A DNA stretch of 64,000 nt, taken from assembly GCF_000196655.1 (NCBI RefSeq), contig NC_014253.1:1116001-1180000 (forward strand), given 5' to 3'. The stretch's first letter is position 1. Every line of letters starts with the position of its first letter. Shown here in pieces: positions 1 to 64,000 of the stretch. Both the position numbers and the translations under genes were made by a program. The DNA comes from Methanohalobium evestigatum Z-7303. Lineage in GTDB: Archaea > Halobacteriota > Methanosarcinia > Methanosarcinales > Methanosarcinaceae. The notes beneath the pieces are model-generated. The model was given only the letters and a program-made list of their open reading frames with translations. It did no database searches and was not told the DNA's origin.

Positions 1-245
1 TGGAACCCATCAGAAAACATGAAGAATATATGGGTAGAAGAATCAAGAGAGGACTGTTCAAGTCTTCCACCGGTCAATTGCTCAATGCCGATGTTAATGG
101 TGCATTAAATATCTTAAGAAAAGTAGTCGGTGATTCAATCCAAAGGATAACCGATAGAGGTCTCGTCAGCAGACCGGAGAGAATAAGGGTTACTTTCGAA
201 CCTGAAAAGCGACCAGCCTTCTCTCGAATTAAATTGTCAGTTTAA
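1..245 (+). CDS. tnpB: TnpB (IS200/IS605 family), C-terminal part, cut by window start
   Basis: The reading frame is open from base 3 to the TAA at 243-245; the first methionine inside it is not the real start. The residues match the C-terminus of the three full tnpB copies further on (E-P-I-R-K-H near the edge, then the RuvC-III stretch NADVNGALNILRK, whose D is catalytic). TnpB is the RNA-guided nuclease of IS605-type elements. As in its relatives in this window, no CxxC zinc-ribbon pair precedes the RuvC-III motif. The last 25 or so residues are unlike the other copies. The element sits inside a histidine kinase gene, whose 3' part continues just downstream. Confidence 0.85.
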   Translation, partial: EPIRKHEEYMGRRIKRGLFKSSTGQLLNADVNGALNILRKVVGDSIQRITDRGLVSRPERIRVTFEPEKRPAFSRIKLSV

Positions 246-282
246 CCTGACAAGCCAACGACTTTAGTCGTTGGTAGCTGAC
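246..282 (+). repeat. Right end of the tnpB element, with terminal hairpin
   Basis: A perfect stem CCAACGAC / GTCGTTGG around a TTTA loop (255-274) is followed by TAGCTGAC. The same TAGCTGAC or TTGCTGAC end closes the elements at 31081 and 28078, so the element end is placed at 282. In TnpB systems the guide part of the right-end RNA would begin directly after this point, here in the kinase gene. Confidence 0.75.
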
Positions 283-968
283 CTAGAGAACTGGAAAAAT
301 CAAACCAATTCAAAGACACTTTTACCGATATTATAAGACACGACCTTTTAAACCCTGTAACTGTTGTAGACGGCTACACAAAGTTGTTAATTAAGAAGGA
401 ACAAGACGATAACAAGGTTCATCTACTTAATAAGATACAATCAAGCAACAACAAGGTTATAGAATTGCTTGAAAATGCAACGGAATTTGCAAAACTGGAA
501 AACATAGATAACGTGGAATTCGAAAATAGAGATATTATTGAGATAATCAAAAAGGTTGTTAATGATTTCCAGTACCAGTTAAATAGTAAAAATCTTAAAG
601 TCGAGATATTAACAGATAAGAAACATTTATGCAAAATCAATTCAATGGTTGAGCAGGCATTTGCTAATTTGTTGTCAAATGCTATCAAATATAGTCCTGA
701 TAATAGTACAATTAAAGTTTATGTTGAAGATGAGGGTCATTATTGGAAAATTAATGTAGCAGATTTTGGAGCCGGTATTCCTGATGAAGACAAACCCCAT
801 CTTTTCGATAGGTTCTCAAGAAAAGATAAGAAGGGTATCAAGGGTACAGGATTTGGGCTGGCTATAGTAAAAATGATTGTGCATATTCATGGTGGAGAGG
901 TGGGAGTTACGGATAACTCTGAGGGAAATGGTTCTGTTTTTTGGTTTACTCTTGAAAAAAGAGTATAA
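283..968 (+). pseudogene. Histidine kinase, 3' fragment split by the tnpB element
   Basis: The frame is open from 282 to TAA at 966-968 with no start codon that would keep the first helix. It holds a whole catalytic core: an H-box of the type RHDLLNP (histidine near 348), N-box QAFANLLSNAIKYSPD, G1 region DFGAGIPDED and G2 region GTGFGLAIVK. It closely resembles the last 230 residues of the kinase at 5455-8043, so the missing N-terminal part was probably an array of PAS sensor domains lying upstream of the window. A TTG at 384 could start a 194-residue ATPase-only protein, but that would lack the H-box. The simplest reading is a gene inactivated by the insertion. Stable transcription of the fragment cannot be judged. 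Confidence 0.85.
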
Positions 969-1065
969 ATATGTAATTGGCACATATCCAAAAAATTATA
1001 TTATAAAAAATATTAAATAAATTGTTAATCATATTTATTTATAATGTTTCAATGAGGGAAATGAA

Positions 1066-3309
1066 TTGGTATTTAATCTACCTAATGAATTATTGGATTT
1101 TTTTGGAAGAAAGAAAATCTTAATTTTACTTACGTTATTTCTGGGTATATTTGTTGTTTTGGTAGAAACCATCATTGAAATCTATTATTTATTCCCCTCA
1201 TCATCTTTATCAGCATTTGATGTTTTTGCACATTTACTAATCTTACCTCTTTTCTTATTATTTGGTCTGGTTATTGCAAACATTATGGGCGAATACAAGA
1301 GGTTAAACAATGTAATACGCTCTATCAATAATGTTAACCAGCTTATAGTTAGGGAAAGTAACCTTAATAAGTTAATAGAAGAAACCTGTAATAACCTGAC
1401 CCAGACCAATGCTTTTGATAGTGCATGGATAATTATCTTTGATGAAGATAATAATGTAAATGCATCATCAGAATCTGGTGTAGGTGCTGTATTCTACGAT
1501 TTTTTAGAAAAATACGAAAGTAATGATACCATAAAATGTATTCAGGAAGTTTTTAATCAAGACGGTATACTGGTGATTGAAAATACAGAATATACATGTA
1601 TGGCTTGTCCACTTAGTTCAGAAGAACCGGGTAAAAATTCTCTAGTATCGAAACTGAATTATGGAAATAAAAACTACGGTTTGATGGCTGTATCCGGTCC
1701 TAGCAATATAATTTCAGAACGTGAAAAGGATTTATTTCAGGAAGTAGCCAATGATATCTCCTATTCCCTGTATAATATTGAAATGAAAAAAGAACTGAAG
1801 AAAAGAGAGGAGGACTTAAAAGAAAGTGAAAATAAATTCCGCAGTTATGTGGATTACGCCCCTTTTTGGATATTTGTTATCGATAGACATGGAAACTACG
1901 TAGACGTAAATCCTACCGCTTCTTCTATGACAGAGTATACTATGAATGAATTACTTTCGATGAACATTGTCGATCTACATCCATCTGATGCATATGAACA
2001 GGTAAATCTGGTTTTTAATGAACTGGTAGATACAGGCAGTATTTCAACAGAACTACCTTTTATAACAAAAAACGGAGATAGAAGGATTTGGATTGTAGAG
2101 GCTGTTAAACTCAATGAAGACAGATTTCTTGGGTTTACAACAGATATAACTGAACGTAAAATAGAAGAGGATAAGGTTAAAGAAAGTGAACAAAGATTTC
2201 GAACCCTTATCGAACATGCTGCAGATGCTATCATTGTCCATGATTTTGATGGGAATATCTTATATGTAAACGAACTTGCTTGTGAAAGCCTTGGTTATAT
2301 AAAGGATAAGCTATTATCAATGAATGTTACTGATTTTGACCCTTATGTAGATGTAGATGTTTTCAGGGATAAATACTGGAATAAAACATCACCTGATACC
2401 TCTTACCTTGTAGAGACATATCATAAAAGAAGTGATGGTACAATATATCCAGTTGAAGTTAGATTAACTCGTATCGATCTGGGAGGAAAACCTGCAATTC
2501 TCGGTTTCGTACGTGATATCACAATGCAAAAACAAACTGAAGATAATCTGGTTTATGCAAAAATGGAAGCTTATGCCGCTAACCAAGCAAAAAGTGATAT
2601 GATTGCCAATGTAAGTCACGAATTGCGAACTCCATTAACTACTATCATAGGTTTTTCTGACGTTTTGTTAAAAGGTAAAGCAGGAGATTTAAATGATAGC
2701 CAGGAAAAATATCTGAGTAAAATCCATGATAGAGGACAGCAATTGCACAATATCATCAATGAAATGTTAGATTTATCTAAAATTGATTCTGGTGAACTTG
2801 ATGTCTCGTGTGAATACATAGCAGTACATGAGCTATTTGAAAACTTAAAATCTAATGTTTACCCAATTGCCTCTAAGAAAGGGTTAACGATAGAAACAAA
2901 AATTAACCAAAGAGTAGACTATATCTATGCAGATGAACTTAAACTCAAACACATACTTTACAATCTTTTATACAATTCTGTAAAATTCACTGATGATGGA
3001 TCCATCACCATTAAGCTGGATCTGGATGAGAATAATAACTACAAATTTTCAGTTGTAGATTCGGGTATTGGAATCCCTAATGAAAAGTTGAACCAGATTT
3101 TTGAGCCATTTAAACAGCTGGATACCGGTACAAGCCGCAAATATTCAGGTACAGGTCTCGGTCTTACACTCGTTAAAAGGTTGGTGGAACTACATGGTGG
3201 AAATATTTGGGTAGAAAGCGAAGTCGGTACTGGTAGCAAATTCACGTTTACGATTCCATCAGATGAAAATGATATTAAAATCAGAAAAACAAAACATTTA
3301 ACCACATAA
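1066..3309 (+). CDS. Membrane histidine kinase: 2 TM, GAF, PAS, PAS, HisKA, HATPase
   Basis: Two hydrophobic helices (about residues 18-43 and 50-75) anchor it in the membrane. A GAF-like domain follows (about 95-235) with a CMAC cysteine pair, then two PAS domains (about 255-365 and 378-490), a HisKA dimerisation helix with H-box NVSHELRTPL and an HATPase with G-boxes DSGIGIPNEK and GTGLGLTLVK. It should autophosphorylate and pass the phosphate to an unlinked response regulator. The start is TTG at 1066 after GAGGGAA; an in-frame ATG only occurs much later. The two PAS domains and the core are close paralogues of those in the kinase at 16835-19825, which has a different sensor half. The signal is unknown. 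Confidence 0.9.
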   Translation: MVFNLPNELLDFFGRKKILILLTLFLGIFVVLVETIIEIYYLFPSSSLSAFDVFAHLLILPLFLLFGLVIANIMGEYKRLNNVIRSINNVNQLIVRESNLNKLIEETCNNLTQTNAFDSAWIIIFDEDNNVNASSESGVGAVFYDFLEKYESNDTIKCIQEVFNQDGILVIENTEYTCMACPLSSEEPGKNSLVSKLNYGNKNYGLMAVSGPSNIISEREKDLFQEVANDISYSLYNIEMKKELKKREEDLKESENKFRSYVDYAPFWIFVIDRHGNYVDVNPTASSMTEYTMNELLSMNIVDLHPSDAYEQVNLVFNELVDTGSISTELPFITKNGDRRIWIVEAVKLNEDRFLGFTTDITERKIEEDKVKESEQRFRTLIEHAADAIIVHDFDGNILYVNELACESLGYIKDKLLSMNVTDFDPYVDVDVFRDKYWNKTSPDTSYLVETYHKRSDGTIYPVEVRLTRIDLGGKPAILGFVRDITMQKQTEDNLVYAKMEAYAANQAKSDMIANVSHELRTPLTTIIGFSDVLLKGKAGDLNDSQEKYLSKIHDRGQQLHNIINEMLDLSKIDSGELDVSCEYIAVHELFENLKSNVYPIASKKGLTIETKINQRVDYIYADELKLKHILYNLLYNSVKFTDDGSITIKLDLDENNNYKFSVVDSGIGIPNEKLNQIFEPFKQLDTGTSRKYSGTGLGLTLVKRLVELHGGNIWVESEVGTGSKFTFTIPSDENDIKIRKTKHLTT

Positions 3310-3376
3310 ATATAATAATAAAACTATATATAACTAATACTTTGTATTAGATTAACATTATTGTACAGTGTTTTTG

Positions 3377-5410
3377 ATGGAAAAAGACGATGAAAAAAGC
3401 AAAAATCAGTTGCTTCAGGAAATAAAAGAATTACGTAATCAAAATTCAGATTTACAAAAACGTTTGACTGAATTTCATTCCAATGATAATCAAGTTTCAA
3501 CTTTGATATCAGATGACATAATTGATTTTATACCCGACATATTAGGTATTCAGGATACTAATCATAATATAATCAAATATAACAAAGCTGGTTACAGTTT
3601 TTTCAATCTAAAACCCGAAGAAGTTGCTGGTAAAAAGTGCTATGAAATAATTGGTAGAAACAAACCATGCAAAATTTGTGCCACTTCCAAAGTCTATAAA
3701 TCCAAAAAACCTGAACATGTTGTAAAATATATCGAGGAAATGGATATATGGTTCGATGTCAGAGCATACCCTATTTTTGATAACAATGGAAACCTTACAA
3801 ATGTAATGGAACATTTACGGGATATTACCCAAGAAAAAAAACTTGAAAATAAAATCAAAGACCAGAGAAATAATCTGGAAAAAATCGTTTATGAGCGTAC
3901 AAAACAACTTGAAATTGAGAGAGATAAAGCACAAAAATATCTGGATATATCGGGTGCTATAATCATTGTTTTGGATAATAACCAAAGGATTGAACTCATA
4001 AATAACAAGGGTTGTGAAGTTCTTGGGTACGATAAAACTGAATTAATCGGGAAAAATATGTATGAAAACTTTGTACCCAGGGAATATATGGATAAGGTTA
4101 ATAATATTTCTAACAATTTGATACAGGGTCATGAAGATAATAATAATTTTATTAACCCGATAATTGGGAAAAATGGTGAAGAACGAATAATATCGTGGTA
4201 TAATTCGGTTCTAAAAGATGATAATGGTTCAATTATAGGAACTCTAAGTTCTGGAATAGATGTCACTGAATTAATAAACTTAAAAAATAGCCTTCAAGAA
4301 AGCAAAAATCAATATAAACAGTTGTTTGAAGAAAGTCCGGTAGGTTTACTGAAATGTAAATCCAATGGAAAAATTGTTGATGTTAATAAACGTATATTAG
4401 AGATATTAAATTCACCTTCTAAAGAGGAAACATTAAAATTTAACCTCTTAGAGTCACCTCATATTAAAAATTCAGGCTTTGATGAAGAACTTAGAAAAGC
4501 TTTTAGCAATAATAGGATTGTAAAAAATGAACGTAAATACATATCATTTTGGGGAAGAAAAAGATGGATTTATTATAAAATAGTACCATTAGGTGATGAA
4601 GAAGGAAACGTGAATGAATCTATTATAGCCCTTGATGACATCACACAGAGAAAAGAAACAGAAACACAACTCCTTAAATATTACGATGATCTACAAAAAG
4701 CAAATAGAGAATTAAAATCCTTAAGTGAGATGAAAAACAGGTTCATATCCAATGTAAGTCATGAGTTAAGAACTCCTATTACAAACATTAAGGGATACAG
4801 TAATTTATTGAATAATAAAAAATTGGGCGAACTCAATGATAAACAATCCAAAGCAGTATCTGTTATTTCTCAAAGCTGTGAAAGGTTAAGATGGCTTATT
4901 GATACACTTATACATATTAATATATTGGAATCGGACAATGGTATTCAGCATACACAGAAAATATCATTGAGTAGTCTATTAAATAATGTTGTATCTGAAA
5001 ATAGCGTATATTTTTTTGATAAAGGACTTAATTTAACTACAAATATCGATTCAAACCTACCTTTGGTGGATGCAAATCCGGAATACCTTGAGCAGGTTTT
5101 TGTACATATTCTGGACAATGCTTGCAAATTCACTCCTTCTGGTGGAAAAGTAGATGTGCATGCTTTTGATGATGGTAATCTTCATATTATTGTAAGTGAT
5201 AATGGAATAGGTATTGATGAAGAATCAGCAAATAATATATTCGACCTCTTTTACCAAAAGGACGATTCATCTAAAAGACGATATAGCGGAACCGGTGCAG
5301 GGATGTATTTTTGCAAGAAAATTATAGAAAAACATCATGGGAATATATGGGTTGAAAGTAAAATTAAGGAAGGTACAGATGTACATATCATATTACCAAA
5401 AATAAGTTAA
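3377..5410 (+). CDS. Soluble histidine kinase: coiled coil, 3 PAS, HisKA, HATPase
   Basis: No membrane segment is seen, so it should sense a cytoplasmic signal. A short N-terminal coiled coil is followed by three PAS domains (about 45-155, 185-300, 310-425), HisKA with H-box NVSHELRTPI, and an HATPase with DNGIGIDEES and GTGAGMYFCKK. The first PAS has a cysteine triad (KCY, then CKIC 15 residues on) shared with the kinases at 5455 and 20211; this could bind a metal or sense redox state. The ATG at 3377 is preferred over a GTG at 3368; neither has a strong ribosome site. It follows the kinase at 1066 by about 70 bases in the same direction, so co-transcription is possible. Confidence 0.88.
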   Translation: MEKDDEKSKNQLLQEIKELRNQNSDLQKRLTEFHSNDNQVSTLISDDIIDFIPDILGIQDTNHNIIKYNKAGYSFFNLKPEEVAGKKCYEIIGRNKPCKICATSKVYKSKKPEHVVKYIEEMDIWFDVRAYPIFDNNGNLTNVMEHLRDITQEKKLENKIKDQRNNLEKIVYERTKQLEIERDKAQKYLDISGAIIIVLDNNQRIELINNKGCEVLGYDKTELIGKNMYENFVPREYMDKVNNISNNLIQGHEDNNNFINPIIGKNGEERIISWYNSVLKDDNGSIIGTLSSGIDVTELINLKNSLQESKNQYKQLFEESPVGLLKCKSNGKIVDVNKRILEILNSPSKEETLKFNLLESPHIKNSGFDEELRKAFSNNRIVKNERKYISFWGRKRWIYYKIVPLGDEEGNVNESIIALDDITQRKETETQLLKYYDDLQKANRELKSLSEMKNRFISNVSHELRTPITNIKGYSNLLNNKKLGELNDKQSKAVSVISQSCERLRWLIDTLIHINILESDNGIQHTQKISLSSLLNNVVSENSVYFFDKGLNLTTNIDSNLPLVDANPEYLEQVFVHILDNACKFTPSGGKVDVHAFDDGNLHIIVSDNGIGIDEESANNIFDLFYQKDDSSKRRYSGTGAGMYFCKKIIEKHHGNIWVESKIKEGTDVHIILPKIS

Positions 5411-5454
5411 ACGAAACCAGTCTAAAATTGGTGATTATCAATAATTACTATAGA

Positions 5455-8043
5455 TTACGTATATGATTTTTTTAGCTTTACCCAAAACATCGACCCTTTA
5501 CCATCTGGATTATCTTCAACACCTACACTACCTTCATGGATATCCACTATCTTTTGAACAATAGCAAGTCCAATACCCTTGCCTGAAACTTTTTTACCCT
5601 CGCCCCGTTTGAACCTGTCAAAGATATATTTTTTATCTTGCTCTGATATACCAGGACCTTCGTCTTTAATTTGAACCTTCCAATAATCTATATCATCAAA
5701 GATTTCTACTTTAATTCCACTGTTTTCTGGATTATATTTTATAGAGTTGTTGATAAGGTTTGTAAAAGCCTGCTCGATTATGGGGTTTAGATTAGCATAA
5801 TAGGGTCCATTGTTGACAAATTTTATATCGATGTTTTTTTCGTACATCGAAAATCGCATATTATCTATAACTTCTTCAATAATTTCACCGATGTCGAATC
5901 GATTAAATTCGATATTTTCCATGCAGTCAATTCTAGCAAGATTACCGGCGTTTTCTATTAATTCTATAGCTCTTTCATTGTTGATTATCATCTTGTCAAG
6001 GATTTTAAGTTTATTTTCATCAGTTTCTTTTTTGTATAATAGGTTAGCATATCCTTTAACAATACCTACCGGATTGAGCAAATCGTGTCTAAGTATATCT
6101 GTAAATATTTCCCTTATTTCATTTAACCTTTCGAGTTCGTTTGTATAATCCTGCAACTTATTTTCAGTTTGCTTGCGACCTGTTATATCAATAACAAACG
6201 TCACCTTCTTTGGTTCATCATCAAAATCCTGAACTTTAGTTGCAGTAGCGAGTATGGTTTTTGGGTTGCTATCTTTATCTATAACTGGCCATTCGCCTGA
6301 TAATTCATCAATTCCTTTGATGAAGCGGTCATGCAGACTGCTCAATTCTTTTTTGTATTCTTCAGGAACCACCACAGTAAAATGTTTTCCGACCAGTTCA
6401 TCACTATTATATCCATATATACTGCAATATGCAGGGTTGACACTATCAAAGTAACCGTTTTTATCAGTTATGCAAATACCAACAGGTATGTTTTGGATGA
6501 TATCTTGTAACATATTCCTGCTTTTTTCCAATTTTTGTTCTGCATCCACCCTGTCAGAAATATCTCGAACAAATTCTACTACAGATGATATTTCACCATT
6601 ATCTCCATTAATTACTGGATAACTATAAATCTCAAACCATTTAGGTTTTGAACCTGGTAAACCTGTTACTATATCCATCTGTGTTTTACCGGTTCTGAAA
6701 GCAGAATCAGTAGGGCACTTTTCACAAGGTGATTCATAATATTGGTATGCATGATAACATTTTTTACCTTCAAGAGGCACATTTTCTTCATACCATTCAT
6801 TCATTTTGCTATTAACACGGACTATATTAAAATCTGAATCTATGACACTGATTCCGTCTTGGATACTTTCAAAAACATCATCCAACATTTTTTCGTTTTC
6901 TTTTAATTTATCATTTATCACTTTATTTTCAGTAATATCCAGTATAATGCCCTGATAATTTGTTACATTCCCATCATCATCTCTTAGAATATAGGTTCTG
7001 TCATCAACCCATCTTATATTCTCGTTTTTAGTTATTATTCTATATGGTTTGTGTTGGAATTTTACACAATCAGGGTCATTACTATAATAATATACTTCGG
7101 AGACAACACGACCCAAGTCATCTGGATTAATAACATCAGCATAACTCAACTTGTTTGCTGTAAAATCACCAGCAGAATAGCCAAATGTGTCTATAACGTT
7201 CTCGGAAACATATTTCACGGGCCAACCATCTTCATTTGCCCATAAAAACGCAACTGCTGGGCTGCTATTGATAATGGAATATGTATTTATTAGTTCGTTT
7301 TCAAGTTCTTTGTGTTCTGTTATGTCTCGGCTACTAAATACTACCCGTTTAACATTCCCGTAATCATCGTGTATAACGTTACCAATTGTTTCAAGCCAGA
7401 TGTAATATCCATCAGAATGTAGATATCTATATTCTACTTTTTTAGGATTTAATGTTTGGAGGAACTGTTGATACTCTTCTACCATCCACTCATAGTCATC
7501 TGGGTGTACAAAATCGAGAACATTTTTCCCAGTTAAGTTTTCAGGTTTATAACCAATTACTAATTCATGTGAAGGTCCAGCGTATACAAAATATCCATAT
7601 TTGTCGGTAAGGGCAACCATGTCCTGCATGTTTTCTGTTATTTCACGAAAGAGCTCTTCATTTTCTTTTAACCTTGTTTCATATTCCCTTTTTTCAGTAA
7701 TGTCTTCTGCAGAACATGTTACAAATTCAACATTTCCACAAGAATCGATTATTGGAGACTTGGTGATGGATAATAACTTTTTTTCACCCTTGCCATTTTG
7801 AACCCACTCTTCTGTATAGGTATTTTCTTTAGTTTTAAAGACTTGTTTGTTACCTTTAACACATGATTCAGCTTCTTCTTTACTCAAGAAATCGTAAAGG
7901 TTTGCGTTTTCTAAATCTTTTTTATTAATACCCAGAAAATCAGCATGCGCTTTATTTGCTCCTCCATAATTATATTCATCGACAAGGTACCAGAGCTGGG
8001 TTTCGGTTTGATCCAGAAGCAAATATTGAACCTTATTATTCAT
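5455..8043 (-). CDS. Soluble histidine kinase: 5 PAS, HisKA, HATPase
   Basis: An 862-residue cytoplasmic sensor kinase. Five PAS repeats occupy about residues 7-118, 125-244, 250-374, 380-499 and 505-624; each ends with a DIT/DIS motif. PAS4 carries the cysteine pattern KCY then CEKC. The core has an H-box of the type RHDLLNP, N-box QAFTNLINNSIKYNPE and G-boxes DEGPGISEQD and GKGIGLAIVQK. The first four PAS domains are paralogous, in the same order, to those of the kinase at 20211-22415, but that protein ends in a HisKA_2 core instead. It converges with the kinase at 3377 with 44 bases between the stops. No response regulator is adjacent. Confidence 0.9.
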   Translation of the reverse strand: MNNKVQYLLLDQTETQLWYLVDEYNYGGANKAHADFLGINKKDLENANLYDFLSKEEAESCVKGNKQVFKTKENTYTEEWVQNGKGEKKLLSITKSPIIDSCGNVEFVTCSAEDITEKREYETRLKENEELFREITENMQDMVALTDKYGYFVYAGPSHELVIGYKPENLTGKNVLDFVHPDDYEWMVEEYQQFLQTLNPKKVEYRYLHSDGYYIWLETIGNVIHDDYGNVKRVVFSSRDITEHKELENELINTYSIINSSPAVAFLWANEDGWPVKYVSENVIDTFGYSAGDFTANKLSYADVINPDDLGRVVSEVYYYSNDPDCVKFQHKPYRIITKNENIRWVDDRTYILRDDDGNVTNYQGIILDITENKVINDKLKENEKMLDDVFESIQDGISVIDSDFNIVRVNSKMNEWYEENVPLEGKKCYHAYQYYESPCEKCPTDSAFRTGKTQMDIVTGLPGSKPKWFEIYSYPVINGDNGEISSVVEFVRDISDRVDAEQKLEKSRNMLQDIIQNIPVGICITDKNGYFDSVNPAYCSIYGYNSDELVGKHFTVVVPEEYKKELSSLHDRFIKGIDELSGEWPVIDKDSNPKTILATATKVQDFDDEPKKVTFVIDITGRKQTENKLQDYTNELERLNEIREIFTDILRHDLLNPVGIVKGYANLLYKKETDENKLKILDKMIINNERAIELIENAGNLARIDCMENIEFNRFDIGEIIEEVIDNMRFSMYEKNIDIKFVNNGPYYANLNPIIEQAFTNLINNSIKYNPENSGIKVEIFDDIDYWKVQIKDEGPGISEQDKKYIFDRFKRGEGKKVSGKGIGLAIVQKIVDIHEGSVGVEDNPDGKGSMFWVKLKKSYT

Positions 8044-8246
8044 ACAATAACCTATAACTACATTAATTTATATTGCAAACTAACGACCAACAAAATACTA
8101 TAATCCTTTGCACCAATATTTTTATTTAAATTATATATTTAAATCATATATTAATTTATTTATTTTTTCATGAAAAGAAAAAAAATAGAATCAGACATAT
8201 TATAACGTTAAATTTCAATTTTTCAAGAATAACTAAAAAAGTAAAG

Positions 8247-8612
8247 TTATAATAACTTATCTGCAATTTCCGCAACTGCAGGTAATCTAGTCTGGTTTCC
8301 TTTATAAGCCATAAACATAAGGTAAATCCACAATATAATAGTTATAAGACCTATCAATGTGGCTATAAACGACAATATCATTGAAATAAAACTTAAGAAT
8401 CCAAATGCCAAGATACCAGCAATCGCACTTATAACTATGTTTAGTATGAAAAGTGCACCAAATACTACAATTGATTGGGCTGCATGGAACCTAACGGATT
8501 CATTTTCCTTCTCTATAAATAGAAAAATAATGCCCGATATAAAGCCTAATACATAGGCCAATACACCGGCAATATTTTCACTTAAACCTGTACTAGTTTC
8601 GTTTTCACTCAT
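8247..8612 (-). CDS. DUF4870 / Tic20-like small membrane protein
   Basis: A 121-residue protein with three or four hydrophobic helices. The stretch after helix 1 (FIEKENESVRFHAAQS) is the hallmark of the DUF4870 family, small integral membrane proteins of unknown function found in bacteria and archaea. Its ATG overlaps the stop codon of the upstream lipoprotein gene in a TGATG arrangement, so the two are translationally coupled and probably work together at the cell surface. Confidence 0.85.
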   Translation of the reverse strand: MSENETSTGLSENIAGVLAYVLGFISGIIFLFIEKENESVRFHAAQSIVVFGALFILNIVISAIAGILAFGFLSFISMILSFIATLIGLITIILWIYLMFMAYKGNQTRLPAVAEIADKLL

Positions 8613-9403
8613 CAGGAACCACCTTCTTCATTTAACCCTATGTGGATTTCAATTTTATCATCATATTTGTTAGTGGGTCCTATTTCAATTGATACAACTC
8701 TGTTTTCGTCTTCTTTAAAACCTTGTATATATCTTATTAGTTCACCACTACTATCACTTTCATCTCCGGATCTAATATTTGTCCACCCTTCAGATTCCAG
8801 CGTATCTAAGTAGAAATTCATGACATCCTCTGGACTATCATCAGTTATATATTTGATAATTTTTCCCTTTTCATCTACTGACGTGTATTCTGTTCTAACA
8901 GAATCAGGGTATCTAGGAACATCTGGTATGTCCTCACCCCCTACGTCTGTTGTAGGTGCACTTTCACCAGAATCTGTTTCATCATCTCCCCCTGTGTCTG
9001 CAGTACCGCTACCATCAGTGCCAATTACATCTATAGGACCCTGTATAACCCAGGCATCGGTTTGACCGTCAGATTCCACCGCGTTCAATGCTAAAAACTC
9101 ATTATCTTTCTCAAGTACAATTCCAACGTCGTATCCAGCAATATCTCCTTCCCATTCGGCTCTTACATTCCACCCTTCGTCCTCTGCAGATTGCCTCAAC
9201 TCACTTAAAACATCAGAAGAATCTTCTGTATCTACTACATATTGAGTTATGGTCACCTCTTCAACATTAAATTGGTTAGTAACCTCATAATCATTTGGAT
9301 TCTCTATTCCATCAGGCTCTGATTCTCCATCTCCATTCACACATCCACTTATTGTTATTACACCAAATAATAGCAATATCATTGTCAGGTATATTTTTTT
9401 CAT
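8612..9403 (-). CDS. Secreted lipoprotein with acidic linker
   Basis: The first 21 residues form a lipoprotein signal peptide ending in the lipobox ISGC; the mature protein would be lipid-anchored outside the membrane. A domain of about 110 residues follows, then a Gly/Asp/Ser/Thr-rich linker (about 130-155), then a C-terminal domain (about 160-260) that begins VPRYPDSVR and contains a FYLDTLESEGW motif seen in many methanogen lipoproteins of unknown function. The strongly acidic composition fits a high-salt setting. GGGGGA lies a few bases before the ATG. It is the first gene of a two-gene operon with the DUF4870 protein. Confidence 0.8.
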   Translation of the reverse strand: MKKIYLTMILLLFGVITISGCVNGDGESEPDGIENPNDYEVTNQFNVEEVTITQYVVDTEDSSDVLSELRQSAEDEGWNVRAEWEGDIAGYDVGIVLEKDNEFLALNAVESDGQTDAWVIQGPIDVIGTDGSGTADTGGDDETDSGESAPTTDVGGEDIPDVPRYPDSVRTEYTSVDEKGKIIKYITDDSPEDVMNFYLDTLESEGWTNIRSGDESDSSGELIRYIQGFKEDENRVVSIEIGPTNKYDDKIEIHIGLNEEGGS

Positions 9404-9617
9404 ATCATATCCCCCATGTTGTTAAACATATTAAACTATGTAATGAAATATATTATAAAAGTATCGAAAATTAAAAGGATTTATCCATTAATTAATAAAA
9501 TAAATAAATATTTCATAACTGTCAGTATCGATATTTCAAAACGCTCGTATTTATATTTATAAAAACAGTTTTTATGAAGATGGTTTAGCAGAGATATGTG
9601 AAAGTCAACAAGTTTAG

Positions 9618-9700
9618 AGGTTGTCCGACAATTCGATATTATCAATTATTCAAATAAATATAGATTAAATATTAATTTACTTATTAATAGTATTTATATA
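9618..9700 (-). repeat. R1 repeat copy, cassette-free, reverse orientation
   Basis: Read on the minus strand it gives the R1 order: TATAAATACTATTAATAA, TTTAATCTATATTTATTT, then TATCGAATTGTCGGACAA. It lacks the 105-bp cassette found in the copies at 33 and 58 kb. With the copy at 10085-10190 it frames a stretch in which no convincing gene is seen. Confidence 0.7.
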
Positions 9701-10084
9701 GTAGGAGGATGGAGGGTCTGTATATTTTTTTGAGAACCTTTGATGTTATCATCACCATAAACAAATTATATCTCATAATTATATTATAGTTTATTTTAAA
9801 AGTGTTTAAACGTACTAAATTTTATATGTAAATTAGTTCTGAAACTTTGTTTCTAAAATTAGTTATATTAATTGCTACATATTATTATATTAGATGGCTG
9901 CAAAACCCCCCCACTTCCAAACCCTAAAAATTTCCTAAAATTTTTTCCGAAGCCATCGATTTTTAGATAAGTACAAATATCCTTTTTGTTATTATGATGT
10001 TTATAAAAAGTTTGGCTTTGCACAATAAATAGGCGAATTTTACGACTTTTTGTGCAGAAAATTGAATTTTTGTGCAAGGCCACC
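9701..10084. other. Intergenic stretch without a supported gene
   Basis: AT-rich DNA between two oppositely oriented R1 repeats. An 81-codon minus-strand frame (10113-9868) exists but has low-complexity composition, no recognisable motif, and its start lies inside a repeat. Confidence 0.5.
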
Positions 10085-10190
10085 TTGTTCGTTTCTATTA
10101 TATCAAGTGGCATTATCCGTGACTGGTTTTTTAGATGAGTGGATAAATGCTATTAATAAGTAGATTAATCTTCAATCTATATTTATGTTA
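10085..10190 (+). repeat. R1 repeat, partial copy
   Basis: Shares TATATCAAGTGGCATTATCC, GTGACTGGTTTTT and GATAAATGCTATTAATAA with the R1 copies at 33.2 kb and 58.4 kb. The outer inverted repeat is missing. It ends at the stop codon of the response regulator gene. Confidence 0.7.
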
Positions 10191-10191
10191 G

Positions 10192-11082
10192 TTAACAATT
10201 TTTTAAAATTTCAAAATAGCAAGAGCAGTTCCCATTACCAATGGTTTTAACTGTATTAATCGATACGTTGCTATACGCTTTTGAAGCTACATTATAGAAT
10301 ATTTTTTTGGTGAGGTTGCATAAAATAGGGTTCATTTTTGCTTGAGAAGCACCCCATGGACAGATGGTATTTTCCAGTGCAAAAAGAACATTATCTTTAC
10401 TATCAGGTTCTTTTGCAATAAAATCGGCTCCAAGATAATTCATGACTTCGGTGCAGGTTTTTTTAACATTGTCTGGATTTATATTTTCACTGTCCAGTTC
10501 AAGGGTATCCTTGTATTTATTATTTGATACGTAAATCTCATTAAATAGTGATTCTATTTCTTTAACCATTTGATGGATTAAGATTTTCTTTTTTTCTTTG
10601 GGGAGCTGTTGTAGTAAGGTCGGTATAATACCTGTCAATATATTCCTTATTTGGTGTTGTGTATACAATTCGTTAAGGTTTTTCATTAATTCATCATGTA
10701 ATTTTTTAATTCTGAGTGCAGACCTAACCCTTGCATTCAGTTCTTCACCATCAACAGGTTTTGTAAGAAAATCATCTGCACCAGAATCGAGGCCATGGAT
10801 TTTATTATCATGGTCTGATAAGGCAGTTATCATTAAAACAGGTATGTAATTCAGGGAATCATCATTTTTTATGTGTGTACAAACCTCAAATCCGTTAATA
10901 TCGGGCATCATAACATCAAGAAGGATAACATCTATATTATCAGATTCAATTATATTAATCGCTTCTTGCCCATTGTAAGCAGCTATGGTGTTATATCCAT
11001 CCAAATAATCTGCCAATAATTCTACAAGTTCAGGTTCATCGTCTACTATTAGTATTTTAGATTCTGAATTATCCCTCTCCAT
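10192..11082 (-). CDS. Response regulator: REC domain plus methanogen output domain (MetOD1)
   Basis: Residues 8-125 are a receiver domain: acidic pair DDEPE, phospho-acceptor aspartate in VILLDVMMPD, conserved T in MITALSD and K in FLTKPVDG. Residues of about 150-295 form a MetOD1-type output domain with the motifs CPWG, CNLTK and a Cys-rich GNGNCSCYFE end. There is no DNA-binding domain, so the output is probably a protein or metal contact and not direct transcription control. It may receive phosphate from the orphan kinases in this window. The PAS protein at 12431-13351 has the same C-terminal domain. Confidence 0.88.
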   Translation of the reverse strand: MERDNSESKILIVDDEPELVELLADYLDGYNTIAAYNGQEAINIIESDNIDVILLDVMMPDINGFEVCTHIKNDDSLNYIPVLMITALSDHDNKIHGLDSGADDFLTKPVDGEELNARVRSALRIKKLHDELMKNLNELYTQHQIRNILTGIIPTLLQQLPKEKKKILIHQMVKEIESLFNEIYVSNNKYKDTLELDSENINPDNVKKTCTEVMNYLGADFIAKEPDSKDNVLFALENTICPWGASQAKMNPILCNLTKKIFYNVASKAYSNVSINTVKTIGNGNCSCYFEILKNC

Positions 11083-11203
11083 CCTTTATTTACTATTATA
11101 GGCTACCTTTATATATAATTAGTCATTATACTAAAATTTTTAAATTTTTGGTTATTTTTTCAGTATTTTATAAATTAATTATTGTATTCCTATAATCAAT
11201 AAG

Positions 11204-11359
11204 TTGGGAATATTTTATCTTGGCTTGAATATTTTAATTAGCTCTATAACATTATTACTTGGTCTACTTGTACTACTTATTGAAGGTATTATCGAGTACA
11301 ATGATAGGGCAGCAGGGATACGTGAAAAACCAACGACTGAATTTGTCAATTTTCTTTGA
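11204..11359 (+). CDS. Possible 51-residue single-helix membrane peptide
   Basis: A TTG-started frame encodes about 28 hydrophobic residues (GLLVLLIEGIIE at the end of the helix) followed by a charged tail. The pattern resembles the transmembrane start of the kinase at 1066, so it may be a kinase remnant instead of a gene. There is no clear ribosome site. It lies in the 450-base gap between the divergent response regulator and zinc-ribbon genes; nothing else was seen there. Confidence 0.25.
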   Translation: MGIFYLGLNILISSITLLLGLLVLLIEGIIEYNDRAAGIREKPTTEFVNFL

Positions 11360-11532
11360 CTCCTGCACCCATTTCTGATAAATTTCTGATAATTATGTAC
11401 ACTAAAGGGAATCTGTTTACAAAATTAGTATAAAATAATTAGTATAAAAACTTTGAGAATAATGTTACTTAATATCACGGAATCTTTATATGGTTTAGTG
11501 TATATACATAATAATTGAGAGGTGTAGTAAAA

Positions 11533-12291
11533 TTGAACCCCCACGAACAAACCTCCGCTACACTTGACGATATGTTAAAGGAAGCAATCACCTGTCCTCT
11601 ATGTAATACTGATGGAAAAATCCATATCAGTAACATAGAAACTGGAGAAAGTACCGATATTTGTATGTTTTGTGGATACAACACCCACAATGAAATAGCG
11701 GTTGATAAAGAAAAGGATTACTTGGTTAAGTATGCAGAATATCTTTTGTGGAACAAAGGACTAGATGATTCATTAAAAATACTTCAGAATCTTGATGTAT
11801 ACAATTCAGAAATGCTGGATGATATATGGACTGACCCAGATGAAGATAAAGTTATAAATTTTATAGATAAAATACAGACTAACAAGAAATCTATCATACC
11901 CCAAATAGAAGATAGAAACAATTTCAAATATGAAACAAAATCTTATGGAGGGTATGGTATTATACATTTGACTAATGATTCTGATAATTCTATAGATCCA
12001 ACAGATTCAGATAACACCTGTCTTGATGGTAAAATCTGTATCAGGGATAACGACAAAAGTAATATGATGACAAATGATGAGTATGTAACAACGTACCATT
12101 TGTTTGGGAACCCATCTACAGGGGTTACCAGTCTTGTGCAATTAGTTAACAATACAATCGTATATAGTATGCCATTATCAGCGGACAAATATCACAATGA
12201 AATGATGGAAAAAGAAATGGAAAAGATGCAAGAAAGAGGTACAAGAGCAACTTTATTTTTGAAATTACAAAATGATATTATTGAAGTTTAA
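11533..12291 (+). CDS. Zinc-ribbon protein of unknown function
   Basis: An N-terminal zinc ribbon is made by CPLC (near residue 22) and CMFC (near residue 45). The rest is acidic, with a helical section and a C-terminal region containing GNPSTGVTSL, and ends in a Met/Glu-rich helix. No family was recognised. The start is the TTG at 11533, which follows GAGAGGTG at good spacing; an upstream TTG at 11515 would place that site inside the gene. It lies between two genes for MetOD1 proteins, one on each side, which suggests a shared sensory role, but this is only context. Confidence 0.7.
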   Translation: MNPHEQTSATLDDMLKEAITCPLCNTDGKIHISNIETGESTDICMFCGYNTHNEIAVDKEKDYLVKYAEYLLWNKGLDDSLKILQNLDVYNSEMLDDIWTDPDEDKVINFIDKIQTNKKSIIPQIEDRNNFKYETKSYGGYGIIHLTNDSDNSIDPTDSDNTCLDGKICIRDNDKSNMMTNDEYVTTYHLFGNPSTGVTSLVQLVNNTIVYSMPLSADKYHNEMMEKEMEKMQERGTRATLFLKLQNDIIEV

Positions 12292-12353
12292 TATCGTATT
12301 TTTATTTTTTTGATTCTCAATTTGAGATAGGATATCTTTTTCTTGGATTAACT

Positions 12354-12409
12354 TTAGAGGATTTCGAAAAACCTCTTGATTTTGGTGTTTATTTATAAAC
12401 CCTTTATAG
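12354..12409 (+). repeat. R4 repeat copy 1
   Basis: Contains TAGAGGATTTCGAAAAAC, then TTTGGTGTTTATTTATAAAC and CTTTATA. The same string with few changes occurs at 43999-44053, and its first part occurs reversed near 41822-41848. It lies in the gap between convergent genes. Confidence 0.75.
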
Positions 12410-12430
12410 TAGTTAAATCCATAAAATTTG

Positions 12431-13351
12431 TTATTTATAAATGATGAAATAACAGCATTTATCTCCATTACCCATTGTTTTTAATGTTTCTACCTTTGCA
12501 TCATTATAAACTTTTGTAATAACTCTGGATATGATTCCTTTTGTTAGATTGCAAAGTATTGGATTTGATTTAGCTTGTTCTGCACCCCATGGACATCCAG
12601 TACCTTTTACAGCAAACCGAAGCCCTTCTTTATCAAACGATTCTAATGAAAAATCTCCACCAAGCTGGTTCATTACTTCACAACTCATATATCCAACATT
12701 ATTGCTGTTTACATCCTCGTATTTGAATTTAGAACTCTTGCAATCTATCTGTTGAGATTTAAGGGTACTGGTGTTTTGATGGAACATACAGTTTTCAACC
12801 ATGTCAAGCATTTGTTTAACCACAATTTTTCGCCTATCTTTAGGGCTTTCTTTTAAAAGAGTGGGAATTGTGCCTGTTAATATTTTTCGAATCTGGTTCT
12901 GTTTGTATATATGTTCATGTTTTTTTTGTAGTTCTATTTCCGATAATTTTCTCTCAGTAATGTTTAAGTGGTAGATTAGTACTGGTGTAGGGTATCGTTT
13001 ATTTAGTGGTATCACTTTCATCAAATACCATCGGTTTTTATCTGGTGCATGACAAGGATATTCCAGTTCAAAGATATCTTTTTTACCTGTTATAACATCT
13101 CTTATGCCATTTGCTGCAACATAAGCTTCTTCAGAATTTTTACCATATGCATGATCACACACATCCAGATAATTCGTTCCTTCACTACACATATCAGGGT
13201 CAAGCCCGTTATTAGATGCAAAAATTCTCCAGAGGTCATTTACATAAAGAATTGTTCCATCTGTATCTAGGACTGTGAGATTATCGGGCAAGGATTTAAT
13301 TATATAATCTTTTAATTCGTTGTTATCATGTTGTATCTGGTTGTTTTGCAT
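12431..13351 (-). CDS. PAS sensor protein with methanogen output domain (MetOD1)
   Basis: A PAS domain (about residues 12-130, ending LNITERK) with three cysteines is joined by a coiled coil to a MetOD1 domain (about 160-306) carrying CPWGAEQAKSNPILCNLT and the end GNGDKCCYFI. The same domain ends the response regulator at 10192-11082, where it is controlled by phosphorylation; here a PAS domain would control it directly. No kinase core is present. The ligand is unknown. The cysteines in the output domain could form a metal site. Confidence 0.85.
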   Translation of the reverse strand: MQNNQIQHDNNELKDYIIKSLPDNLTVLDTDGTILYVNDLWRIFASNNGLDPDMCSEGTNYLDVCDHAYGKNSEEAYVAANGIRDVITGKKDIFELEYPCHAPDKNRWYLMKVIPLNKRYPTPVLIYHLNITERKLSEIELQKKHEHIYKQNQIRKILTGTIPTLLKESPKDRRKIVVKQMLDMVENCMFHQNTSTLKSQQIDCKSSKFKYEDVNSNNVGYMSCEVMNQLGGDFSLESFDKEGLRFAVKGTGCPWGAEQAKSNPILCNLTKGIISRVITKVYNDAKVETLKTMGNGDKCCYFIIYK

Positions 13352-13434
13352 AATTTACACAATCCTATAAATACTTTAAAGATGTTGAGGTGTTAAAATT
13401 TTCGTTTAACATAGATTTTTATAAAAATTTAACA

Positions 13435-13520
13435 TATTTATTAATGATTTATATTTATTTATCTAATAGATAAAATGAGTTAATATATAATATTCAGGAA
13501 TTGTTGGACAGCTTGTGAAG
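13435..13520 (+). repeat. R1 repeat, subtype with GATAGATAAAA
   Basis: TATTTATCTAATAGATAAAA and GGAATTGTTGGACAGCTT match the R1 copy at 53.2 kb. The sequence after it, with TTCACGTAACCCTG, resembles the outer side of the copy at 33.4 kb. Confidence 0.6.
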
Positions 13521-13567
13521 TTGTTGGCTTCACGTAACCCTGTTTCTCCATCATGGTAATTCTGTTT

Positions 13568-13626
13568 TAAAATTAAAATCTGTATAATAAAAAAGTTTTT
13601 GAGTGATGGTTGTGGACAAATATCAC
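13568..13626 (+). repeat. R5 repeat copy 1
   Basis: Contains CTGTATAATAAAAAAG and GATGGTTGTGGACAAATATC. A near-identical stretch lies at 19985-20036. Both are in long gaps next to mobile-element debris. Confidence 0.65.
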
Positions 13627-13745
13627 TGACTGCTCTCCCACGACTAAATCGTGGAGTTCTCTTGAACCACGAGAGCCTCAACCTCTTACCAAGTTGAGCA
13701 TTTGCTGATTCATGGACGGTACTTGCGAACCGAGACCGAGCGTAG
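13622..13745 (+). mobile_element. Structured IS-end relic with three hairpins
   Basis: CTGACTGCTCTCCCACGACT begins a run of stems: CCACGA/TCGTGG, CTCTCGTGG with its partner in GAACCACGAGAG, and CTCAAC/GTTGAG. Such nested stems are typical of IS200/IS605 ends or of guide RNAs, but no transposase or nuclease frame follows. The first 18 bases match the outer inverted repeat of the R1 copy at 58338-58699. Confidence 0.45.
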
Positions 13746-13950
13746 ATTTAATATTATTATACATACATAAAAATTGCGATAACTTTATATAAAATGACTT
13801 TACTTTAATAACACGTAAGAACAAATAAAAAAACTAAGATATAATAATTTATCATAGATTTAAAGATTTAATTCTTCCGGGGGACTTGGGACTGTAGTTT
13901 TTAGTTCAGTTCAATGATTGAATCAGTTCGATATGTGTGGGGGATATTTA

Positions 13951-14976
13951 ATGGTTGAAGTTGAAAGAGAGAGGTATTCTGATACCTCCGAACGTGAAAA
14001 AATACGTGAAATGATAAAAGCACGTAAGGAAAAAGAAAAGGAAAAGGAAAAATCCTCTGAAATAGAGTCACCTGTTAATAAATGCCCTGAGTGCGGAAGC
14101 ATTAACCTTGAACAGGATTATGAGCGTGCAGAACTTGTTTGTTCGGATTGTGGACTTGTGGTGGATGCAGAATTAGTTGATGAAGGTCCAGAATGGCGGG
14201 CATTTGACTCTGACCAGCAGATGAAACGTTCCAGAGTAGGAGCTCCAATGACTTATGCAATTCATGATAAGGGTCTCTCCACAATGATTGACTGGAGAAA
14301 CCGTGATTCTTATGGTCAGTCAATTTCATCTAAAAACCGGGCACAATTATACCGGTTAAGAAAGTGGCAGCGTAGAATTCGTATATATAATGCTGCTGAA
14401 AGGAATCTGGCTTTTGCATTATCAGAACTGGACCGTATGGCATCTGCACTTGGTTTACCAAGAACTGTACGTGAGACAGCAGCAGTAGTCTACCGGAAAG
14501 CAGTGGATAAGAATTTGATACGTGGAAGAAGTATCGAAGGAGTTGCTGCAGCAGCGCTTTATGCTGCATGCCGTCAGTGCAGTGTACCAAGAACACTTGA
14601 TGAAATCGGTGAAGTGTCAAGAGTTAGCAGGATAGAAATCGGAAGAACCTATCGTTTCATCTCAAGAGAACTTTCGTTAAAACTCATGCCTACCTCACCT
14701 ATCGATTATGTGCCAAGATTTTGTTCAGGTCTCAAATTGAAGAGCGAAGTCCAGTCTAAAGGTGTTGAAATCCTGAGACAGGCATCAGAAAAGGAAATTA
14801 CAAGTGGACGCGGTCCAACAGGTGTTGCAGCTGCTGCAATCTATATTGCGTCTATGTTGTGTGGGGAAAGAAGAACCCAGCGAGAAGTTGCGGATGTGGC
14901 AGGTGTAACAGAAGTAACTATACGTAACAGGTATAAAGAACTGTCCGAAGAACTGGATATTGAAATAATCCAGTAA
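13951..14976 (+). CDS. tfb: Transcription initiation factor TFB
   Basis: The archaeal TFIIB homologue, which recruits RNA polymerase to TBP-bound promoters and sets the start site. Seen: a charged N-terminal helix, a zinc ribbon CPECGS...CSDCG (about residues 45-66), the B-finger/reader region ([12 protein letters not shown]), and two cyclin folds (about 140-235 and 240-335) with a helix-turn-helix ending in [18 protein letters not shown]. The start at 13951 follows GGGGGAT at proper spacing; an earlier ATG at 13918 would add 11 residues containing that site. Length of 341 residues is usual. No internal stop or intein is present. It is a housekeeping gene in an otherwise accessory area. Confidence 0.97.
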
Positions 14977-14978
14977 AT

Positions 14979-15070
14979 TAACTATAGATTTTGAAATAGT
15001 TAGCCGGGTTCAAATATAATAATAGTCAATTATGTCACTATTCAATTTCAATATCGATTTACTGTGTTAC
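14979..15070 (+). repeat. R2 repeat, left half (interrupted by the IscB element)
   Basis: Runs from AACTATAGATTTTGAAA through ACTATTCAATTTCAAT to GTGTTAC. The right half resumes at 16661 with ATGAAACATT. Uninterrupted copies read GTGTTACATGAAAC (near 55437) and GTGTGACATGAAAC (near 57826), which fixes the insertion point. Confidence 0.8.
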
Positions 15071-15399
15071 GTCAACTACCCCTCCCTAACTGAAGTAAAT
15101 GCTTCAGTTGAGGAAGGAGCTTGTATCTATAAGACAGGTTTTTGGTTGACCAGACCACTGGATACGGGTTATATATGTCAAAAAGAAATCCAGTAAACGA
15201 TACCGGAGAATACACCAGTAGTCACCCTGGGATGCCGCCTCAGTCCCTTGCTCTGAGAATGCAGTCTAAACAGTTCTGGAAGGGTAGGAACAGTGACTGT
15301 ACTTTTAAACCTCCGGTACTCCGGTCGAGAGGAAGTCGGAAATCAGGACTGAACCGACAGTCCTGACCTACGCACAACTCCTTTAAGGAGGAATTACAA
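15071..15399 (+). ncRNA. Candidate omega RNA of IscB
   Basis: In IscB systems the guide RNA is made from the region just upstream of iscB, with the guide at its 5' end taken from the host flank. This 329-base stretch is GC-richer than its surroundings and full of complementary segments, for example CCTCAGTCCC/CTGAG, CCGGTACTCCGG and CAGGACTG/CAGTCCTG. It lacks a convincing protein. The guide would be the host sequence ending ATTTACTGTGTTAC. Confidence 0.7.
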
Positions 15400-16605
15400 A
15401 TGCGTGTATTTGTTATAAGCAAAAACAAGAAACCTCTAATGCCTACGAGACCTGCTAAAGCCAGAAGATTATTGAAATCTGGCAAAGCTAAAGTGGTCAG
15501 AAGAACTCCATTCACTATCAAGTTGTTATACGAAACAACTGAGTACACCCAACCTGTGGTTGCCGGTATGGATTCCGGCTCAAAACACATCGGGTGTGCT
15601 GCTGTTGTTAACGACGAAGTCTTGTACCAGTCTGAAGTTGAATTGAGAGATGATGTATCCAGAAAGATGAAAGATAGAGCTGATTACAGGAGAAACAGGA
15701 GATCAAGAAAGACAAGGTACAGAAAACCGAGATTCGACAACAGAGGCAACTCCAAGAAAGAAAACAGGATTGCACCATCTATCAAGAACAAAGTTCAGTC
15801 CCATGATAGAGAGAGAAGATTCGTGGAATCCATTCTACCTGTCAAGAAATGGATTGTTGAAACTGCTTCGTTCGATATACACAAAATCACAAATCCAAAT
15901 GTTTCAGGTACAGGTTACCAGAACGGTGATTTGAAAGGATACTACAACATTAGGACATACGTTCTGCATAGAGACAACTACACCTGTCAAAAATGTAAGA
16001 ACAGGTCGAAAGACCCGAAATTAGAATGCCACCACATAGTTTTCAGAAGCAACGGTGGAACTGACAGACCTGACAATCTGATTACTCTCTGCGAAACCTG
16101 TCATGGCAAGCTGCATGATGGCGAATTCACGATAAACAAAAAACCGTCTAACACAAAACATCCAACTGAAATGGGTATTGTCAGGTCGCAGATAAGAAAA
16201 CTAAACTGGAAGTTTCAGGAAACATTCGGGTACATAACCAAATACAAGAGAGAACAGAAACTAAATCTGGAAAAGACTCATTACAACGATGCTGTAGCGA
16301 TTTGCTGTGATGAGAATAACCCGAATATACAGCTATCAGATGTAGTATATTATAAAAAACATGTCAGTAAAGGTGACTACCAGCAAACCAAAGGAGTCAG
16401 ATCCGAGAAGAAAATCCCAACAGGAAAACTTCATGGATTGAGAAAATTTGACTTTATACAAACTCCAGATATATCCGGATTCGTCAAAGGCAAAAGAACA
16501 TCAGGTAACTTCAGCATCATGGATATATTCGGAAATACATTCAAGAAAAACTGCAGGAGAATATCAGCAAGATGTACAACTCTAACTCAACAGATACAAA
16601 TCTAA
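15400..16605 (+). CDS. iscB: IscB RNA-guided nuclease (RuvC + HNH)
   Basis: The ancestor-type relative of Cas9 carried by IS200/IS605 elements; it cuts DNA chosen by an omega RNA. Domains in order: PLMP domain (KNKKPLMPTRPAKARRLL, residues 5-30), RuvC-I with catalytic D in AGMDSGSKHIG, arginine-rich bridge helix (YRRNRRSRKTRYRKPRF), RuvC-II with E in WIVETASFD, HNH domain with CQKC, CHHIVF and CETCH, and RuvC-III with HYNDAV. All catalytic residues seem present, and 401 residues is normal for the family, so it may be active. GGAGG precedes the ATG. Compared with the relic at 36.6 kb the C-terminus has lost six residues between short direct repeats. Confidence 0.93.
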   Translation: MRVFVISKNKKPLMPTRPAKARRLLKSGKAKVVRRTPFTIKLLYETTEYTQPVVAGMDSGSKHIGCAAVVNDEVLYQSEVELRDDVSRKMKDRADYRRNRRSRKTRYRKPRFDNRGNSKKENRIAPSIKNKVQSHDRERRFVESILPVKKWIVETASFDIHKITNPNVSGTGYQNGDLKGYYNIRTYVLHRDNYTCQKCKNRSKDPKLECHHIVFRSNGGTDRPDNLITLCETCHGKLHDGEFTINKKPSNTKHPTEMGIVRSQIRKLNWKFQETFGYITKYKREQKLNLEKTHYNDAVAICCDENNPNIQLSDVVYYKKHVSKGDYQQTKGVRSEKKIPTGKLHGLRKFDFIQTPDISGFVKGKRTSGNFSIMDIFGNTFKKNCRRISARCTTLTQQIQI

Positions 16606-16660
16606 AAGACAGGTCGCATTCCTCTCCCAGCTCGCGCAGGGAGTCTCCTGCGACCAATTG
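16606..16660 (+). repeat. Right end of the IscB element
   Basis: A strong hairpin: GGTCGCA pairs with TGCGACC, and inside it CTCCC pairs with GGGAG around a GCTCGCGC loop. The relic at 36700-36754 has the same sequence, also ending CGACCAATTG. Confidence 0.85.
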
Positions 16661-16760
16661 ATGAAACATTGAAATTTAAAATTATCATGAAATCAAAAAG
16701 ATAAGGATGATTTTTCAAGCCTCATTTTGGTCTAAAACCACTAAAATGAGCAATTCTTCT
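16661..16760 (+). repeat. R2 repeat, right half
   Basis: ATGAAACATTGAAATTT, then AATCAAAAAGATAAGGATGA and TCAAGCCTCAT. The full-length form is at 57761-57889. Confidence 0.8.
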
Positions 16761-16768
16761 TGAATCAA

Positions 16769-16815
16769 TTCAGAAAATGAGAGTTTATTCAGGATAGGGT
16801 TTCTACAGACCCTTC
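16769..16815 (+). repeat. R3 repeat copy
   Basis: TTCAGAAAATGAGAGTTTAT followed by GGTTTCTACAGACCC. The match at 41770-41812 ends GGATTTCTACAGAGCC. The end motif GGCTCTGTAGAAA looks like a terminal inverted repeat of a lost transposon. Confidence 0.6.
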
Positions 16816-16834
16816 TCGCTCCAGAGTTAAATTT

Positions 16835-19825
16835 TCAATTTTCAGGGATTATAAATGAAAATCTGCTACCCTCTCTCTCTTCACTTTCAACCCATATTTT
16901 ACCTCCATGCATTTCCACCAATCTTTCAACCAGTGCCAATCCAAGTCCAGTACCTGAATAGCGACGACTTGCACCAGAATCCAATTGTTTAAATGAATCG
17001 AATATTTCGTCCTGTTTGTCAGCAGGTATACCGATACCTGTGTCGATGACTGAAAACAACATGTCATTATCATTCCAGTCTAATTTTACTGTAACTGAAC
17101 CCTGTTCAGTAAACTTTACAGCATTGTATACAAGGTTGTAGAGTATCTGTCTAAGTTTTATTTTATCTGCATAGATATATTCTATACTCCGGTTAATATC
17201 AATATTAATTTCAAGACCTTTTTGTGAAGCAAATGGGTAGATATTTTCTTTCAAATCTTTCATGAGTTGTGGAATTGATACTTTTTCACAATGAAGTTCA
17301 TGTTTACCGGATTCAATTTTTGATAAATCAAGTATATCTGTGATTAAATCTAGCAGGTGTTTTCCACTTCTGTGGACTTTACTAAGATAAGTTTTTTGAC
17401 TCTCATTCAAATCACCTAATTTGCCTTTCAGTAAAATATCTGAAAAACCTATGATAGAAGTGAGAGGAGTACGCAGTTCGTGGCTGACATTAGCTAACAA
17501 TTCGCTTTTGGCCTGACTCGCAGCTTCTGCTTCAAGTTTTGAATTGATCAAGCTTTCTTCAGCCTGTTTTCTAATAGTGATTTCACGGACAAAACCCAAT
17601 ATAACAGATCTTCCTTTCAAATCGATACGTGTCAGTTTCACTTCTGCAGGATAATATGAACCATCTTTCCTTCTTAATTTTGTCTCTACAAGATAAGAAT
17701 CGCTTGGAGATAATTTTTCCCAGTACACTGTTTTAGGGTCATAAGAATTAATATATGCTGATATATCAGCAATATTCATCGACAAAAGTTCTTCTTTTGA
17801 ATATCCAAGATTCTCACACGCAAGATTATTGACATATACAATGTTCCCGTCAAAATCGTGAGCTATTATAGCATCAGCTGCCTGTTCTGTCAAAGTCCTG
17901 AATCGTTCTTCACTCTCACGCAGTTCCTCTTCTATCCTTTTACGATCTGTTATATCAGTGGTAAATCCGATATATTTATCTTCTAAAAGTTTAACAGCAT
18001 CAAGGATCCAGTATCTTAAAGAATCATTTTTTGTAATAAAAGGCAGTTCTGCTGAAACTTTTCCATTTTCAAGAAGTTCTTCAAAGATTTGGCCCGCTAA
18101 CTCATGAGCATTGTCTGGATGTAAATCGATTATATTCATCGACAGTAGTTCATCTTTTGTATAACCGATTATGTGGCAGGCTGCAGGGTTTACATCCACA
18201 TAATTTCCATTTTTATCAATAACAAAAATGCCTATAGGCGAATTATCAATATAATTACGTAACTGTTGTTCACTCTTTTTTAACTTTTCTTCATATGATT
18301 TTCTCTTGGTTATATCTACAAATGAACCTGCAATTGCAACGGGTTTGCCTGATTCATCGTTCACTAGATTTATCAAACTATAAACATCAAATACATTCCC
18401 ATGTTTTGTCTTTGCTTTACCTTCACTCTTCCAGCTTCCATTTTCGTGCAAATAATGGTAAACATTTATGGCATTTTCTTTATATTGCCAAAATTCAGTA
18501 ATATGTTTTCCAAGAATCTCTTCTTTATTATATTCCCACATATCCAAAGATGCAGAATTAGCATAGGTTAAATAACCATCAAGGTCGCTAATGGCAATTG
18601 CATTTATTGATGATTCCAGTGTATTTTTCATCAAATGTAACGTATCTTCCTTCTCTTTATAAGCTGTTATGTCTTCAATAGTTGCTATTATACTACCGAA
18701 GTTACCATTATCATCAAATATCGGTGCAGCATTTATGGACAAGAGTTTCCTTTGCCCATTAGGCCATTCAATTGCATGCCTAACATCATATACAGGTTTT
18801 TGGTATTTCTGGACTAGTTCAAAAGGTAACTCTGTTTCAGGGAAAAGATTACCCTTAAAATCCGTAATCTTCCATTTCACATTATCATAAGTCCTACCTT
18901 CTATTTCACTTTTTGACAATCCCAGTACATTTTCAGCTGCAGAATTAGCATATACTATGTTTCCATTTTTGTTCACTTTTGTTATACATACCGGACTTGT
19001 TTCTGCTACCTTTTCAAAAAAGTCTTTTTCTTTATTCAGATTTTTTTGAGTTTTTTTACGTTCAGTGATGTCCAGTAAACTTACAATGACTTTGGGTTTT
19101 TCATCGTTATTAATTAATGATGTTGAAATGAGAAATGTTAGATACTTTACATCACCATCTATCATAAAAGGTAGGCTGGTTTCTACATTGTAATGATTGT
19201 TACCTGTTTCAAATGTATCAATTACAGTGTTTTTTACCTTGCATTCTTGACAGTACTGTCCAAATCCACAACCATCAGGATTACTAAGAGAATTAAGACA
19301 TCTTAACGCTTCTCCTCCTCTTAGACCTACCATTTCATCTGAAGTTGTACCGGAAAATAATTCTGCACTTTTATTTACTTTGAAAATTCTCCTTTCCGAA
19401 TCAACCATCATAATGACCATTGGTACATTTTCATAGATGGTTTTTAGTTCGTCATCTGTTTTTCTTTGACTTGTGATATCAGTAAAAATTGTAATGAATT
19501 TACTTTTATTAGGAGATATTACCGTGATACGAATGTGCTTTCCAAACAGTGAAAAATAGGTTTCAAAACACGTCTGTTCTCCGGTTTCAGCTACTTTTGC
19601 ATAGGTATGAAGGAATGGTGCTTCTCCTGTATCATAAATATTAGAAGCCAATTGTCCTACCACTTCATCTCGTTTCAAACCAACAATTGACTCATAGGCT
19701 GGGTTGATATCGATTATCTTATAATCTACCGGATATCCATCACTATTATAGATAATTTCGTGAAAACAAACACCCTCATTCATTGTTTTATAAACTAAAT
19801 CAAATGATGCACTAGCATTTTGCAA
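16835..19825 (-). CDS. Soluble histidine kinase: 6 PAS, HisKA, HATPase
   Basis: A 996-residue cytoplasmic kinase. Six PAS domains lie at about 1-122, 125-250, 255-380, 385-505, 510-630 and 635-755; then HisKA with NVSHELRTPL and an HATPase with DTGIGIPADK and GTGLGLALVER. PAS2 has a dense cysteine cluster (RCLNSL, DGCGFGQYCQEC), fit for metal or redox sensing. PAS5, PAS6 and the core are paralogous to the kinase at 1066-3309. The ATG at 19825 has no strong ribosome site. No response regulator is adjacent. Confidence 0.9.
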   Translation of the reverse strand: MQNASASFDLVYKTMNEGVCFHEIIYNSDGYPVDYKIIDINPAYESIVGLKRDEVVGQLASNIYDTGEAPFLHTYAKVAETGEQTCFETYFSLFGKHIRITVISPNKSKFITIFTDITSQRKTDDELKTIYENVPMVIMMVDSERRIFKVNKSAELFSGTTSDEMVGLRGGEALRCLNSLSNPDGCGFGQYCQECKVKNTVIDTFETGNNHYNVETSLPFMIDGDVKYLTFLISTSLINNDEKPKVIVSLLDITERKKTQKNLNKEKDFFEKVAETSPVCITKVNKNGNIVYANSAAENVLGLSKSEIEGRTYDNVKWKITDFKGNLFPETELPFELVQKYQKPVYDVRHAIEWPNGQRKLLSINAAPIFDDNGNFGSIIATIEDITAYKEKEDTLHLMKNTLESSINAIAISDLDGYLTYANSASLDMWEYNKEEILGKHITEFWQYKENAINVYHYLHENGSWKSEGKAKTKHGNVFDVYSLINLVNDESGKPVAIAGSFVDITKRKSYEEKLKKSEQQLRNYIDNSPIGIFVIDKNGNYVDVNPAACHIIGYTKDELLSMNIIDLHPDNAHELAGQIFEELLENGKVSAELPFITKNDSLRYWILDAVKLLEDKYIGFTTDITDRKRIEEELRESEERFRTLTEQAADAIIAHDFDGNIVYVNNLACENLGYSKEELLSMNIADISAYINSYDPKTVYWEKLSPSDSYLVETKLRRKDGSYYPAEVKLTRIDLKGRSVILGFVREITIRKQAEESLINSKLEAEAASQAKSELLANVSHELRTPLTSIIGFSDILLKGKLGDLNESQKTYLSKVHRSGKHLLDLITDILDLSKIESGKHELHCEKVSIPQLMKDLKENIYPFASQKGLEINIDINRSIEYIYADKIKLRQILYNLVYNAVKFTEQGSVTVKLDWNDNDMLFSVIDTGIGIPADKQDEIFDSFKQLDSGASRRYSGTGLGLALVERLVEMHGGKIWVESEEREGSRFSFIIPEN

Positions 19826-19984
19826 AATTATATACCTCTTATTAAAAATATTATATGAGTAATGATATGTTTTATTGAATATTGTAAATTTTATAATGAT
19901 TAATATATATTTAGTTAATACAAATAAGTAACTATTATATTTTTAGAAAAATTAATAATAATTTTTTAAGTTTGTTTTAAATTA

Positions 19985-20036
19985 TAAACCTGTATAATAA
20001 AAAATTTATTGGGTGGTGGTTGTGGACAAATATCAA
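19985..20036 (+). repeat. R5 repeat copy 2
   Basis: CTGTATAATAAAAAAT and GGTGGTTGTGGACAAATATC, matching 13574-13620. The rest of the 385-base gap (19826-20210) shows AT-rich promoter-like DNA and no gene. Confidence 0.65.
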
Positions 20037-20210
20037 CTACCAACAACTAAAATGCTTGCCCAACAAGCTCCATAAAACAGCTAAATACAAATTATAGATT
20101 AATTTATTTGTTAACATGGCATTTAACCAAAAACTATACGTGGCTACTCCACCAAGTATAAGACAAACAACCAAAATTGGTTATATTAGTCATATTAATT
20201 AAGTATCGAT

Positions 20211-22415
20211 TCAACAACTGAAATTAATAACAAATTCTGTTCCATTATTACCATGTAATTTGAAGTCACCATTTATCTGGTCCACTAAACTTTTTATAAG
20301 TTGTAATCCAAGAGAACCAGGGTTATCTAAATCTATATCTTCGGGTATCCCTTTACCATTATCTGATACGATGAGTGTATAAATACCAGGCTCAGTTTCA
20401 TAAAAAATAACGTTTAATTCACCATATTCGTCTTCTGAGTATGCATATTTCAGGGAATTAGATACCAACTCGTTAATTAGCATTCCAAGTGGAATTATAG
20501 TATCGATTCCAAAATAAGCGTCCTGTATATCAATTTTAATTAATATATTTTCTCCATTATATAAACTAATCAGGTGTTCTACAAGGTCTTCTATGTAATC
20601 TCTTATATTTATACTTTCAAGGCCTTTTGTATGGTATATCTTTTGATGAACGAGTGACATTGAAATCACTCTATTTTGAGTATCCCTGAACGCTTCATTA
20701 ACTGTATCATCGTTGAATTTTTCAGATTGGAGGTTAAGTAGACTGGATATAACCTGTAAGTTATTTTTTATCCGGTGATGCAACTCTAAAACTCTTAGTC
20801 TTTCAGCGTTTTTTATTTCTTCCGTTTGTTTTTGGACGCGGTTTTCTAATTCTTCATTTATTTGTTTAAGTTCTGTTGAGTATTTTTCTAGTTGTCTTTC
20901 AGTTTTAGTCTTCTCAGTAATGTCACGTACAAATTCAACTACGCCTAATATTTCTCCGGTATATCTATCATTCATTGGATAACTGTAAATCTCAAGCCAC
21001 TCGATCTTTGAATTAGGTAAACCTGGTACGATATTAGTCTCCGTTTTACCTGTCTTTAAAGCACGAGATGTAGGACAATAATCACATGGTTTGTCATTGT
21101 TATGGTAAACCTGATAACACTTTTTTCCTTCAAGGGGTGTATTTACCTTGTACCACTCACCCATTTTACTGTTGGCACGTATAACATTAAAATCTGTGTC
21201 TATAACACTGATTCCATCCTGGATGCTTTCAAAAGTATCATCCAACATTTTTTTGTTTTCCATTAATTTTTCTTCTGCCATTTTACGGTCCGTGATATCA
21301 AGGATAACGCCCTGGTAATGAGTAATTTCTCCGCAATCATTTCTTATTATAGTAGTTCTGTCATCGACCCACCTTATGTTCCTATTTTTTGTAATTATAC
21401 GGTAGGGTTTATGTTGAAATTTAAAGCGGTCAGGGTTTTCACTATACGTTTCAACTTCTGATTTTACTCTCTCAATATCATCAGGGTGGATTATATCAGC
21501 ATAACTTAGTTTATCGTCGTTAAAATCATCCACATAATAACCAAAAATATCAACTACATTATTAGACACATATTCTACCGGCCATCCGGATTCCTCGTCG
21601 TTTTTCCATAAAAATGCAACTACAAGGCTGTTATTTATGATTTCGTATGTGTTCTTTAATTTTTGTTCGAGTTGTTTCCTTTTAGTGATATCACGACCAG
21701 TAAAAACGATTTTCTTTATATTACCTATGTCATCATAAATAAAATTACCATATGTTTCAAGCCAGAGATAATGTCCATCAGCATGCAGACATCTGTATTC
21801 TGATTTTCTGGGGATTAAGGTTTCTAACAAACTATTAAATTCACTTTTTATCCTATCTAAATCGTCCGGATGAACAAAATTGAATACTGATTTGCCAATT
21901 AAGTGTTCAGGATTATAACCTAAATTTGATTTATAAGTTGGTCCTGCATATACGAAATTGCCGTTTTTATCAGTAAGACAAATCATTTCCACCATATTTT
22001 TTGTTATTTCGCGGAATAGTTCCTCACTTTTTTTCTTCTGTTTTTCAGATTGGTTTTTTTCAGTTATGTCTTCTGCCGAACAGATTATATATTCAACGTT
22101 ATTGCATGAATCAAGTTTAGGAGTTTTTGTGATTGAAAGTAGCCTGGAAACTCCTTTACTATTTTTAAACCATTCTCTGGTGTGAATTTTCTCTTTAATT
22201 TTGAAAATTTTTTTGTTGTCTTTGAAAAAATAGTCTGCTACATCTTTAGTAAAAATATCATAAATACTTACATTTCCAAATTCACTTTTATCAAGACCCA
22301 GAAAATCAGCATGTGCTTTATTTGCTATATAGTATGTTTGTTCATCAATAAAGATAAAAATTTGAGTATTTGTCTGGTCTAAAAGTAGTTCTTGATCCAC
22401 CTCTATTTCACTCAT
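20211..22415 (-). CDS. Soluble histidine kinase: 4 PAS, HisKA_2, HATPase
   Basis: Four PAS domains (about residues 8-120, 127-250, 256-385, 390-505) are paralogous in order to PAS1-PAS4 of the kinase at 5455-8043. A coiled coil (about 510-545) leads to a HisKA_2 dimerisation domain (LELHHRIKNNLQVISSLLNL) and an HATPase with N-box LINELVSNSLKYA and DNGKGIPEDI. HisKA_2 kinases are a separate class from the HisKA proteins elsewhere in this window. PAS4 keeps the cysteine pattern KCY then CDYC. The ATG at 22415 follows GGTG; a TTG at 22424 is less likely. Confidence 0.9.
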   Translation of the reverse strand: MSEIEVDQELLLDQTNTQIFIFIDEQTYYIANKAHADFLGLDKSEFGNVSIYDIFTKDVADYFFKDNKKIFKIKEKIHTREWFKNSKGVSRLLSITKTPKLDSCNNVEYIICSAEDITEKNQSEKQKKKSEELFREITKNMVEMICLTDKNGNFVYAGPTYKSNLGYNPEHLIGKSVFNFVHPDDLDRIKSEFNSLLETLIPRKSEYRCLHADGHYLWLETYGNFIYDDIGNIKKIVFTGRDITKRKQLEQKLKNTYEIINNSLVVAFLWKNDEESGWPVEYVSNNVVDIFGYYVDDFNDDKLSYADIIHPDDIERVKSEVETYSENPDRFKFQHKPYRIITKNRNIRWVDDRTTIIRNDCGEITHYQGVILDITDRKMAEEKLMENKKMLDDTFESIQDGISVIDTDFNVIRANSKMGEWYKVNTPLEGKKCYQVYHNNDKPCDYCPTSRALKTGKTETNIVPGLPNSKIEWLEIYSYPMNDRYTGEILGVVEFVRDITEKTKTERQLEKYSTELKQINEELENRVQKQTEEIKNAERLRVLELHHRIKNNLQVISSLLNLQSEKFNDDTVNEAFRDTQNRVISMSLVHQKIYHTKGLESINIRDYIEDLVEHLISLYNGENILIKIDIQDAYFGIDTIIPLGMLINELVSNSLKYAYSEDEYGELNVIFYETEPGIYTLIVSDNGKGIPEDIDLDNPGSLGLQLIKSLVDQINGDFKLHGNNGTEFVINFSC

Positions 22416-22512
22416 GTGCAACACCAGTATTATTTAATAACTATATTTTAAATTGTGATATTTAAGATATCTGGTGAATGGATTTTGGTTATTAATAGAG
22501 ATACGTTTTTAT

Positions 22513-23876
22513 AATAATGGAAGGTAGAAAACCCTGATGTCTTCAGCATCGCATCAAATCGTAGATTTAATGCGAGTTTCATTTCTTTGAAATGAAACAA
22601 AGGGCTGAATACCGTCCAATATATAACGTAACATATAAATAATGTTAAATCATAATAATTATGGTATGTTAAAAGCTTACAAGTATCGTATGTATCCAAA
22701 CCAAATCCAACAGGAGTTAATCGCAAAACATATAGGAGCTTGTAGGTTCATATACAACTGGGCATTGGAGAACAAAATCAAATCTTATGAGCAGGATGGT
22801 AAAGCAATATCAAGATTTGAATTGAACAAACAGATAAGGGTATTAAAACAAGATCATGAATGGTTGAATGAAATTAACTCACAATCATTACAGGGAGCTA
22901 CTCTTAACCTGGAAAATGCTTTTACCAAATTTTTCAGAGAAAAATCAGGTTTTCCAAAGTTTAAATCCAAGAAAAACCCAGTACAATCGTTTTCTGTTCC
23001 TCAGTATTATAAAGTCGATTTTGGTAATAATAAAGTATACATACCTAAAATCGGCTGGATAAAAACCAGGCTTCATAGAAGGTTTGATGGTAAACAAAGG
23101 ACTGCAACTATAACAAGAACACCGACAGGAAAATATTATATCAGTATTTTAGTCGATGACGGAAAACAATTACCACAAAAATACAAATTCGACCAAAATA
23201 ATACAGTAGGAGTCGATGTTGGAATCAAGGATTTCGCTGTAACATCCGATGGTGAAAAAATCGATAATCCAAGATACCTGAAAAATTCAATTGAAAGATT
23301 GAAGGTATTACAGAAAAGGCTCAGCAGAAAAAAGAAGGGTTCTAACAATTACAGGAAACTGAAACATCAGATAGCAAAATATCATGAGAAAATTGCTAAT
23401 CAGAGAGAAGATTTCCAGCATAAATTAAGTTCCAGGTTGATAAGCGAGAACCAAGCTGTAGCACTAGAATGTTTGAATGTAAAAGGACTGCTGAAAAATC
23501 ATAATCTGGCACAGCATATAACCGATGCTTCATGGAGTAGTTTTGTTCAGAAATTAGAGTATAAAGCAGAATGGTACGGTAAAAATATTATCAAGATAGG
23601 ACGATTCGACCCATCAAGCAAAATCTGTCATGTATGTGGATATCATCATCAGGATTTAGAACTTAAAGACAGAGAATGGGAATGTCCTGACTGTAAAACG
23701 ATACATGATAGGGACATCAACGCATCAGTTAACATTAAAAAATTCGCACTGGATAAACAGAATCTAATAGGCATCAATTCACCTTCGGGATGAGGGGTAG
23801 AGCCTGTGGACTTGTTCCCATAAGGGAAAAGGATGAAACAGGAAGCCACTTGGTCTTTAGCCAAGTGGTAGTTCAC
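22513..23876 (+). mobile_element. IS200/IS605-type element, tnpB only
   Basis: The left end follows TTTTTAT and contains GAAAACCCTGATGTCTTCAG and a GTTTCATTTC/GAAATGAAAC hairpin. The right end has CCACTTGG/CCAAGTGG and closes TAGTTCAC, as in the elements at 26.2, 53.6 and 56.3 kb. The right edge abuts the 3' end of the pilin-like gene, whose sequence would supply the guide. No tnpA. Confidence 0.75.
22666..23793 (+). CDS. tnpB: TnpB RNA-guided nuclease (zinc-ribbon type)
   Basis: Begins MLKAYKYRMYPNQIQQ, the usual TnpB N-terminus with a helix-turn-helix; an ATG at 22642 is nine codons earlier and less likely. RuvC-I D is in VGVDVGIKDFA, RuvC-II E in VALECLNVKGL, the zinc ribbon is CHVCG...CPDC, and RuvC-III D is in HDRDINASVNI. 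All key residues are present and 375 residues is a normal length. It differs clearly from the 410-residue tnpB family in this window. The right-end RNA would overlap its 3' end. Confidence 0.9.
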   Translation: MLKAYKYRMYPNQIQQELIAKHIGACRFIYNWALENKIKSYEQDGKAISRFELNKQIRVLKQDHEWLNEINSQSLQGATLNLENAFTKFFREKSGFPKFKSKKNPVQSFSVPQYYKVDFGNNKVYIPKIGWIKTRLHRRFDGKQRTATITRTPTGKYYISILVDDGKQLPQKYKFDQNNTVGVDVGIKDFAVTSDGEKIDNPRYLKNSIERLKVLQKRLSRKKKGSNNYRKLKHQIAKYHEKIANQREDFQHKLSSRLISENQAVALECLNVKGLLKNHNLAQHITDASWSSFVQKLEYKAEWYGKNIIKIGRFDPSSKICHVCGYHHQDLELKDREWECPDCKTIHDRDINASVNIKKFALDKQNLIGINSPSG

Positions 23877-23881
23877 ACTCA

Positions 23882-24247
23882 TCAGTTCATCCACAACTTG
23901 ACAGAACCATTGTTGTAAGACCACCTATCAAGTTTTAGCTTACTAATGTTGTACTCACCACCTGAAGCTGTGGAGAAGTCGAAGTACCCGAAACTACCAC
24001 CTTTATCCTGGAAACTACTGATTTCATGAGTACTGCTCTTGTCACCCTGATAGATAAATACCTGTTCAACTCTCTGATGTCCTGAATCTATTTTGATACC
24101 AGTACTGTTGTTAACCGTTTCAGTATAATTTTCTGCTGGTTCATTCAATGTAACAGCAAAGTCGATAACGTAGGCAAGGGCCAGAGTAGAGATTAGAGCA
24201 AGAGCGACAATGAGGATAATACTAAGATTTATTTTTGAAGTTTCCAT
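23882..24247 (-). CDS. Small secreted pilin-like membrane protein
   Basis: After a short KIN-containing lead, residues 7-27 are one hydrophobic helix, as in archaeal type IV pilins and related exported proteins; the remaining 95 residues are polar with Asn-x-Ser/Thr sites and end in WSYNNGSVKLWMN. No family was firmly recognised. A tnpB element ends five bases past its stop codon, so the natural C-terminus might have been altered. The start region is duplicated upstream (24305-24336). Confidence 0.55.
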   Translation of the reverse strand: METSKINLSIILIVALALISTLALAYVIDFAVTLNEPAENYTETVNNSTGIKIDSGHQRVEQVFIYQGDKSSTHEISSFQDKGGSFGYFDFSTASGGEYNISKLKLDRWSYNNGSVKLWMN

Positions 24248-24336
24248 GAGACCAAGTCAATTGTAGAACTTCTTTTGCTGTTTTTGGTTTTCTAATCATT
24301 ATAAAAGTTTCCATGAGACCAAGTCAATTGTAGAAC
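24238..24336 (-). repeat. Direct repeat of the pilin-like gene's start region
   Basis: The 32 bases at 24238-24269, which include the ATG on the minus strand, recur exactly at 24305-24336, 67 bases away. They begin AAGTTTCCATGAGACC on the plus strand. The second copy is upstream of the gene and starts no long frame. Confidence 0.9.
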
Positions 24337-24475
24337 CCCTGATTGATAAGGATTTTTATTAGACTAAATCTTAGAAATTTTTGAACATAAATAAGAAAAT
24401 TATCTGTTCTATATTTTGCTATTTTGTATTATGGAAAAAATCTTGAAACAACTTCTTAGAACTTGATTTCATTCT

Positions 24476-24530
24476 TTCTATGTTACATGAAACATTGAAA
24501 TTTAGATTTGTTATGATAAAAATACTAAAT
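24476..24530 (+). repeat. R2 repeat, partial
   Basis: CTATGTTACATGAAACATTG followed by AAATTTAGATTTGTTATGAT. It is the uninterrupted form of the IscB target site. The rest of the 577-base gap to 24824 shows only AT-rich DNA. Confidence 0.7.
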
Positions 24531-24824
24531 GGTGCCGATAATTAATTATATGGAATAGATACCAGAAAGTATATAGTTATAATTTGTGAAAAAGTTAATT
24601 AGAATCAAAATAAATAATTTCAGTATGATCGATTTTCTAAATTTCATGCAATTATTTTTTATATTAAAAAGCTGGATGGACTGTTTTAAACAATTTTGAT
24701 TTTGCGTAGATGATCACCAAAAAGCTTATCTTTTATCAATTATTATAGCTTCATTGCAATTATTAGAACTTTCATGAAAAATATTGTTTACTGAAAATTC
24801 TATATTGTCAAAGGGGGAGTAGGA

Positions 24825-26009
24825 TTGAAAATAATATACTATTTAGCTCTGGCTATAACTTGTTTGATTATAGTCACAGGTACAATATCGGCACAACCAA
24901 CAGAGAAAAAAGGATTAGAAAAGAACCCTAATTTAGATTACACTGAAGGCGGACATTTTGAGGATGATTTTGACGCTGACATGATGGCAGAATGGTGGTA
25001 TCTTAATGGAGACACCAAACTTGTAGGAAACGGTGGAGAGAAGAAAAATTTCAGTTTTTTTGTCGTGCTGGCTCATCAGGAAATTTCTGAACTTCCACAA
25101 TCCTATATGCTAACGTTCAATGGTTTGTATTTTGACAACGGTACATCGGTATTTGAGTCTGAAGATGAATATATTCCAAGGAATAACATTACTAATTACA
25201 TCGCTTTCAACACACCATATGTAGATTACAATTATCCAGAGGGTACTAAAAGTCTAACAGGAAACCATCTCGGCGGTTATCATTTAGATTATGAGACCAA
25301 TAGAGTAGATATGGACCTGTATTTCCAGACAAATGTTGAAAAGACCGTCGATAAATGTGATTATCCTCTTAATTTCACTACCTATGAACGTTCTTATGGA
25401 CGCCTTCATGGTACTATAACTATAGATGGTGAAAAGTACAGGGTTACTCAGGCTAACGGATATATGGACCACATGATACCTAATAACAATATTAAACCTA
25501 TGATGGACGGTGAATTTTCATGGACCACGAATATGCATGGATGGAGCTGGTCTGAAGTTACCACGAAAAATTACCAGACTATTGCCTATGCAGTACGTGG
25601 AATAGATGATGGTTACGATAACTATTCATACAAACATCTGACGTTGTTGGATAAAAATACAGGAGAAGTCCTTGAAGATTATTCAGGTGATGAAATAACA
25701 ATCAAAGAGCTTAATTATATAACTGAGCCTATGAATGAATTAGTTGATTATGATGACAGAACAAGACCTGAAACTGTCAAGTTTTCAACCTCTGATTTAA
25801 ATATAACAATAAATGCTTCACAGGTTGCGGTGTTTGATTATGATCCAAAACTTCCTGATGGAACGCCGACTCCATTACCAGCAGGGTTTGTCGATTTCAT
25901 GTCCCATCAACCAGATGGTGCAGTAATCGAATATAAAGGTGATACAGAAACAGGAAGTTCCTTTTATGAATATCTGGTAAGTGATATTGTTGAATGGCAA
26001 GGAAATTGA
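24825..26009 (+). CDS. Secreted CrtC/AttH (lipocalin-like) family protein
   Basis: A signal peptide (residues 1-23, ending TISAQ) directs export. The mature part has the motif AEWWYLNGDTKL and a later HGWSW, typical of the CrtC/AttH lipocalin-like fold, which includes carotenoid hydratases and predicted secreted hydrolases. The enzyme activity here cannot be told from sequence. The TTG start at 24825 follows GGGGGAG closely. A good terminator comes directly after the stop, so it is a single-gene unit. Confidence 0.75.
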   Translation: MKIIYYLALAITCLIIVTGTISAQPTEKKGLEKNPNLDYTEGGHFEDDFDADMMAEWWYLNGDTKLVGNGGEKKNFSFFVVLAHQEISELPQSYMLTFNGLYFDNGTSVFESEDEYIPRNNITNYIAFNTPYVDYNYPEGTKSLTGNHLGGYHLDYETNRVDMDLYFQTNVEKTVDKCDYPLNFTTYERSYGRLHGTITIDGEKYRVTQANGYMDHMIPNNNIKPMMDGEFSWTTNMHGWSWSEVTTKNYQTIAYAVRGIDDGYDNYSYKHLTLLDKNTGEVLEDYSGDEITIKELNYITEPMNELVDYDDRTRPETVKFSTSDLNITINASQVAVFDYDPKLPDGTPTPLPAGFVDFMSHQPDGAVIEYKGDTETGSSFYEYLVSDIVEWQGN

Positions 26010-26041
26010 AACGGACAACTTTTATAGTTGTCTTTTTTTTA
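26010..26041 (+). terminator. Hairpin terminator after the CrtC/AttH-like gene
   Basis: GACAACT and AGTTGTC pair around TTTAT, followed by eight T. Confidence 0.8.
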
Positions 26042-26118
26042 TAAATTTTTAAAATATAGGTGAAAAAGCTACTTTTTAAGTTCTTAGAATTTGAACATAT
26101 CCTGTGTTTTCCAATATT

Positions 26119-26217
26119 TACTGTAGATTTTCAAAGTCGTTAGCTAGTTTTTTACTATTCAATTTCATTTTTCTATTTTACATGTAACATTGAATATGTA
26201 CAAATGAACTGTACACT
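26119..26217 (+). repeat. R2 repeat, divergent copy
   Basis: TACTGTAGATTTTCAAAG, ACTATTCAATTTCATTTT and ACATGTAACATTGAATATG. A tnpB element ends directly after it at 26218, so this R2 copy supplies the predicted guide. Confidence 0.65.
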
Positions 26218-26320
26218 GTGAACTACCGCTGAGCTAAAGACTCAGCGGCTTCGGAAGAAGGTTACCAGGAAAGCCTTACTCTTTAAATCAAAGATTTAAA
26301 GATATTTGTAAATTTTCAAT

Positions 26321-27589
26321 TTACAAAGTTCTTCCAGGGGAGTTCACGTCCCCACTATCGGTTATCCCTTTGAGGGAATCACCGATTACCTTTCTCAAGA
26401 TGTTCAATGCACCGTTGATATCGGCATTGATCAGTCTACCTGTAGATGACTGGAAGATTCCTCTCTTAGATCTTTTACCAAGATATTTCTTATGCTTTCT
26501 GATAGGTTCTGAAGCCAGTGCATCAACCTTGCTAGTGTAAGCTTCGTTTACTTCATGATATTTTATACCATGATATTCACACTTAGAAGCTATTTTATAT
26601 TTAAACCTAGCAAATGGTATTGTCTGGAAGTTCTGGGTATTCTGCTTTCCGATATTCTGCTTTCCGATATTCTGCTTTCCGATATTCTGCTTTCCGATAT
26701 TCTGTTCCTGTTTTATCTCTTTCATCTCTCCGATTATGACATTACCGATTCTATTTTCCAGACAATGTTTTACTATATGATTAACGCACTGGTTCATGAA
26801 ATCATTTATCTTCCAGAACCTTTTATTAGAGAACCTATCCATCTTGATTCCATCATCTACATTCTGTTTGTCGTAGACTGACTGCAACCTGCTCTTCTCC
26901 TTGTTCCACCAGCGGTTATAAGATTTGATACCCCTGCCGTCTAATATGAAGGCAGTCCCGCTGGTCGTCACACAGGTCGCAAAGTTGTCCACTCCAAGGT
27001 CTATCGATAGATGGTTATTATAATCAAGTTCAGCAATCTCCCCATCTTCATGATATACAAATTCTATCTCGAACCATCGACCTTTATATTTTGGTACAAT
27101 CCTGACCTGATTGATGTATTGACCTATTATGTTATCAGGTATCTTGAAGTATAGATACTTGGTTCCATAAGTTCTATAATAATCCAAACCCAATGATAAC
27201 CTGATCTTATCATCGATAACCTTCAGCTGATCTTTCTTGAAAGTACATATGAAGTTACCATCTTTATCCAGATACTTTGGAAGTGAAACTGGTTTCTCAT
27301 ATTCTCCTTTTCTCTTCTTATCCAGAAGTTTGAAAAACGATTTCATACTGCCATCCACAGTTTCCACAGTATTCTGGGCAACCTGTGATGGCATCATTCT
27401 ATAATTCTCGTTTTCTTTGACCGTATGGTAAGCAGTATCTTTATCGAGATATTTGCCATGATTGAAAAAGTACTGCCTAATCGTGTACAACGTGAAATTG
27501 TACAGGTTCTTGGACAGTTTGGTCAACCTCTTCAAAGTTTCATACGTCTGCTTATCAGCACGGAGATGGTTCTTCTGGGTTAGATACAT
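26321..27589 (-). CDS. tnpB: TnpB without zinc ribbon, copy 1 (422 residues)
   Basis: N-terminus MYLTQKNHLRADKQTYETLK, RuvC-I D in SIDLGVDNFATC, RuvC-II E in VIIGEMKEI, RuvC-III D in NADINGALNI. The place where most TnpB proteins have a CxxC...CxxC zinc ribbon holds a basic stretch (KHKKYLGKRSKRGIF) with no cysteines, the same in all copies here. Four tandem IGKQN units follow residue 300, against one in the other copies. The C-terminus changes after NSPGR because of an insertion that brings an early TAA. The core looks intact. Confidence 0.88.
   Translation of the reverse strand: MYLTQKNHLRADKQTYETLKRLTKLSKNLYNFTLYTIRQYFFNHGKYLDKDTAYHTVKENENYRMMPSQVAQNTVETVDGSMKSFFKLLDKKRKGEYEKPVSLPKYLDKDGNFICTFKKDQLKVIDDKIRLSLGLDYYRTYGTKYLYFKIPDNIIGQYINQVRIVPKYKGRWFEIEFVYHEDGEIAELDYNNHLSIDLGVDNFATCVTTSGTAFILDGRGIKSYNRWWNKEKSRLQSVYDKQNVDDGIKMDRFSNKRFWKINDFMNQCVNHIVKHCLENRIGNVIIGEMKEIKQEQNIGKQNIGKQNIGKQNIGKQNTQNFQTIPFARFKYKIASKCEYHGIKYHEVNEAYTSKVDALASEPIRKHKKYLGKRSKRGIFQSSTGRLINADINGALNILRKVIGDSLKGITDSGDVNSPGRTL
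26641..26700 (-). repeat. 15-bp tandem repeat, four perfect units, inside tnpB
   Basis: TCTGCTTTCCGATAT repeated four times without change (plus strand). It encodes IGKQN units, so length changes keep the frame. Confidence 0.97.
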
Positions 27590-27710
27590 TCATCATACAA
27601 TTATTTAGCAAAATACTTATCTTTTTTTGACTATTTATCATACCACGATGCTAAAAACATCGGGGTTTTATTTAACTTTATAAATCAAAAGACAAATGAG
27701 GTAAAATGAT

Positions 27711-27965
27711 ATGCCAGGTGGTGATAGAACTGGTCCAGAAGGTAAAGGGCCAATGACTGGGAGAAGACTGGGACCCTGTTTAGGTTCTCAAACAGCCGGT
27801 TCAATGTCAAATAATTCTGCTGGTAGAGGCTTAGCACGAGGCCGTGGTTTTGCGTTCAACAAGAATGGATCAGGTTTCGGAAAATCCAATTTCAGAAAAA
27901 ACAGTGATACAACTAAAAGTTTCGATGATTCGTATAAAGACAAAAAATCGATTCCGTACAAATAC
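27711..27965 (+). pseudogene. DUF5320-type Gly/Arg-rich protein, 3' truncated
   Basis: Begins MPGGDRTGPEGKGPMTGRRL, the hallmark of the DUF5320 family of small proteins often encoded with DUF134, zinc-ribbon and iron-cofactor genes. The usual C-terminal coiled coil is missing: from about 27966 the frame reads into a tnpB element end (HRGAVNLPNALRLAS) and stops at 28034. GAGG lies before the ATG. The fusion protein may still be made. Confidence 0.8.
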
Positions 27966-28078
27966 ATAGTACACAGGGGAGCTGTCAACCTTCCTAATGC
28001 CCTCCGCTTAGCTTCTGCTAGTAGTCGAAGTTAAGAGATGGAAGGACAAGCCAACTAATTTATTAGTTGGTTGCTGAC
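27966..28078 (+). mobile_element. tnpB 3'-end and right-end remnant
   Basis: Matches the C-terminal codons and right end of the element at 31081-32331 (HRGAVSLPNVLRLAS there). It has a CCAACTAA/TTAGTTGG hairpin and ends TTGCTGAC at 28078. It lies between two convergent genes and has replaced the 3' ends of both. Confidence 0.85.
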
Positions 28079-29064
28079 TTCGTTTTGTAGTAAATGTAAT
28101 TTCCTGAATCTATCGTTATTAATTTGTTATCTTTGATTAATTTTTCAAGTGAGGATTTTACTTTATCATTTTCAGCACCCAGCGAATCACATATTTGTTC
28201 GAACGTACAGGGTCTTCGAGATATCAGACTGTAAATATCATCATTCAAGTTTTTGTGGGTATATTTAGATACTTTCTTTTTCGAATTCGCAAATGTTAGT
28301 TCTACTTTTTCGCTACCAAATACACTTGTGAATTTATCAGAGATTTGTTTTAATTTTTCATCTGAAACTGGTATGATATGATTTTCAGCAGGGGGCCGAT
28401 TTACTGTGAGTAGTTCGATTCTATCAGGATTTATTCGTTTGGTGACTTCTATTAATTTATCAATTTCACATTCAGTGGTATTCATGGGAAATGATTCCTT
28501 TGATTCTATTAACATTATTTCTATCGCAAGTTCAGTTTTCTTGTTTTGATTTTTTTGTTTGCTGAATTTTTCCAGTCCGTTTATAATGTTTTCAAGTTTA
28601 ATTCCTGGATATGGTCTGTTAATGGCTTTAAATGTCTCTTCAAAGCCTGTAACAAGAGTCGCTATAACAAGGTCAGAATTTAATAAATTCTGACGGACAT
28701 CTTTTCTTTCCATTAATGATGAATTGGTAATAACACATACCGGTACATGAGTGATATTTTTTATTTGTTTTATCATATTACCAATTTCAAGATTCAATGT
28801 TGGTTCACAGGTTCCGGAAAAAGTGATATAATCAACATCAATGATTCTATTTTTATGCTTAACCAGGGCATTTATGGCTTCCTGCGTAGTAACCAGTCCT
28901 TCTACATTTTCAGGATATGATACTTTAAAATCTGTATGTCCCAGTTGACAGTATACACAATCAAAGTTGCAATTTTTTTTATTATCAGTCCTTATAACGT
29001 CTATGCCAAGTGACCTGCCCAGGCGTTTTGATGGGACTGGTCCGTACACAATTTTTAATCCCAT
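28063..29064 (-). CDS. Radical SAM protein (COG0731-like), altered C-terminus
   Basis: Begins MGLKIVYGPVPSKRLGRSLG and has the radical SAM cluster motif CNFDCVYCQLG (CxxxCxxC), so it should bind a 4Fe-4S cluster and cleave S-adenosylmethionine. A C-terminal winged-helix-like segment (about 275-330) follows. The substrate is unknown. The ATG at 29064 follows GAAGGT; a start at 29124 would add 20 unusual residues. The last four residues (SATN) are encoded by the invading element end. It is the third gene of an operon after DUF134 and a zinc-ribbon protein. Confidence 0.85.
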   Translation of the reverse strand: MGLKIVYGPVPSKRLGRSLGIDVIRTDNKKNCNFDCVYCQLGHTDFKVSYPENVEGLVTTQEAINALVKHKNRIIDVDYITFSGTCEPTLNLEIGNMIKQIKNITHVPVCVITNSSLMERKDVRQNLLNSDLVIATLVTGFEETFKAINRPYPGIKLENIINGLEKFSKQKNQNKKTELAIEIMLIESKESFPMNTTECEIDKLIEVTKRINPDRIELLTVNRPPAENHIIPVSDEKLKQISDKFTSVFGSEKVELTFANSKKKVSKYTHKNLNDDIYSLISRRPCTFEQICDSLGAENDKVKSSLEKLIKDNKLITIDSGNYIYYKTKSATN

Positions 29065-29133
29065 TTTTATACCTTCATATAAAAATACAGGATACAGGAT
29101 CGTATATTTTGCTATATCCTGCAATTTTTAATT

Positions 29134-29319
29134 TTATCTTATAGCACGGTGCATGTATGCTCCGCATTCAGGACATGGAGTGCGTTTACATGGTGATCCT
29201 ACCCTGTGTGGCTGCTCATATCCGCAATTTGGACATTCACATGTACCCTTGGTTCTGCTAGACACTGTATTTTTTTCATTTGGTTTTTTTACACTCCCTT
29301 GGCCTTTTGAATGAAACAT
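29134..29319 (-). CDS. Small zinc-ribbon protein
   Basis: A 61-residue protein: a basic, Ser/Lys-rich tail and a zinc ribbon CECPNCGYEQPHR...CPECG. The ribbon is nearly the same as the C-terminal one of the neighbouring DUF134 protein, suggesting duplication or shared partners. It lies between DUF134 and the radical SAM gene in one operon. Confidence 0.8.
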   Translation of the reverse strand: MFHSKGQGSVKKPNEKNTVSSRTKGTCECPNCGYEQPHRVGSPCKRTPCPECGAYMHRAIR

Positions 29320-29365
29320 TTGGTTGCTGTCTGTCTGATCCTTTGAAATTTTAAAACCTCCTTAT

Positions 29366-29827
29366 TTACTCGTTTCTAATCATTAATTTACTACATTCAG
29401 GACATTTAACCTGATTGCATGGTATCCCTTTTTGGTGAGATTGTTCATAACCACAGTCAGGACATATACATGTTCCGACCGGTCCTCCAAATCCATGTCT
29501 TCCTTTACCCTGTCTCTGTACCGTTTTTTGTTTAGCTGGCACCGTATAGTTACCTCCTCCGATTTTTATTGCTTTACCGTTTATAAGGGCATTAGTAATT
29601 TTTTCAATCGCTTGCTGTGATATTCTCTGAAATGTGGATTGATGAATCATCATCTTTCTGGCAGATTCTGTTTGGTTTAAATTTTCCAGATATATTAACC
29701 TCAAAGACTCCAGTTCATCGATGGTGATATTAACTTCATCTAAGCTTGATAGGGGAACTCCTGAAGGTTTGAAATCACTGACTTCTGGTTCAATATCTAC
29801 TATTCTCTGTTTTTTTGGTCGAACCAT
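29366..29827 (-). CDS. DUF134 (UPF0251) helix-turn-helix protein with zinc ribbon
   Basis: N-terminal MVRPKKQRIV and a sigma-like helix-turn-helix (LNQTESARKMMIHQSTFQRI, about residues 48-70) are typical of DUF134, predicted DNA-binding proteins. The C-terminus adds a zinc ribbon (CICPDCGYEQSHQKG...CPEC). First gene of the operon with the zinc-ribbon and radical SAM genes, so likely its regulator. A direct repeat ATAATGCATAATAATGCATA sits just upstream of the start and could be an operator. Confidence 0.85.
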   Translation of the reverse strand: MVRPKKQRIVDIEPEVSDFKPSGVPLSSLDEVNITIDELESLRLIYLENLNQTESARKMMIHQSTFQRISQQAIEKITNALINGKAIKIGGGNYTVPAKQKTVQRQGKGRHGFGGPVGTCICPDCGYEQSHQKGIPCNQVKCPECSKLMIRNE

Positions 29828-29939
29828 AATAATGCATAATAATGCATAATACTATAAATAGTTCACGAAAAATGAAGAATTTATTTATTATTATAACTAA
29901 TATCTTTTAAAAAAAAGTAAAATGAAAAGTAATTCTTCA

Positions 29940-30200
29940 TTAATGGGTATAATTAATTACTTTAACATCATTACCAACTGGCTCTGTAGAAACTTGTGCT
30001 GTTTGAGTGGGTAAAACAGAATAATTTTCAGTACCTTTTAACTGTTTATTTAGTTTTTCGTATCTTACCCAACCACCTTCATCATTTAGAGATTGTTTAA
30101 CTATGAAGTTTGCCTGGTTGTATAAGTTCTTGGAAATATGACACAACCAGCTAAGGTTTTTATCATAATTTAGGTATATCGTTTCGGTTCTTTTTACCAT
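29940..30200 (-). pseudogene. TnpB N-terminal fragment
   Basis: Residues KRTETIYLNYDKNLSWLCHI and the NLYNQANFIVKQ motif match the first 70 residues of a TnpB. All RuvC motifs are lost. Homology ends at a GGCTCTGTAGAAAC sequence (near 29986), the same end motif as the R3 repeat, so an R3-type element probably cut it. Confidence 0.75.
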
Positions 30201-30212
30201 AACAATCTCCAT

Positions 30213-30850
30213 GATGAATATAATTGATTAAATTTTATGTTATCAATTCTTATATATTTTACTTATAAAGTATACTATATTTCTGGTTATTTCTAGTGTT
30301 ACATCACACTTCAATAGCCGGATAAAGGCGTTTCATTTTAACTCTTGCATCAGATGTTGTAAGTTACCAATGTATTTTCTTTGCATATACCTATATTGAG
30401 TATTAAGTGTAATTAAAATTGCGTCATTTTAACTGTGATATGACACTAGTATAAATCCGGGGGATTGAAAACCATGATAACAATATTTCAGTCTAATTTT
30501 TAGAGCATAAAACCAATAATTCAAAATCAAGTATGATGTGGTAATTATTGGTGCAGGTCCGGCAGAAGCGACAGCGCAAAAATACTGCTGAAAATGGGTT
30601 GGATACACTAAATTGAAAAACAAATTACATCAGAGAACCTATAACTGTGCTTATTGCAGACAGTCTACAGATAGGGATAAAAACAGTGCAGTAGTAATAA
30701 TGGAAAGGTGTTTGCACCAGAATCCCCTGTGGACGGGATATTAGCGGTTCGCTGGTAATCTACAACAGACAGCCCTGTTGATCGGGATGATACAGGTATT
30801 CGCAGGAATCTCCGCCATTTTGGAAGGAATAATTCACTAAGTTGATATTT
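30213..30850. other. Decayed intergenic DNA with a flavoprotein-like scrap
   Basis: Around 30527-30586 the plus strand encodes KYDVVIIGAGPAEATAQKY, resembling the FAD-binding start of geranylgeranyl or thioredoxin reductases, then stops. Nothing downstream keeps a frame. The rest shows no gene. Confidence 0.4.
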
Positions 30851-31080
30851 TTAGCTAAACATTCTATTAACTCCTTCCAATATATCATCTATGTATTTTG
30901 TAGGGACACCCATTATCATTTCATTTTCTGAAATATCAGCAAAACTACGGCTTCCTTCACATCCCATGGATAAACTTATTTGAGAGTTGATGTAAGGTTT
31001 AACAACACCATCTGCACATAAACTTAGAATACCAGAATAATTAGCATTTAGACAACCACCATGACAGTATAGGTATGCTT
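30851..31080 (-). pseudogene. DUF169 gene, 3' part (split by tnpB element)
   Basis: Open frame from 31080 to TAA encoding AYLYCHGG, then GCLNANYSGILSLCADG, ISLSMGCEGSR and ENEMIMGVP, all typical of the C-terminal half of DUF169 proteins. Joined to 32800-32332 without the element it gives 699 bases, a whole number of codons, with the junction reading GAG CAG GAA GCA. Confidence 0.9.
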
Positions 31081-32331
31081 GTCAGCTACTAACCACTGAA
31101 GTGGTTAGCTTGTCCTTCCATCTCTTAACTAATAGAAGCTAAGCGGAGGACATTAGGGAGGCTGACGGCTCCCCTGTGTGCTATGTTCTTCGAAGCATTG
31201 TAGTCAGCGTTCTCTCTATGACCGCATCTCTTACACTTGAAGTTAGCCTGTTTCTGACGGTTATTTTTATCGATGTACCCGCACTCAGAACACTGCTGAG
31301 AGGTATACATCGGGTTGATAATGACTACAGGTACTCCTTCCAGTTTTGCTTTGTATAAGATGAAATCGGTCAATTCAGAGAACGCCCATTTACCCAATCT
31401 GTCTCTCTGCGCTTTAGTAACCGTAGCCTCCGGACGAAAACCGTTGAGGTTCTCAAGTGCAATAGCCCGGGACGTGTCTTTAGCGCGTTTAACCAGTTGT
31501 TTGGCAACCCGGTGGTTCAAATCACGTTTGAACCGGCGTTCCTTTTTGGATAATTTCTTGAGGTGTTTCTTGGCTGACCAAGTGCCTTTAGATTGTAATC
31601 TTGATTTCAGGCTTGTATATCGCTCTCGTATCTCATCAGCTTTTGATCCTTTGTAAACTTCGTTATCAGAAGTGGTTGCTATATTAACTACACCCAAGTC
31701 TACACCCATAACATCTTCGTAACATTTGACTTCGTTTTCACCTACTTCCATCACAAGCATCAAGTAAAAATTATTATCTTCATAAATCAGGTCTGTCTGA
31801 CCTCGGATTTTACTTATGTCAAAAAGTCGAAAATCACCGTAAGATATTCCTATCTTCTCGCGCCCATCCACAGTAAGTATGGACACAGTATCGTTTCCTT
31901 TGAACGACAGAACTCTCTGGTCGTAGACCACAGCTCCCCTTCTATCGAATTTGTGTATGGTTTTTCTGTCGCTGCTGTAGCTTTCAGCTACTTTACCGAT
32001 TGCCCTGACTGTCAACTGAGCAGAAAGACCGAATCTTTGCCTGATGTCATAATAAGTTAATTTCTGAATCCCGGTTTTACCAAACTTTTTGTTGTGCCAT
32101 GCAGCCTCAGAAGCATAGTTGCAGGCCTCGTTGAACTTTTGCATGGTTGTCAATAGTCTATCGCGTTGTTCTCTATCGGGATTCAGTTTTACTTTCAATG
32201 TCAGGTACATGCTATTTACAAAATATGTCATATACATATAAAATAATTATGAATCAGAGATGTTACTGCTGGTCATTAATGGTTTATTTAATAGTTAGAC
32301 GCATTCCTCCAACAGTTAAAACTGTTGGCTT
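31081..32331 (-). mobile_element. IS200/IS605-type element, tnpB only, inside DUF169
   Basis: Ends are set by the rebuilt host frame. Right end (plus-strand left) is GTCAGCTAC with a CTAACCAC/GTGGTTAG hairpin; left end has a CCAACAGTTTTAACTGTTGG palindrome. No tnpA. It is the parent type of the remnant at 27966-28078. Confidence 0.9.
31125..32210 (-). CDS. tnpB: TnpB RNA-guided nuclease (zinc-ribbon type)
   Basis: Starts MYLTLKVKLNPDREQRDRL at 32210; a start at 32237 would add nine residues. RuvC-I D in MGVDLGVVNIATT, RuvC-II E in IALENLNGF, zinc ribbon CSECGY...CKRCG, RuvC-III D in NADYNASKNIA. All catalytic residues are present and 361 residues is normal, so it is likely intact. The right-end RNA would overlap its 3' end and take its guide from the interrupted DUF169 gene. 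Confidence 0.92.
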   Translation of the reverse strand: MYLTLKVKLNPDREQRDRLLTTMQKFNEACNYASEAAWHNKKFGKTGIQKLTYYDIRQRFGLSAQLTVRAIGKVAESYSSDRKTIHKFDRRGAVVYDQRVLSFKGNDTVSILTVDGREKIGISYGDFRLFDISKIRGQTDLIYEDNNFYLMLVMEVGENEVKCYEDVMGVDLGVVNIATTSDNEVYKGSKADEIRERYTSLKSRLQSKGTWSAKKHLKKLSKKERRFKRDLNHRVAKQLVKRAKDTSRAIALENLNGFRPEATVTKAQRDRLGKWAFSELTDFILYKAKLEGVPVVIINPMYTSQQCSECGYIDKNNRQKQANFKCKRCGHRENADYNASKNIAHRGAVSLPNVLRLASIS

Positions 32332-32800
32332 CCTGCTCCATTCCTCGTGAAATTTGCATAATATTTTCAGGATTACCAATAAAAAGTACAATATCCGGTA
32401 TAAAATCAGCTTTATTAAGCGGTCCATATATTATCGCTTTAACACTATTAGGTTCTAGTTTCGGTATTTGTTGTATTGTTTCTTTCGCTAAATACCTATC
32501 TTTGTAATGTCCTTCATTATAAAGCTCGTTGCCATTAGCAAATTCAGGATTCAATTCCCTCATTCCCATAACAGCCGCACCGTTTTTACACTGCTGATTC
32601 TCCTCAAAAGCATAAAACTGAACAGATTCTTCACGTATTTTGTTAACCATTTGGCAGTGAGACATATTATTATCAATTTTGTCTATACTTTCTGGGATAC
32701 GATAGATATTTGATGTCAACATTATTGCCACAGGTGGTGTTGTTAGTCCCATTACTTCTATTATTTTTCTGCCTGTTTTATTAATCTCATTTATATTCAT
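32332..32800 (-). pseudogene. DUF169 gene, 5' part (split by tnpB element)
   Basis: Encodes MNINEINKTGRKIIEVMGL, TPPVAIML and FIPDIVLFIGNPENIMQI, as in DUF169 proteins, a methanogen- and anaerobe-rich family of unknown function with conserved cysteines. After MEQE the frame enters the element and stops at 32288. The gene is otherwise free of mutations, so the insertion seems recent. Confidence 0.9.
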
Positions 32801-32849
32801 GATTTTGCTTTTGTATTAAATAACCATTAATATTTTGGTTTCTTGAACT

Positions 32850-32963
32850 GGTACTGTTCAGTTAATGGAACATATTAATCTATTCTAGATTCTTCAGTAC
32901 TTCTTAGCACAATGTTTTAGAGCTATAAATCAGGAGAAAGATGGTCTTAACTGAACAGTACCC
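32850..32963. mobile_element. 114-bp MITE-like element with 16-bp perfect inverted ends
   Basis: GGTACTGTTCAGTTAA at 32850-32865 and its exact reverse complement at 32947-32962. CTTGAACT lies directly before it (32842-32849) and again just after it (32964-32971), a candidate 8-base target duplication. It encodes nothing. Confidence 0.75.
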
Positions 32964-33053
32964 CTTGAACTTGACAAATACCAAAATTAATAGTTGAATA
33001 GTATTAAATTAATACCTATGAACCAATAAGAAGAGAAAATATCCATTATCCTG

Positions 33054-33399
33054 CTGACTGCTGTCCCACGAGTAAACAGGCTGTCCGACAATTAATGTCA
33101 AAGTTGATATCCTATACAAAATGACCTACCAAGTAACATAAATTATCAGTCCTGATGGTTTCTCTTATATCAAGTGACAGCATCCGTGACTGGTTTTTGG
33201 ATTATTGGATAAATGCTATTGATACATAAATTAATCTTTAACCTACATTTATTTATAGTCGATAACTCAATATTTGTTGCTTATAATTATATCAACAAAC
33301 GACGAAATATATTACAAGTTAATAACAAATAATTTGTCCTCAACTATAAATAAGAAATAAAAATAGATTGTCAGTATCGAATTGTCGGACAGGCTCTAT
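33054..33399 (+). repeat. R1 repeat copy with cassette, orientation 1
   Basis: Left end CTGACTGCTGTCCCACGAG then CAGGCTGTCCGACAATTA. The cassette arms are TTATTTATAG (33249-33258) and CTATAAATAA (33344-33353) around an 85-base core. The right end has TATCGAATTGTCGGACAGG but lacks the outermost CCCACG part. Confidence 0.85.
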
Positions 33400-33475
33400 A
33401 AACCGTTAACTTTCACGTACCCCTGTTGCCCCACTTTCGTAATGATTTCCTCTGTTGATAGATTGTCTTTTCCTT

Positions 33476-35077
33476 TCATCTCTTTTGAATTTCTGCTGTA
33501 TCCTCGCTTAATCCTTTCCAGACCACTTTATATCCAAGATGTTCAAGTACAGGATAATATACCTGTTTGTCGAGTTCGTATTTATTAAAAACATCCACCA
33601 CATCAGAATATGTTTTTAAGTTCTGTATCTGTAAATCGATTTCCAAAATAAGGTTTTTATTAATCAGATAATCACCAAAAATTAAATACTCACTATCATC
33701 ATTCAGCTGATCTTCCAATTTCTGCTTCAGTGCTTTTTTCCATACATTTTCTTTTTCAGCCAGATCATTTATATTGATAATGTTTTTGTCTGGTGGAACA
33801 TCTATATTTTTTATTCTGTCGTGCTCTTTTTCCAGTTCTTTTTCTTCATAACGTTTCAATATCTGCATAATCTGTTTATACGGTATTTTCCTGTTGTAAA
33901 ACATCACATCCGCGTTTTTTGATTTGAAATCACTTTCTGAACATTTGAGTTTATTGTTGATAAGTAAAATTATGGGCACATCTACTTCGTTGACTTTTGC
34001 TATTTTCTTTTTTAGATAATCATGTGTCCAAAACCCGATGATTTCGACATAAACTGTAATGTTACCTTTTTTCAATGAAAAATCAGGAATAAATGCATAT
34101 TTACCTGCTTTTAAAATTGCAGGTTCTCTATCCAGACTCCATTCCCGAAAGGAAAATTGTGCAAACTCATATTCAATGGAACTATCAAATTCTGTCTTTT
34201 TGTTGTTGTCATAAAGAGTATTTGGAGATTCTTTTATCCGATTTTGTGAAGTTTTCAGACCGAATATGTCATCACTGCTACTTGCAGTGAATTCAAGTAC
34301 CCGTTTCCCACTAGTTGTTTTATGAGATATATCAGCCCTGATACTCCATGAATGACATTCAAGTATATGCGGAACTAATTTTGCAAATGATTTCCCATAT
34401 CTTTCCGTCATTTTAAAAATGGAAGCAGGTCCGTCTATATGAAGATTTACTGTTTCTATACCTCTATCAATTTCCTCGTTATTGTTATTACTTACAGGAA
34501 CCTCATTGAAAGAATACATTAATCTTGAACGAAGTACCGCCTGCAAAACGTTTTTGAAATTACCCTTTATTTTTATATCCAAATCAACGGCTTTAAAAAA
34601 AAGTGTCTGGATAAGTGAAATGTTATACTGCTTTAACAGCTCATCAGATGATATTGGCTGAAAATGTTTGATTATTTTATTCTCATCGATGTCAGCCCAT
34701 AGATTTTGTTCAAGTTCATTCTTTGAAATAGAATATTTCTTGGCGACATTGTAAAGTATATTGTCTCTTTCTTCCCTTGATGTTATGATTTTTGAACATT
34801 CTCCAAACACTGCCTGTCGAAGTTCTACAGGGTCAATATCAACATTCGATTCAATTCTACATTTTCTCAATAGTATCTGTGTAAGACCTCTGATTAAACG
34901 ATAGTTCATCTCTTCAAAACCCTGAATTTCCTCCATCAAGTTTCCATAGGTGTTTCCTATATTCCTATTAAAAGCCTCAATCAGCATATCTGCCGTTTTG
35001 ATGTGCTTTGAGCTGGCATACACAGGTTTTACTTTTCCTTTGTAGGTTTTAGTAACAAGGAGTTCACTGGGAAGCAT
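33476..35077 (-). CDS. bax1: Bax1-type nuclease (DUF790), XPB partner
   Basis: Begins MLPSELLVTKTYKGKVKPVY, the standard start of archaeal DUF790/Bax1 proteins. Bax1 is the structure-specific nuclease that works with the XPB helicase in archaeal DNA repair. A PD-(D/E)xK-like motif is visible (FIPDFSL...VYVEIIGFW, about residues 325-350). 533 residues is in the family range. It begins 27 bases after the XPB stop in the same direction, the classical XPB-Bax1 pair. Confidence 0.9.
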   Translation of the reverse strand: MLPSELLVTKTYKGKVKPVYASSKHIKTADMLIEAFNRNIGNTYGNLMEEIQGFEEMNYRLIRGLTQILLRKCRIESNVDIDPVELRQAVFGECSKIITSREERDNILYNVAKKYSISKNELEQNLWADIDENKIIKHFQPISSDELLKQYNISLIQTLFFKAVDLDIKIKGNFKNVLQAVLRSRLMYSFNEVPVSNNNNEEIDRGIETVNLHIDGPASIFKMTERYGKSFAKLVPHILECHSWSIRADISHKTTSGKRVLEFTASSSDDIFGLKTSQNRIKESPNTLYDNNKKTEFDSSIEYEFAQFSFREWSLDREPAILKAGKYAFIPDFSLKKGNITVYVEIIGFWTHDYLKKKIAKVNEVDVPIILLINNKLKCSESDFKSKNADVMFYNRKIPYKQIMQILKRYEEKELEKEHDRIKNIDVPPDKNIININDLAEKENVWKKALKQKLEDQLNDDSEYLIFGDYLINKNLILEIDLQIQNLKTYSDVVDVFNKYELDKQVYYPVLEHLGYKVVWKGLSEDTAEIQKR

Positions 35078-35103
35078 TTTTGATATTAAAGATTTTATTG
35101 GTG

Positions 35104-36465
35104 TTACTGTGCGGGTTTTCTTCTTTTTGATGTATTAATTTCTGAAGTTTCAGCAGACACAATTTCATAAAGGACTGCTTCCTTTCCTTTCTGTTTTCTC
35201 AGAATTCTTCCAAGACGTTGGATATATTCCCTTTTACTTCCGGTACCGCTTAATATGATTCCTACACTGGCTTCTGGAACATCTATTCCTTCATCAAGTA
35301 CTTTTGATGTCACTATGGCATTATAAGTTCCTGATTTGAATTTTTCAAGTATGAGATTTCGTTCCCTTGTAGTTGTTTTGTAAGTTATAGGAGGAATCAG
35401 AAATTCATCGGATATACGATATACCAGCTGATTGTGTTCTGTAAATATAAATACAAAATCATGTATGTGTTTTTTAAGGATATCTCTTAATTTTTCAACT
35501 TTTGCTGAACTGTTAAATGCAATTTCTCTTGCCCGGTTTCTCGCCAGTAACGCTTTCCTCGCTTCCGGATCGCTTCCACTTCTTATTACCAGTTTCTGGA
35601 AATCACCGGGACTTTTCATGGATATATTTTTCTTTTTTAAATAATCTGTAAATATAGAATGGTTCCTTTTATATTCTTTCTTTTCTTCATCTTTTAATGC
35701 AACAGTAATTTTTTCAATCCTGTATGGTGATAGATGTTTGCCTGAAAGACTGGACAACTCCTGCTCAAAAACCTTACCACCAACAAGTCGGTTTAATTCT
35801 TTATGAAGCCCATCTTCTCTTTCATAGGTGGCAGTTAACCCCATCCTGTATGGAGCTATAAACATTTCAGCAATTGTCCGGTATCCCTCAGCTGGTAAAT
35901 GATGCACTTCATCAAAGACAATAAAATTGAATCGGTTACCGATTTTTTCTGCATGAATATAAGCTGAATCATATGTGGAAACAGTAATAGGCTGAATGTC
36001 CTTTTTACCACCGCCAAGTGCCCCGATTTCAATTGAGAAGGCTTTGCTAAGGATTGAACGCCACTGCTCCATCAGGTCTATCGTTGGAACAATCACGATA
36101 ACAGGTGTGTTGCAGTACGCAATAGCGTCCACACCTATGAAGGTCTTACCGCTGCCGGTAGGAAGGACTATTACACCCTGATAATTGTTCTGAATCCATG
36201 AAGAAATAGCATCCTGCTGGTAATCTCTTAACTGTATATTATCTTTATACAAGTGTTTCAGCTCGGGACACGAAACAGGGTTAGGAACACTGTCTTTATA
36301 TTCGATTGATGATTCTTTCAGGTAACTGATGATATTTTTATAATACAATCCATGAGCTCTGAAAGTTTTGCTGCGTTCATCCCAATAAGCATAAGGAACG
36401 CTTATGTTACCGTTGATTTTTACAGTTCCTTGATGATAAGTTAGTTCGGGTATATCAGCTGGCAT
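35104..36465 (-). CDS. xpb: XPB/Rad25-type DNA helicase
   Basis: An SF2 helicase of nucleotide excision repair. Seen: N-terminal damage-recognition-like domain, Walker A VLPTGSGKTFIG, DExH box FDEVHHLPAEG, motif III GLTATYERED, and C-terminal motifs SKVLDEGIDVPEA and QRLGRILRKQKG. Start at ATG 36465 (MPADIPELTYHQG) is preferred; an ATG at 36486 adds seven residues. Operon with bax1. An iscB relic lies just upstream of its start (36541 onward), so the native promoter may have been displaced. Confidence 0.92.
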   Translation of the reverse strand: MPADIPELTYHQGTVKINGNISVPYAYWDERSKTFRAHGLYYKNIISYLKESSIEYKDSVPNPVSCPELKHLYKDNIQLRDYQQDAISSWIQNNYQGVIVLPTGSGKTFIGVDAIAYCNTPVIVIVPTIDLMEQWRSILSKAFSIEIGALGGGKKDIQPITVSTYDSAYIHAEKIGNRFNFIVFDEVHHLPAEGYRTIAEMFIAPYRMGLTATYEREDGLHKELNRLVGGKVFEQELSSLSGKHLSPYRIEKITVALKDEEKKEYKRNHSIFTDYLKKKNISMKSPGDFQKLVIRSGSDPEARKALLARNRAREIAFNSSAKVEKLRDILKKHIHDFVFIFTEHNQLVYRISDEFLIPPITYKTTTRERNLILEKFKSGTYNAIVTSKVLDEGIDVPEASVGIILSGTGSKREYIQRLGRILRKQKGKEAVLYEIVSAETSEINTSKRRKPAQ

Positions 36466-36540
36466 TGTCTTATAACCACTAAACAATCAAGTGGCTTTGT
36501 AGAAAAACTTAACGAGAATTGGGGTTCAGAGGTAGAGAAT

Positions 36541-36699
36541 CCAGATATTTCTGGATTTGTCAAAGGCAAAAGAACATCAGGTAACTTCAGCATCATGGAT
36601 ATATTCGGAAATACCTTCAAGAAAAACCCTAATGTTAAGAAAAACTGCAGGAGGATTTTAGCTAGATGTACAACTCTAACTCAACTGGTACAGATTTAA
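36541..36699 (+). pseudogene. IscB C-terminal relic
   Basis: 52 codons (PDISGFVKGKRTSGNFSI to LVQI, TAA) match the end of the IscB at 15400-16605 in one frame. It has six more residues (KNPNVK region) than the full copy. The catalytic domains are gone. It is followed by the intact right end at 36700-36754. Confidence 0.92.
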
Positions 36700-36754
36700 A
36701 AGAAAGGTCGCATTCCTCTCCCAGCTCGCGCAGGGAGTCTCCTGCGACCAATTG
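36700..36754 (+). repeat. Right end of the IscB relic
   Basis: Same GGTCGCA/TGCGACC hairpin and CGACCAATTG terminus as at 16606-16660; the host flank after it differs (GGTGAACTACC). Confidence 0.85.
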
Positions 36755-36755
36755 G

Positions 36756-36858
36756 GTGAACTACCACTTGGCTAAAGACCAAGTGGCTTCAGAAGGAGTT
36801 TAATCCAAAGAGCCTTACTCTTTAAATCAAAGATTTAAAGATATTTGTAAATTTTCAA
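36756..36858 (-). mobile_element. tnpB element right-end relic
   Basis: GTGAACTACC and the CCACTTGG/CCAAGTGG hairpin are followed by a stretch shared with the 3' end of tnpB copy 1 (GCCTTACTCTTTAAATCAAA, also at 26274). No coding part is left. Confidence 0.75.
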
Positions 36859-36904
36859 TGAAATTTTTAAAATGTAAACAAATGAAGTATTAAAACTAAT
36901 TAAT

Positions 36905-36977
36905 AATGCTAAGTAACGTTTTTTCGTTACGTATATAAGTGTTAATTACTTAAGTACTTATTAAGGGGAGTATATAA
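36905..36977 (+). promoter_or_regulatory. uspA upstream region
   Basis: An inverted repeat GTAACG/CGTTAC around six T (about 36913-36930), a TATA-like TATATAAG (about 36932-36939), and GGGGAG before the ATG. Confidence 0.45.
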
Positions 36978-37418
36978 ATGACAGGTGAATACAATAAAAT
37001 CTTAATTGCTACCGATGGTTCAGAAAATTCCAAAAACGCAGTCCAATCAGGGATAAATCTTGCTAAAAATACAGGTGCAAAGGTATATACAGTATATATA
37101 ATTGAACCTGTAAGTGCTGCAATGTCTCGCAAAGGTCCAGACTGGGCTAAATCTGCAATGGAAATGATGAGAAAAGAAGGTGAAAAAGCTACGGAATACG
37201 TAGAAAAAATTGGTCAAGAAGCAGACATTGATGTGGAATCTATAATACTTGAGGGCGACCCTGCTGAAGAAGTCATCAAATTTGCCGATAAAAATGATAT
37301 CAACCTTATTGTTATGGGTACCAGGGGTCTTTCTGGTATTAAACGGTTCATGGTTGGGAGTGTAGCTGATAAAGTGGTAAGACATTCTGAAAAAGAAGTA
37401 CTGGTTGTTCCATCCTGA
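36978..37418 (+). CDS. Universal stress protein, UspA family
   Basis: A 146-residue UspA domain: N-terminal KILIATDGSENSKNAV, and the ATP-binding motif GTRGLSGIKRFMVGSVADKV near the C-terminus (G-2x-G-9x-G-S type), so it probably binds ATP. Such proteins respond to stress in the cytoplasm. AAGGGGAG precedes the ATG. It stands alone. Confidence 0.95.
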   Translation: MTGEYNKILIATDGSENSKNAVQSGINLAKNTGAKVYTVYIIEPVSAAMSRKGPDWAKSAMEMMRKEGEKATEYVEKIGQEADIDVESIILEGDPAEEVIKFADKNDINLIVMGTRGLSGIKRFMVGSVADKVVRHSEKEVLVVPS

Positions 37419-37436
37419 CTGATTGAATCTACGAGA

Positions 37437-37540
37437 GAACAGGATGTTCGGCAATTCCAGTATACTATTAACCTAGTTTTATCTATTAAACAAATAAAGA
37501 TAATTCATAGGTTAAATTATTTATCAGAATTTATCATTGT
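37437..37540 (-). repeat. R1 repeat, reverse orientation
   Basis: GATGTTCGGCAATTCCAG then GTTTTATCTATTAAACAAAT and AAAGATAATTCATAGGTTAA, matching the reverse complement of the copy at 53127-53299. Confidence 0.65.
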
Positions 37541-37593
37541 ATAAAATTTTAAAATATATATTAAAAATAAAAGAGTACAGTGTAAAACTGTAC

Positions 37594-37740
37594 TTAATTT
37601 CTTCTTTTCAATACAATATAGACTGCACCAAGCATGCCAAGAGCCAGAAGTGATGTAAATCCTGGAGTTGATTCAGTTTCTTCAGATTCATTTTGCTCTG
37701 TATCGGATTTTGGTTCTGTTTCAGGTTCTGGCTCAGTTTT
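37594..37740 (-). pseudogene. C-terminal tail of a PGF-CTERM surface protein
   Basis: A Glu/Pro/Thr-rich linker leads to TPGFTSLLALGMLGAVYIVL and basic KRRN, the PGF-CTERM sorting signal processed by archaeosortase A. There is an in-frame stop just upstream and no start, so only the tail is left of a once larger secreted glycoprotein. Confidence 0.8.
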
Positions 37741-37982
37741 CTCTTAAAACACTTTGCAGTTTTATTTTTATAGATGATTCATGTGGATTTTTTAAACTGT
37801 TTTGTGATTTTAGTTGATTTTAGTGGGTTTGCCTGAAAAATCCAGTTGACCAAAAAGTTGCAAAATTTTCTTGTCGTCTTCGATTAAACTCATTCTTTCA
37901 TAACTGATAAAATTTTTCATTATATGAGATTTTATTTAAAAATAAAAATCAGGTGATAAAATAGGATAAAAGAAAACTCATT

Positions 37983-38427
37983 ATGATGCCGATATTTCTG
38001 GCAGCATTTCTTCTTAATACAGGCATGACTACAGCTGCAGAATCTAATTCAGGAGGCCTTCAGGCACAATCAAACAAAATGCAAACAGGTTATGATGTCA
38101 AATCTCAGGCTAGTACTTTCAACACGTCCGAATATGCAAAGTCATTTCCAGAAAATATGATACGTGGCAATCCCGAGTATACAAGGTCTTTAACTCATGC
38201 AGATCTCAATGGCGACGGTAAACAGGACATTATAGTAACCAAACATGGTGTTAACTATCTGTATAAAGGAGATGGAAAAGGAGGTTTCACCGCCTATAAA
38301 ATGCATGATAAATCAAAAAATACTAATTCGGTATCAATAGCTGATGTCAATGGTGATGGCATCCAGACATCATAACCGGTAACGGTAATGATGCGAATTA
38401 CTGGTATGAAAATGACGGTAGGACGAT
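37983..38427 (+). pseudogene. FG-GAP/VCBS-repeat secreted protein, frameshifted and truncated
   Basis: Signal peptide (MMPIFLAAFLLNTGMTTAA), then two repeats of the calcium-binding type (DLNGDGKQDIIV and DVNGDGI). At about 38364 one base seems lost: the next frame continues DIITGNGNDANYWYENDGR. The protein is cut off at about 38427 by an IS607 remnant. Confidence 0.8.
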
Positions 38428-38985
38428 TTAGAAAAACAAGCTGATGTTGTTTCTTTATACTGCGCTTCCAATGGTTACGAATTTAAGATTATAAGAGATA
38501 TAGGTTCTGGATTAAATTACAACAAAAAAGGATTGAAAGAACTTATTGAACTTGTAAAACGAAAACAAATCGAAAGAGCTGTTGTCAATTATAAAGACCG
38601 TCTCATGAGATTTGGGTTCGAAATTTTCGAGGAGCTATGTAAGTCAAATGGTGTTAAAATAGAAATAATCAATCAAACAGAAGACAAAATATACGAAAAC
38701 GAATGAGTTGAAGATTTTCTTACTATCATCACGGTCTTTTCCGCAAAACTTTACGGAAGCCGAAGTCATAAGAACAAAAAATGCTGTATTTGTGGAGATG
38801 TAGAAAAGAAGAATCCGGAAGTAAGAACTTTTACCTGTAAAAAATGCGGTCTAACCCTTTCGAGAGATATAAACAGCGCCGTAAATATTGCTAAAAAAGA
38901 AATACCTTTGTCTGGCATGGACTACAAGGTAATCTCAAAGAACCTTTGTATATTGCATATTGGAGATACAATAACTCGAAAATAA
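38428..38985 (+). pseudogene. IS607-type relic: TnpA recombinase fused to TnpB C-terminus
   Basis: The first part (YCASNGYEFKIIRDIGSGLN, VVNYKDRLMRFGFE, DFLTIITVFSAKLYG) is the C-terminal part of the serine recombinase TnpA of IS607 elements. It has a TGA stop at 38704. Without a frame change it joins at about 38770 to a TnpB zinc ribbon and RuvC-III (CCICGDV...CKKCG, SRDINSAVNIA). An internal deletion removed the rest of tnpB and the N-terminus of tnpA. Confidence 0.85.
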
Positions 38986-39119
38986 ATATGCAAACGAATT
39001 AAACGAGAATGATGATACATTCACACCTAAATTTACATAAAATCATGTAAACTTAGGAGTGCGGAAGTGCAATACCCCGTACATAAATATCGCATTATAG
39101 AGTTGCTTCATGGAATGTA

Positions 39120-39257
39120 CATATTGTTGGCATGACAGTTGATGGTGTTGATGATGCTCCCAGACTTAAAAAAGCAGATGTTGGTATTGCAGTCTCAAGC
39201 GCCACTGCTGCAGCCAAATACGTTGAGTATATTGTCTTCACAAAAATTGAGCAGTAG
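39120..39257 (+). pseudogene. P-type ATPase fragment
   Basis: [20 protein letters not shown] is the hinge motif (normally [20 protein letters not shown]) of P-type cation ATPases, followed by A-rich residues and EYIVF. The changed T-V-D and D-D show decay. About 45 codons remain, with no start. Confidence 0.85.
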
Positions 39258-39271
39258 ATTATTCTATTTTA

Positions 39272-40048
39272 TCATTTACTTTTAGAATCTTGCAGTAGTG
39301 TTTCTACTATATTTTTATGTATATAAGCTGAAATTGGGACTTTACTAACGATTGCTGTCCTTTTCCCGTTTTCTTTATGAATTTTAATGTTTACTTTTTC
39401 ATCTACTGTTATATTACCTTCGGGTTCATACATAATCCCATCACTTTGTATGCCTTCGGTAATGAACTTGGTTAAGCCAATAAAATGAGATCGTTCTTTT
39501 AAATCGTCTATATTTACAAAATTAACGTGAATCTTGTCTGGGAACATTTTTTGGTCTTCATGTTTGCCTATATATATACAAGTTATTTTTTTATCAATTT
39601 CATCTAAATAATTAGAAATTTCATTCAGAAAATCTAGGTCAAAAACTTCTATAAGTATTTCTTTTTGGCTCGTACTTATAAGATTTTGAACTCTGGTTGT
39701 TACAGCCCAGTTACCTTTAACCATCCAAATCGAGGGAGAATCATCATGTTTGTCCAATCTATATCTCTCTAAATTATGAATGCACTCTTCTGCAGTTCTG
39801 ATAGTATCATTTTCCAGTTTCCTTATCACTTTTCTGGGTTCCATTGGTCTAAAACGGTTTGGGTGACCATATTGTACTTCTACAAAACCTTTTTCTTCCA
39901 AACTTTTTATTGTATCGTAAACTTTCGGTCTTGGTACGCTACTACTGTCTGATATTTCTCTTGCAGTAGCATCACCCAAGCCAACAAGAGTTATATATAC
40001 ATCGGCTTCGTAACCATTTAATCCTAATTTTTTCAGCTTATCAATCAT
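39272..40048 (-). CDS. TrmB-family transcriptional regulator
   Basis: An N-terminal winged helix (LGLNGYEADVYITLVGLGDATAREIS, then SSSVPRPKVYDTIKSLEEKGF) is typical of TrmB regulators, followed by a coiled coil and a C-terminal effector domain of about 150 residues. It is divergent from the ABC exporter at 40164 with 115 bases between, so it probably controls that operon and itself. The ligand is unknown. Confidence 0.9.
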   Translation of the reverse strand: MIDKLKKLGLNGYEADVYITLVGLGDATAREISDSSSVPRPKVYDTIKSLEEKGFVEVQYGHPNRFRPMEPRKVIRKLENDTIRTAEECIHNLERYRLDKHDDSPSIWMVKGNWAVTTRVQNLISTSQKEILIEVFDLDFLNEISNYLDEIDKKITCIYIGKHEDQKMFPDKIHVNFVNIDDLKERSHFIGLTKFITEGIQSDGIMYEPEGNITVDEKVNIKIHKENGKRTAIVSKVPISAYIHKNIVETLLQDSKSK

Positions 40049-40163
40049 GTAACAACTTTTGTTACAACAAATTTATATATTTACTGATATGTTTAGGTTT
40101 GGAATTAAGCCCCTTACAGATGTATCAAATTTAGGTAATTCAAAATAATAGAGGTCAGATAAA

Positions 40164-40901
40164 GTGGGTGCCATAGAAGTTGAAAATCTAAAGAAGAAGT
40201 ACCACAAATTCACAGCAGTTGATGGTATATCATTCAGTGTCGAGGAAGGGGAAATTTTTGCATTTCTGGGTCCTAATGGTGCCGGTAAAACAACTTCGCT
40301 TAAAATCCTAACAACAATACTCCATCCAACATCCGGTAATATAAGAGTTAACGGATATGATGTCCTTCATAAGAAGAACGATGTCAGGAAGTCAATCGGT
40401 GTAATTTTTCAGGACAACAGTCTGGATGATAAATTAACTGCATATGAAAATATGGAATACCATGCTGTTCTCTACAAGGTGCCAAAGGAAGAGATTAGAG
40501 AACGGGTGGACAAACTCCTTGGTAATGTTGAATTGCTGGATAGGAAAAACGACCTGATTAAAACATTTTCGGGGGGTATGAAACGCAGAATTGAAATTGC
40601 AAGAGGACTTATCCATACCCCTAAAGTACTGTTTCTCGATGAACCCACTCTGGGTCTGGATGCACACACTAGAGCTTTTTTGTGGGAATATATAAGGGAT
40701 CTTAAGGAAAACAGCAACCTTACCGTATTTCTAACAACACATAATCTGGATGAAGCTGAAAAAATAGCAGACCGTATAGCTATAATCGATAAAGGTCAAA
40801 TTCAGACAATCGGAACTTTTGAACAGATAAAGAAAATGACAGGAACCAATACCCTTGAACAGGCGTTCTTGAAATTGACAGGACATGAAATCCGAAATTA
40901 A
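40164..40901 (+). CDS. ABC transporter ATPase (DrrA/CcmA-like)
   Basis: Walker A GPNGAGKTTSL, signature TFSGGMKRRIEIARGL, Walker B VLFLDEPTLGLD and H-loop TTHNLDEAEK. 245 residues, soluble. GTG start after GAGGTC. With the permease that starts 38 bases after its stop it forms an ABC-2 type exporter, likely for a drug, lipid or cell-surface compound. Confidence 0.95.
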   Translation: MGAIEVENLKKKYHKFTAVDGISFSVEEGEIFAFLGPNGAGKTTSLKILTTILHPTSGNIRVNGYDVLHKKNDVRKSIGVIFQDNSLDDKLTAYENMEYHAVLYKVPKEEIRERVDKLLGNVELLDRKNDLIKTFSGGMKRRIEIARGLIHTPKVLFLDEPTLGLDAHTRAFLWEYIRDLKENSNLTVFLTTHNLDEAEKIADRIAIIDKGQIQTIGTFEQIKKMTGTNTLEQAFLKLTGHEIRN

Positions 40902-40938
40902 CTATTCTAAACTTACCGGATTTAAGAAGTGATTTTTA

Positions 40939-41688
40939 ATGATTGAATCGATACGCATCATGTGGATAAGACAGATAAAAGAATACTGGAGGTCAAAACC
41001 AAGGCTAATAGCTTCAATTGTTCAACCTACCATATTCCTTATGGCACTTGGATTTGGTCTTGGTCCAGTATTTAAACAGGCAGGTGGGTTAGATTACGTG
41101 CAGTTCCTTACACCTGGTATTCTCGGGATGGCAATTTTGTTCGGGTCGGTATTTAACGGTGTGTCTCTTCTATGGGACAAACAGTTCGGTTTTTTAAAGG
41201 AGACCCTTGTAGCCCCAGTTCCTCGTATAACATTGTTGATAGGACGCTCCATAGGAGGAGCTACAACTGCCGTGTTTCAGGGTATCGTATTGTTGGCGGT
41301 AAGTTATTTCATAGGATTTAGAATGGATAGTCTTTTGCATATACCATTGGTAATTCTGTTCATGTTTTTGATTGCATTTTTGTTTTCACTACTTGGAATT
41401 TCAATGGGTGCAAAACTGGATGACCCTGAAGCTTTCCCCTTAATAATCAATCTTGTAATAATACCGATTTTTTTCCTCTCAGGAGCACTATTTCCTATAA
41501 ATAATCTTCCTAGTACCGTTACTACAATAGCAAAACTCAATCCATTATCTTATGGTGTCGATGGTTTACGGGGCACTATGATAGGTAGCTCTGATTTTGG
41601 AATAGCTACTGATGTGGGTATATTACTGGTTGTTACGTTTGTACTTTTGATTATAAGTAGCTATCTTTTTGAAAGACTGGAAACCTGA
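40939..41688 (+). CDS. ABC-2 type transporter permease
   Basis: Six hydrophobic helices in 249 residues, with the ABC-2 pattern FLTPGILGMAILFGSVFNG and a C-terminal PLSYGVDGLRG motif. Partner of the ATPase just upstream. A hairpin terminator follows. Confidence 0.92.
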   Translation: MIESIRIMWIRQIKEYWRSKPRLIASIVQPTIFLMALGFGLGPVFKQAGGLDYVQFLTPGILGMAILFGSVFNGVSLLWDKQFGFLKETLVAPVPRITLLIGRSIGGATTAVFQGIVLLAVSYFIGFRMDSLLHIPLVILFMFLIAFLFSLLGISMGAKLDDPEAFPLIINLVIIPIFFLSGALFPINNLPSTVTTIAKLNPLSYGVDGLRGTMIGSSDFGIATDVGILLVVTFVLLIISSYLFERLET

Positions 41689-41716
41689 ATTTTTCAATAC
41701 AGGTTTTTTCTTTTTT
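41682..41716 (+). terminator. Terminator after the ABC exporter operon
   Basis: AAACCTG and CAGGTTT pair around a short AT loop, followed by a T-rich run. Confidence 0.7.
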
Positions 41717-41769
41717 ATATAATATTTTCATTTGTTTGATTGTCGATGTCAGGAATATATTTTAAATCA

Positions 41770-41940
41770 TTTCAGAATTAGAGAGTTTTATCAGAATAGG
41801 ATTTCTACAGAGCCAAATAAACATCAAAATTAAAGGGTTTTTCGAGATCCTCCATAGTCAATAAATCAAGGTTTGTTGCTTATAATCCTATCAACAATAT
41901 CGCATATTAAAAACAAAAAACTTATTATTAACTATGTTGT
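41770..41940. repeat. Composite of R3, reversed R4 and a decayed R1 cassette
   Basis: R3 at 41770-41812 (ends GGATTTCTACAGAGCC), reversed R4 at about 41822-41848 (GGTTTTTCGAGATCCTCC), then about 41854-41940 with TTTGTTGCTTATAATCCTAT and CAACAATATCG, similar to the R1 cassette core. No gene in this 343-base gap. Confidence 0.6.
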
Positions 41941-42031
41941 GTGAGGAAATGACAAAACTGCAAAAAACCTATTTTGCAATTTCGGTTTATAACAATTAAA
42001 AATAAACACAAATCAAAAGGAAGCGTACTTT

Positions 42032-43966
42032 ATGTCAAACGAATACAAGTGGTTTTTAAAAGATGCAGTTGTAGATAAGGGTCTATGTACACTATGCGGT
42101 GCATGTGCAGCGGTCTGCCCTTACGAGATTATCGAATTTGATGAGAATGGTCCGAGATTAAAGGAAGAGTGCTATAGAAACGGAGAAGGTGCTTGTAAGG
42201 ATGTCTGTCAACGGGTTATGACAGATGCTTCTCGTATATCGATGAATGTATTCAATTTCAAAGCTAAGCCTCCTTCACTTATCGGTCAATTTGAAAGGGT
42301 TACATCTGCAAGAGCGACCAATTCTACAATAAGGAATAAAGGGCAAGATGGTGGCGCTGTAACTGCACTCCTTGATTATTGTTTCGATAACGGTTTAATC
42401 GATGGAGCTGTTAATACTGCTGATTTTACAAAACCAAGTTCTCGTATCGTTACAAACAAAGAAGAACTTCAGGAGTCTCAGGGTTCAAAATATTCGGCAT
42501 TACCAGTGATGTCAGCTCTTCGCCAGGTTAACGATGAATTAGAAAATGTTGCTATGGTAGGTCTTCCCTGTCAAGTATACGGTACCAGAAGAACACAATT
42601 TTTCAAAGGACTCAATGTTCATCCTTTAGAAATTGGTACAGATGGTGAGAAAGCTAATATTCCTAACATCCCTTATGTCATAGGTTTGTTCTGCATGGAG
42701 AATTTTAACTACGATAAACTCTCCGGATATCTAGAAAGCATAGGGATTGATTTGTCCAAGATAAAGAAATATGCGATAAGGTTAGATGAAATGATCATCA
42801 TGACTGATGAAGGGAATGTTGAAATTTCTCTAAAGGATATTGAAGACTATGTATGGGATGGTTGCCATATTTGTAGGGATGCTGTATCCAAAGTAGCTGA
42901 TATTTCAGCCGGTCATGTAGGTTCCTCGACAGGATGGACAACACTAATCGCTAGAAACGCTAAAGGACTGGAACTACTTGAGGCTGCAGAAAAGGATGGA
43001 TATTTAGAAACATCCGATAAAGTTGATGTTGAAGATATTGAAGATTTTGCTAATATCAAGATGAGAAAGTTTAAGAATGAACTTAAAAAACGCCTTAATG
43101 ACGGTAAAGAAGTTAATTTCTACTGGGTAAGGGATTATCCTGGTGTACGACCAGAAGTAAATGGTACTAACTTTGTCAAGATAAAAACTAATTCAGGAAT
43201 TGCAGACCACGAATATATTTCCAAGGTTGCAGAACTTGCTGGAAAATATGGTGACGGTACCCTGGAAATGACTACAAGAAAAAGTATCGAGATACAGGGA
43301 GTTAAAGGAGAACACATTGACGATTTGATGTCAGAAGTATACGAAAGTGGACTTAAAACTATTGGGATGGGATATGCTACCGCATGTCCGGGTACTGCTT
43401 ATTGTCCAGAAGGTATCGTTGAAACAAAAGAACTTGCCAACAAAATTACAAACCAGTTTGCACAGAGACTTACACCTCACAAAATGAAAGTTGGTATTGC
43501 AGGGTGCCCAAACAGTTGCGTCAGAGCAGAAAGTAATGATATAGGTATCGTTGGTCAAATGCGGCCCAAAATCGATGAAGAAAAATGTACTGGATGTGGA
43601 AGATGCAGTGAATTATGCAAATTAAATGCAATCTCGATAGTCGCAGGGAAAGCCGTTATTGATAGGGATCTGTGTATCAATTGTGGTTGGTGTGTTCGCG
43701 GTTGCCCTCATGAAGGTGCTGTCGAAGATAAAACCGGTTATTCTATATGGATCGGTGGAAATGATGCTAGAAGACCTACAAATGGTATCCTCTTAAAAGA
43801 ATTCTGTACTGAGGACGAAATGGTGTCTATAATAGATAAATTAGGCAAGGTTTTTGTTAAATATCGAACAAAACCTGGAAAAGAGAGGTTAGGTAATATC
43901 ATCGATCTGGTTGGAGAAGGACAGTTTATCAAAGAAGTATTGAGTGAGTCAGCTAGCAATGGTTAA
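42032..43966 (+). CDS. fsr: F420-dependent sulfite reductase-like protein (Fsr)
   Basis: A two-part enzyme of 644 residues. The N-half has a ferredoxin-like CTLCGACAAVCP motif and an FpoF/FrhB-type domain (GLPCQVYGTRR, about 40-330) that takes electrons from F420H2. The C-half is a dissimilatory sulfite reductase-like siroheme domain: the cluster/siroheme cysteines are in ACPGTAYCPEG and AGCPNSC, with an inserted ferredoxin CTGCGRCSELC...CINCGWCVRGCP. Fsr of other methanogens reduces sulfite; related proteins in Methanosarcinales-type archaea have been linked to nitrite. The substrate here is therefore open. AAGGAAG precedes the ATG. It is a single gene among repeats. Confidence 0.9.
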   Translation: MSNEYKWFLKDAVVDKGLCTLCGACAAVCPYEIIEFDENGPRLKEECYRNGEGACKDVCQRVMTDASRISMNVFNFKAKPPSLIGQFERVTSARATNSTIRNKGQDGGAVTALLDYCFDNGLIDGAVNTADFTKPSSRIVTNKEELQESQGSKYSALPVMSALRQVNDELENVAMVGLPCQVYGTRRTQFFKGLNVHPLEIGTDGEKANIPNIPYVIGLFCMENFNYDKLSGYLESIGIDLSKIKKYAIRLDEMIIMTDEGNVEISLKDIEDYVWDGCHICRDAVSKVADISAGHVGSSTGWTTLIARNAKGLELLEAAEKDGYLETSDKVDVEDIEDFANIKMRKFKNELKKRLNDGKEVNFYWVRDYPGVRPEVNGTNFVKIKTNSGIADHEYISKVAELAGKYGDGTLEMTTRKSIEIQGVKGEHIDDLMSEVYESGLKTIGMGYATACPGTAYCPEGIVETKELANKITNQFAQRLTPHKMKVGIAGCPNSCVRAESNDIGIVGQMRPKIDEEKCTGCGRCSELCKLNAISIVAGKAVIDRDLCINCGWCVRGCPHEGAVEDKTGYSIWIGGNDARRPTNGILLKEFCTEDEMVSIIDKLGKVFVKYRTKPGKERLGNIIDLVGEGQFIKEVLSESASNG

Positions 43967-43998
43967 ACAGGCTGTCTAACAATCTTTAATCAAATTAT

Positions 43999-44053
43999 AT
44001 AGAGGATTTCGAAAAACTCCTTTATTTTGGTGTTTATTTATAAACTCTTTATA
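43999..44053 (+). repeat. R4 repeat copy 2
   Basis: TAGAGGATTTCGAAAAACTC, TTTGGTGTTTATTTATAAAC and CTTTATA; compare 12354-12409. It is preceded by AAACAGGCTGTCTAACAATC, which resembles the inner part of an R1 end. Confidence 0.75.
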
Positions 44054-44109
44054 AAAAAATACCCGAGTTTGTAAGTAAATCGAAATTCTCTATAGATTCT
44101 CTCAAACCA

Positions 44110-44490
44110 TTAATATTTATCAAGATTTGACGTTAGTCTGGATATTCTTCCTGATTTATCAGGTCCGATTGCGATTAACATGATATCGTTATTATTATCA
44201 TAGATAGATATAGTTGGTAACCCGCCATATTCAGCTTCTTCGAATATGTCTTCCATATCTGAAAAGTCTGAACATCTGAGAATCTGTTGAGATTGGTTGT
44301 TGTCATACCAGTGGTCAAGATTCTTTTCTGAAGCTTTATCACTGGACCTTTTAGAGACTTCAGATATTTTCCTGGATAAATCATCTGCCGACAAATTAGA
44401 TTTTGTACAGTAAACGATTAATTGAATACATTCAGATGGAAACGTTTTGGGGATGAATTTTTCAGTAAACTCAGATAATTTTTTAAACAT
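44110..44490 (-). CDS. Hypothetical protein, 126 residues
   Basis: Not recognised. Soluble and acidic, with one cysteine near residue 21 (FPSECIQLIVYC) and a second pair region; a central helix and a C-terminal strand-rich part (GLPTISIYDNNNDIMLIAIG) that resembles thioredoxin-fold edges, but no CxxC motif. Single gene, convergent with fsr. Confidence 0.55.
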   Translation of the reverse strand: MFKKLSEFTEKFIPKTFPSECIQLIVYCTKSNLSADDLSRKISEVSKRSSDKASEKNLDHWYDNNQSQQILRCSDFSDMEDIFEEAEYGGLPTISIYDNNNDIMLIAIGPDKSGRISRLTSNLDKY

Positions 44491-44785
44491 GTGATCACTT
44501 TACCTAGATAACAATCTACATTAGATTTTATTTTTCATTGAATATATAATAAAACTTTGCTTGGATAAGATTATAATCATGGGAGGGTGTGAGGGGCTGT
44601 TTAGCAGGTTTTATCAGGAGGTTGCTTTTTGTTTCTATCTCTTTATTAATATGTTTTAACAGTTGTTCCAACTATCAAATAATGTACAAAAATAACTATA
44701 CATATCATGTAATAATTGGCAAAAGTAACAATTGTTGATTACTCCGAACCAAAAAAAGCTTATCAGACATCATATATTTTATTTC

Positions 44786-45535
44786 ATGGACGAGTCAGCT
44801 ATTTTTGAGATTTTCAACGGCCTGCCACGCCAGGGTCCCAGCAGCAACAGATGTACAGAAAAAGCTTTCAGAATGATTCCATCCCTGCCTCCAGAACCCA
44901 GGATACTCGATATCGGCTGTGGAATAGGAATGCAGACCATCCATCTTGCAGGTATATGTAAAGACTGTCATATCACTGCAACCGACATTTATCAACCCTA
45001 CCTTGACAAATTGATGGAAAATGCAGCAGAAAAAGGGGTAGCAAACAGGATATTCACTGTACGTGCTTCTATGGATGACCTGCCATTTGAAGATGACGAG
45101 TTCGATTTAATCTGGTGCGAAGGGTCCATATTTATAATTGAGCTTGAAAAAGGTCTCAACTACTGGAAACGTTTCTTGAAGGGTGGTGGTTTCATAGCGC
45201 TGACAGAAGCAGTCTGGTTCACCGAAAATCCATCAGAGGAATCCCTGCAACTCTGGCAGGAAGCCTATCCCGATATCAAGACAATTCCTGAAACTAAAAA
45301 AGCTATCTAGTCTACGGGCTACAAAGTAATATCCAGTTTCAAATTACCTGCACCCGCATGGTGGGACGATTTTTATGTTCATCTCGAGAAAAAGCTTGAT
45401 TCATTAGAAGCAGAGTCCAAATATAACACAGATGTCAAATCCTTGATAGAGTTTTCCAGAAAGGAAATAGAGGTATTCAGGAAACATTCGGATGAGTATG
45501 GATATGCTTTTTTTGTAATGCGAAAATTAGATTGA
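44786..45535 (+). CDS. SAM-dependent methyltransferase with in-frame UAG (possible pyrrolysine)
   Basis: The Rossmann methyltransferase motif I is ILDIGCGIGMQTIHLA (about residue 38) and a motif-IV-like FDLIWCEGSIFII follows. A TAG codon interrupts the frame at 45308-45310, but the same frame goes on for 74 codons (STGYKVISSFKLPAPAWWDD...) to TGA at 45533-45535. That tail looks like the normal C-terminus of this family. TAG is almost unused as a stop in this window, so readthrough as pyrrolysine is plausible; a nonsense mutation is the alternative. Start ATG 44786 (MDESAIFEIFNGLPRQGP) is favoured over TTG at 44732. Substrate unknown. Confidence 0.75.
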
Positions 45536-45622
45536 TAACTAACTGATTAATATGGTTAATATGGCCGGTCATACCATGATAACACTGTTTGCAACCGCTG
45601 GCAAATGATGACAAAATAAAAA

Positions 45623-47008
45623 TCAAACTAAAAAATCTTCCATTTCCCAGAAAACAACCCCTTCATCAGATATTAGTTCCCTATTTTCGATTTGTTTTGC
45701 AGCTACTCCCAGTTGTATCTGCATATTACTGGATCCTTTAACAAGTTTAACTTTTTCAGAAAGACTATTCAGAATATTCCTTGTTTCGTTTTCATCAAGT
45801 TCTGTATTTTTGACCTCAACTGCAAGCATCTTCTTATTTTGTTCATCAAATGCTACTATATCGATTTCATCACCTCTGCGGTTCCACCATGGACCTACTT
45901 TTGAATAGCTATCGATTATATCTTCGGTTATCAAATCCCTCATGACACTTTCAAATATATCTCCTGTGAAACGTTTCCACTCTTTTTGAACCTTATTAAG
46001 TAATGGTTTATAATATCCAGCTTTATACAGACTTAATTGTGGATAGAGGAAATATCCGTAGAACCGGAAGAAGTTCTCAGTAAGGAAATACTTACCATGT
46101 TTGCTTTTACCTTTTGTATCTGTAACCGGGATTTTATGTTCAACAACTCCCAGGAGTTCTGTGAGATCGTGGAAATAATGCGAAAGAGAATTGAGTGATA
46201 CATGGGTCATATCTGAAATTTCAGTTAATGAACATTTACCCTGGGATATAGCAGACACAATCTCATAATATGTAGAATGCTCTTTACCAAATTCTTCTAT
46301 CAGTATATCTCTTACTTCATCTCTTAAAGGTGCCAGGTCATTAAATATCAGTTTTTCAAGGGCATCATGGAACCCACTGCATTGGTATTTTTCAAACAAT
46401 CTGTAATAATACACAGTTCCACCGAATAGGAAATACAGGTTTAGTTTTTCGTCAAAATCCCTGATACCCATATCATCAAGCATCTCAAATACTTCTTTGA
46501 CCGTAAACGGCTTAAGTGTTAATAGGTTATCTGCTCGTTTAAAAAGCGGCGCGTTATCTTCGATGAAGATTTTGCGTATCATCCCTATGGATGAACCTGA
46601 GATTATCAGAAATAGGTTAGAATTTTCTCCTTTTAAATCCCAGTATTTTTGCAGCTGGTCGATGAATGATGGATAGATTTTAGAAAACCTCTGGAACTCA
46701 TCGATTGCTACAACCAGATTTTTGTCATGATTGACCAGAAAATCAAGAAATTGTTCTGGTGTTTCTAATTTTATGTAATCCGGCAGATCTAAACTTTCTT
46801 TTAAGATACTGGTAAACTCCTGCATCAGGATTTCGATACTCTTGTTGCTGTCGACAAAAAAGTAGATTGAATCCCGGTCTTTCATGAATTGTCTAATCAG
46901 TTCGGTTTTGCCGACCCGTCTTTTTCCGGTTAGGACAATCATCGATGGTTTGTTATTGTAAAGAGTATCCATCAGTTCGAGTTCTTGTTCTCTATTGTAG
47001 AATTTCAT
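45623..47008 (-). CDS. Archaeal AAA ATPase with DUF234 domain
   Basis: P-loop VLTGKRRVGKTELI, Walker B VVAIDEFQRFS, sensor motif LFLIISGSSIGM, a winged-helix part (about 240-300) and a C-terminal DUF234 nuclease-like domain with DEIDIVAFDEQNKKMLAVEVK (PD-(D/E)xK type). This large archaeal family often lies near mobile DNA; its role is not established. A paralogue is at 50625-52046. A 60-base copy of its promoter and start lies at 48167. Confidence 0.9.
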   Translation of the reverse strand: MKFYNREQELELMDTLYNNKPSMIVLTGKRRVGKTELIRQFMKDRDSIYFFVDSNKSIEILMQEFTSILKESLDLPDYIKLETPEQFLDFLVNHDKNLVVAIDEFQRFSKIYPSFIDQLQKYWDLKGENSNLFLIISGSSIGMIRKIFIEDNAPLFKRADNLLTLKPFTVKEVFEMLDDMGIRDFDEKLNLYFLFGGTVYYYRLFEKYQCSGFHDALEKLIFNDLAPLRDEVRDILIEEFGKEHSTYYEIVSAISQGKCSLTEISDMTHVSLNSLSHYFHDLTELLGVVEHKIPVTDTKGKSKHGKYFLTENFFRFYGYFLYPQLSLYKAGYYKPLLNKVQKEWKRFTGDIFESVMRDLITEDIIDSYSKVGPWWNRRGDEIDIVAFDEQNKKMLAVEVKNTELDENETRNILNSLSEKVKLVKGSSNMQIQLGVAAKQIENRELISDEGVVFWEMEDFLV

Positions 47009-47068
47009 TAACCATTATTTTTGTAATGATTATATTTATAATTATTTAGTTTATATCTATTACTAAAA
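47007..47068. repeat. Promoter region of the ATPase gene, repeat copy 1
   Basis: TTCATTAACCATTATTTTTG and AATTATTTAGTTTATATCTA; copy 2 is at 48167-48228. Confidence 0.85.
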
Positions 47069-47170
47069 CATATTTTTGTACACTTTAAGATAGATTTAGA
47101 AAAAATTGTTAGGCATTTACCTAACATTATAATTATTTTTATATAGATTGGTACAGATTGTGATTATTAG

Positions 47171-47207
47171 TGCGCAACTTTGTATTAATGCCATGAAAAG
47201 TTGCGCA
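47171..47207 (+). promoter_or_regulatory. Inverted repeat upstream of a small secreted protein
   Basis: TGCGCAACTTT (47171-47181) and its exact reverse complement AAAGTTGCGCA (47197-47207), 15 bases apart and 43 bases before the ATG. It could be an operator or a 5' hairpin of the mRNA. Confidence 0.6.
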
Positions 47208-47249
47208 TGAGTATAAAATGATGAATAAATCAGGGAGGTGAAAATACAA

Positions 47250-47516
47250 ATGTCAGGAAAAAAGAATATGTTCAAGTTGTTAGCAGGTCTGATGGTCCTT
47301 CTAACACTTACGGGAATATCAGCTGCTAGTCAGGGGACTGAATCAGATGTTGCTACTACTGCCAGTGACCAGGCAAGTGACTACGTAAAGCTTGATGCAG
47401 ATAAGGTAACATCTTGCGACATATCCCTAAAGGGTAATATGGGTACCATCCATGCAACAAACATTGATGGTTCAGAAACTATAACATTTGAGGTGGTAGC
47501 TCATACACCTGAGTGA
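47250..47516 (+). CDS. Small secreted protein
   Basis: 88 residues. A signal peptide (NMFKLLAGLMVLLTLTGISA) is followed by a mature part of about 64 residues with one cysteine and a strand-rich end (GTIHATNIDGSETITFEVVA). No family recognised. GGGAGGTG precedes the ATG at 47250. A hairpin and a long inverted repeat follow the stop. Confidence 0.75.
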   Translation: MSGKKNMFKLLAGLMVLLTLTGISAASQGTESDVATTASDQASDYVKLDADKVTSCDISLKGNMGTIHATNIDGSETITFEVVAHTPE

Positions 47517-47526
47517 TAAAGTTATA

Positions 47527-47560
47527 GAGATGGTATTGGATGATATTATAATACCATCTC
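47527..47560 (+). terminator. Hairpin after the small secreted protein gene
   Basis: GAGATGGTATT pairs exactly with AATACCATCTC. It has no T run directly after it. Confidence 0.6.
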
Positions 47561-47580
47561 GTTTTCCCTCCATGTTCTAT

Positions 47581-47690
47581 ATGGAAAAGACCGGTTAACT
47601 TTATCCCATCCCCCTCTCAACAATACTATCCCCATATTAAACCTCCGTTTTTACCTGCGAAACCGGTCTTTTCCATTTTTTATTTAATTT
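47581..47690 (+). ncRNA. Possible structured RNA: 16-bp stem with C-rich loop, then T-rich tail
   Basis: ATGGAAAAGACCGGTT (47581-47596) pairs perfectly with AACCGGTCTTTTCCAT (47661-47676). The 64-base loop is rich in CCCC blocks and poor in G, so it would stay single-stranded. A T-rich tract follows. It could be a 3' UTR element or a small RNA. Confidence 0.5.
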
Positions 47691-47707
47691 TTTAAAATAT
47701 GTTATAT

Positions 47708-48106
47708 GGAAGGATTAGCCAAAAACAGGTAAGAGAGGAAGACCCGGAATCCCTCTACTTGTTCCTGATATTAACCTGAGATATTTACAGGTTATTAAAA
47801 AAAAGAGAAGTTGAGAGACTGCAGAAAGTTGATAATCAAGTTATCTTTGGAATGGTTATTGGTCTAAAAGAGATTTCAACAAGCCTGCTTGAAAGACAGA
47901 ATCTAACTTTTAGACAGGACAACAATTGAATTTCAAGAAAGACTATGGGATTTTCAAAGAAACTCAAAGCTATATATGACCAAATAAGTTTCTACTCTAC
48001 TTATTTCAACTTCTGCAGAGAACATGCAGGAATGATGAAAAAAAGTGCAATCAAAAGTGCACCTGCTCAAGAATCTGGAATTGTTGAATATAAATGGACT
48101 TTGTAA
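47708..48106 (+). pseudogene. Decayed DDE transposase fragment
   Basis: Pieces in shifting frames recall the C-terminus of an archaeal IS1-like transposase: GRISQKQVREEDPESLYLF, then LERQNLTFRQDNN, then FSTYFNFCREHA-type residues (seen as FYSTYFNFCREHAGMMKK) and GIVEYKWTL before TAA. Stops and frameshifts are present, so it is dead. Confidence 0.7.
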
Positions 48107-48166
48107 CAACTATTGCTTTTTAGACCTGTCAAAACTTCAATCTGTTAATGATGGACTACCAGAATT

Positions 48167-48228
48167 TCATTAATCATTATTTTTGTAATGTTTATATTTA
48201 TAATTATTTAGTTTATATCTATTACTTT
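48167..48228. repeat. ATPase promoter region, repeat copy 2
   Basis: TTCATTAATCATTATTTTTG and AATTATTTAGTTTATATCTA, as at 47007. The rest of the gap before 48415 holds AT-rich, promoter-like DNA. Confidence 0.85.
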
Positions 48229-48414
48229 AATATTTATGTACAATTTACCGTTGCAGTAAACTGGCAGATATTACTTTAACTTTAACTTTAATATGATACT
48301 GTTTATTTTTTAGGAACATAAGTAAGAAATATAGTTTCGTCTACTTTTATTTCAACTTGTAATTTATATCTATAGGTAACAAAAAATAATTTTATATGGG
48401 GGTATAGTGACTAA

Positions 48415-50061
48415 ATGATAACATCGAAATATGATTTTAAATTAAAGGAAACAAGGTTTACATCTATCATCACAATATTTTTGTTTTTAATAGTTTCTCT
48501 GACCATGGTGGGAGCTGTTAGTGCAGCTACAATCACAGTAGATGATGATGGACCAGCTGATTACAGCTCTATACAATATGCTGTAAACAACTCCAGTGAT
48601 GGAGACATAATTGAGGTAGCACCAGGTACATATAGTGAACTTGTCTATATGCAAGAACGTAATGACCTGATTATCAGGTCTACAAATGGTTCAGAAGCTA
48701 CAATTATCGATGCGAAACAAACTGGAAAAAGTCCACTTAATTCACCGGGGACACCTACGCATCCTGCATTTTATGTAATGGATTGTAACAACATCACAAT
48801 CAAAGGTTTCACAATAAATGATGTTATATTGGATGCGAACACGAATGAGATTTACCAATCAACAGACCCTTACCTTATGACGCCTGTTCTTTTATACAGT
48901 TCAAGTAACTGTAAGGTTCAAGACAACATTCTCCACAACTTCTACTACGGTGTCTTTTTGTCTGGTGAAGCTGGATTTGGACCTTGTAACGACAACCTGA
49001 TAACGAACAATAAAATCGATGGTAACAAGTTAGCGTTTTTTGGAATTAATTTGTACGATGACGGAACAGTTGACGGCATGGAAAACAACATAATTTCAGA
49101 CAACACAGTGCAAAACTGCTACTATAATATATATGCCGGATTTGATGCTGTTAACACTACCATCTCAGGAAATGTTGTCTCAGGTAGTCCGGATTTAGTC
49201 GATTACTTCCCTAGTGCATCATATACTGACCCACCCCAAGAGCTAGACAACGGATACGGGATAAAAGTAACAGGGGATGGTTTAGCTTCTGATGGTACAG
49301 TTGGAGGACAGCTGATAAAAGGCAACATCGTAACAGACTGCAAGACAGGTATTCTTTCAAATACTTTTAATGTGACTGTCAGTGAAAATATTGTTTGTAA
49401 CAATAATAATGGAATTGGCATTGATGATTATCTCCACCAGGTTACTGGAAATGAGATACACTACAATGACATTAGAAATAATGAAAATTATGGCATTATA
49501 AATATTGCAGCAACAGATGTAAATGCTACATATAACTGGTGGGGATCTAATGACGGTCCCAGTGGCGAAGGACCTGGTACAGGTGATCAAGTATCAGAAA
49601 ATGTAAGTTTTGAACCATTCTTAACAGAAAGGGTAAAATCCGCCAATATAAGCATTGAAAAATCTACCAATGGCGTTGATGCTGATACTCCGAAAGGTCC
49701 AGATGTGCAGATTGGCACAGATGTCACTTGGATGTACAACGTAACTAATACTGGGGATATTGTACTTTATAATATCACACTAACGGACAGCAAACTGGGT
49801 GAGATCAATTGTTCAGATACCACTCTAGATCCAGGTGAGTCTATAGTATGCGAGGTGACAGGTACTGCTCAAAAAGGGCAATATTCCAATATTGCGAATG
49901 TTACCGGTATAACACCCTGTGAAACATCTGTAACAGATACCGACCAGAGCCATTATTTTGGATATGACCACTGGGCTGGTGTCCCAACCGCTAACCCAAT
50001 ATTGCTTGTTGGATTGCTAGGTGTTGCGATGCTGTTGTTGCTGCGAAGAGAACAGAAATAA
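48415..50061 (+). CDS. Surface protein: beta-helix plus DUF11-like domain, VPXXXP-CTERM tail
   Basis: Signal peptide (residues 20-42, ending VSAAT), then the DDDGPADYSSIQYAVN motif that opens many archaeal surface proteins, then parallel beta-helix (NosD-like) repeats to about residue 385 (NWWGSNDGPSGEG), a DUF11-like domain (about 410-510, YNVTNTGDIVLYNITLTD), and the end VPTANPILLVGLLGVAMLLL with basic RREQK, which fits the VPXXXP-CTERM sorting signal. It should be exported, glycosylated and processed at the C-terminus by an archaeosortase. GGGGG precedes the ATG. Confidence 0.9.
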   Translation: MITSKYDFKLKETRFTSIITIFLFLIVSLTMVGAVSAATITVDDDGPADYSSIQYAVNNSSDGDIIEVAPGTYSELVYMQERNDLIIRSTNGSEATIIDAKQTGKSPLNSPGTPTHPAFYVMDCNNITIKGFTINDVILDANTNEIYQSTDPYLMTPVLLYSSSNCKVQDNILHNFYYGVFLSGEAGFGPCNDNLITNNKIDGNKLAFFGINLYDDGTVDGMENNIISDNTVQNCYYNIYAGFDAVNTTISGNVVSGSPDLVDYFPSASYTDPPQELDNGYGIKVTGDGLASDGTVGGQLIKGNIVTDCKTGILSNTFNVTVSENIVCNNNNGIGIDDYLHQVTGNEIHYNDIRNNENYGIINIAATDVNATYNWWGSNDGPSGEGPGTGDQVSENVSFEPFLTERVKSANISIEKSTNGVDADTPKGPDVQIGTDVTWMYNVTNTGDIVLYNITLTDSKLGEINCSDTTLDPGESIVCEVTGTAQKGQYSNIANVTGITPCETSVTDTDQSHYFGYDHWAGVPTANPILLVGLLGVAMLLLLRREQK

Positions 50062-50094
50062 TGAATGCGACAAATTTGCATTTCTTTTTTTTAT
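50062..50094 (+). terminator. Terminator after the surface protein gene
   Basis: AATGC and GCATT pair around GACAAATTT, followed by TTCTTTTTTTT-like T-rich DNA. Confidence 0.6.
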
Positions 50095-50128
50095 TTATAA
50101 AGTCAATACCAGTTTAGAGTAGAGGCCG

Positions 50129-50557
50129 TCATTCGTTTTCTCTTGCCTCTATCATTTTTTTCAGGGATTCTCTCATGTACCGTTCCCTGTAATATTTCTC
50201 ATCCAGATATCTGGACATCAAATACGTTTCAAAACGAACACGTTTGTTCTCATCCGATTTGAGTATATAACCTTGTTTTATAATATTAAAATTCAGAGTT
50301 AATGGAGCTAGGTTCATAATAGTGAGGTCAATATCATCCACTTTCAAAATACCCACTATATCATCTATGAATTTTAATTCAAGATCAAACATCTCCTGCT
50401 TGGTTAAACTCTCATCAAGCAGTACTGCAACATCCACATCGCTCAGGCGATTAGATTCTCCTTTTGCAACAGAACCGAAAAGATATGCGAGGATTACCTC
50501 ATCTTTAGCCGTGAAATAATCTTCAAGTTTTTTTATGATGTCCGATTTTTCAATCAT
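50129..50557 (-). CDS. Nucleotidyltransferase-fold protein (MntA-like)
   Basis: The polymerase-beta fold motif YLFGSVAKGESNRLSDVDVAVLL (GS...DxD) marks a minimal nucleotidyltransferase of the MntA type, often the antitoxin of a HEPN toxin that it adenylylates. The ATG at 50557 follows GGAAA; a start at 50620 would add 21 residues. It is downstream of a DUF234 ATPase and, beyond it, a HEPN-like gene, all on the minus strand. Confidence 0.85.
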   Translation of the reverse strand: MIEKSDIIKKLEDYFTAKDEVILAYLFGSVAKGESNRLSDVDVAVLLDESLTKQEMFDLELKFIDDIVGILKVDDIDLTIMNLAPLTLNFNIIKQGYILKSDENKRVRFETYLMSRYLDEKYYRERYMRESLKKMIEARENE

Positions 50558-50624
50558 ATTTTTTCCAACTATAATAGATATATCTTTACCGCTATTAATT
50601 TTGATGCATTTTTGATTCAATTGC

Positions 50625-52046
50625 TCAGGTTATATTCTCAAAATCATCCAATGTGAAAAGCATGAAATTGTTCTCACGTGCAAACTCCAGTGCATTCTCA
50701 GTAAATCCGGATTTTGATACAACTGCAAAATATTCAATTCGTTTGTTTTTGTGCCAGTCGACAAACTTGGATTTATCAATAAGTGATTTTAAAATTCCTA
50801 CATCGATTTTCTGATTCTGCCATTTGCACTCGCAGAACAAAATCTCATTGGTATTTTCATTCAAAGCTGCAAGGTCGATTTCGTATGTGTTTTTGCCTTT
50901 ACTTTTCTGGTAACGTCCCCATTGTTTGCCGATTTTTCCAAATGTAAACCCTAGGTCACCTTTTTTATTTTTCTCAATCAGAAATTGTTTTGTTATCTCT
51001 TCAAAAGTATTACCTACAAATGTATTTAATTCAGATTGTATCCTGTCAACCACTGTAGATGTATTGCCGATTTCTATCTCTGAAAGATACGGATAAACAA
51101 ATCTGAACCAGAACCTGAAGAAATTGTCTTTCATCTGATAGACTACCTTTTTCGACTTCTGTTTTTCAGTTACAGGTATTTCTCGTTTGACAAGGTCCAG
51201 ATCATTAACCAGGGTGTTTAGATAATAATCTAGAGATGTTGGTTTGATACCAGAATTGTTTGCAATACCGGTAGGTTTGGTCACACCCTGAGATATGTTT
51301 TTCAATATGTTGAAATAGGTATTGCTGTCTGAAATTTCGGTTTTTAGCAGAATCTCAGGTTCGTTGTACAGCATACTTGTTTTATCCAGAATCCTGGTTA
51401 TTTCCTGTAAGATGTTACTGGATTCTACTTCCTCCAGGTATTTTGGAGTTCCGCCGTAGATTGAGTATATGTTAATCTTTGATTCAATTGACAGGTCTGG
51501 AAACCATTCGTTGAGTGCAAAGAAATCGAACGATTCGAACTCAAGTTGACCGGTCCTTCTACCATACAGAGGCGATGCGTGGTCAAATATACCGTGCATC
51601 ATCCCAATCGATGACCCAGAAACCACCAGAAACATCTTGGAGGTTTGGCCATATTGGTCTATATTTTTCTGGATTATCGAAAATATGTTCTTGTTGATAT
51701 TCAGAAACCTCTGGAATTCATCGAACACTACAATGATTTGGTTGTTCTGGGTGTACTGGAACAATTGTTCAAATATATCGTCCCACTCAGGAGTTCCAAG
51801 AAATGTTAGTCCGAATTGTTGATGGAATTTTTTTGCAATCTCAACTCTTGCATTTAAATCGTTCAGTTCCGGTACCAGAATATAGCTGAAGTTTGTTTTA
51901 TCTTTCAAAAATTCGCTTATAAATCGCGTTTTTCCAAGTCTTCTCCTTCCTATGATTGATATAAACCTGAAATCGCTTTTTTTGTACTCATTTTCAAAAT
52001 ACCCCACTTCTTTTTGCCTGTTGATGAACTCACTTTTTATGGTCAT
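50625..52046 (-). CDS. Archaeal AAA ATPase with DUF234 domain
   Basis: P-loop IIGRRRLGKTRFI, Walker B IVVFDEFQRFL, sensor LVVSGSSIGM, winged helix, and a C-terminal domain with YEIDLAALNENTNEILFCECKW, a PD-(D/E)xK-like set. Paralogue of the protein at 45623-47008. It lies between genes for a HEPN-like protein and a nucleotidyltransferase. Confidence 0.9.
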   Translation of the reverse strand: MTIKSEFINRQKEVGYFENEYKKSDFRFISIIGRRRLGKTRFISEFLKDKTNFSYILVPELNDLNARVEIAKKFHQQFGLTFLGTPEWDDIFEQLFQYTQNNQIIVVFDEFQRFLNINKNIFSIIQKNIDQYGQTSKMFLVVSGSSIGMMHGIFDHASPLYGRRTGQLEFESFDFFALNEWFPDLSIESKINIYSIYGGTPKYLEEVESSNILQEITRILDKTSMLYNEPEILLKTEISDSNTYFNILKNISQGVTKPTGIANNSGIKPTSLDYYLNTLVNDLDLVKREIPVTEKQKSKKVVYQMKDNFFRFWFRFVYPYLSEIEIGNTSTVVDRIQSELNTFVGNTFEEITKQFLIEKNKKGDLGFTFGKIGKQWGRYQKSKGKNTYEIDLAALNENTNEILFCECKWQNQKIDVGILKSLIDKSKFVDWHKNKRIEYFAVVSKSGFTENALEFARENNFMLFTLDDFENIT

Positions 52047-52216
52047 AACAATTATTGTATCTACAATAATATTTAAAATTGATTAATAAGAGAAAGAGTT
52101 GTGGTGGATATAAGGTAAAATTACCGATGCTATAGATTTGACAAGTAAAATTTTATACCAATGTTAATATAATAATAGGCTATTTTCGGAATACCTGTTC
52201 AGTCGTTGGAGAGTAG

Positions 52217-52654
52217 TCAGTAATCTGAATAATCTCTATTAGCATCCAGATAATCAAGTATGTATTTTCCATATCTCTCAAAATCACCCAGCTGTTCTCT
52301 CAAAAAATTCTCCAGAAGGGAAGTATTAATTTCATCATCGACATGTACCAGAGCATCCCTCCAGCTTGCAACTGTAGAGAAATCTTTTGCAAAATCTTCT
52401 GGAATAATAGCATTTTTTCCAAGAATCAAAATAACGTTTTCATAATCTTCAGGTTTTTTCAATCCTTCTTTAGAGATTATAACCAACCCGATATCAATAA
52501 CACATTCTATAGCAATCTGGATATTTCTCTCAACTGCACTGCGCATCTCATAATTATCCTGTAGGTCCATCTTTTCAGTATCGATAGTTTTCAGATAATT
52601 GACACGCTTTTGCATGAAATTCAGTTTTCTCAGAATTTTATTTTTAGCATCCAT
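52217..52654 (-). CDS. HEPN-domain protein (HepT/DUF86-like)
   Basis: 145 residues, all-helical. RNIQIAIECVIDIG and the HEPN motif R-x(4)-H in WRDALVHVDDE (family consensus RNxLVH) suggest a ribonuclease toxin of the HepT type. MntA partners are at 50129-50557 (same strand, beyond the ATPase) and 52825-53109 (divergent). Confidence 0.8.
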   Translation of the reverse strand: MDAKNKILRKLNFMQKRVNYLKTIDTEKMDLQDNYEMRSAVERNIQIAIECVIDIGLVIISKEGLKKPEDYENVILILGKNAIIPEDFAKDFSTVASWRDALVHVDDEINTSLLENFLREQLGDFERYGKYILDYLDANRDYSDY

Positions 52655-52824
52655 CCAAACAAACCCTTTCTTTCATAATTTTTGAAAACATCTTTGATAA
52701 AAAACGCCTTTTAACTGGTAACTTCAAAGATGGTTGATATAAACTTTCTAAACATGTGAGATGGTCTTTTGATAATTGTTTGTCACCACAAGTAATTTAG
52801 TTGCTTAATTACAAAATAACAATC

Positions 52825-53109
52825 ATGGATGTATTAAATACATTAAAACATCATGACAATACCATGAAAAACAAGTTCGGTGCCAAAAAGGTTGGAGTGT
52901 TTGGGTCTTTTGTCAGGGGTGAAGAATTGGATAATAGCGACATCGATATTCTGGTTGAATTTGAAAAAGGTCAGAAAACCTTTGATAATTACATGGAGCT
53001 CAAATTTTATCTGGAAGACCTATTTGATAGAAAAGTTGACCTTGTTGTCATTTCTTCAATTAAACCCCAATTAAAAGACAATATCTTGGATGAAGCAGTA
53101 TATGTTTAA
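52825..53109 (+). CDS. Minimal nucleotidyltransferase (MntA-like)
   Basis: 95 residues with VGVFGSFVRGEELDNSDIDI (GS-x-R-G...DxD) and a second strand RKVDLVVISS. Probably an antitoxin. Divergent from the HEPN gene with 170 bases between. ATG at 52825 chosen; TTG at 52801 is possible. Confidence 0.88.
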   Translation: MDVLNTLKHHDNTMKNKFGAKKVGVFGSFVRGEELDNSDIDILVEFEKGQKTFDNYMELKFYLEDLFDRKVDLVVISSIKPQLKDNILDEAVYV

Positions 53110-53126
53110 CGATTATCAATCCTGGT

Positions 53127-53299
53127 AGTTTCACTTATATCAGGCGGTAGTGTTCGCATCAGATTTTTAGATGATTTGATAAATGCCGTTAATAAATAAA
53201 TTAATCTATAAATTATCTTTATTTGTCTGATAGATAAAACTATATCAATAGTAGTCTATAATTATCGGACAGTTTGTTTAGTCGAGGGATAACAGTCAG
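53127..53299 (+). repeat. R1 repeat, cassette-free
   Basis: GATAAATGCCGTTAATAAAT, then TTTATTTGTCTGATAGATAA, then ATTATCGGACAG and the outer end GGGATAACAGTCAG. It ends 13 bases before the stop of the truncated gene at 53312. Confidence 0.75.
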
Positions 53300-53311
53300 G
53301 GTTAAAGGTCG

Positions 53312-53590
53312 TCAATGTTTATTATTAACTGGGTTTGACTGCAAAAAGGTCAGAATAGCTATTGCAGTTTTCAGAGCAAATTCCGGATTTTTTAAAACAC
53401 ACTGAAAACTATCCCCACGGTATATTTCAAATTCATATCGAAATGCTTCATTCGGAACTATTTCATTTTCTACGATCCTGAAAGACTCATACAAAAGGGA
53501 CGCCACTTTTTGCCACTCATTATCTACAAATTTTGAAGAATCTATCAGGTCGCCCGTTATCACTGAATATAACTCTTCGCTCATGTTCAC
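53312..53590 (-). pseudogene. SatD-like protein, 3' truncated
   Basis: MSEELYSVITGDLIDSSKF and FEIYRGDSFQCVL fit the SatD-like family of unknown function (usually about 200 residues with a C-terminal helix-turn-helix). Only 92 residues remain, and the frame runs out next to an R1 repeat, which probably removed the rest. Confidence 0.65.
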
Positions 53591-53610
53591 CTTTAATTGT
53601 ATTTTCTTAT

Positions 53611-54976
53611 AAAGATGAAGAAAACCACGATGTCTTTAGCATCGTGGTATGATAAATAGTCAAAAAAAGATAAGTATTTTGCTAAATGATTGTATAATGC
53701 ATGTATCTAACCCAGAAGAATCATCTCCGTGCTGATAAGCAGACGTATGAAACTTTGAAGAGGTTGACCAAACTGTCCAAGAACCTGTACAATTTTACAT
53801 TGTACAATATCAGGCAGTACTTCTTCAACTATGGTAAATATCTCAATAAGAATACCGCTTATCACACGGTCAAAGAGAACGAGAATTACAGATTAATGCC
53901 ATCACAGGTAGCCCAGAATACTGTGGAGACTGTAGATGGCGGTATGAAATCGTTCTTCAAACTTCTGGATAAGAAGAGAAAAGGTGAATATGAAAAGCCA
54001 GTTTCCCTTCCAAAATATCTGGCTAAAGACGGAAACTTCATTTGTACTTTCAAGAAAGATCAACTGAAAGTTATCGATGACAAAATCAGACTGTCATTGG
54101 GCCCTGAATATGGTAGAACATATGGAACCAGATACCTGTATTTCAAGATACCTGATAACATACTAGGTCAATACATCAATCAGGTCAGGATCGTACCGAA
54201 ATACAAGGGAAGATGGTTCGAGATAGATTTTGTCTACCATGAAGATGGGGAGATTGCTGAACTTGATTACAATAGCCATCTATCGATAGATTTAGGCGTA
54301 GATAATTTTGCGACCTGCGTGACGACCAGTGGGACGGCCTTCATACTAGACGGCAGGGGTATCAAATCTTACAACCGCTGGTGGAACAAGGAGAAGAGCA
54401 GGTTGCAGTCAGTCTACGATAAACAGGATGTTGATAATGGGATCAAGATGGATAGGTTCTCTAATAAAAGGTTCTGGAAGATAAATGATTTCATGAACCA
54501 GTGTGTCAATCACATCGTTAAACACTGTCTGGAAAATCGGATTGGTAATGTTGTGATTGGAGAGCTGAAAGAGATCAAACAGGAACAGAATATCGGCAAA
54601 GAAAACACCCAGAATTTCCAGACAATACCGTTTGCCAGGTTTAAATATAAATTAGCGTCTAAGTGTAAATACCATGGTATAAAGTATCAAGAAGTAGATG
54701 AGGCTTATACCAGTAAAGTTGATGCACTGGCTTTGGAACTCATCAAAAAACATAAGAAATATCTTGGTAAAAGACCTAAAAGAGGAATCTTCCAGTCATC
54801 TACAGGTAGACTGATCAATGCCGATATCAACGGTGCATTGAACATCTTGAGAAAGGTAATCGGTGATTCCCTTGCAGGGATAACCGATAGTGGGGACGTG
54901 AACTCCCCGGGAAGAATAAGACTTTCCTGGTAACCTTCTTCCGAAGCCGCTGAGTCTTTAGCTCAGCGGTAGTTCA
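53611..54976 (+). mobile_element. IS200/IS605-type element, tnpB only (family copy 2)
   Basis: Left end after TTAT: AAAGATGAAGAAAACC, then the hairpin CCACGATG/CATCGTGG. Right end hairpin CCGCTGAG/CTCAGCGG and TAGTTCAC. Confidence 0.85.
53701..54933 (+). CDS. tnpB: TnpB without zinc ribbon, copy 2 (410 residues)
   Basis: Same family as the copies at 26321 and 56388. D in SIDLGVDNFATC, E in VVIGELKEI, D in NADINGALNI. No CxxC pair. One IGKEN unit where copy 1 has four. Complete, ends RLSW then TAA; the 3' end reads into the right-end hairpin from which the guide RNA is expected. Confidence 0.9.
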   Translation: MYLTQKNHLRADKQTYETLKRLTKLSKNLYNFTLYNIRQYFFNYGKYLNKNTAYHTVKENENYRLMPSQVAQNTVETVDGGMKSFFKLLDKKRKGEYEKPVSLPKYLAKDGNFICTFKKDQLKVIDDKIRLSLGPEYGRTYGTRYLYFKIPDNILGQYINQVRIVPKYKGRWFEIDFVYHEDGEIAELDYNSHLSIDLGVDNFATCVTTSGTAFILDGRGIKSYNRWWNKEKSRLQSVYDKQDVDNGIKMDRFSNKRFWKINDFMNQCVNHIVKHCLENRIGNVVIGELKEIKQEQNIGKENTQNFQTIPFARFKYKLASKCKYHGIKYQEVDEAYTSKVDALALELIKKHKKYLGKRPKRGIFQSSTGRLINADINGALNILRKVIGDSLAGITDSGDVNSPGRIRLSW

Positions 54977-54981
54977 CTAAA

Positions 54982-55035
54982 TTATGAATGATATAATTCA
55001 TATTTTAAGATTATGAATGACGTAGTTCATATTTT
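54982..55035. repeat. Two tandem palindromic units
   Basis: TTATGAATGATATAATTCAT and TTATGAATGACGTAGTTCAT, each followed by ATTTT, 29 bases apart. Each is a near-palindrome. A third half-site TATGAATA follows. It may be an operator or repeat debris; the copy-2 tnpB guide would match the first unit. Confidence 0.7.
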
Positions 55036-55062
55036 GCCAATATGAATATAAACAATTAAGGC

Positions 55063-55090
55063 TCTGTAGAAAACCTTTATGATAATTAAA
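55063..55090 (-). repeat. R3 end motif, reverse orientation
   Basis: GGCTCTGTAGAAAACCTTTA, the inverse of the R3 ends at 16800 and 41800. Confidence 0.55.
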
Positions 55091-55179
55091 ATATCATGAT
55101 TTACTATAGACCTGTGTACGTTGTACAGAATTAGTTTTGTTTTGACTTCTTTTACTTAATTTCTGTATTTCCTGTTCTC

Positions 55180-55350
55180 TCATTGATATGAATTTTCAGC
55201 TTGTGCACCATTGAGTCTTATGAGCACTTTGTCTCCAATTTCAACATCTATATTGTAGTCATATGATTCTTTTTTTGATGTCGATATCGAATTTAATTTC
55301 GTAACTAGATAATAACCATCATGTTCTGTTCTGATGCCGGATGTTCTGTA
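55180..55350 (-). pseudogene. C-terminal fragment of an unknown protein
   Basis: About 55 codons (TSGIRTEHDGYYLVTKLNSI to GDKVLIRLNGAQAENSYQ, TGA) form a coherent strand-rich sequence with no start codon of its own. It is cut at its 5' side by the 45-bp element relic at 55356. Family not recognised. Confidence 0.5.
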
Positions 55351-55355
55351 TTTAT

Positions 55356-55400
55356 AAAGGTAAAGAAAACCCTTATGTCTTTAGCCAAGTGGTAGTTCAC
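55356..55400 (+). mobile_element. 45-bp minimal element: left and right IS ends fused
   Basis: After TTTAT it reads AAAGGTAAAGAAAACCC (left end) and TCTTTAGCCAAGTGGTAGTT then CAC (right end) with all coding sequence gone. Confidence 0.8.
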
Positions 55401-55430
55401 CAGAGTTTCAACAAAAATGAGTTATTATAT

Positions 55431-55470
55431 TTTTTTGTGTTACATGAAACGTTAAAATTTCAGAGTTATT
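55431..55470 (+). repeat. R2 repeat, partial
   Basis: TTTGTGTTACATGAAACGTT then AAAATTTCAGAGTTAT; the intact junction at which IscB inserted elsewhere. Confidence 0.75.
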
Positions 55471-55633
55471 GTATGTTCAAAATCAAAATTCTGCAGTAGT
55501 TTCTGATTCGTTTTAAAACTTTGAAAACCTGTTGACCGTCTCGCTCAATAATAGTTAGTCTTATAAACGTTCAAAATATTTGTTGGTATGTTACTATAAT
55601 AATTATAAAGAAAAATAAAAAGGAATGATTATC

Positions 55634-56206
55634 ATGTCAACTCTAACCGGAGAAGAAATTAAAGAACGGTATAGTTATTTTGCAGATAACATCTTCACGC
55701 ACGAAGAGATAATCGAAATGCTTGAAGACAACGAAGATTTTGCGATAACACATGGTTCAGATGAGCATATGATAGAAAACCTCAACGAAAAAGGGGTGCA
55801 TGAAGCAATCCTAGTTCTAAATAATGGAAAGATTGTCAACGCGTTCAGGTACAAAACCGATTGTGTTAACCAGTCGCATCGATATGCTGTCCAATGGGAA
55901 AATCTAGATACAGAAACCAATGAATCGGTAGGTTTTGATGATATAGAGGATGCAATCGATTTCTACATCAAGAACATCAATAATTATAATCTGATGGGAT
56001 TATACGATAACCTACACGGAAATCTTGTTCATCACAGCACTCTTTGGAGAGAACTGGATAGGGAAAATCTGGAAGATAGTATGGACATTGATGATTTTAC
56101 CATGTTGTACACTGTCGATTTAGACTACAAAACGCTCAGAAAAATCGTGGATAACAGCATCAATAAGGAATACATAAGATTGAAAAAGGAATGGGGTTTG
56201 TGTTAA
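55634..56206 (+). CDS. Hypothetical acidic protein, 190 residues
   Basis: Not recognised. Soluble, very acidic, with an N-terminal helix (TGEEIKERYSYFADNIF), a strand part VHEAILVLNNGKIVNAFRY and a C-terminal helical region. AGGA lies ten bases before the ATG at 55634. Lies between two tnpB elements, so may be cargo-like or simply trapped accessory DNA. Confidence 0.65.
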   Translation: MSTLTGEEIKERYSYFADNIFTHEEIIEMLEDNEDFAITHGSDEHMIENLNEKGVHEAILVLNNGKIVNAFRYKTDCVNQSHRYAVQWENLDTETNESVGFDDIEDAIDFYIKNINNYNLMGLYDNLHGNLVHHSTLWRELDRENLEDSMDIDDFTMLYTVDLDYKTLRKIVDNSINKEYIRLKKEWGLC

Positions 56207-56229
56207 TTCAATATAACGGTATCAACACT

Positions 56230-56266
56230 GGGATATGTGAAATCCGATGGTTTTTCACATACTCCC
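56230..56266 (+). terminator. Hairpin after the hypothetical gene
   Basis: GGGATATGTGAAA pairs with TTTCACATACTCCC with one bulge. No long T run. Confidence 0.5.
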
Positions 56267-56297
56267 TTATAACATCTTTTATCGGCTAAATGTTTAT

Positions 56298-57664
56298 AAA
56301 TATGAAGAAAACCACGATGTCTTTAGCATCGTAGTATGATAAATAGTCAAAAAAAGATAAGTATTTTGCTAAATGATTGTATAATGCATGTATCTAACCC
56401 AGAAGAATCATCTCCGTGCTGATAAGCAGACGTATGAAACTTTGAAGAGGTTGACCAAACTGTCCAAGAACCTGTACAATTTTACATTGTACAATATCAG
56501 GCAGTACTTCTTCAACTACAGTAAATATCTTGATAAGAATACTGCTTATCACACGGTCAAAGAGAACGAGAATTACAGATTAATGCCATCTCAGGTTGCC
56601 CAGAATACCATAGAGACTGTAGATGGCAGTATGAAATCATTCTTCAAACTTCTGGATAAGAAGAGGAAAGGTGAATATGAAAAACCAGTTTCACTTCCAA
56701 AGTATCTGGATAAAGACGGCAACTTCATATGTACATTCAAGAAAGATCAACTGAAGGTTATCGACGACAAAATCAGGTTATCATTGGGTTTGGATTATTA
56801 CAGAACTTATGGGATTAGATACCTATACTTCAAGATACCTGGTAACATACTAGGTCAATACATCAAAGAAGTAAGGATAATCCCGAAATACAAGGGTAGA
56901 TGGTTCGAGATAGAATTTGTCTACCATGAAGACGAAGAGATAGGTAATCTGGATTATAACAGCCATCTATCGATAGATCTTGGAGTGGACAATTTTGCAA
57001 CCTGCGTGACGACCAGTGGGACTGCATTCATATTAGACGGCAGGGGTATCAAATCTTATAACCGCTGGTGGAACAAGGAGAAGAGCAGGTTGCAGTCGGT
57101 CTACGACAAACAGAATGTAGATGATGGAATCAAGATGGATAGGTTCTCTAATAAAAGGTTCTGGAAGATAAATGATTTCATGAACCAGTGCGTCAATCAC
57201 ATCGTTAAACATTGTCTGGAAAATCGAATCGGCAATATTGTGAATGGAGAGATGAAAGAAATCAAACAGGAGCAGAATATCGGCAAAAAAAATAACCAGA
57301 ACTTCCAGACAATAACATTTGCTAGGTTCAAACAGAAATTAGCTTCAAAATGCGAATACCACGGTATAAAGTATCACGAAGTAGATGAGGCTTATACCAG
57401 TAAAGTCGATGCACTGGCGTTGGAACCTATTAGAAAACATAAGAAATATCTTGGTAAAAGATCTAAGAGAGGAATCTTCCAGTCATCTACAGGTAGACTA
57501 ATCAATGCTGATATCAACGGTGCATTGAACATCTTGAGAAAGGTGATCGGTGATTCCCTTGAAAGGATAACCGATAGTGGGGATGTGAACTCCCCAGGAA
57601 GAATAAGACTTTCAAGGTAGACTTCTTCCGAAGCCGCTGAGTCTTTAGCTCAGCGGTAGTTCAC
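56298..57664 (+). mobile_element. IS200/IS605-type element, tnpB only (family copy 3)
   Basis: Left end after TTTAT: AAATATGAAGAAAACC and a CGATGTCTTTAGCATCG hairpin; right end CCGCTGAG/CTCAGCGG and TAGTTCAC. Confidence 0.85.
56388..57620 (+). CDS. tnpB: TnpB without zinc ribbon, copy 3 (410 residues)
   Basis: As copy 2, with small changes: NIVNGEMKEI at RuvC-II keeps the E but has N for I; IGKKN single unit; K for Y at FKQKLASKC. D in SIDLGVDNFATC and in NADINGALNI are present. It ends RLSR and then TAG, a rare stop here; in copy 2 the same place is TGG TAA. Probably functional, though the changed RuvC-II neighbour could matter. Confidence 0.88.
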   Translation: MYLTQKNHLRADKQTYETLKRLTKLSKNLYNFTLYNIRQYFFNYSKYLDKNTAYHTVKENENYRLMPSQVAQNTIETVDGSMKSFFKLLDKKRKGEYEKPVSLPKYLDKDGNFICTFKKDQLKVIDDKIRLSLGLDYYRTYGIRYLYFKIPGNILGQYIKEVRIIPKYKGRWFEIEFVYHEDEEIGNLDYNSHLSIDLGVDNFATCVTTSGTAFILDGRGIKSYNRWWNKEKSRLQSVYDKQNVDDGIKMDRFSNKRFWKINDFMNQCVNHIVKHCLENRIGNIVNGEMKEIKQEQNIGKKNNQNFQTITFARFKQKLASKCEYHGIKYHEVDEAYTSKVDALALEPIRKHKKYLGKRSKRGIFQSSTGRLINADINGALNILRKVIGDSLERITDSGDVNSPGRIRLSR

Positions 57665-57760
57665 GTAATGTCCCATCGAGTATTGTCTGATATCGAACGC
57701 AATCGATACGGTAAACCATCTATTTTAATCTACTTAGATTCTTTATTAACATTTACTATA

Positions 57761-57889
57761 GATTTTAAAAGTTATTTACTAGTTTTGTTACTATTCAATT
57801 TCAATTTTTGATTTTTTGTGTGACATGAAACATTGAAAATACAGAATTATCATTGAATCAAAAAGATAAGGATAATTTTCAAATCCTCA
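57761..57889 (+). repeat. R2 repeat, longest uninterrupted copy
   Basis: TTTACTATAGATTTTAAAAG, ACTATTCAATTTCAATTTTT, GTGTGACATGAAACATTG and AAAAAGATAAGGATAATTTT. It is the best reference for the empty IscB target. Confidence 0.85.
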
Positions 57890-58207
57890 TCAATGTATTT
57901 GAACAGATTCAACTTCTTCTAAAATGTTCTCTCCTATACAGGGTTTCAAACTCCTTTTTGGCACAATGTCGACTTTAACACCCAGTAGGTCTGATAGATA
58001 ATTTTCAAGACCAGTGATTTTCATTAATCCAAGTTTCTTGCTAAATTCCACCAATATATCAAGGTCGCTTCCTTTTGTTTCCTCTTCACGTATGTAGGAT
58101 CCGAAAATACCCAGATAACTTACATTATATTTCCTTTCAAGTTCTGGAAGATGGTCATGGAGGATTTTTTGTAATTGTTCAGGCCATTTGATGCCATAAA
58201 GTACCAC
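57890..58207 (-). CDS. Minimal nucleotidyltransferase (MntA-like)
   Basis: 105 residues: LGIFGSYIREEETKGSDLDI (GS...DxD) and VKVDIVPKRSLKP. Likely an antitoxin of the MNT/HEPN type, but no HEPN gene is next to it; a RelE pair lies about 500 bases upstream across an R1 repeat. Confidence 0.85.
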   Translation of the reverse strand: MVLYGIKWPEQLQKILHDHLPELERKYNVSYLGIFGSYIREEETKGSDLDILVEFSKKLGLMKITGLENYLSDLLGVKVDIVPKRSLKPCIGENILEEVESVQIH

Positions 58208-58337
58208 CGATAAATAATATGTTAATTTATTTTGTATAAAGAAAAGTCTGCAGGTTATTTGAAAGAGATAACTTTTCGGGCTTGGTAGAAATCCTCGATA
58301 TTTCCAGATATTCTAAATATCGTAAATCTACTGAATC

Positions 58338-58699
58338 TGACCGCTATCCCACGAGTAAACAGGCTGTACGACAATCAATGTCAAAGTGGATAACTTCTAC
58401 AAAGGGAACTACCAAGTAACATAAATTATCAATCTTGACTGCTCTAATATATCAGGTGACAGCATACGTGTCTGGTTTTTGAATTATTGGATAAATGCCG
58501 TTAAAATATAAATTAATCTTCAACCTACGTTTATTTATAGTTGAGCACAAATTATTTGTTATTAACTTGCAATATATTTCATCGTTTGTTGATATAATTA
58601 TAAGCAACAAATATTGAGTTATCGACTATAAATAATAAATAAAAAAAATTGATAGTATCGAATTGTCGGGCAAGCTCTTTATCGTGGGAGAGCAGTCAG
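58338..58699 (+). repeat. R1 repeat, full copy with cassette in orientation 2
   Basis: Ends are inverted: left CTGACCGCTATCCCACGAGT, right (reversed) CTGACTGCTCTCCCACGATA, both followed by a GCTTGCCCGACAAT-like part. Cassette arms TTATTTATAG (58531-58540) and CTATAAATAA (58626-58635) hold an 85-base core that is the reverse complement of that at 33259-33343. It codes for nothing, like a MITE. Confidence 0.88.
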
Positions 58700-58705
58700 C
58701 ATTAA

Positions 58706-58987
58706 TCATCGCAGCCATTTATATCCCTTCTCTCTAGGGATGATATCTGTAACCAATATTGTTTCTTCTTCAATAGTATAGATAACTCGATAATTACCTA
58801 TCCTTAACCTATAAAAACTCTTTCTACCTTTTGTACCTTTTAATTTTTTAATATCTGTTCTGGGGTTTTCAGGATATGGTTTATCGCTGAGTGTATCAAT
58901 ACCTTCTTTAATCCTTGCTTTGGTATTAGAATCAAGAGACTTGAGATATTTAGCTACCCCTGGATGCAACTTGATTTCATAAATCAT
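58706..58987 (-). CDS. RelE-type toxin
   Basis: 93 residues with the RelE/ParE fold pattern: HPGVAKYLKSLDSNTKARI, LKGTKGRKSFYRLRIGNYRV and end IIPREKGYK. RelE toxins cleave mRNA on the ribosome. Its ATG overlaps the stop of the antitoxin gene (TAATG). Confidence 0.92.
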   Translation of the reverse strand: MIYEIKLHPGVAKYLKSLDSNTKARIKEGIDTLSDKPYPENPRTDIKKLKGTKGRKSFYRLRIGNYRVIYTIEEETILVTDIIPREKGYKWLR

Positions 58988-59178
58988 TAAATATCATCCA
59001 GTGATACAAAATACTCTCTATCTTCTAACCGTTTATATTGGCGTTCCATGAATGATTCATAATCAATTTCATCCATCAATCGGGTGAGGATTTGACTGTA
59101 CGTTTCACCTTTTGAACCATAACTCTTTAGCCTGTCTCTAACTGCTTTGGTTGTGGGAATTGTTGTTGTTTCTTTCAT
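58987..59178 (-). CDS. RelB/VapB-like antitoxin
   Basis: 63 residues: TTIPTTKAVRDRLKSYGSKG (ribbon-helix-helix type start) and a C-terminal acidic helix that would bind the toxin. First gene of the pair; likely self-regulated. Confidence 0.88.
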   Translation of the reverse strand: MKETTTIPTTKAVRDRLKSYGSKGETYSQILTRLMDEIDYESFMERQYKRLEDREYFVSLDDI

Positions 59179-59418
59179 AATTACTGATAATATTTATCAA
59201 TATTATTTGTATTTATAACTTGTTATAAGCTGTTAAATTCATAAAAATATTTTTATGGTATTATATTTTATCATTTTTATTATGGTAATAGGATTATCAA
59301 AGATAATAATCCTGCATACTTAGGAAAAATAGTTATAAATAATAAAGTTTACATTTTATAGGAATTAATCTATTATTAGCTACACCCAAGGGTTATCTGA
59401 TACACGGTTGTCTTTAAT

Positions 59419-62400
59419 ATGATAGAAAGTTGCAGCAACATAGGTACATGCGAACAATCATTGTCATCAAATGTAAAAAAAGGGTGCTTTATAGGAGAAT
59501 TTCCTATATCAGATGATGATATTTGTAAAATAGAACAATTTATTGTGGAAAACCTATCATCGAATTACCATGATATAGTTAGTTTATCCCGTAAGTATCC
59601 TTGCACCTTAGCTTGTTTTTTAGTGTGGGAGGGAATTTTAGGTTACAAAAAAGGTGATTATTGGTCTCGTATAGAAGATATCACAGGTTATTTGAATCCC
59701 AATCAAAAAACAAATTTAGGAGATTCATTCCTTTCTTTTTTGAAAAGAAATGATTTACCATACAAAGATATGAAATATGCTCATAAATATGTTACCAATA
59801 TACTTTTTCAGGGAATCATACCAAACTCATGTTTAAATAGTTTTTTTAGCAACATGTTAATCCCCCTCCACAAAAAAGAGTTTTTCAACTACGATTTTGA
59901 AGAAGTTAAATCTTTTTTTAGAGATTGGAAAAAATACGAATCAGAGATTGAAGAAATAGAAAACAAAATAGAAGATTTGAAAATTAACAAAGATTATTAT
60001 TTAAATGAACTTGAAGAAATAGAAACTATAATCTCTATCTGGGATACCGTTATAAAACTAAATAATGTAGAATCTGAATTAAACAATCAATTTAATTTTA
60101 ATTTTCTTTTAGATTATAAATCACCGTCAAAAAATCAAATAGTGATTGAAGATTTAGAATATTTAAAAAAAGAATACTTGCAAGATGCAAAATATTTCAA
60201 GTTGTATGACTTTACGATTCTAAACCATAGCGATTTGATAAATAAAAGTTATAACATATTTTTAGAATTAGATGACAAAGACAAAAGGTTAGAAGCTCTT
60301 AATAATAAGTTGGCTATTGTTGAAGAAAGATTAGATAAACTTTCAACTGAATTATTTTATCGAACGTGGAATAATCAGGATATAGAATATTTGAAAAATT
60401 TACCATTTAACCAATTAAAAAGTGATATAGAATACTATAATAAACTTGTAAATGATGAAAATGATAAATTAAAATCTAAAAACATAGCTGGTATTATATC
60501 TCTTTTGAAAAAGAAATTCAGTAACAACAGCTTTTTGAACAAATTTTTCTATTATGGACAAAAGGAGAAATTAGACACTTATTCTAACATATTCCAGCTT
60601 CTTGAACCTTTACCAATTGACAAAGAAAAACTTGAAAACCCCGAAACTGAACTGGTTGATAATTTAAACCAATTCTTGGCTTATCATGAGGATTACAATA
60701 AGCACAAAGGTGATATTGAACTTATTAATAGTCAATATGAAGATTCATTAGCCGATTTGAAACAAATTTCTCAAAACTCACATTTAGGTCTAAACGATTA
60801 TACCAGGGAAAATATAAGTGATTTAAAACAAAAGCTAGGTAAACTTCAAGAATACAAAGATAAAACGAGCTCAGAAAAAGAAAAATTAGATTATGTTTTG
60901 GATATCATTGGTAAAAATTTTGATTTTGGTAACACCCAATTTGATTTTTTGATAAAAATAGACAAGATAATAAATGTAAAAAAAGACCTGTTAAATAATT
61001 ATCATGGTATCGATAAACTGATAACCAAAATTGAGGAGACTGATAAATCGGGTTATAGTAAAAATTATTATCTCTCTAAAAAAGATGAATTAGATAATAC
61101 GATAAAAGATATCAAATCACAGGTATCTGAACTTAACCGCGATTTAGAACTAAAAGAAAAACATTTTGTTTATCTGGACAAACCTGTAAGAAGGTTCTTC
61201 CTATATGGAGAAGAATTTGCTGAAAAGTTTTTACATGAATCGGTTTTATTGTTAAATAATTTTGTAAATGGAAAATACAGCAAACCAAAGTTTTTTTATT
61301 TGCCACCCAGAATAATTGACAATTTTGAGTCATGGTGGAATAAATATGGAAAAGATCATCTGGAAAGATCAAAAAATAATCAAAGTAACGATACAGTAAT
61401 CAAATTCAAAAGTCCTGTTATATACTTAGATGATTTTGACAATTTGAAAGTGTATTTACCTTCTCAGTATTTAATCAAAGAAGGTTTTAATCCCGATAAT
61501 AATTATTATTTGTCGATAAAACCAACTGATTCTGAATATGGTATAAATCAACCTTTAAAGATTTATGATTTTAGTGAGAACTTATTAGAAACTGAAGAAA
61601 TCGATTTAAGTCTAGATAAGATTTCACATTTCTATGAATTCAAATTGTTAAAAGATGATGATGTTATTAAAACGTGGGATGTAAAACAAAATCCAGACAC
61701 TAAATATACATTATACTTTTTCGATTACAAATCAAGACGGATGATCCAAAATGATACACTCCCAAGAAATAAAGTCATTATAATTTCGGATTATGGGGTT
61801 GGAATTTATCCTAATGTAGCACTTGAAAAAGGAAATTTAAGGTTTGGAAATGACCCTTATGTCTATAATACTGTTAACTTAAATTCTGTTGATGATTTAT
61901 TTTTAGTGGATGAACAGGAAAATTATGAAAGGTTGCCTCTATCTAAAAAACAACCTAAGAAACCAAAATTAACAGATTTGAATATATTAGAACTTGCTAC
62001 TTCTAATGGTAATAATATCCATTTTGGATCCCCACCATCGATTGAAATTAACTTAGATGATCATGAAGAAATTGAAAACTGGAAAATTTCTATAGTAAAT
62101 GAGGAAAACACCGATCAACAATACCATCATCGACTGGACGAGATTAATGATATTTTGCAATTTAATATAGACGGTACTTGTAAAATACCATTATCATCTG
62201 CAAGGTTTAATGATGAACCTCTGTTTGGCAATTTTAAAATCCGTCTGAAAAACAAATTACTAAATGTGGATGAAACATTCAATCTGTGCATTGTTCCACA
62301 TTTAGATATCAAGTTCAATAAATCTATATTTTTACCTGAATCAATCATGAATTCTAAAGTCGTAGCGTCTATTGAAACCTCTGATAAAGTAACTTTTAAA

Positions 62401-63759
62401 GCAAAAAGTCCTGCTAATAAAATAGGCAAAACTGGAAATATATATCAAATAAAGACACATAATTCTCGAGATGTTATACAGGGATATCTAAAATATCAGA
62501 TTTCAAGTAACAGTTATATAGAATCACCTCTGGAAATAACTGTGCCAAAAATAACCTGGTATATCGAAGGTTTGCCTGATAAATATTCTAATGTGTATAC
62601 TGAAAAAGTTGAGATTCCTGAAAGGATATTAGAAAACTCTGCAGTGAACAATTTACAATTAACAGTTAATATTCCTTATGATATTAATGGTACAAGTGAG
62701 TTGTCACTTAGTGGAACCAGCCAATACGTGAAATCAAAAATCAAAAACAAGTCGGTAACTTTCAAATTATCAGTATTTATTGATACTATAAAATCAAGTG
62801 CAAACCCCTTAAATGTGTTCAAATTCAGTTTACTTAAAAGTAGAGATTTGAAAGATATCACCCTTTTTTATGTGAAAAAATGGCACGTCAAAAACATAGA
62901 ATGCAGTGATAGAAAACAAGATGGCAAACATCTATTCGAAATCTCATGGTCTGAAGAAGGCTATGAAGATAGTAAACATCTCATACTGTGGGATTTAAAA
63001 TATGGGAGTAATGTCTATGAAGAAGAATTAGATGATGGGATTCAATCAACCTCTTTTGAAATAGACGAAGATAAGTTAAAACCAGGTAGATATTTAATTC
63101 ATTTTGGTAAAGGAGATGGATGGGAACCTATAGTGTTCCCTGGTGAAAATGCGTTAAATACGAAAGAAATCTATTTGAATATAAAAGACACCGACATTAT
63201 AGAATACGCAAAAAGAAAATTCAATAATGGTGACTATAAAGAATCTATATTATACTACAAAAGAGCATCTGAGTCTGATAAAAATCTCGAATCTTCATGG
63301 TCGCATAAAATTTATAATAGCTTCATCTATATGGGTGAATATAAAAAAGCAATAGATGTCTATTATTATCTTCTTACAAACGATTCTCATCTAAATGATA
63401 CAGATTGTTCTAATATTTCTTTTGGACTCATTAATATCGCTAAAAATGAAAGATACAATAATACATTGGATATTGAAGATAATATCAATTTACTTTTATT
63501 ATTTTCTTATATATTGAAACATAATAGTTCTTTTAAGAGGTCTGCTTTATGTATCAAAGATAAAAAGAGTATATTATTCAAATTGATTCATGGATTACAG
63601 TATAGATATCCTGAAAAATCTATTATCATAAAAGATGATTTTGAATCAGGAAATTATACTGAAGCGTTTGATACTTTGTACGAATTAGCATACGATTTGG
63701 GTACTGGAAATCCTTTAACTATGCAAATTGTTAATTCTTCGAGTCCAGAGTCAAATTAA
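59419..63759 (+). CDS. Very large coiled-coil protein next to a DUF1998-type helicase; candidate defence protein
   Basis: 1446 residues, no signal peptide or membrane helix. An N-terminal helical domain (about 1-160, with YPCTLACFLVWEGILGYKKG and YVTNILFQGIIPNSCL) is followed by long coiled coils (about 165-600), several beta-rich modules (about 620-1290) and a TPR-like C-terminal region (AKRKFNNGDYKESILYYKRA, EYKKAIDVYYYLL). No catalytic motif is seen. A helicase gene begins 15 bases after the stop, so they form an operon. This two-gene plan (a giant unknown protein plus a DUF1998 helicase) resembles Druantia type III (DruH-DruE); homology to DruH could not be tested. Confidence 0.75.
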   Translation: MIESCSNIGTCEQSLSSNVKKGCFIGEFPISDDDICKIEQFIVENLSSNYHDIVSLSRKYPCTLACFLVWEGILGYKKGDYWSRIEDITGYLNPNQKTNLGDSFLSFLKRNDLPYKDMKYAHKYVTNILFQGIIPNSCLNSFFSNMLIPLHKKEFFNYDFEEVKSFFRDWKKYESEIEEIENKIEDLKINKDYYLNELEEIETIISIWDTVIKLNNVESELNNQFNFNFLLDYKSPSKNQIVIEDLEYLKKEYLQDAKYFKLYDFTILNHSDLINKSYNIFLELDDKDKRLEALNNKLAIVEERLDKLSTELFYRTWNNQDIEYLKNLPFNQLKSDIEYYNKLVNDENDKLKSKNIAGIISLLKKKFSNNSFLNKFFYYGQKEKLDTYSNIFQLLEPLPIDKEKLENPETELVDNLNQFLAYHEDYNKHKGDIELINSQYEDSLADLKQISQNSHLGLNDYTRENISDLKQKLGKLQEYKDKTSSEKEKLDYVLDIIGKNFDFGNTQFDFLIKIDKIINVKKDLLNNYHGIDKLITKIEETDKSGYSKNYYLSKKDELDNTIKDIKSQVSELNRDLELKEKHFVYLDKPVRRFFLYGEEFAEKFLHESVLLLNNFVNGKYSKPKFFYLPPRIIDNFESWWNKYGKDHLERSKNNQSNDTVIKFKSPVIYLDDFDNLKVYLPSQYLIKEGFNPDNNYYLSIKPTDSEYGINQPLKIYDFSENLLETEEIDLSLDKISHFYEFKLLKDDDVIKTWDVKQNPDTKYTLYFFDYKSRRMIQNDTLPRNKVIIISDYGVGIYPNVALEKGNLRFGNDPYVYNTVNLNSVDDLFLVDEQENYERLPLSKKQPKKPKLTDLNILELATSNGNNIHFGSPPSIEINLDDHEEIENWKISIVNEENTDQQYHHRLDEINDILQFNIDGTCKIPLSSARFNDEPLFGNFKIRLKNKLLNVDETFNLCIVPHLDIKFNKSIFLPESIMNSKVVASIETSDKVTFKAKSPANKIGKTGNIYQIKTHNSRDVIQGYLKYQISSNSYIESPLEITVPKITWYIEGLPDKYSNVYTEKVEIPERILENSAVNNLQLTVNIPYDINGTSELSLSGTSQYVKSKIKNKSVTFKLSVFIDTIKSSANPLNVFKFSLLKSRDLKDITLFYVKKWHVKNIECSDRKQDGKHLFEISWSEEGYEDSKHLILWDLKYGSNVYEEELDDGIQSTSFEIDEDKLKPGRYLIHFGKGDGWEPIVFPGENALNTKEIYLNIKDTDIIEYAKRKFNNGDYKESILYYKRASESDKNLESSWSHKIYNSFIYMGEYKKAIDVYYYLLTNDSHLNDTDCSNISFGLINIAKNERYNNTLDIEDNINLLLLFSYILKHNSSFKRSALCIKDKKSILFKLIHGLQYRYPEKSIIIKDDFESGNYTEAFDTLYELAYDLGTGNPLTMQIVNSSSPESN

Positions 63760-63774
63760 TAACGGTGTTTAATA

Positions 63775-64000
63775 ATGTCTATCGACCCTATTGAAGCAAC
63801 AAAACAGATAACTGATAAATATTGTTCATACTTAAGTACCAATTTTTACCTAAACGACACAGAATTACAAGAAAAATTTCAAAACAAACTTGAACCTGAA
63901 ATATTTGTCAAAGGACCCATTTTGGAAGCTACACCTCCTTTTGAGAAAGGAAATACATTAAAAGACTTGATTAATGAGGGATTGTTATCTAAAAAATTCG
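63775..64000 (+). CDS. DEAD/DEAH (YprA/DUF1998-type) helicase, N-terminal part, cut by window end
   Basis: 75 residues seen: MSIDPIEATKQITDKY, then KGPILEATPPFEKG and LKDLINEGLLSKKF. This is the typical opening of archaeal helicases of the YprA/DUF1998 type, which occur in Druantia and related defence loci. The helicase motifs themselves are outside the window. GGTG lies before the ATG; 15 bases after the upstream stop. Confidence 0.7.
   Translation, partial: MSIDPIEATKQITDKYCSYLSTNFYLNDTELQEKFQNKLEPEIFVKGPILEATPPFEKGNTLKDLINEGLLSKKF

Follow-up and report, generated by a model that had tools for sequence, protein, structure and literature searches.

The methylamine:corrinoid methyltransferases MtmB, MtbB and MttB are corrinoid-dependent TIM-barrel enzymes in which pyrrolysine (Pyl), specified by an in-frame UAG codon, is a conserved catalytic residue. 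The closest precedent for the gene analyzed here is a non-methylamine gene of another Pyl-decoding cell: in the tRNA-His guanylyltransferase Thg1 of Methanosarcina acetivorans, an amber codon private to that one species can be translated as Pyl, a residue that is unneeded for activity (PMC2933860). Similarly, a survey that includes M. evestigatum among its genomes explains how a random mutation to UAG may be kept if the protein is not hindered by Pyl, for example in cluster 7 of T. potens (PMC3639795). Insertion of Pyl is described as a competition between Pyl-tRNA and release factor for which there is no obligatory mRNA element (PMC9499178), the PYLIS element being dispensable and the reading of a reporter amber codon in M. 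acetivorans amounting to about 20-30% (PMC2933860).

Here, an in-frame TAG codon was studied in a SAM-dependent methyltransferase gene located in a stretch of 64,000 nucleotides (the window) from the genome of Methanohalobium evestigatum Z-7303. The features of this gene are collected in Table 1. The claim of a previous sequence-only reading, that the frame continues beyond TAG for 74 codons up to a TGA, was borne out by the open reading frame, and homologues align through the extension. When counted from the ATG that corresponds to the start of homologous proteins, TAG is codon 175 of 249, while in a longer reading that starts with TTG at 44732 it specifies residue 193. The base directly 3' of the TAG is a T.

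Table 1. The methyltransferase gene with its in-frame TAG codon; positions are those of the window.
Feature	Position	Strand	Remarks
SAM-dependent class I methyltransferase gene, 3kkz / BVU_3255 / BT_2972 family	44786..45535	+	249 residues with TAG decoded as Pyl; Pfam, PDB, AlphaFold
5' part, 174 codons	44786..45307	+	expected product of termination; stops within the helix preceding β6
In-frame TAG, codon 175	45308..45310	+	nearest relatives have Glu (GAG/GAA); variable in others
Conserved 3' part, 74 sense codons (45311-45532) and TGA (45533-45535)	45311..45535	+	β6, two helices, β7; homologue alignment, model, rate comparison

The predicted protein matches Pfam Methyltransf_25 (E 3.4e-17) and, over residues 21-266, the structure PDB 3kkz (E 3.6e-52). 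An AlphaFold model built from 32 family members reached a mean pLDDT of 92.8 and a TM score of 0.93 to 3kkz. The Bacteroides proteins 3kkz (Q5LES9), BVU_3255 (3t7s, SAM complex) and BT_2972 (3svz) belong to the same family and share with the window protein its full-length fold (34-36% identity; TM 0.87-0.94) as well as the SAM motif DIGCG.G; unlike the window methyltransferase, they have no stop codon inside the protein. Homologues align end to end, across the TAG and its continuation, with identities of 69-75% for the closest relatives and of 35-53% for more distant ones, and beyond the TAG F185, W192, G239, Y240 and F242 are invariant. A second stop codon or a frameshift was not found in these 74 codons. 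Because homologue and fold matches extend over the full length, the stretch after the TAG is genuine coding sequence of the same methyltransferase. In the model and the alignment, the TAG residue sits at the end of helix 167-176, C-terminal to and outside of the SAM-binding motif. According to the model, a stop at codon 175 would cost strands β6 (179-186) and β7 (238-247) together with two long helices, and a product of 174 residues is therefore unlikely to be an active enzyme. The neighbors of the gene in the window, encoding an F420-dependent sulfite-reductase-like protein, a PTH2-like protein and an AAA ATPase, are uninformative with regard to function, and the gene contexts in two other loci (L010 and L015) are unrelated.

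The sequence-only reading had made Pyl decoding depend on pyl genes elsewhere in the genome, and the whole system is indeed encoded by the host (two contigs, 2.41 Mb, 99.89% complete; main contig 2,242,317 bases). The gene pylS lies at C1:298792-299508 (366.6 bits; cut-off 178) and, with its N-terminal part, encodes 439 amino acids; a tRNA-Pyl with the anticodon CUA is found upstream of it. Adjacent and intact pylB, pylC and pylD genes are located about 0.6 Mb from pylS/tRNA-Pyl, the pylB match being above its cut-off and pylC and pylD being recognized as adjoining open reading frames (L155). Such a split pyl cluster has been reported for M. evestigatum as the exception among archaea (PMC3941956). 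Two mtmB copies in the genome contain one in-frame TAG each, as do an mttB-like and an mtbB-like gene in the sampled DNA. A third MtmB-family gene (L159, genome C1:1469862-1471208, minus strand; 657 bits) has an open frame of 460 amino acids without TAG and is a non-Pyl paralogue with Leu-Met-Gly at the usual Pyl site. From what is established about the Pyl system, a complete set of these genes means that UAG is a translated codon in the host cell. Together with the in-frame TAG codons of mtmB and of the mtbB-like and mttB-like genes, it makes Pyl insertion the default expectation for codon 175 as well.

Also, stop codon usage was determined on a 498 kb sample of the host genome. Among open reading frames of at least 100 amino acids (n=435), 303 end in TAA, 120 in TGA and only 12 in TAG. 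In the window, TAG closes only the methyltransferase frame and one tnpB copy, in agreement with the earlier remark. Four of the 12 TAG ends are internal codons of recognizable proteins (mttB-like, mtbB-like, the methyltransferase and methanogenesis marker 12), two belong to tnpB copies, as judged by sequence, and several are probably no genes, as judged by eye. Frames of at least 60 codons follow 4 of the 12 TAG ends as compared with 33 of 419 TAA/TGA ends (Fisher p = 0.014), a weak statistic because many of the long TAA/TGA extensions are chance frames or neighboring genes; the evidence from homology for coding after the TAG is much stronger. If two non-classical in-frame TAG cases per 498 kb are typical, about 10 (interval 1 to 35) would be expected genome-wide. 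Two tnpB copies of the window (53701-54933 and 56388-57620) are of equal length, with 120 base differences between them; TAA closes one of them and TAG the other, which has a possible read-through tail of 15 residues. A fragment of an IS630-type transposase (L161:14065-14559, minus strand) contains two in-frame TAG codons.

The methyltransferase gene is present in 57 of 112 genomes of the family Methanosarcinaceae, i.e. in the window's own and in 56 others. At the site of codon 175, TAG is absent from about 110 other family loci, which include those of the 56 other genomes, some contributing two loci, and the window's copy alone has a stop there. In the relatives closest to it, at 72% and 70% identity, the codon is GAG/GAA (Glu), while AAG, ACG/ACA, ATG, GTG, CTG, TCT, AGG and CAA/CAG occur in others, corresponding to Lys, Thr, Met, Val, Leu, Gln, Ser or Arg. 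As the site takes so many residues, it should tolerate Pyl, a lysine derivative. All seven relatives tested possess pylS and would be expected to keep a functional UAG, yet they lack TAG at this site, and a conserved or functional UAG is therefore not supported. The sequence-only reading had itself named sense codons in all homologues of sister strains as an outcome that would refute its proposal, and the homologues compared in other Pyl-decoding Methanosarcinaceae all have a sense codon there.

A Pyl residue that is selected and functional at codon 175, be it catalytic or regulatory, would constitute a new class of Pyl enzyme, and the host could make Pyl and insert it at this position. However, with the codon confined to one lineage, the site variable and the residue placed at a helix end beyond the SAM-binding motif, such a role is highly improbable. 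Of the earlier proposal of a Pyl enzyme outside the classical set, insertion of Pyl is to be expected given the full Pyl system, whereas the new functional class is not supported. An error in the assembly could also have produced the codon, which is one base away from a Glu codon and was seen in the single assembly of the species examined. Single-base substitution errors are rare in finished genomes, though, and this assembly consists of two nearly complete contigs, so that an error is highly improbable. With regard to the origin of the codon, the plain alternative offered by the sequence-only reading, a mutation to TAG from GAG or AAG, appears to be right. A mutational origin and a reading as Pyl are compatible, in that the mutated codon would probably still be translated.

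A diverged paralogue of this methyltransferase family from another genus (L121, G023:C2:89705-90442) contains an in-frame TAG elsewhere in the gene, at position 110, where its two nearest relatives examined have TGT; this sequence stems from a draft assembly of about 230 contigs.

We consider it likely, with a probability of about 0.7, that a lineage-specific one-base change created the TAG and that the product is rescued, at least in part, through insertion of Pyl, which would have no catalytic role. In the simplest case, GAG (Glu) or AAG (Lys) would have been converted to TAG in a dispensable SAM-methyltransferase gene. With tRNA-Pyl and PylS present, ribosomes would insert Pyl at codon 175 in competition with termination, and the expected outcome would be a mixture of termination product and some full-length, probably active enzyme in which Pyl is tolerated at a variable helix end. 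Codon 175 is thus likely translated, at least partially, as Pyl, while the evidence does not support a Pyl that is conserved or catalytic.

The main rival is a nascent pseudogene, in which TAG would mainly act as a stop, the short product would be degraded and the gene would be in the process of being lost. The gene is indeed dispensable, since it is absent from about half of the family genomes and was not found in G029, the only genus-mate searched, where the locus is non-syntenic; for the same reasons, an attempt to date the TAG by means of this genus-mate failed. In addition, a relative (G038) has a methyltransferase copy (L099, G038:C2:152701-153450) with an in-frame TAA at a codon that is TAC in 58 of 63 copies, which shows that decay does occur here and there in this gene family. 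When a PYLIS-like structure was sought in the 120 nt after the TAG, folding was no better than that of shuffled sequences (z = -0.16), and structure favoring read-through is therefore missing, but PYLIS is not required for Pyl insertion (PMC2933860). Against a pseudogene stand the complete Pyl system of the host, the lack of further lesions and the rate at which the 3' part evolves: with the tree fixed, the window gene has a terminal branch of 0.218 in its 5' part and of 0.223 in its 3' part, a 3'/5' ratio of 1.02 as compared with 1.06 family-wide. These rates give no sign of relaxed constraint in the 3' part, although a very recent mutation would look alike and might by itself account for the intact 3' part. 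On balance, we regard a pseudogene as unlikely and favor partial rescue by Pyl.

In this form, the methyltransferase resembles Thg1: its UAG is private to one lineage, relatives have a sense codon and do without Pyl, the site tolerates substitution, and the remaining gene is intact and constrained, as would be expected for Pyl acquired by neutral evolution. In contrast to Thg1, whose Pyl was physically observed, the present case concerns another gene in another host and is known from its sequence. The classical enzymes MtmB, MtbB and MttB share with it the UAG decoding system and the host genome but differ in depending on a corrinoid and on a conserved Pyl, whereas the window enzyme is a Rossmann-fold SAM methyltransferase with no conserved Pyl. 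It also resembles the drift candidates in PMC3639795, where UAG is retained since Pyl is tolerated, and it may already be among the candidates ranked in that study. A literature search for M. evestigatum with "TAG codon" yielded nothing.

A second drift-like in-frame TAG in the host genome was detected at codon 258 of methanogenesis marker 12 (L165:166-1152, minus strand; genome C1:580166-581149, minus strand). This gene is single copy in the host, matches TIGR03281 over its full length (1-326) and belongs to a family that every one of the 86 good-quality Methanosarcinaceae genomes possesses. Codon 258 is CAG in the 96%-identical genus-mate and CAG/CAA in most others examined. In a 59%-identical homologue from another genus (L215, G037), whose genome encodes pylS, precisely this codon is TAG as well, while two examined congeners of G037 have AAA. 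Marker 12, a gene under strong retention, has thus changed to amber independently and in parallel in two genera. As a control, the essential gene valS showed an internal TAG in none of the listed copies above the family cut-off from the same genomes. Compared with the methyltransferase, marker 12 therefore gives stronger support to a productive reading of UAG outside the methylamine enzymes.

That UAG is largely a sense codon in this lineage, with Pyl present in several non-methylamine proteins including the methyltransferase and the otherwise universal marker 12, is in our view possible but slightly less likely than not. The methyltransferase provides a testable case of Pyl spreading into ordinary proteins by drift, and a TAG in Pyl-decoding genomes should not automatically be annotated as gene end or pseudogene. 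With the methyltransferase and marker 12, the extent to which UAG is used as a sense codon in Pyl-decoding methanogens can be tested in one cultured organism.
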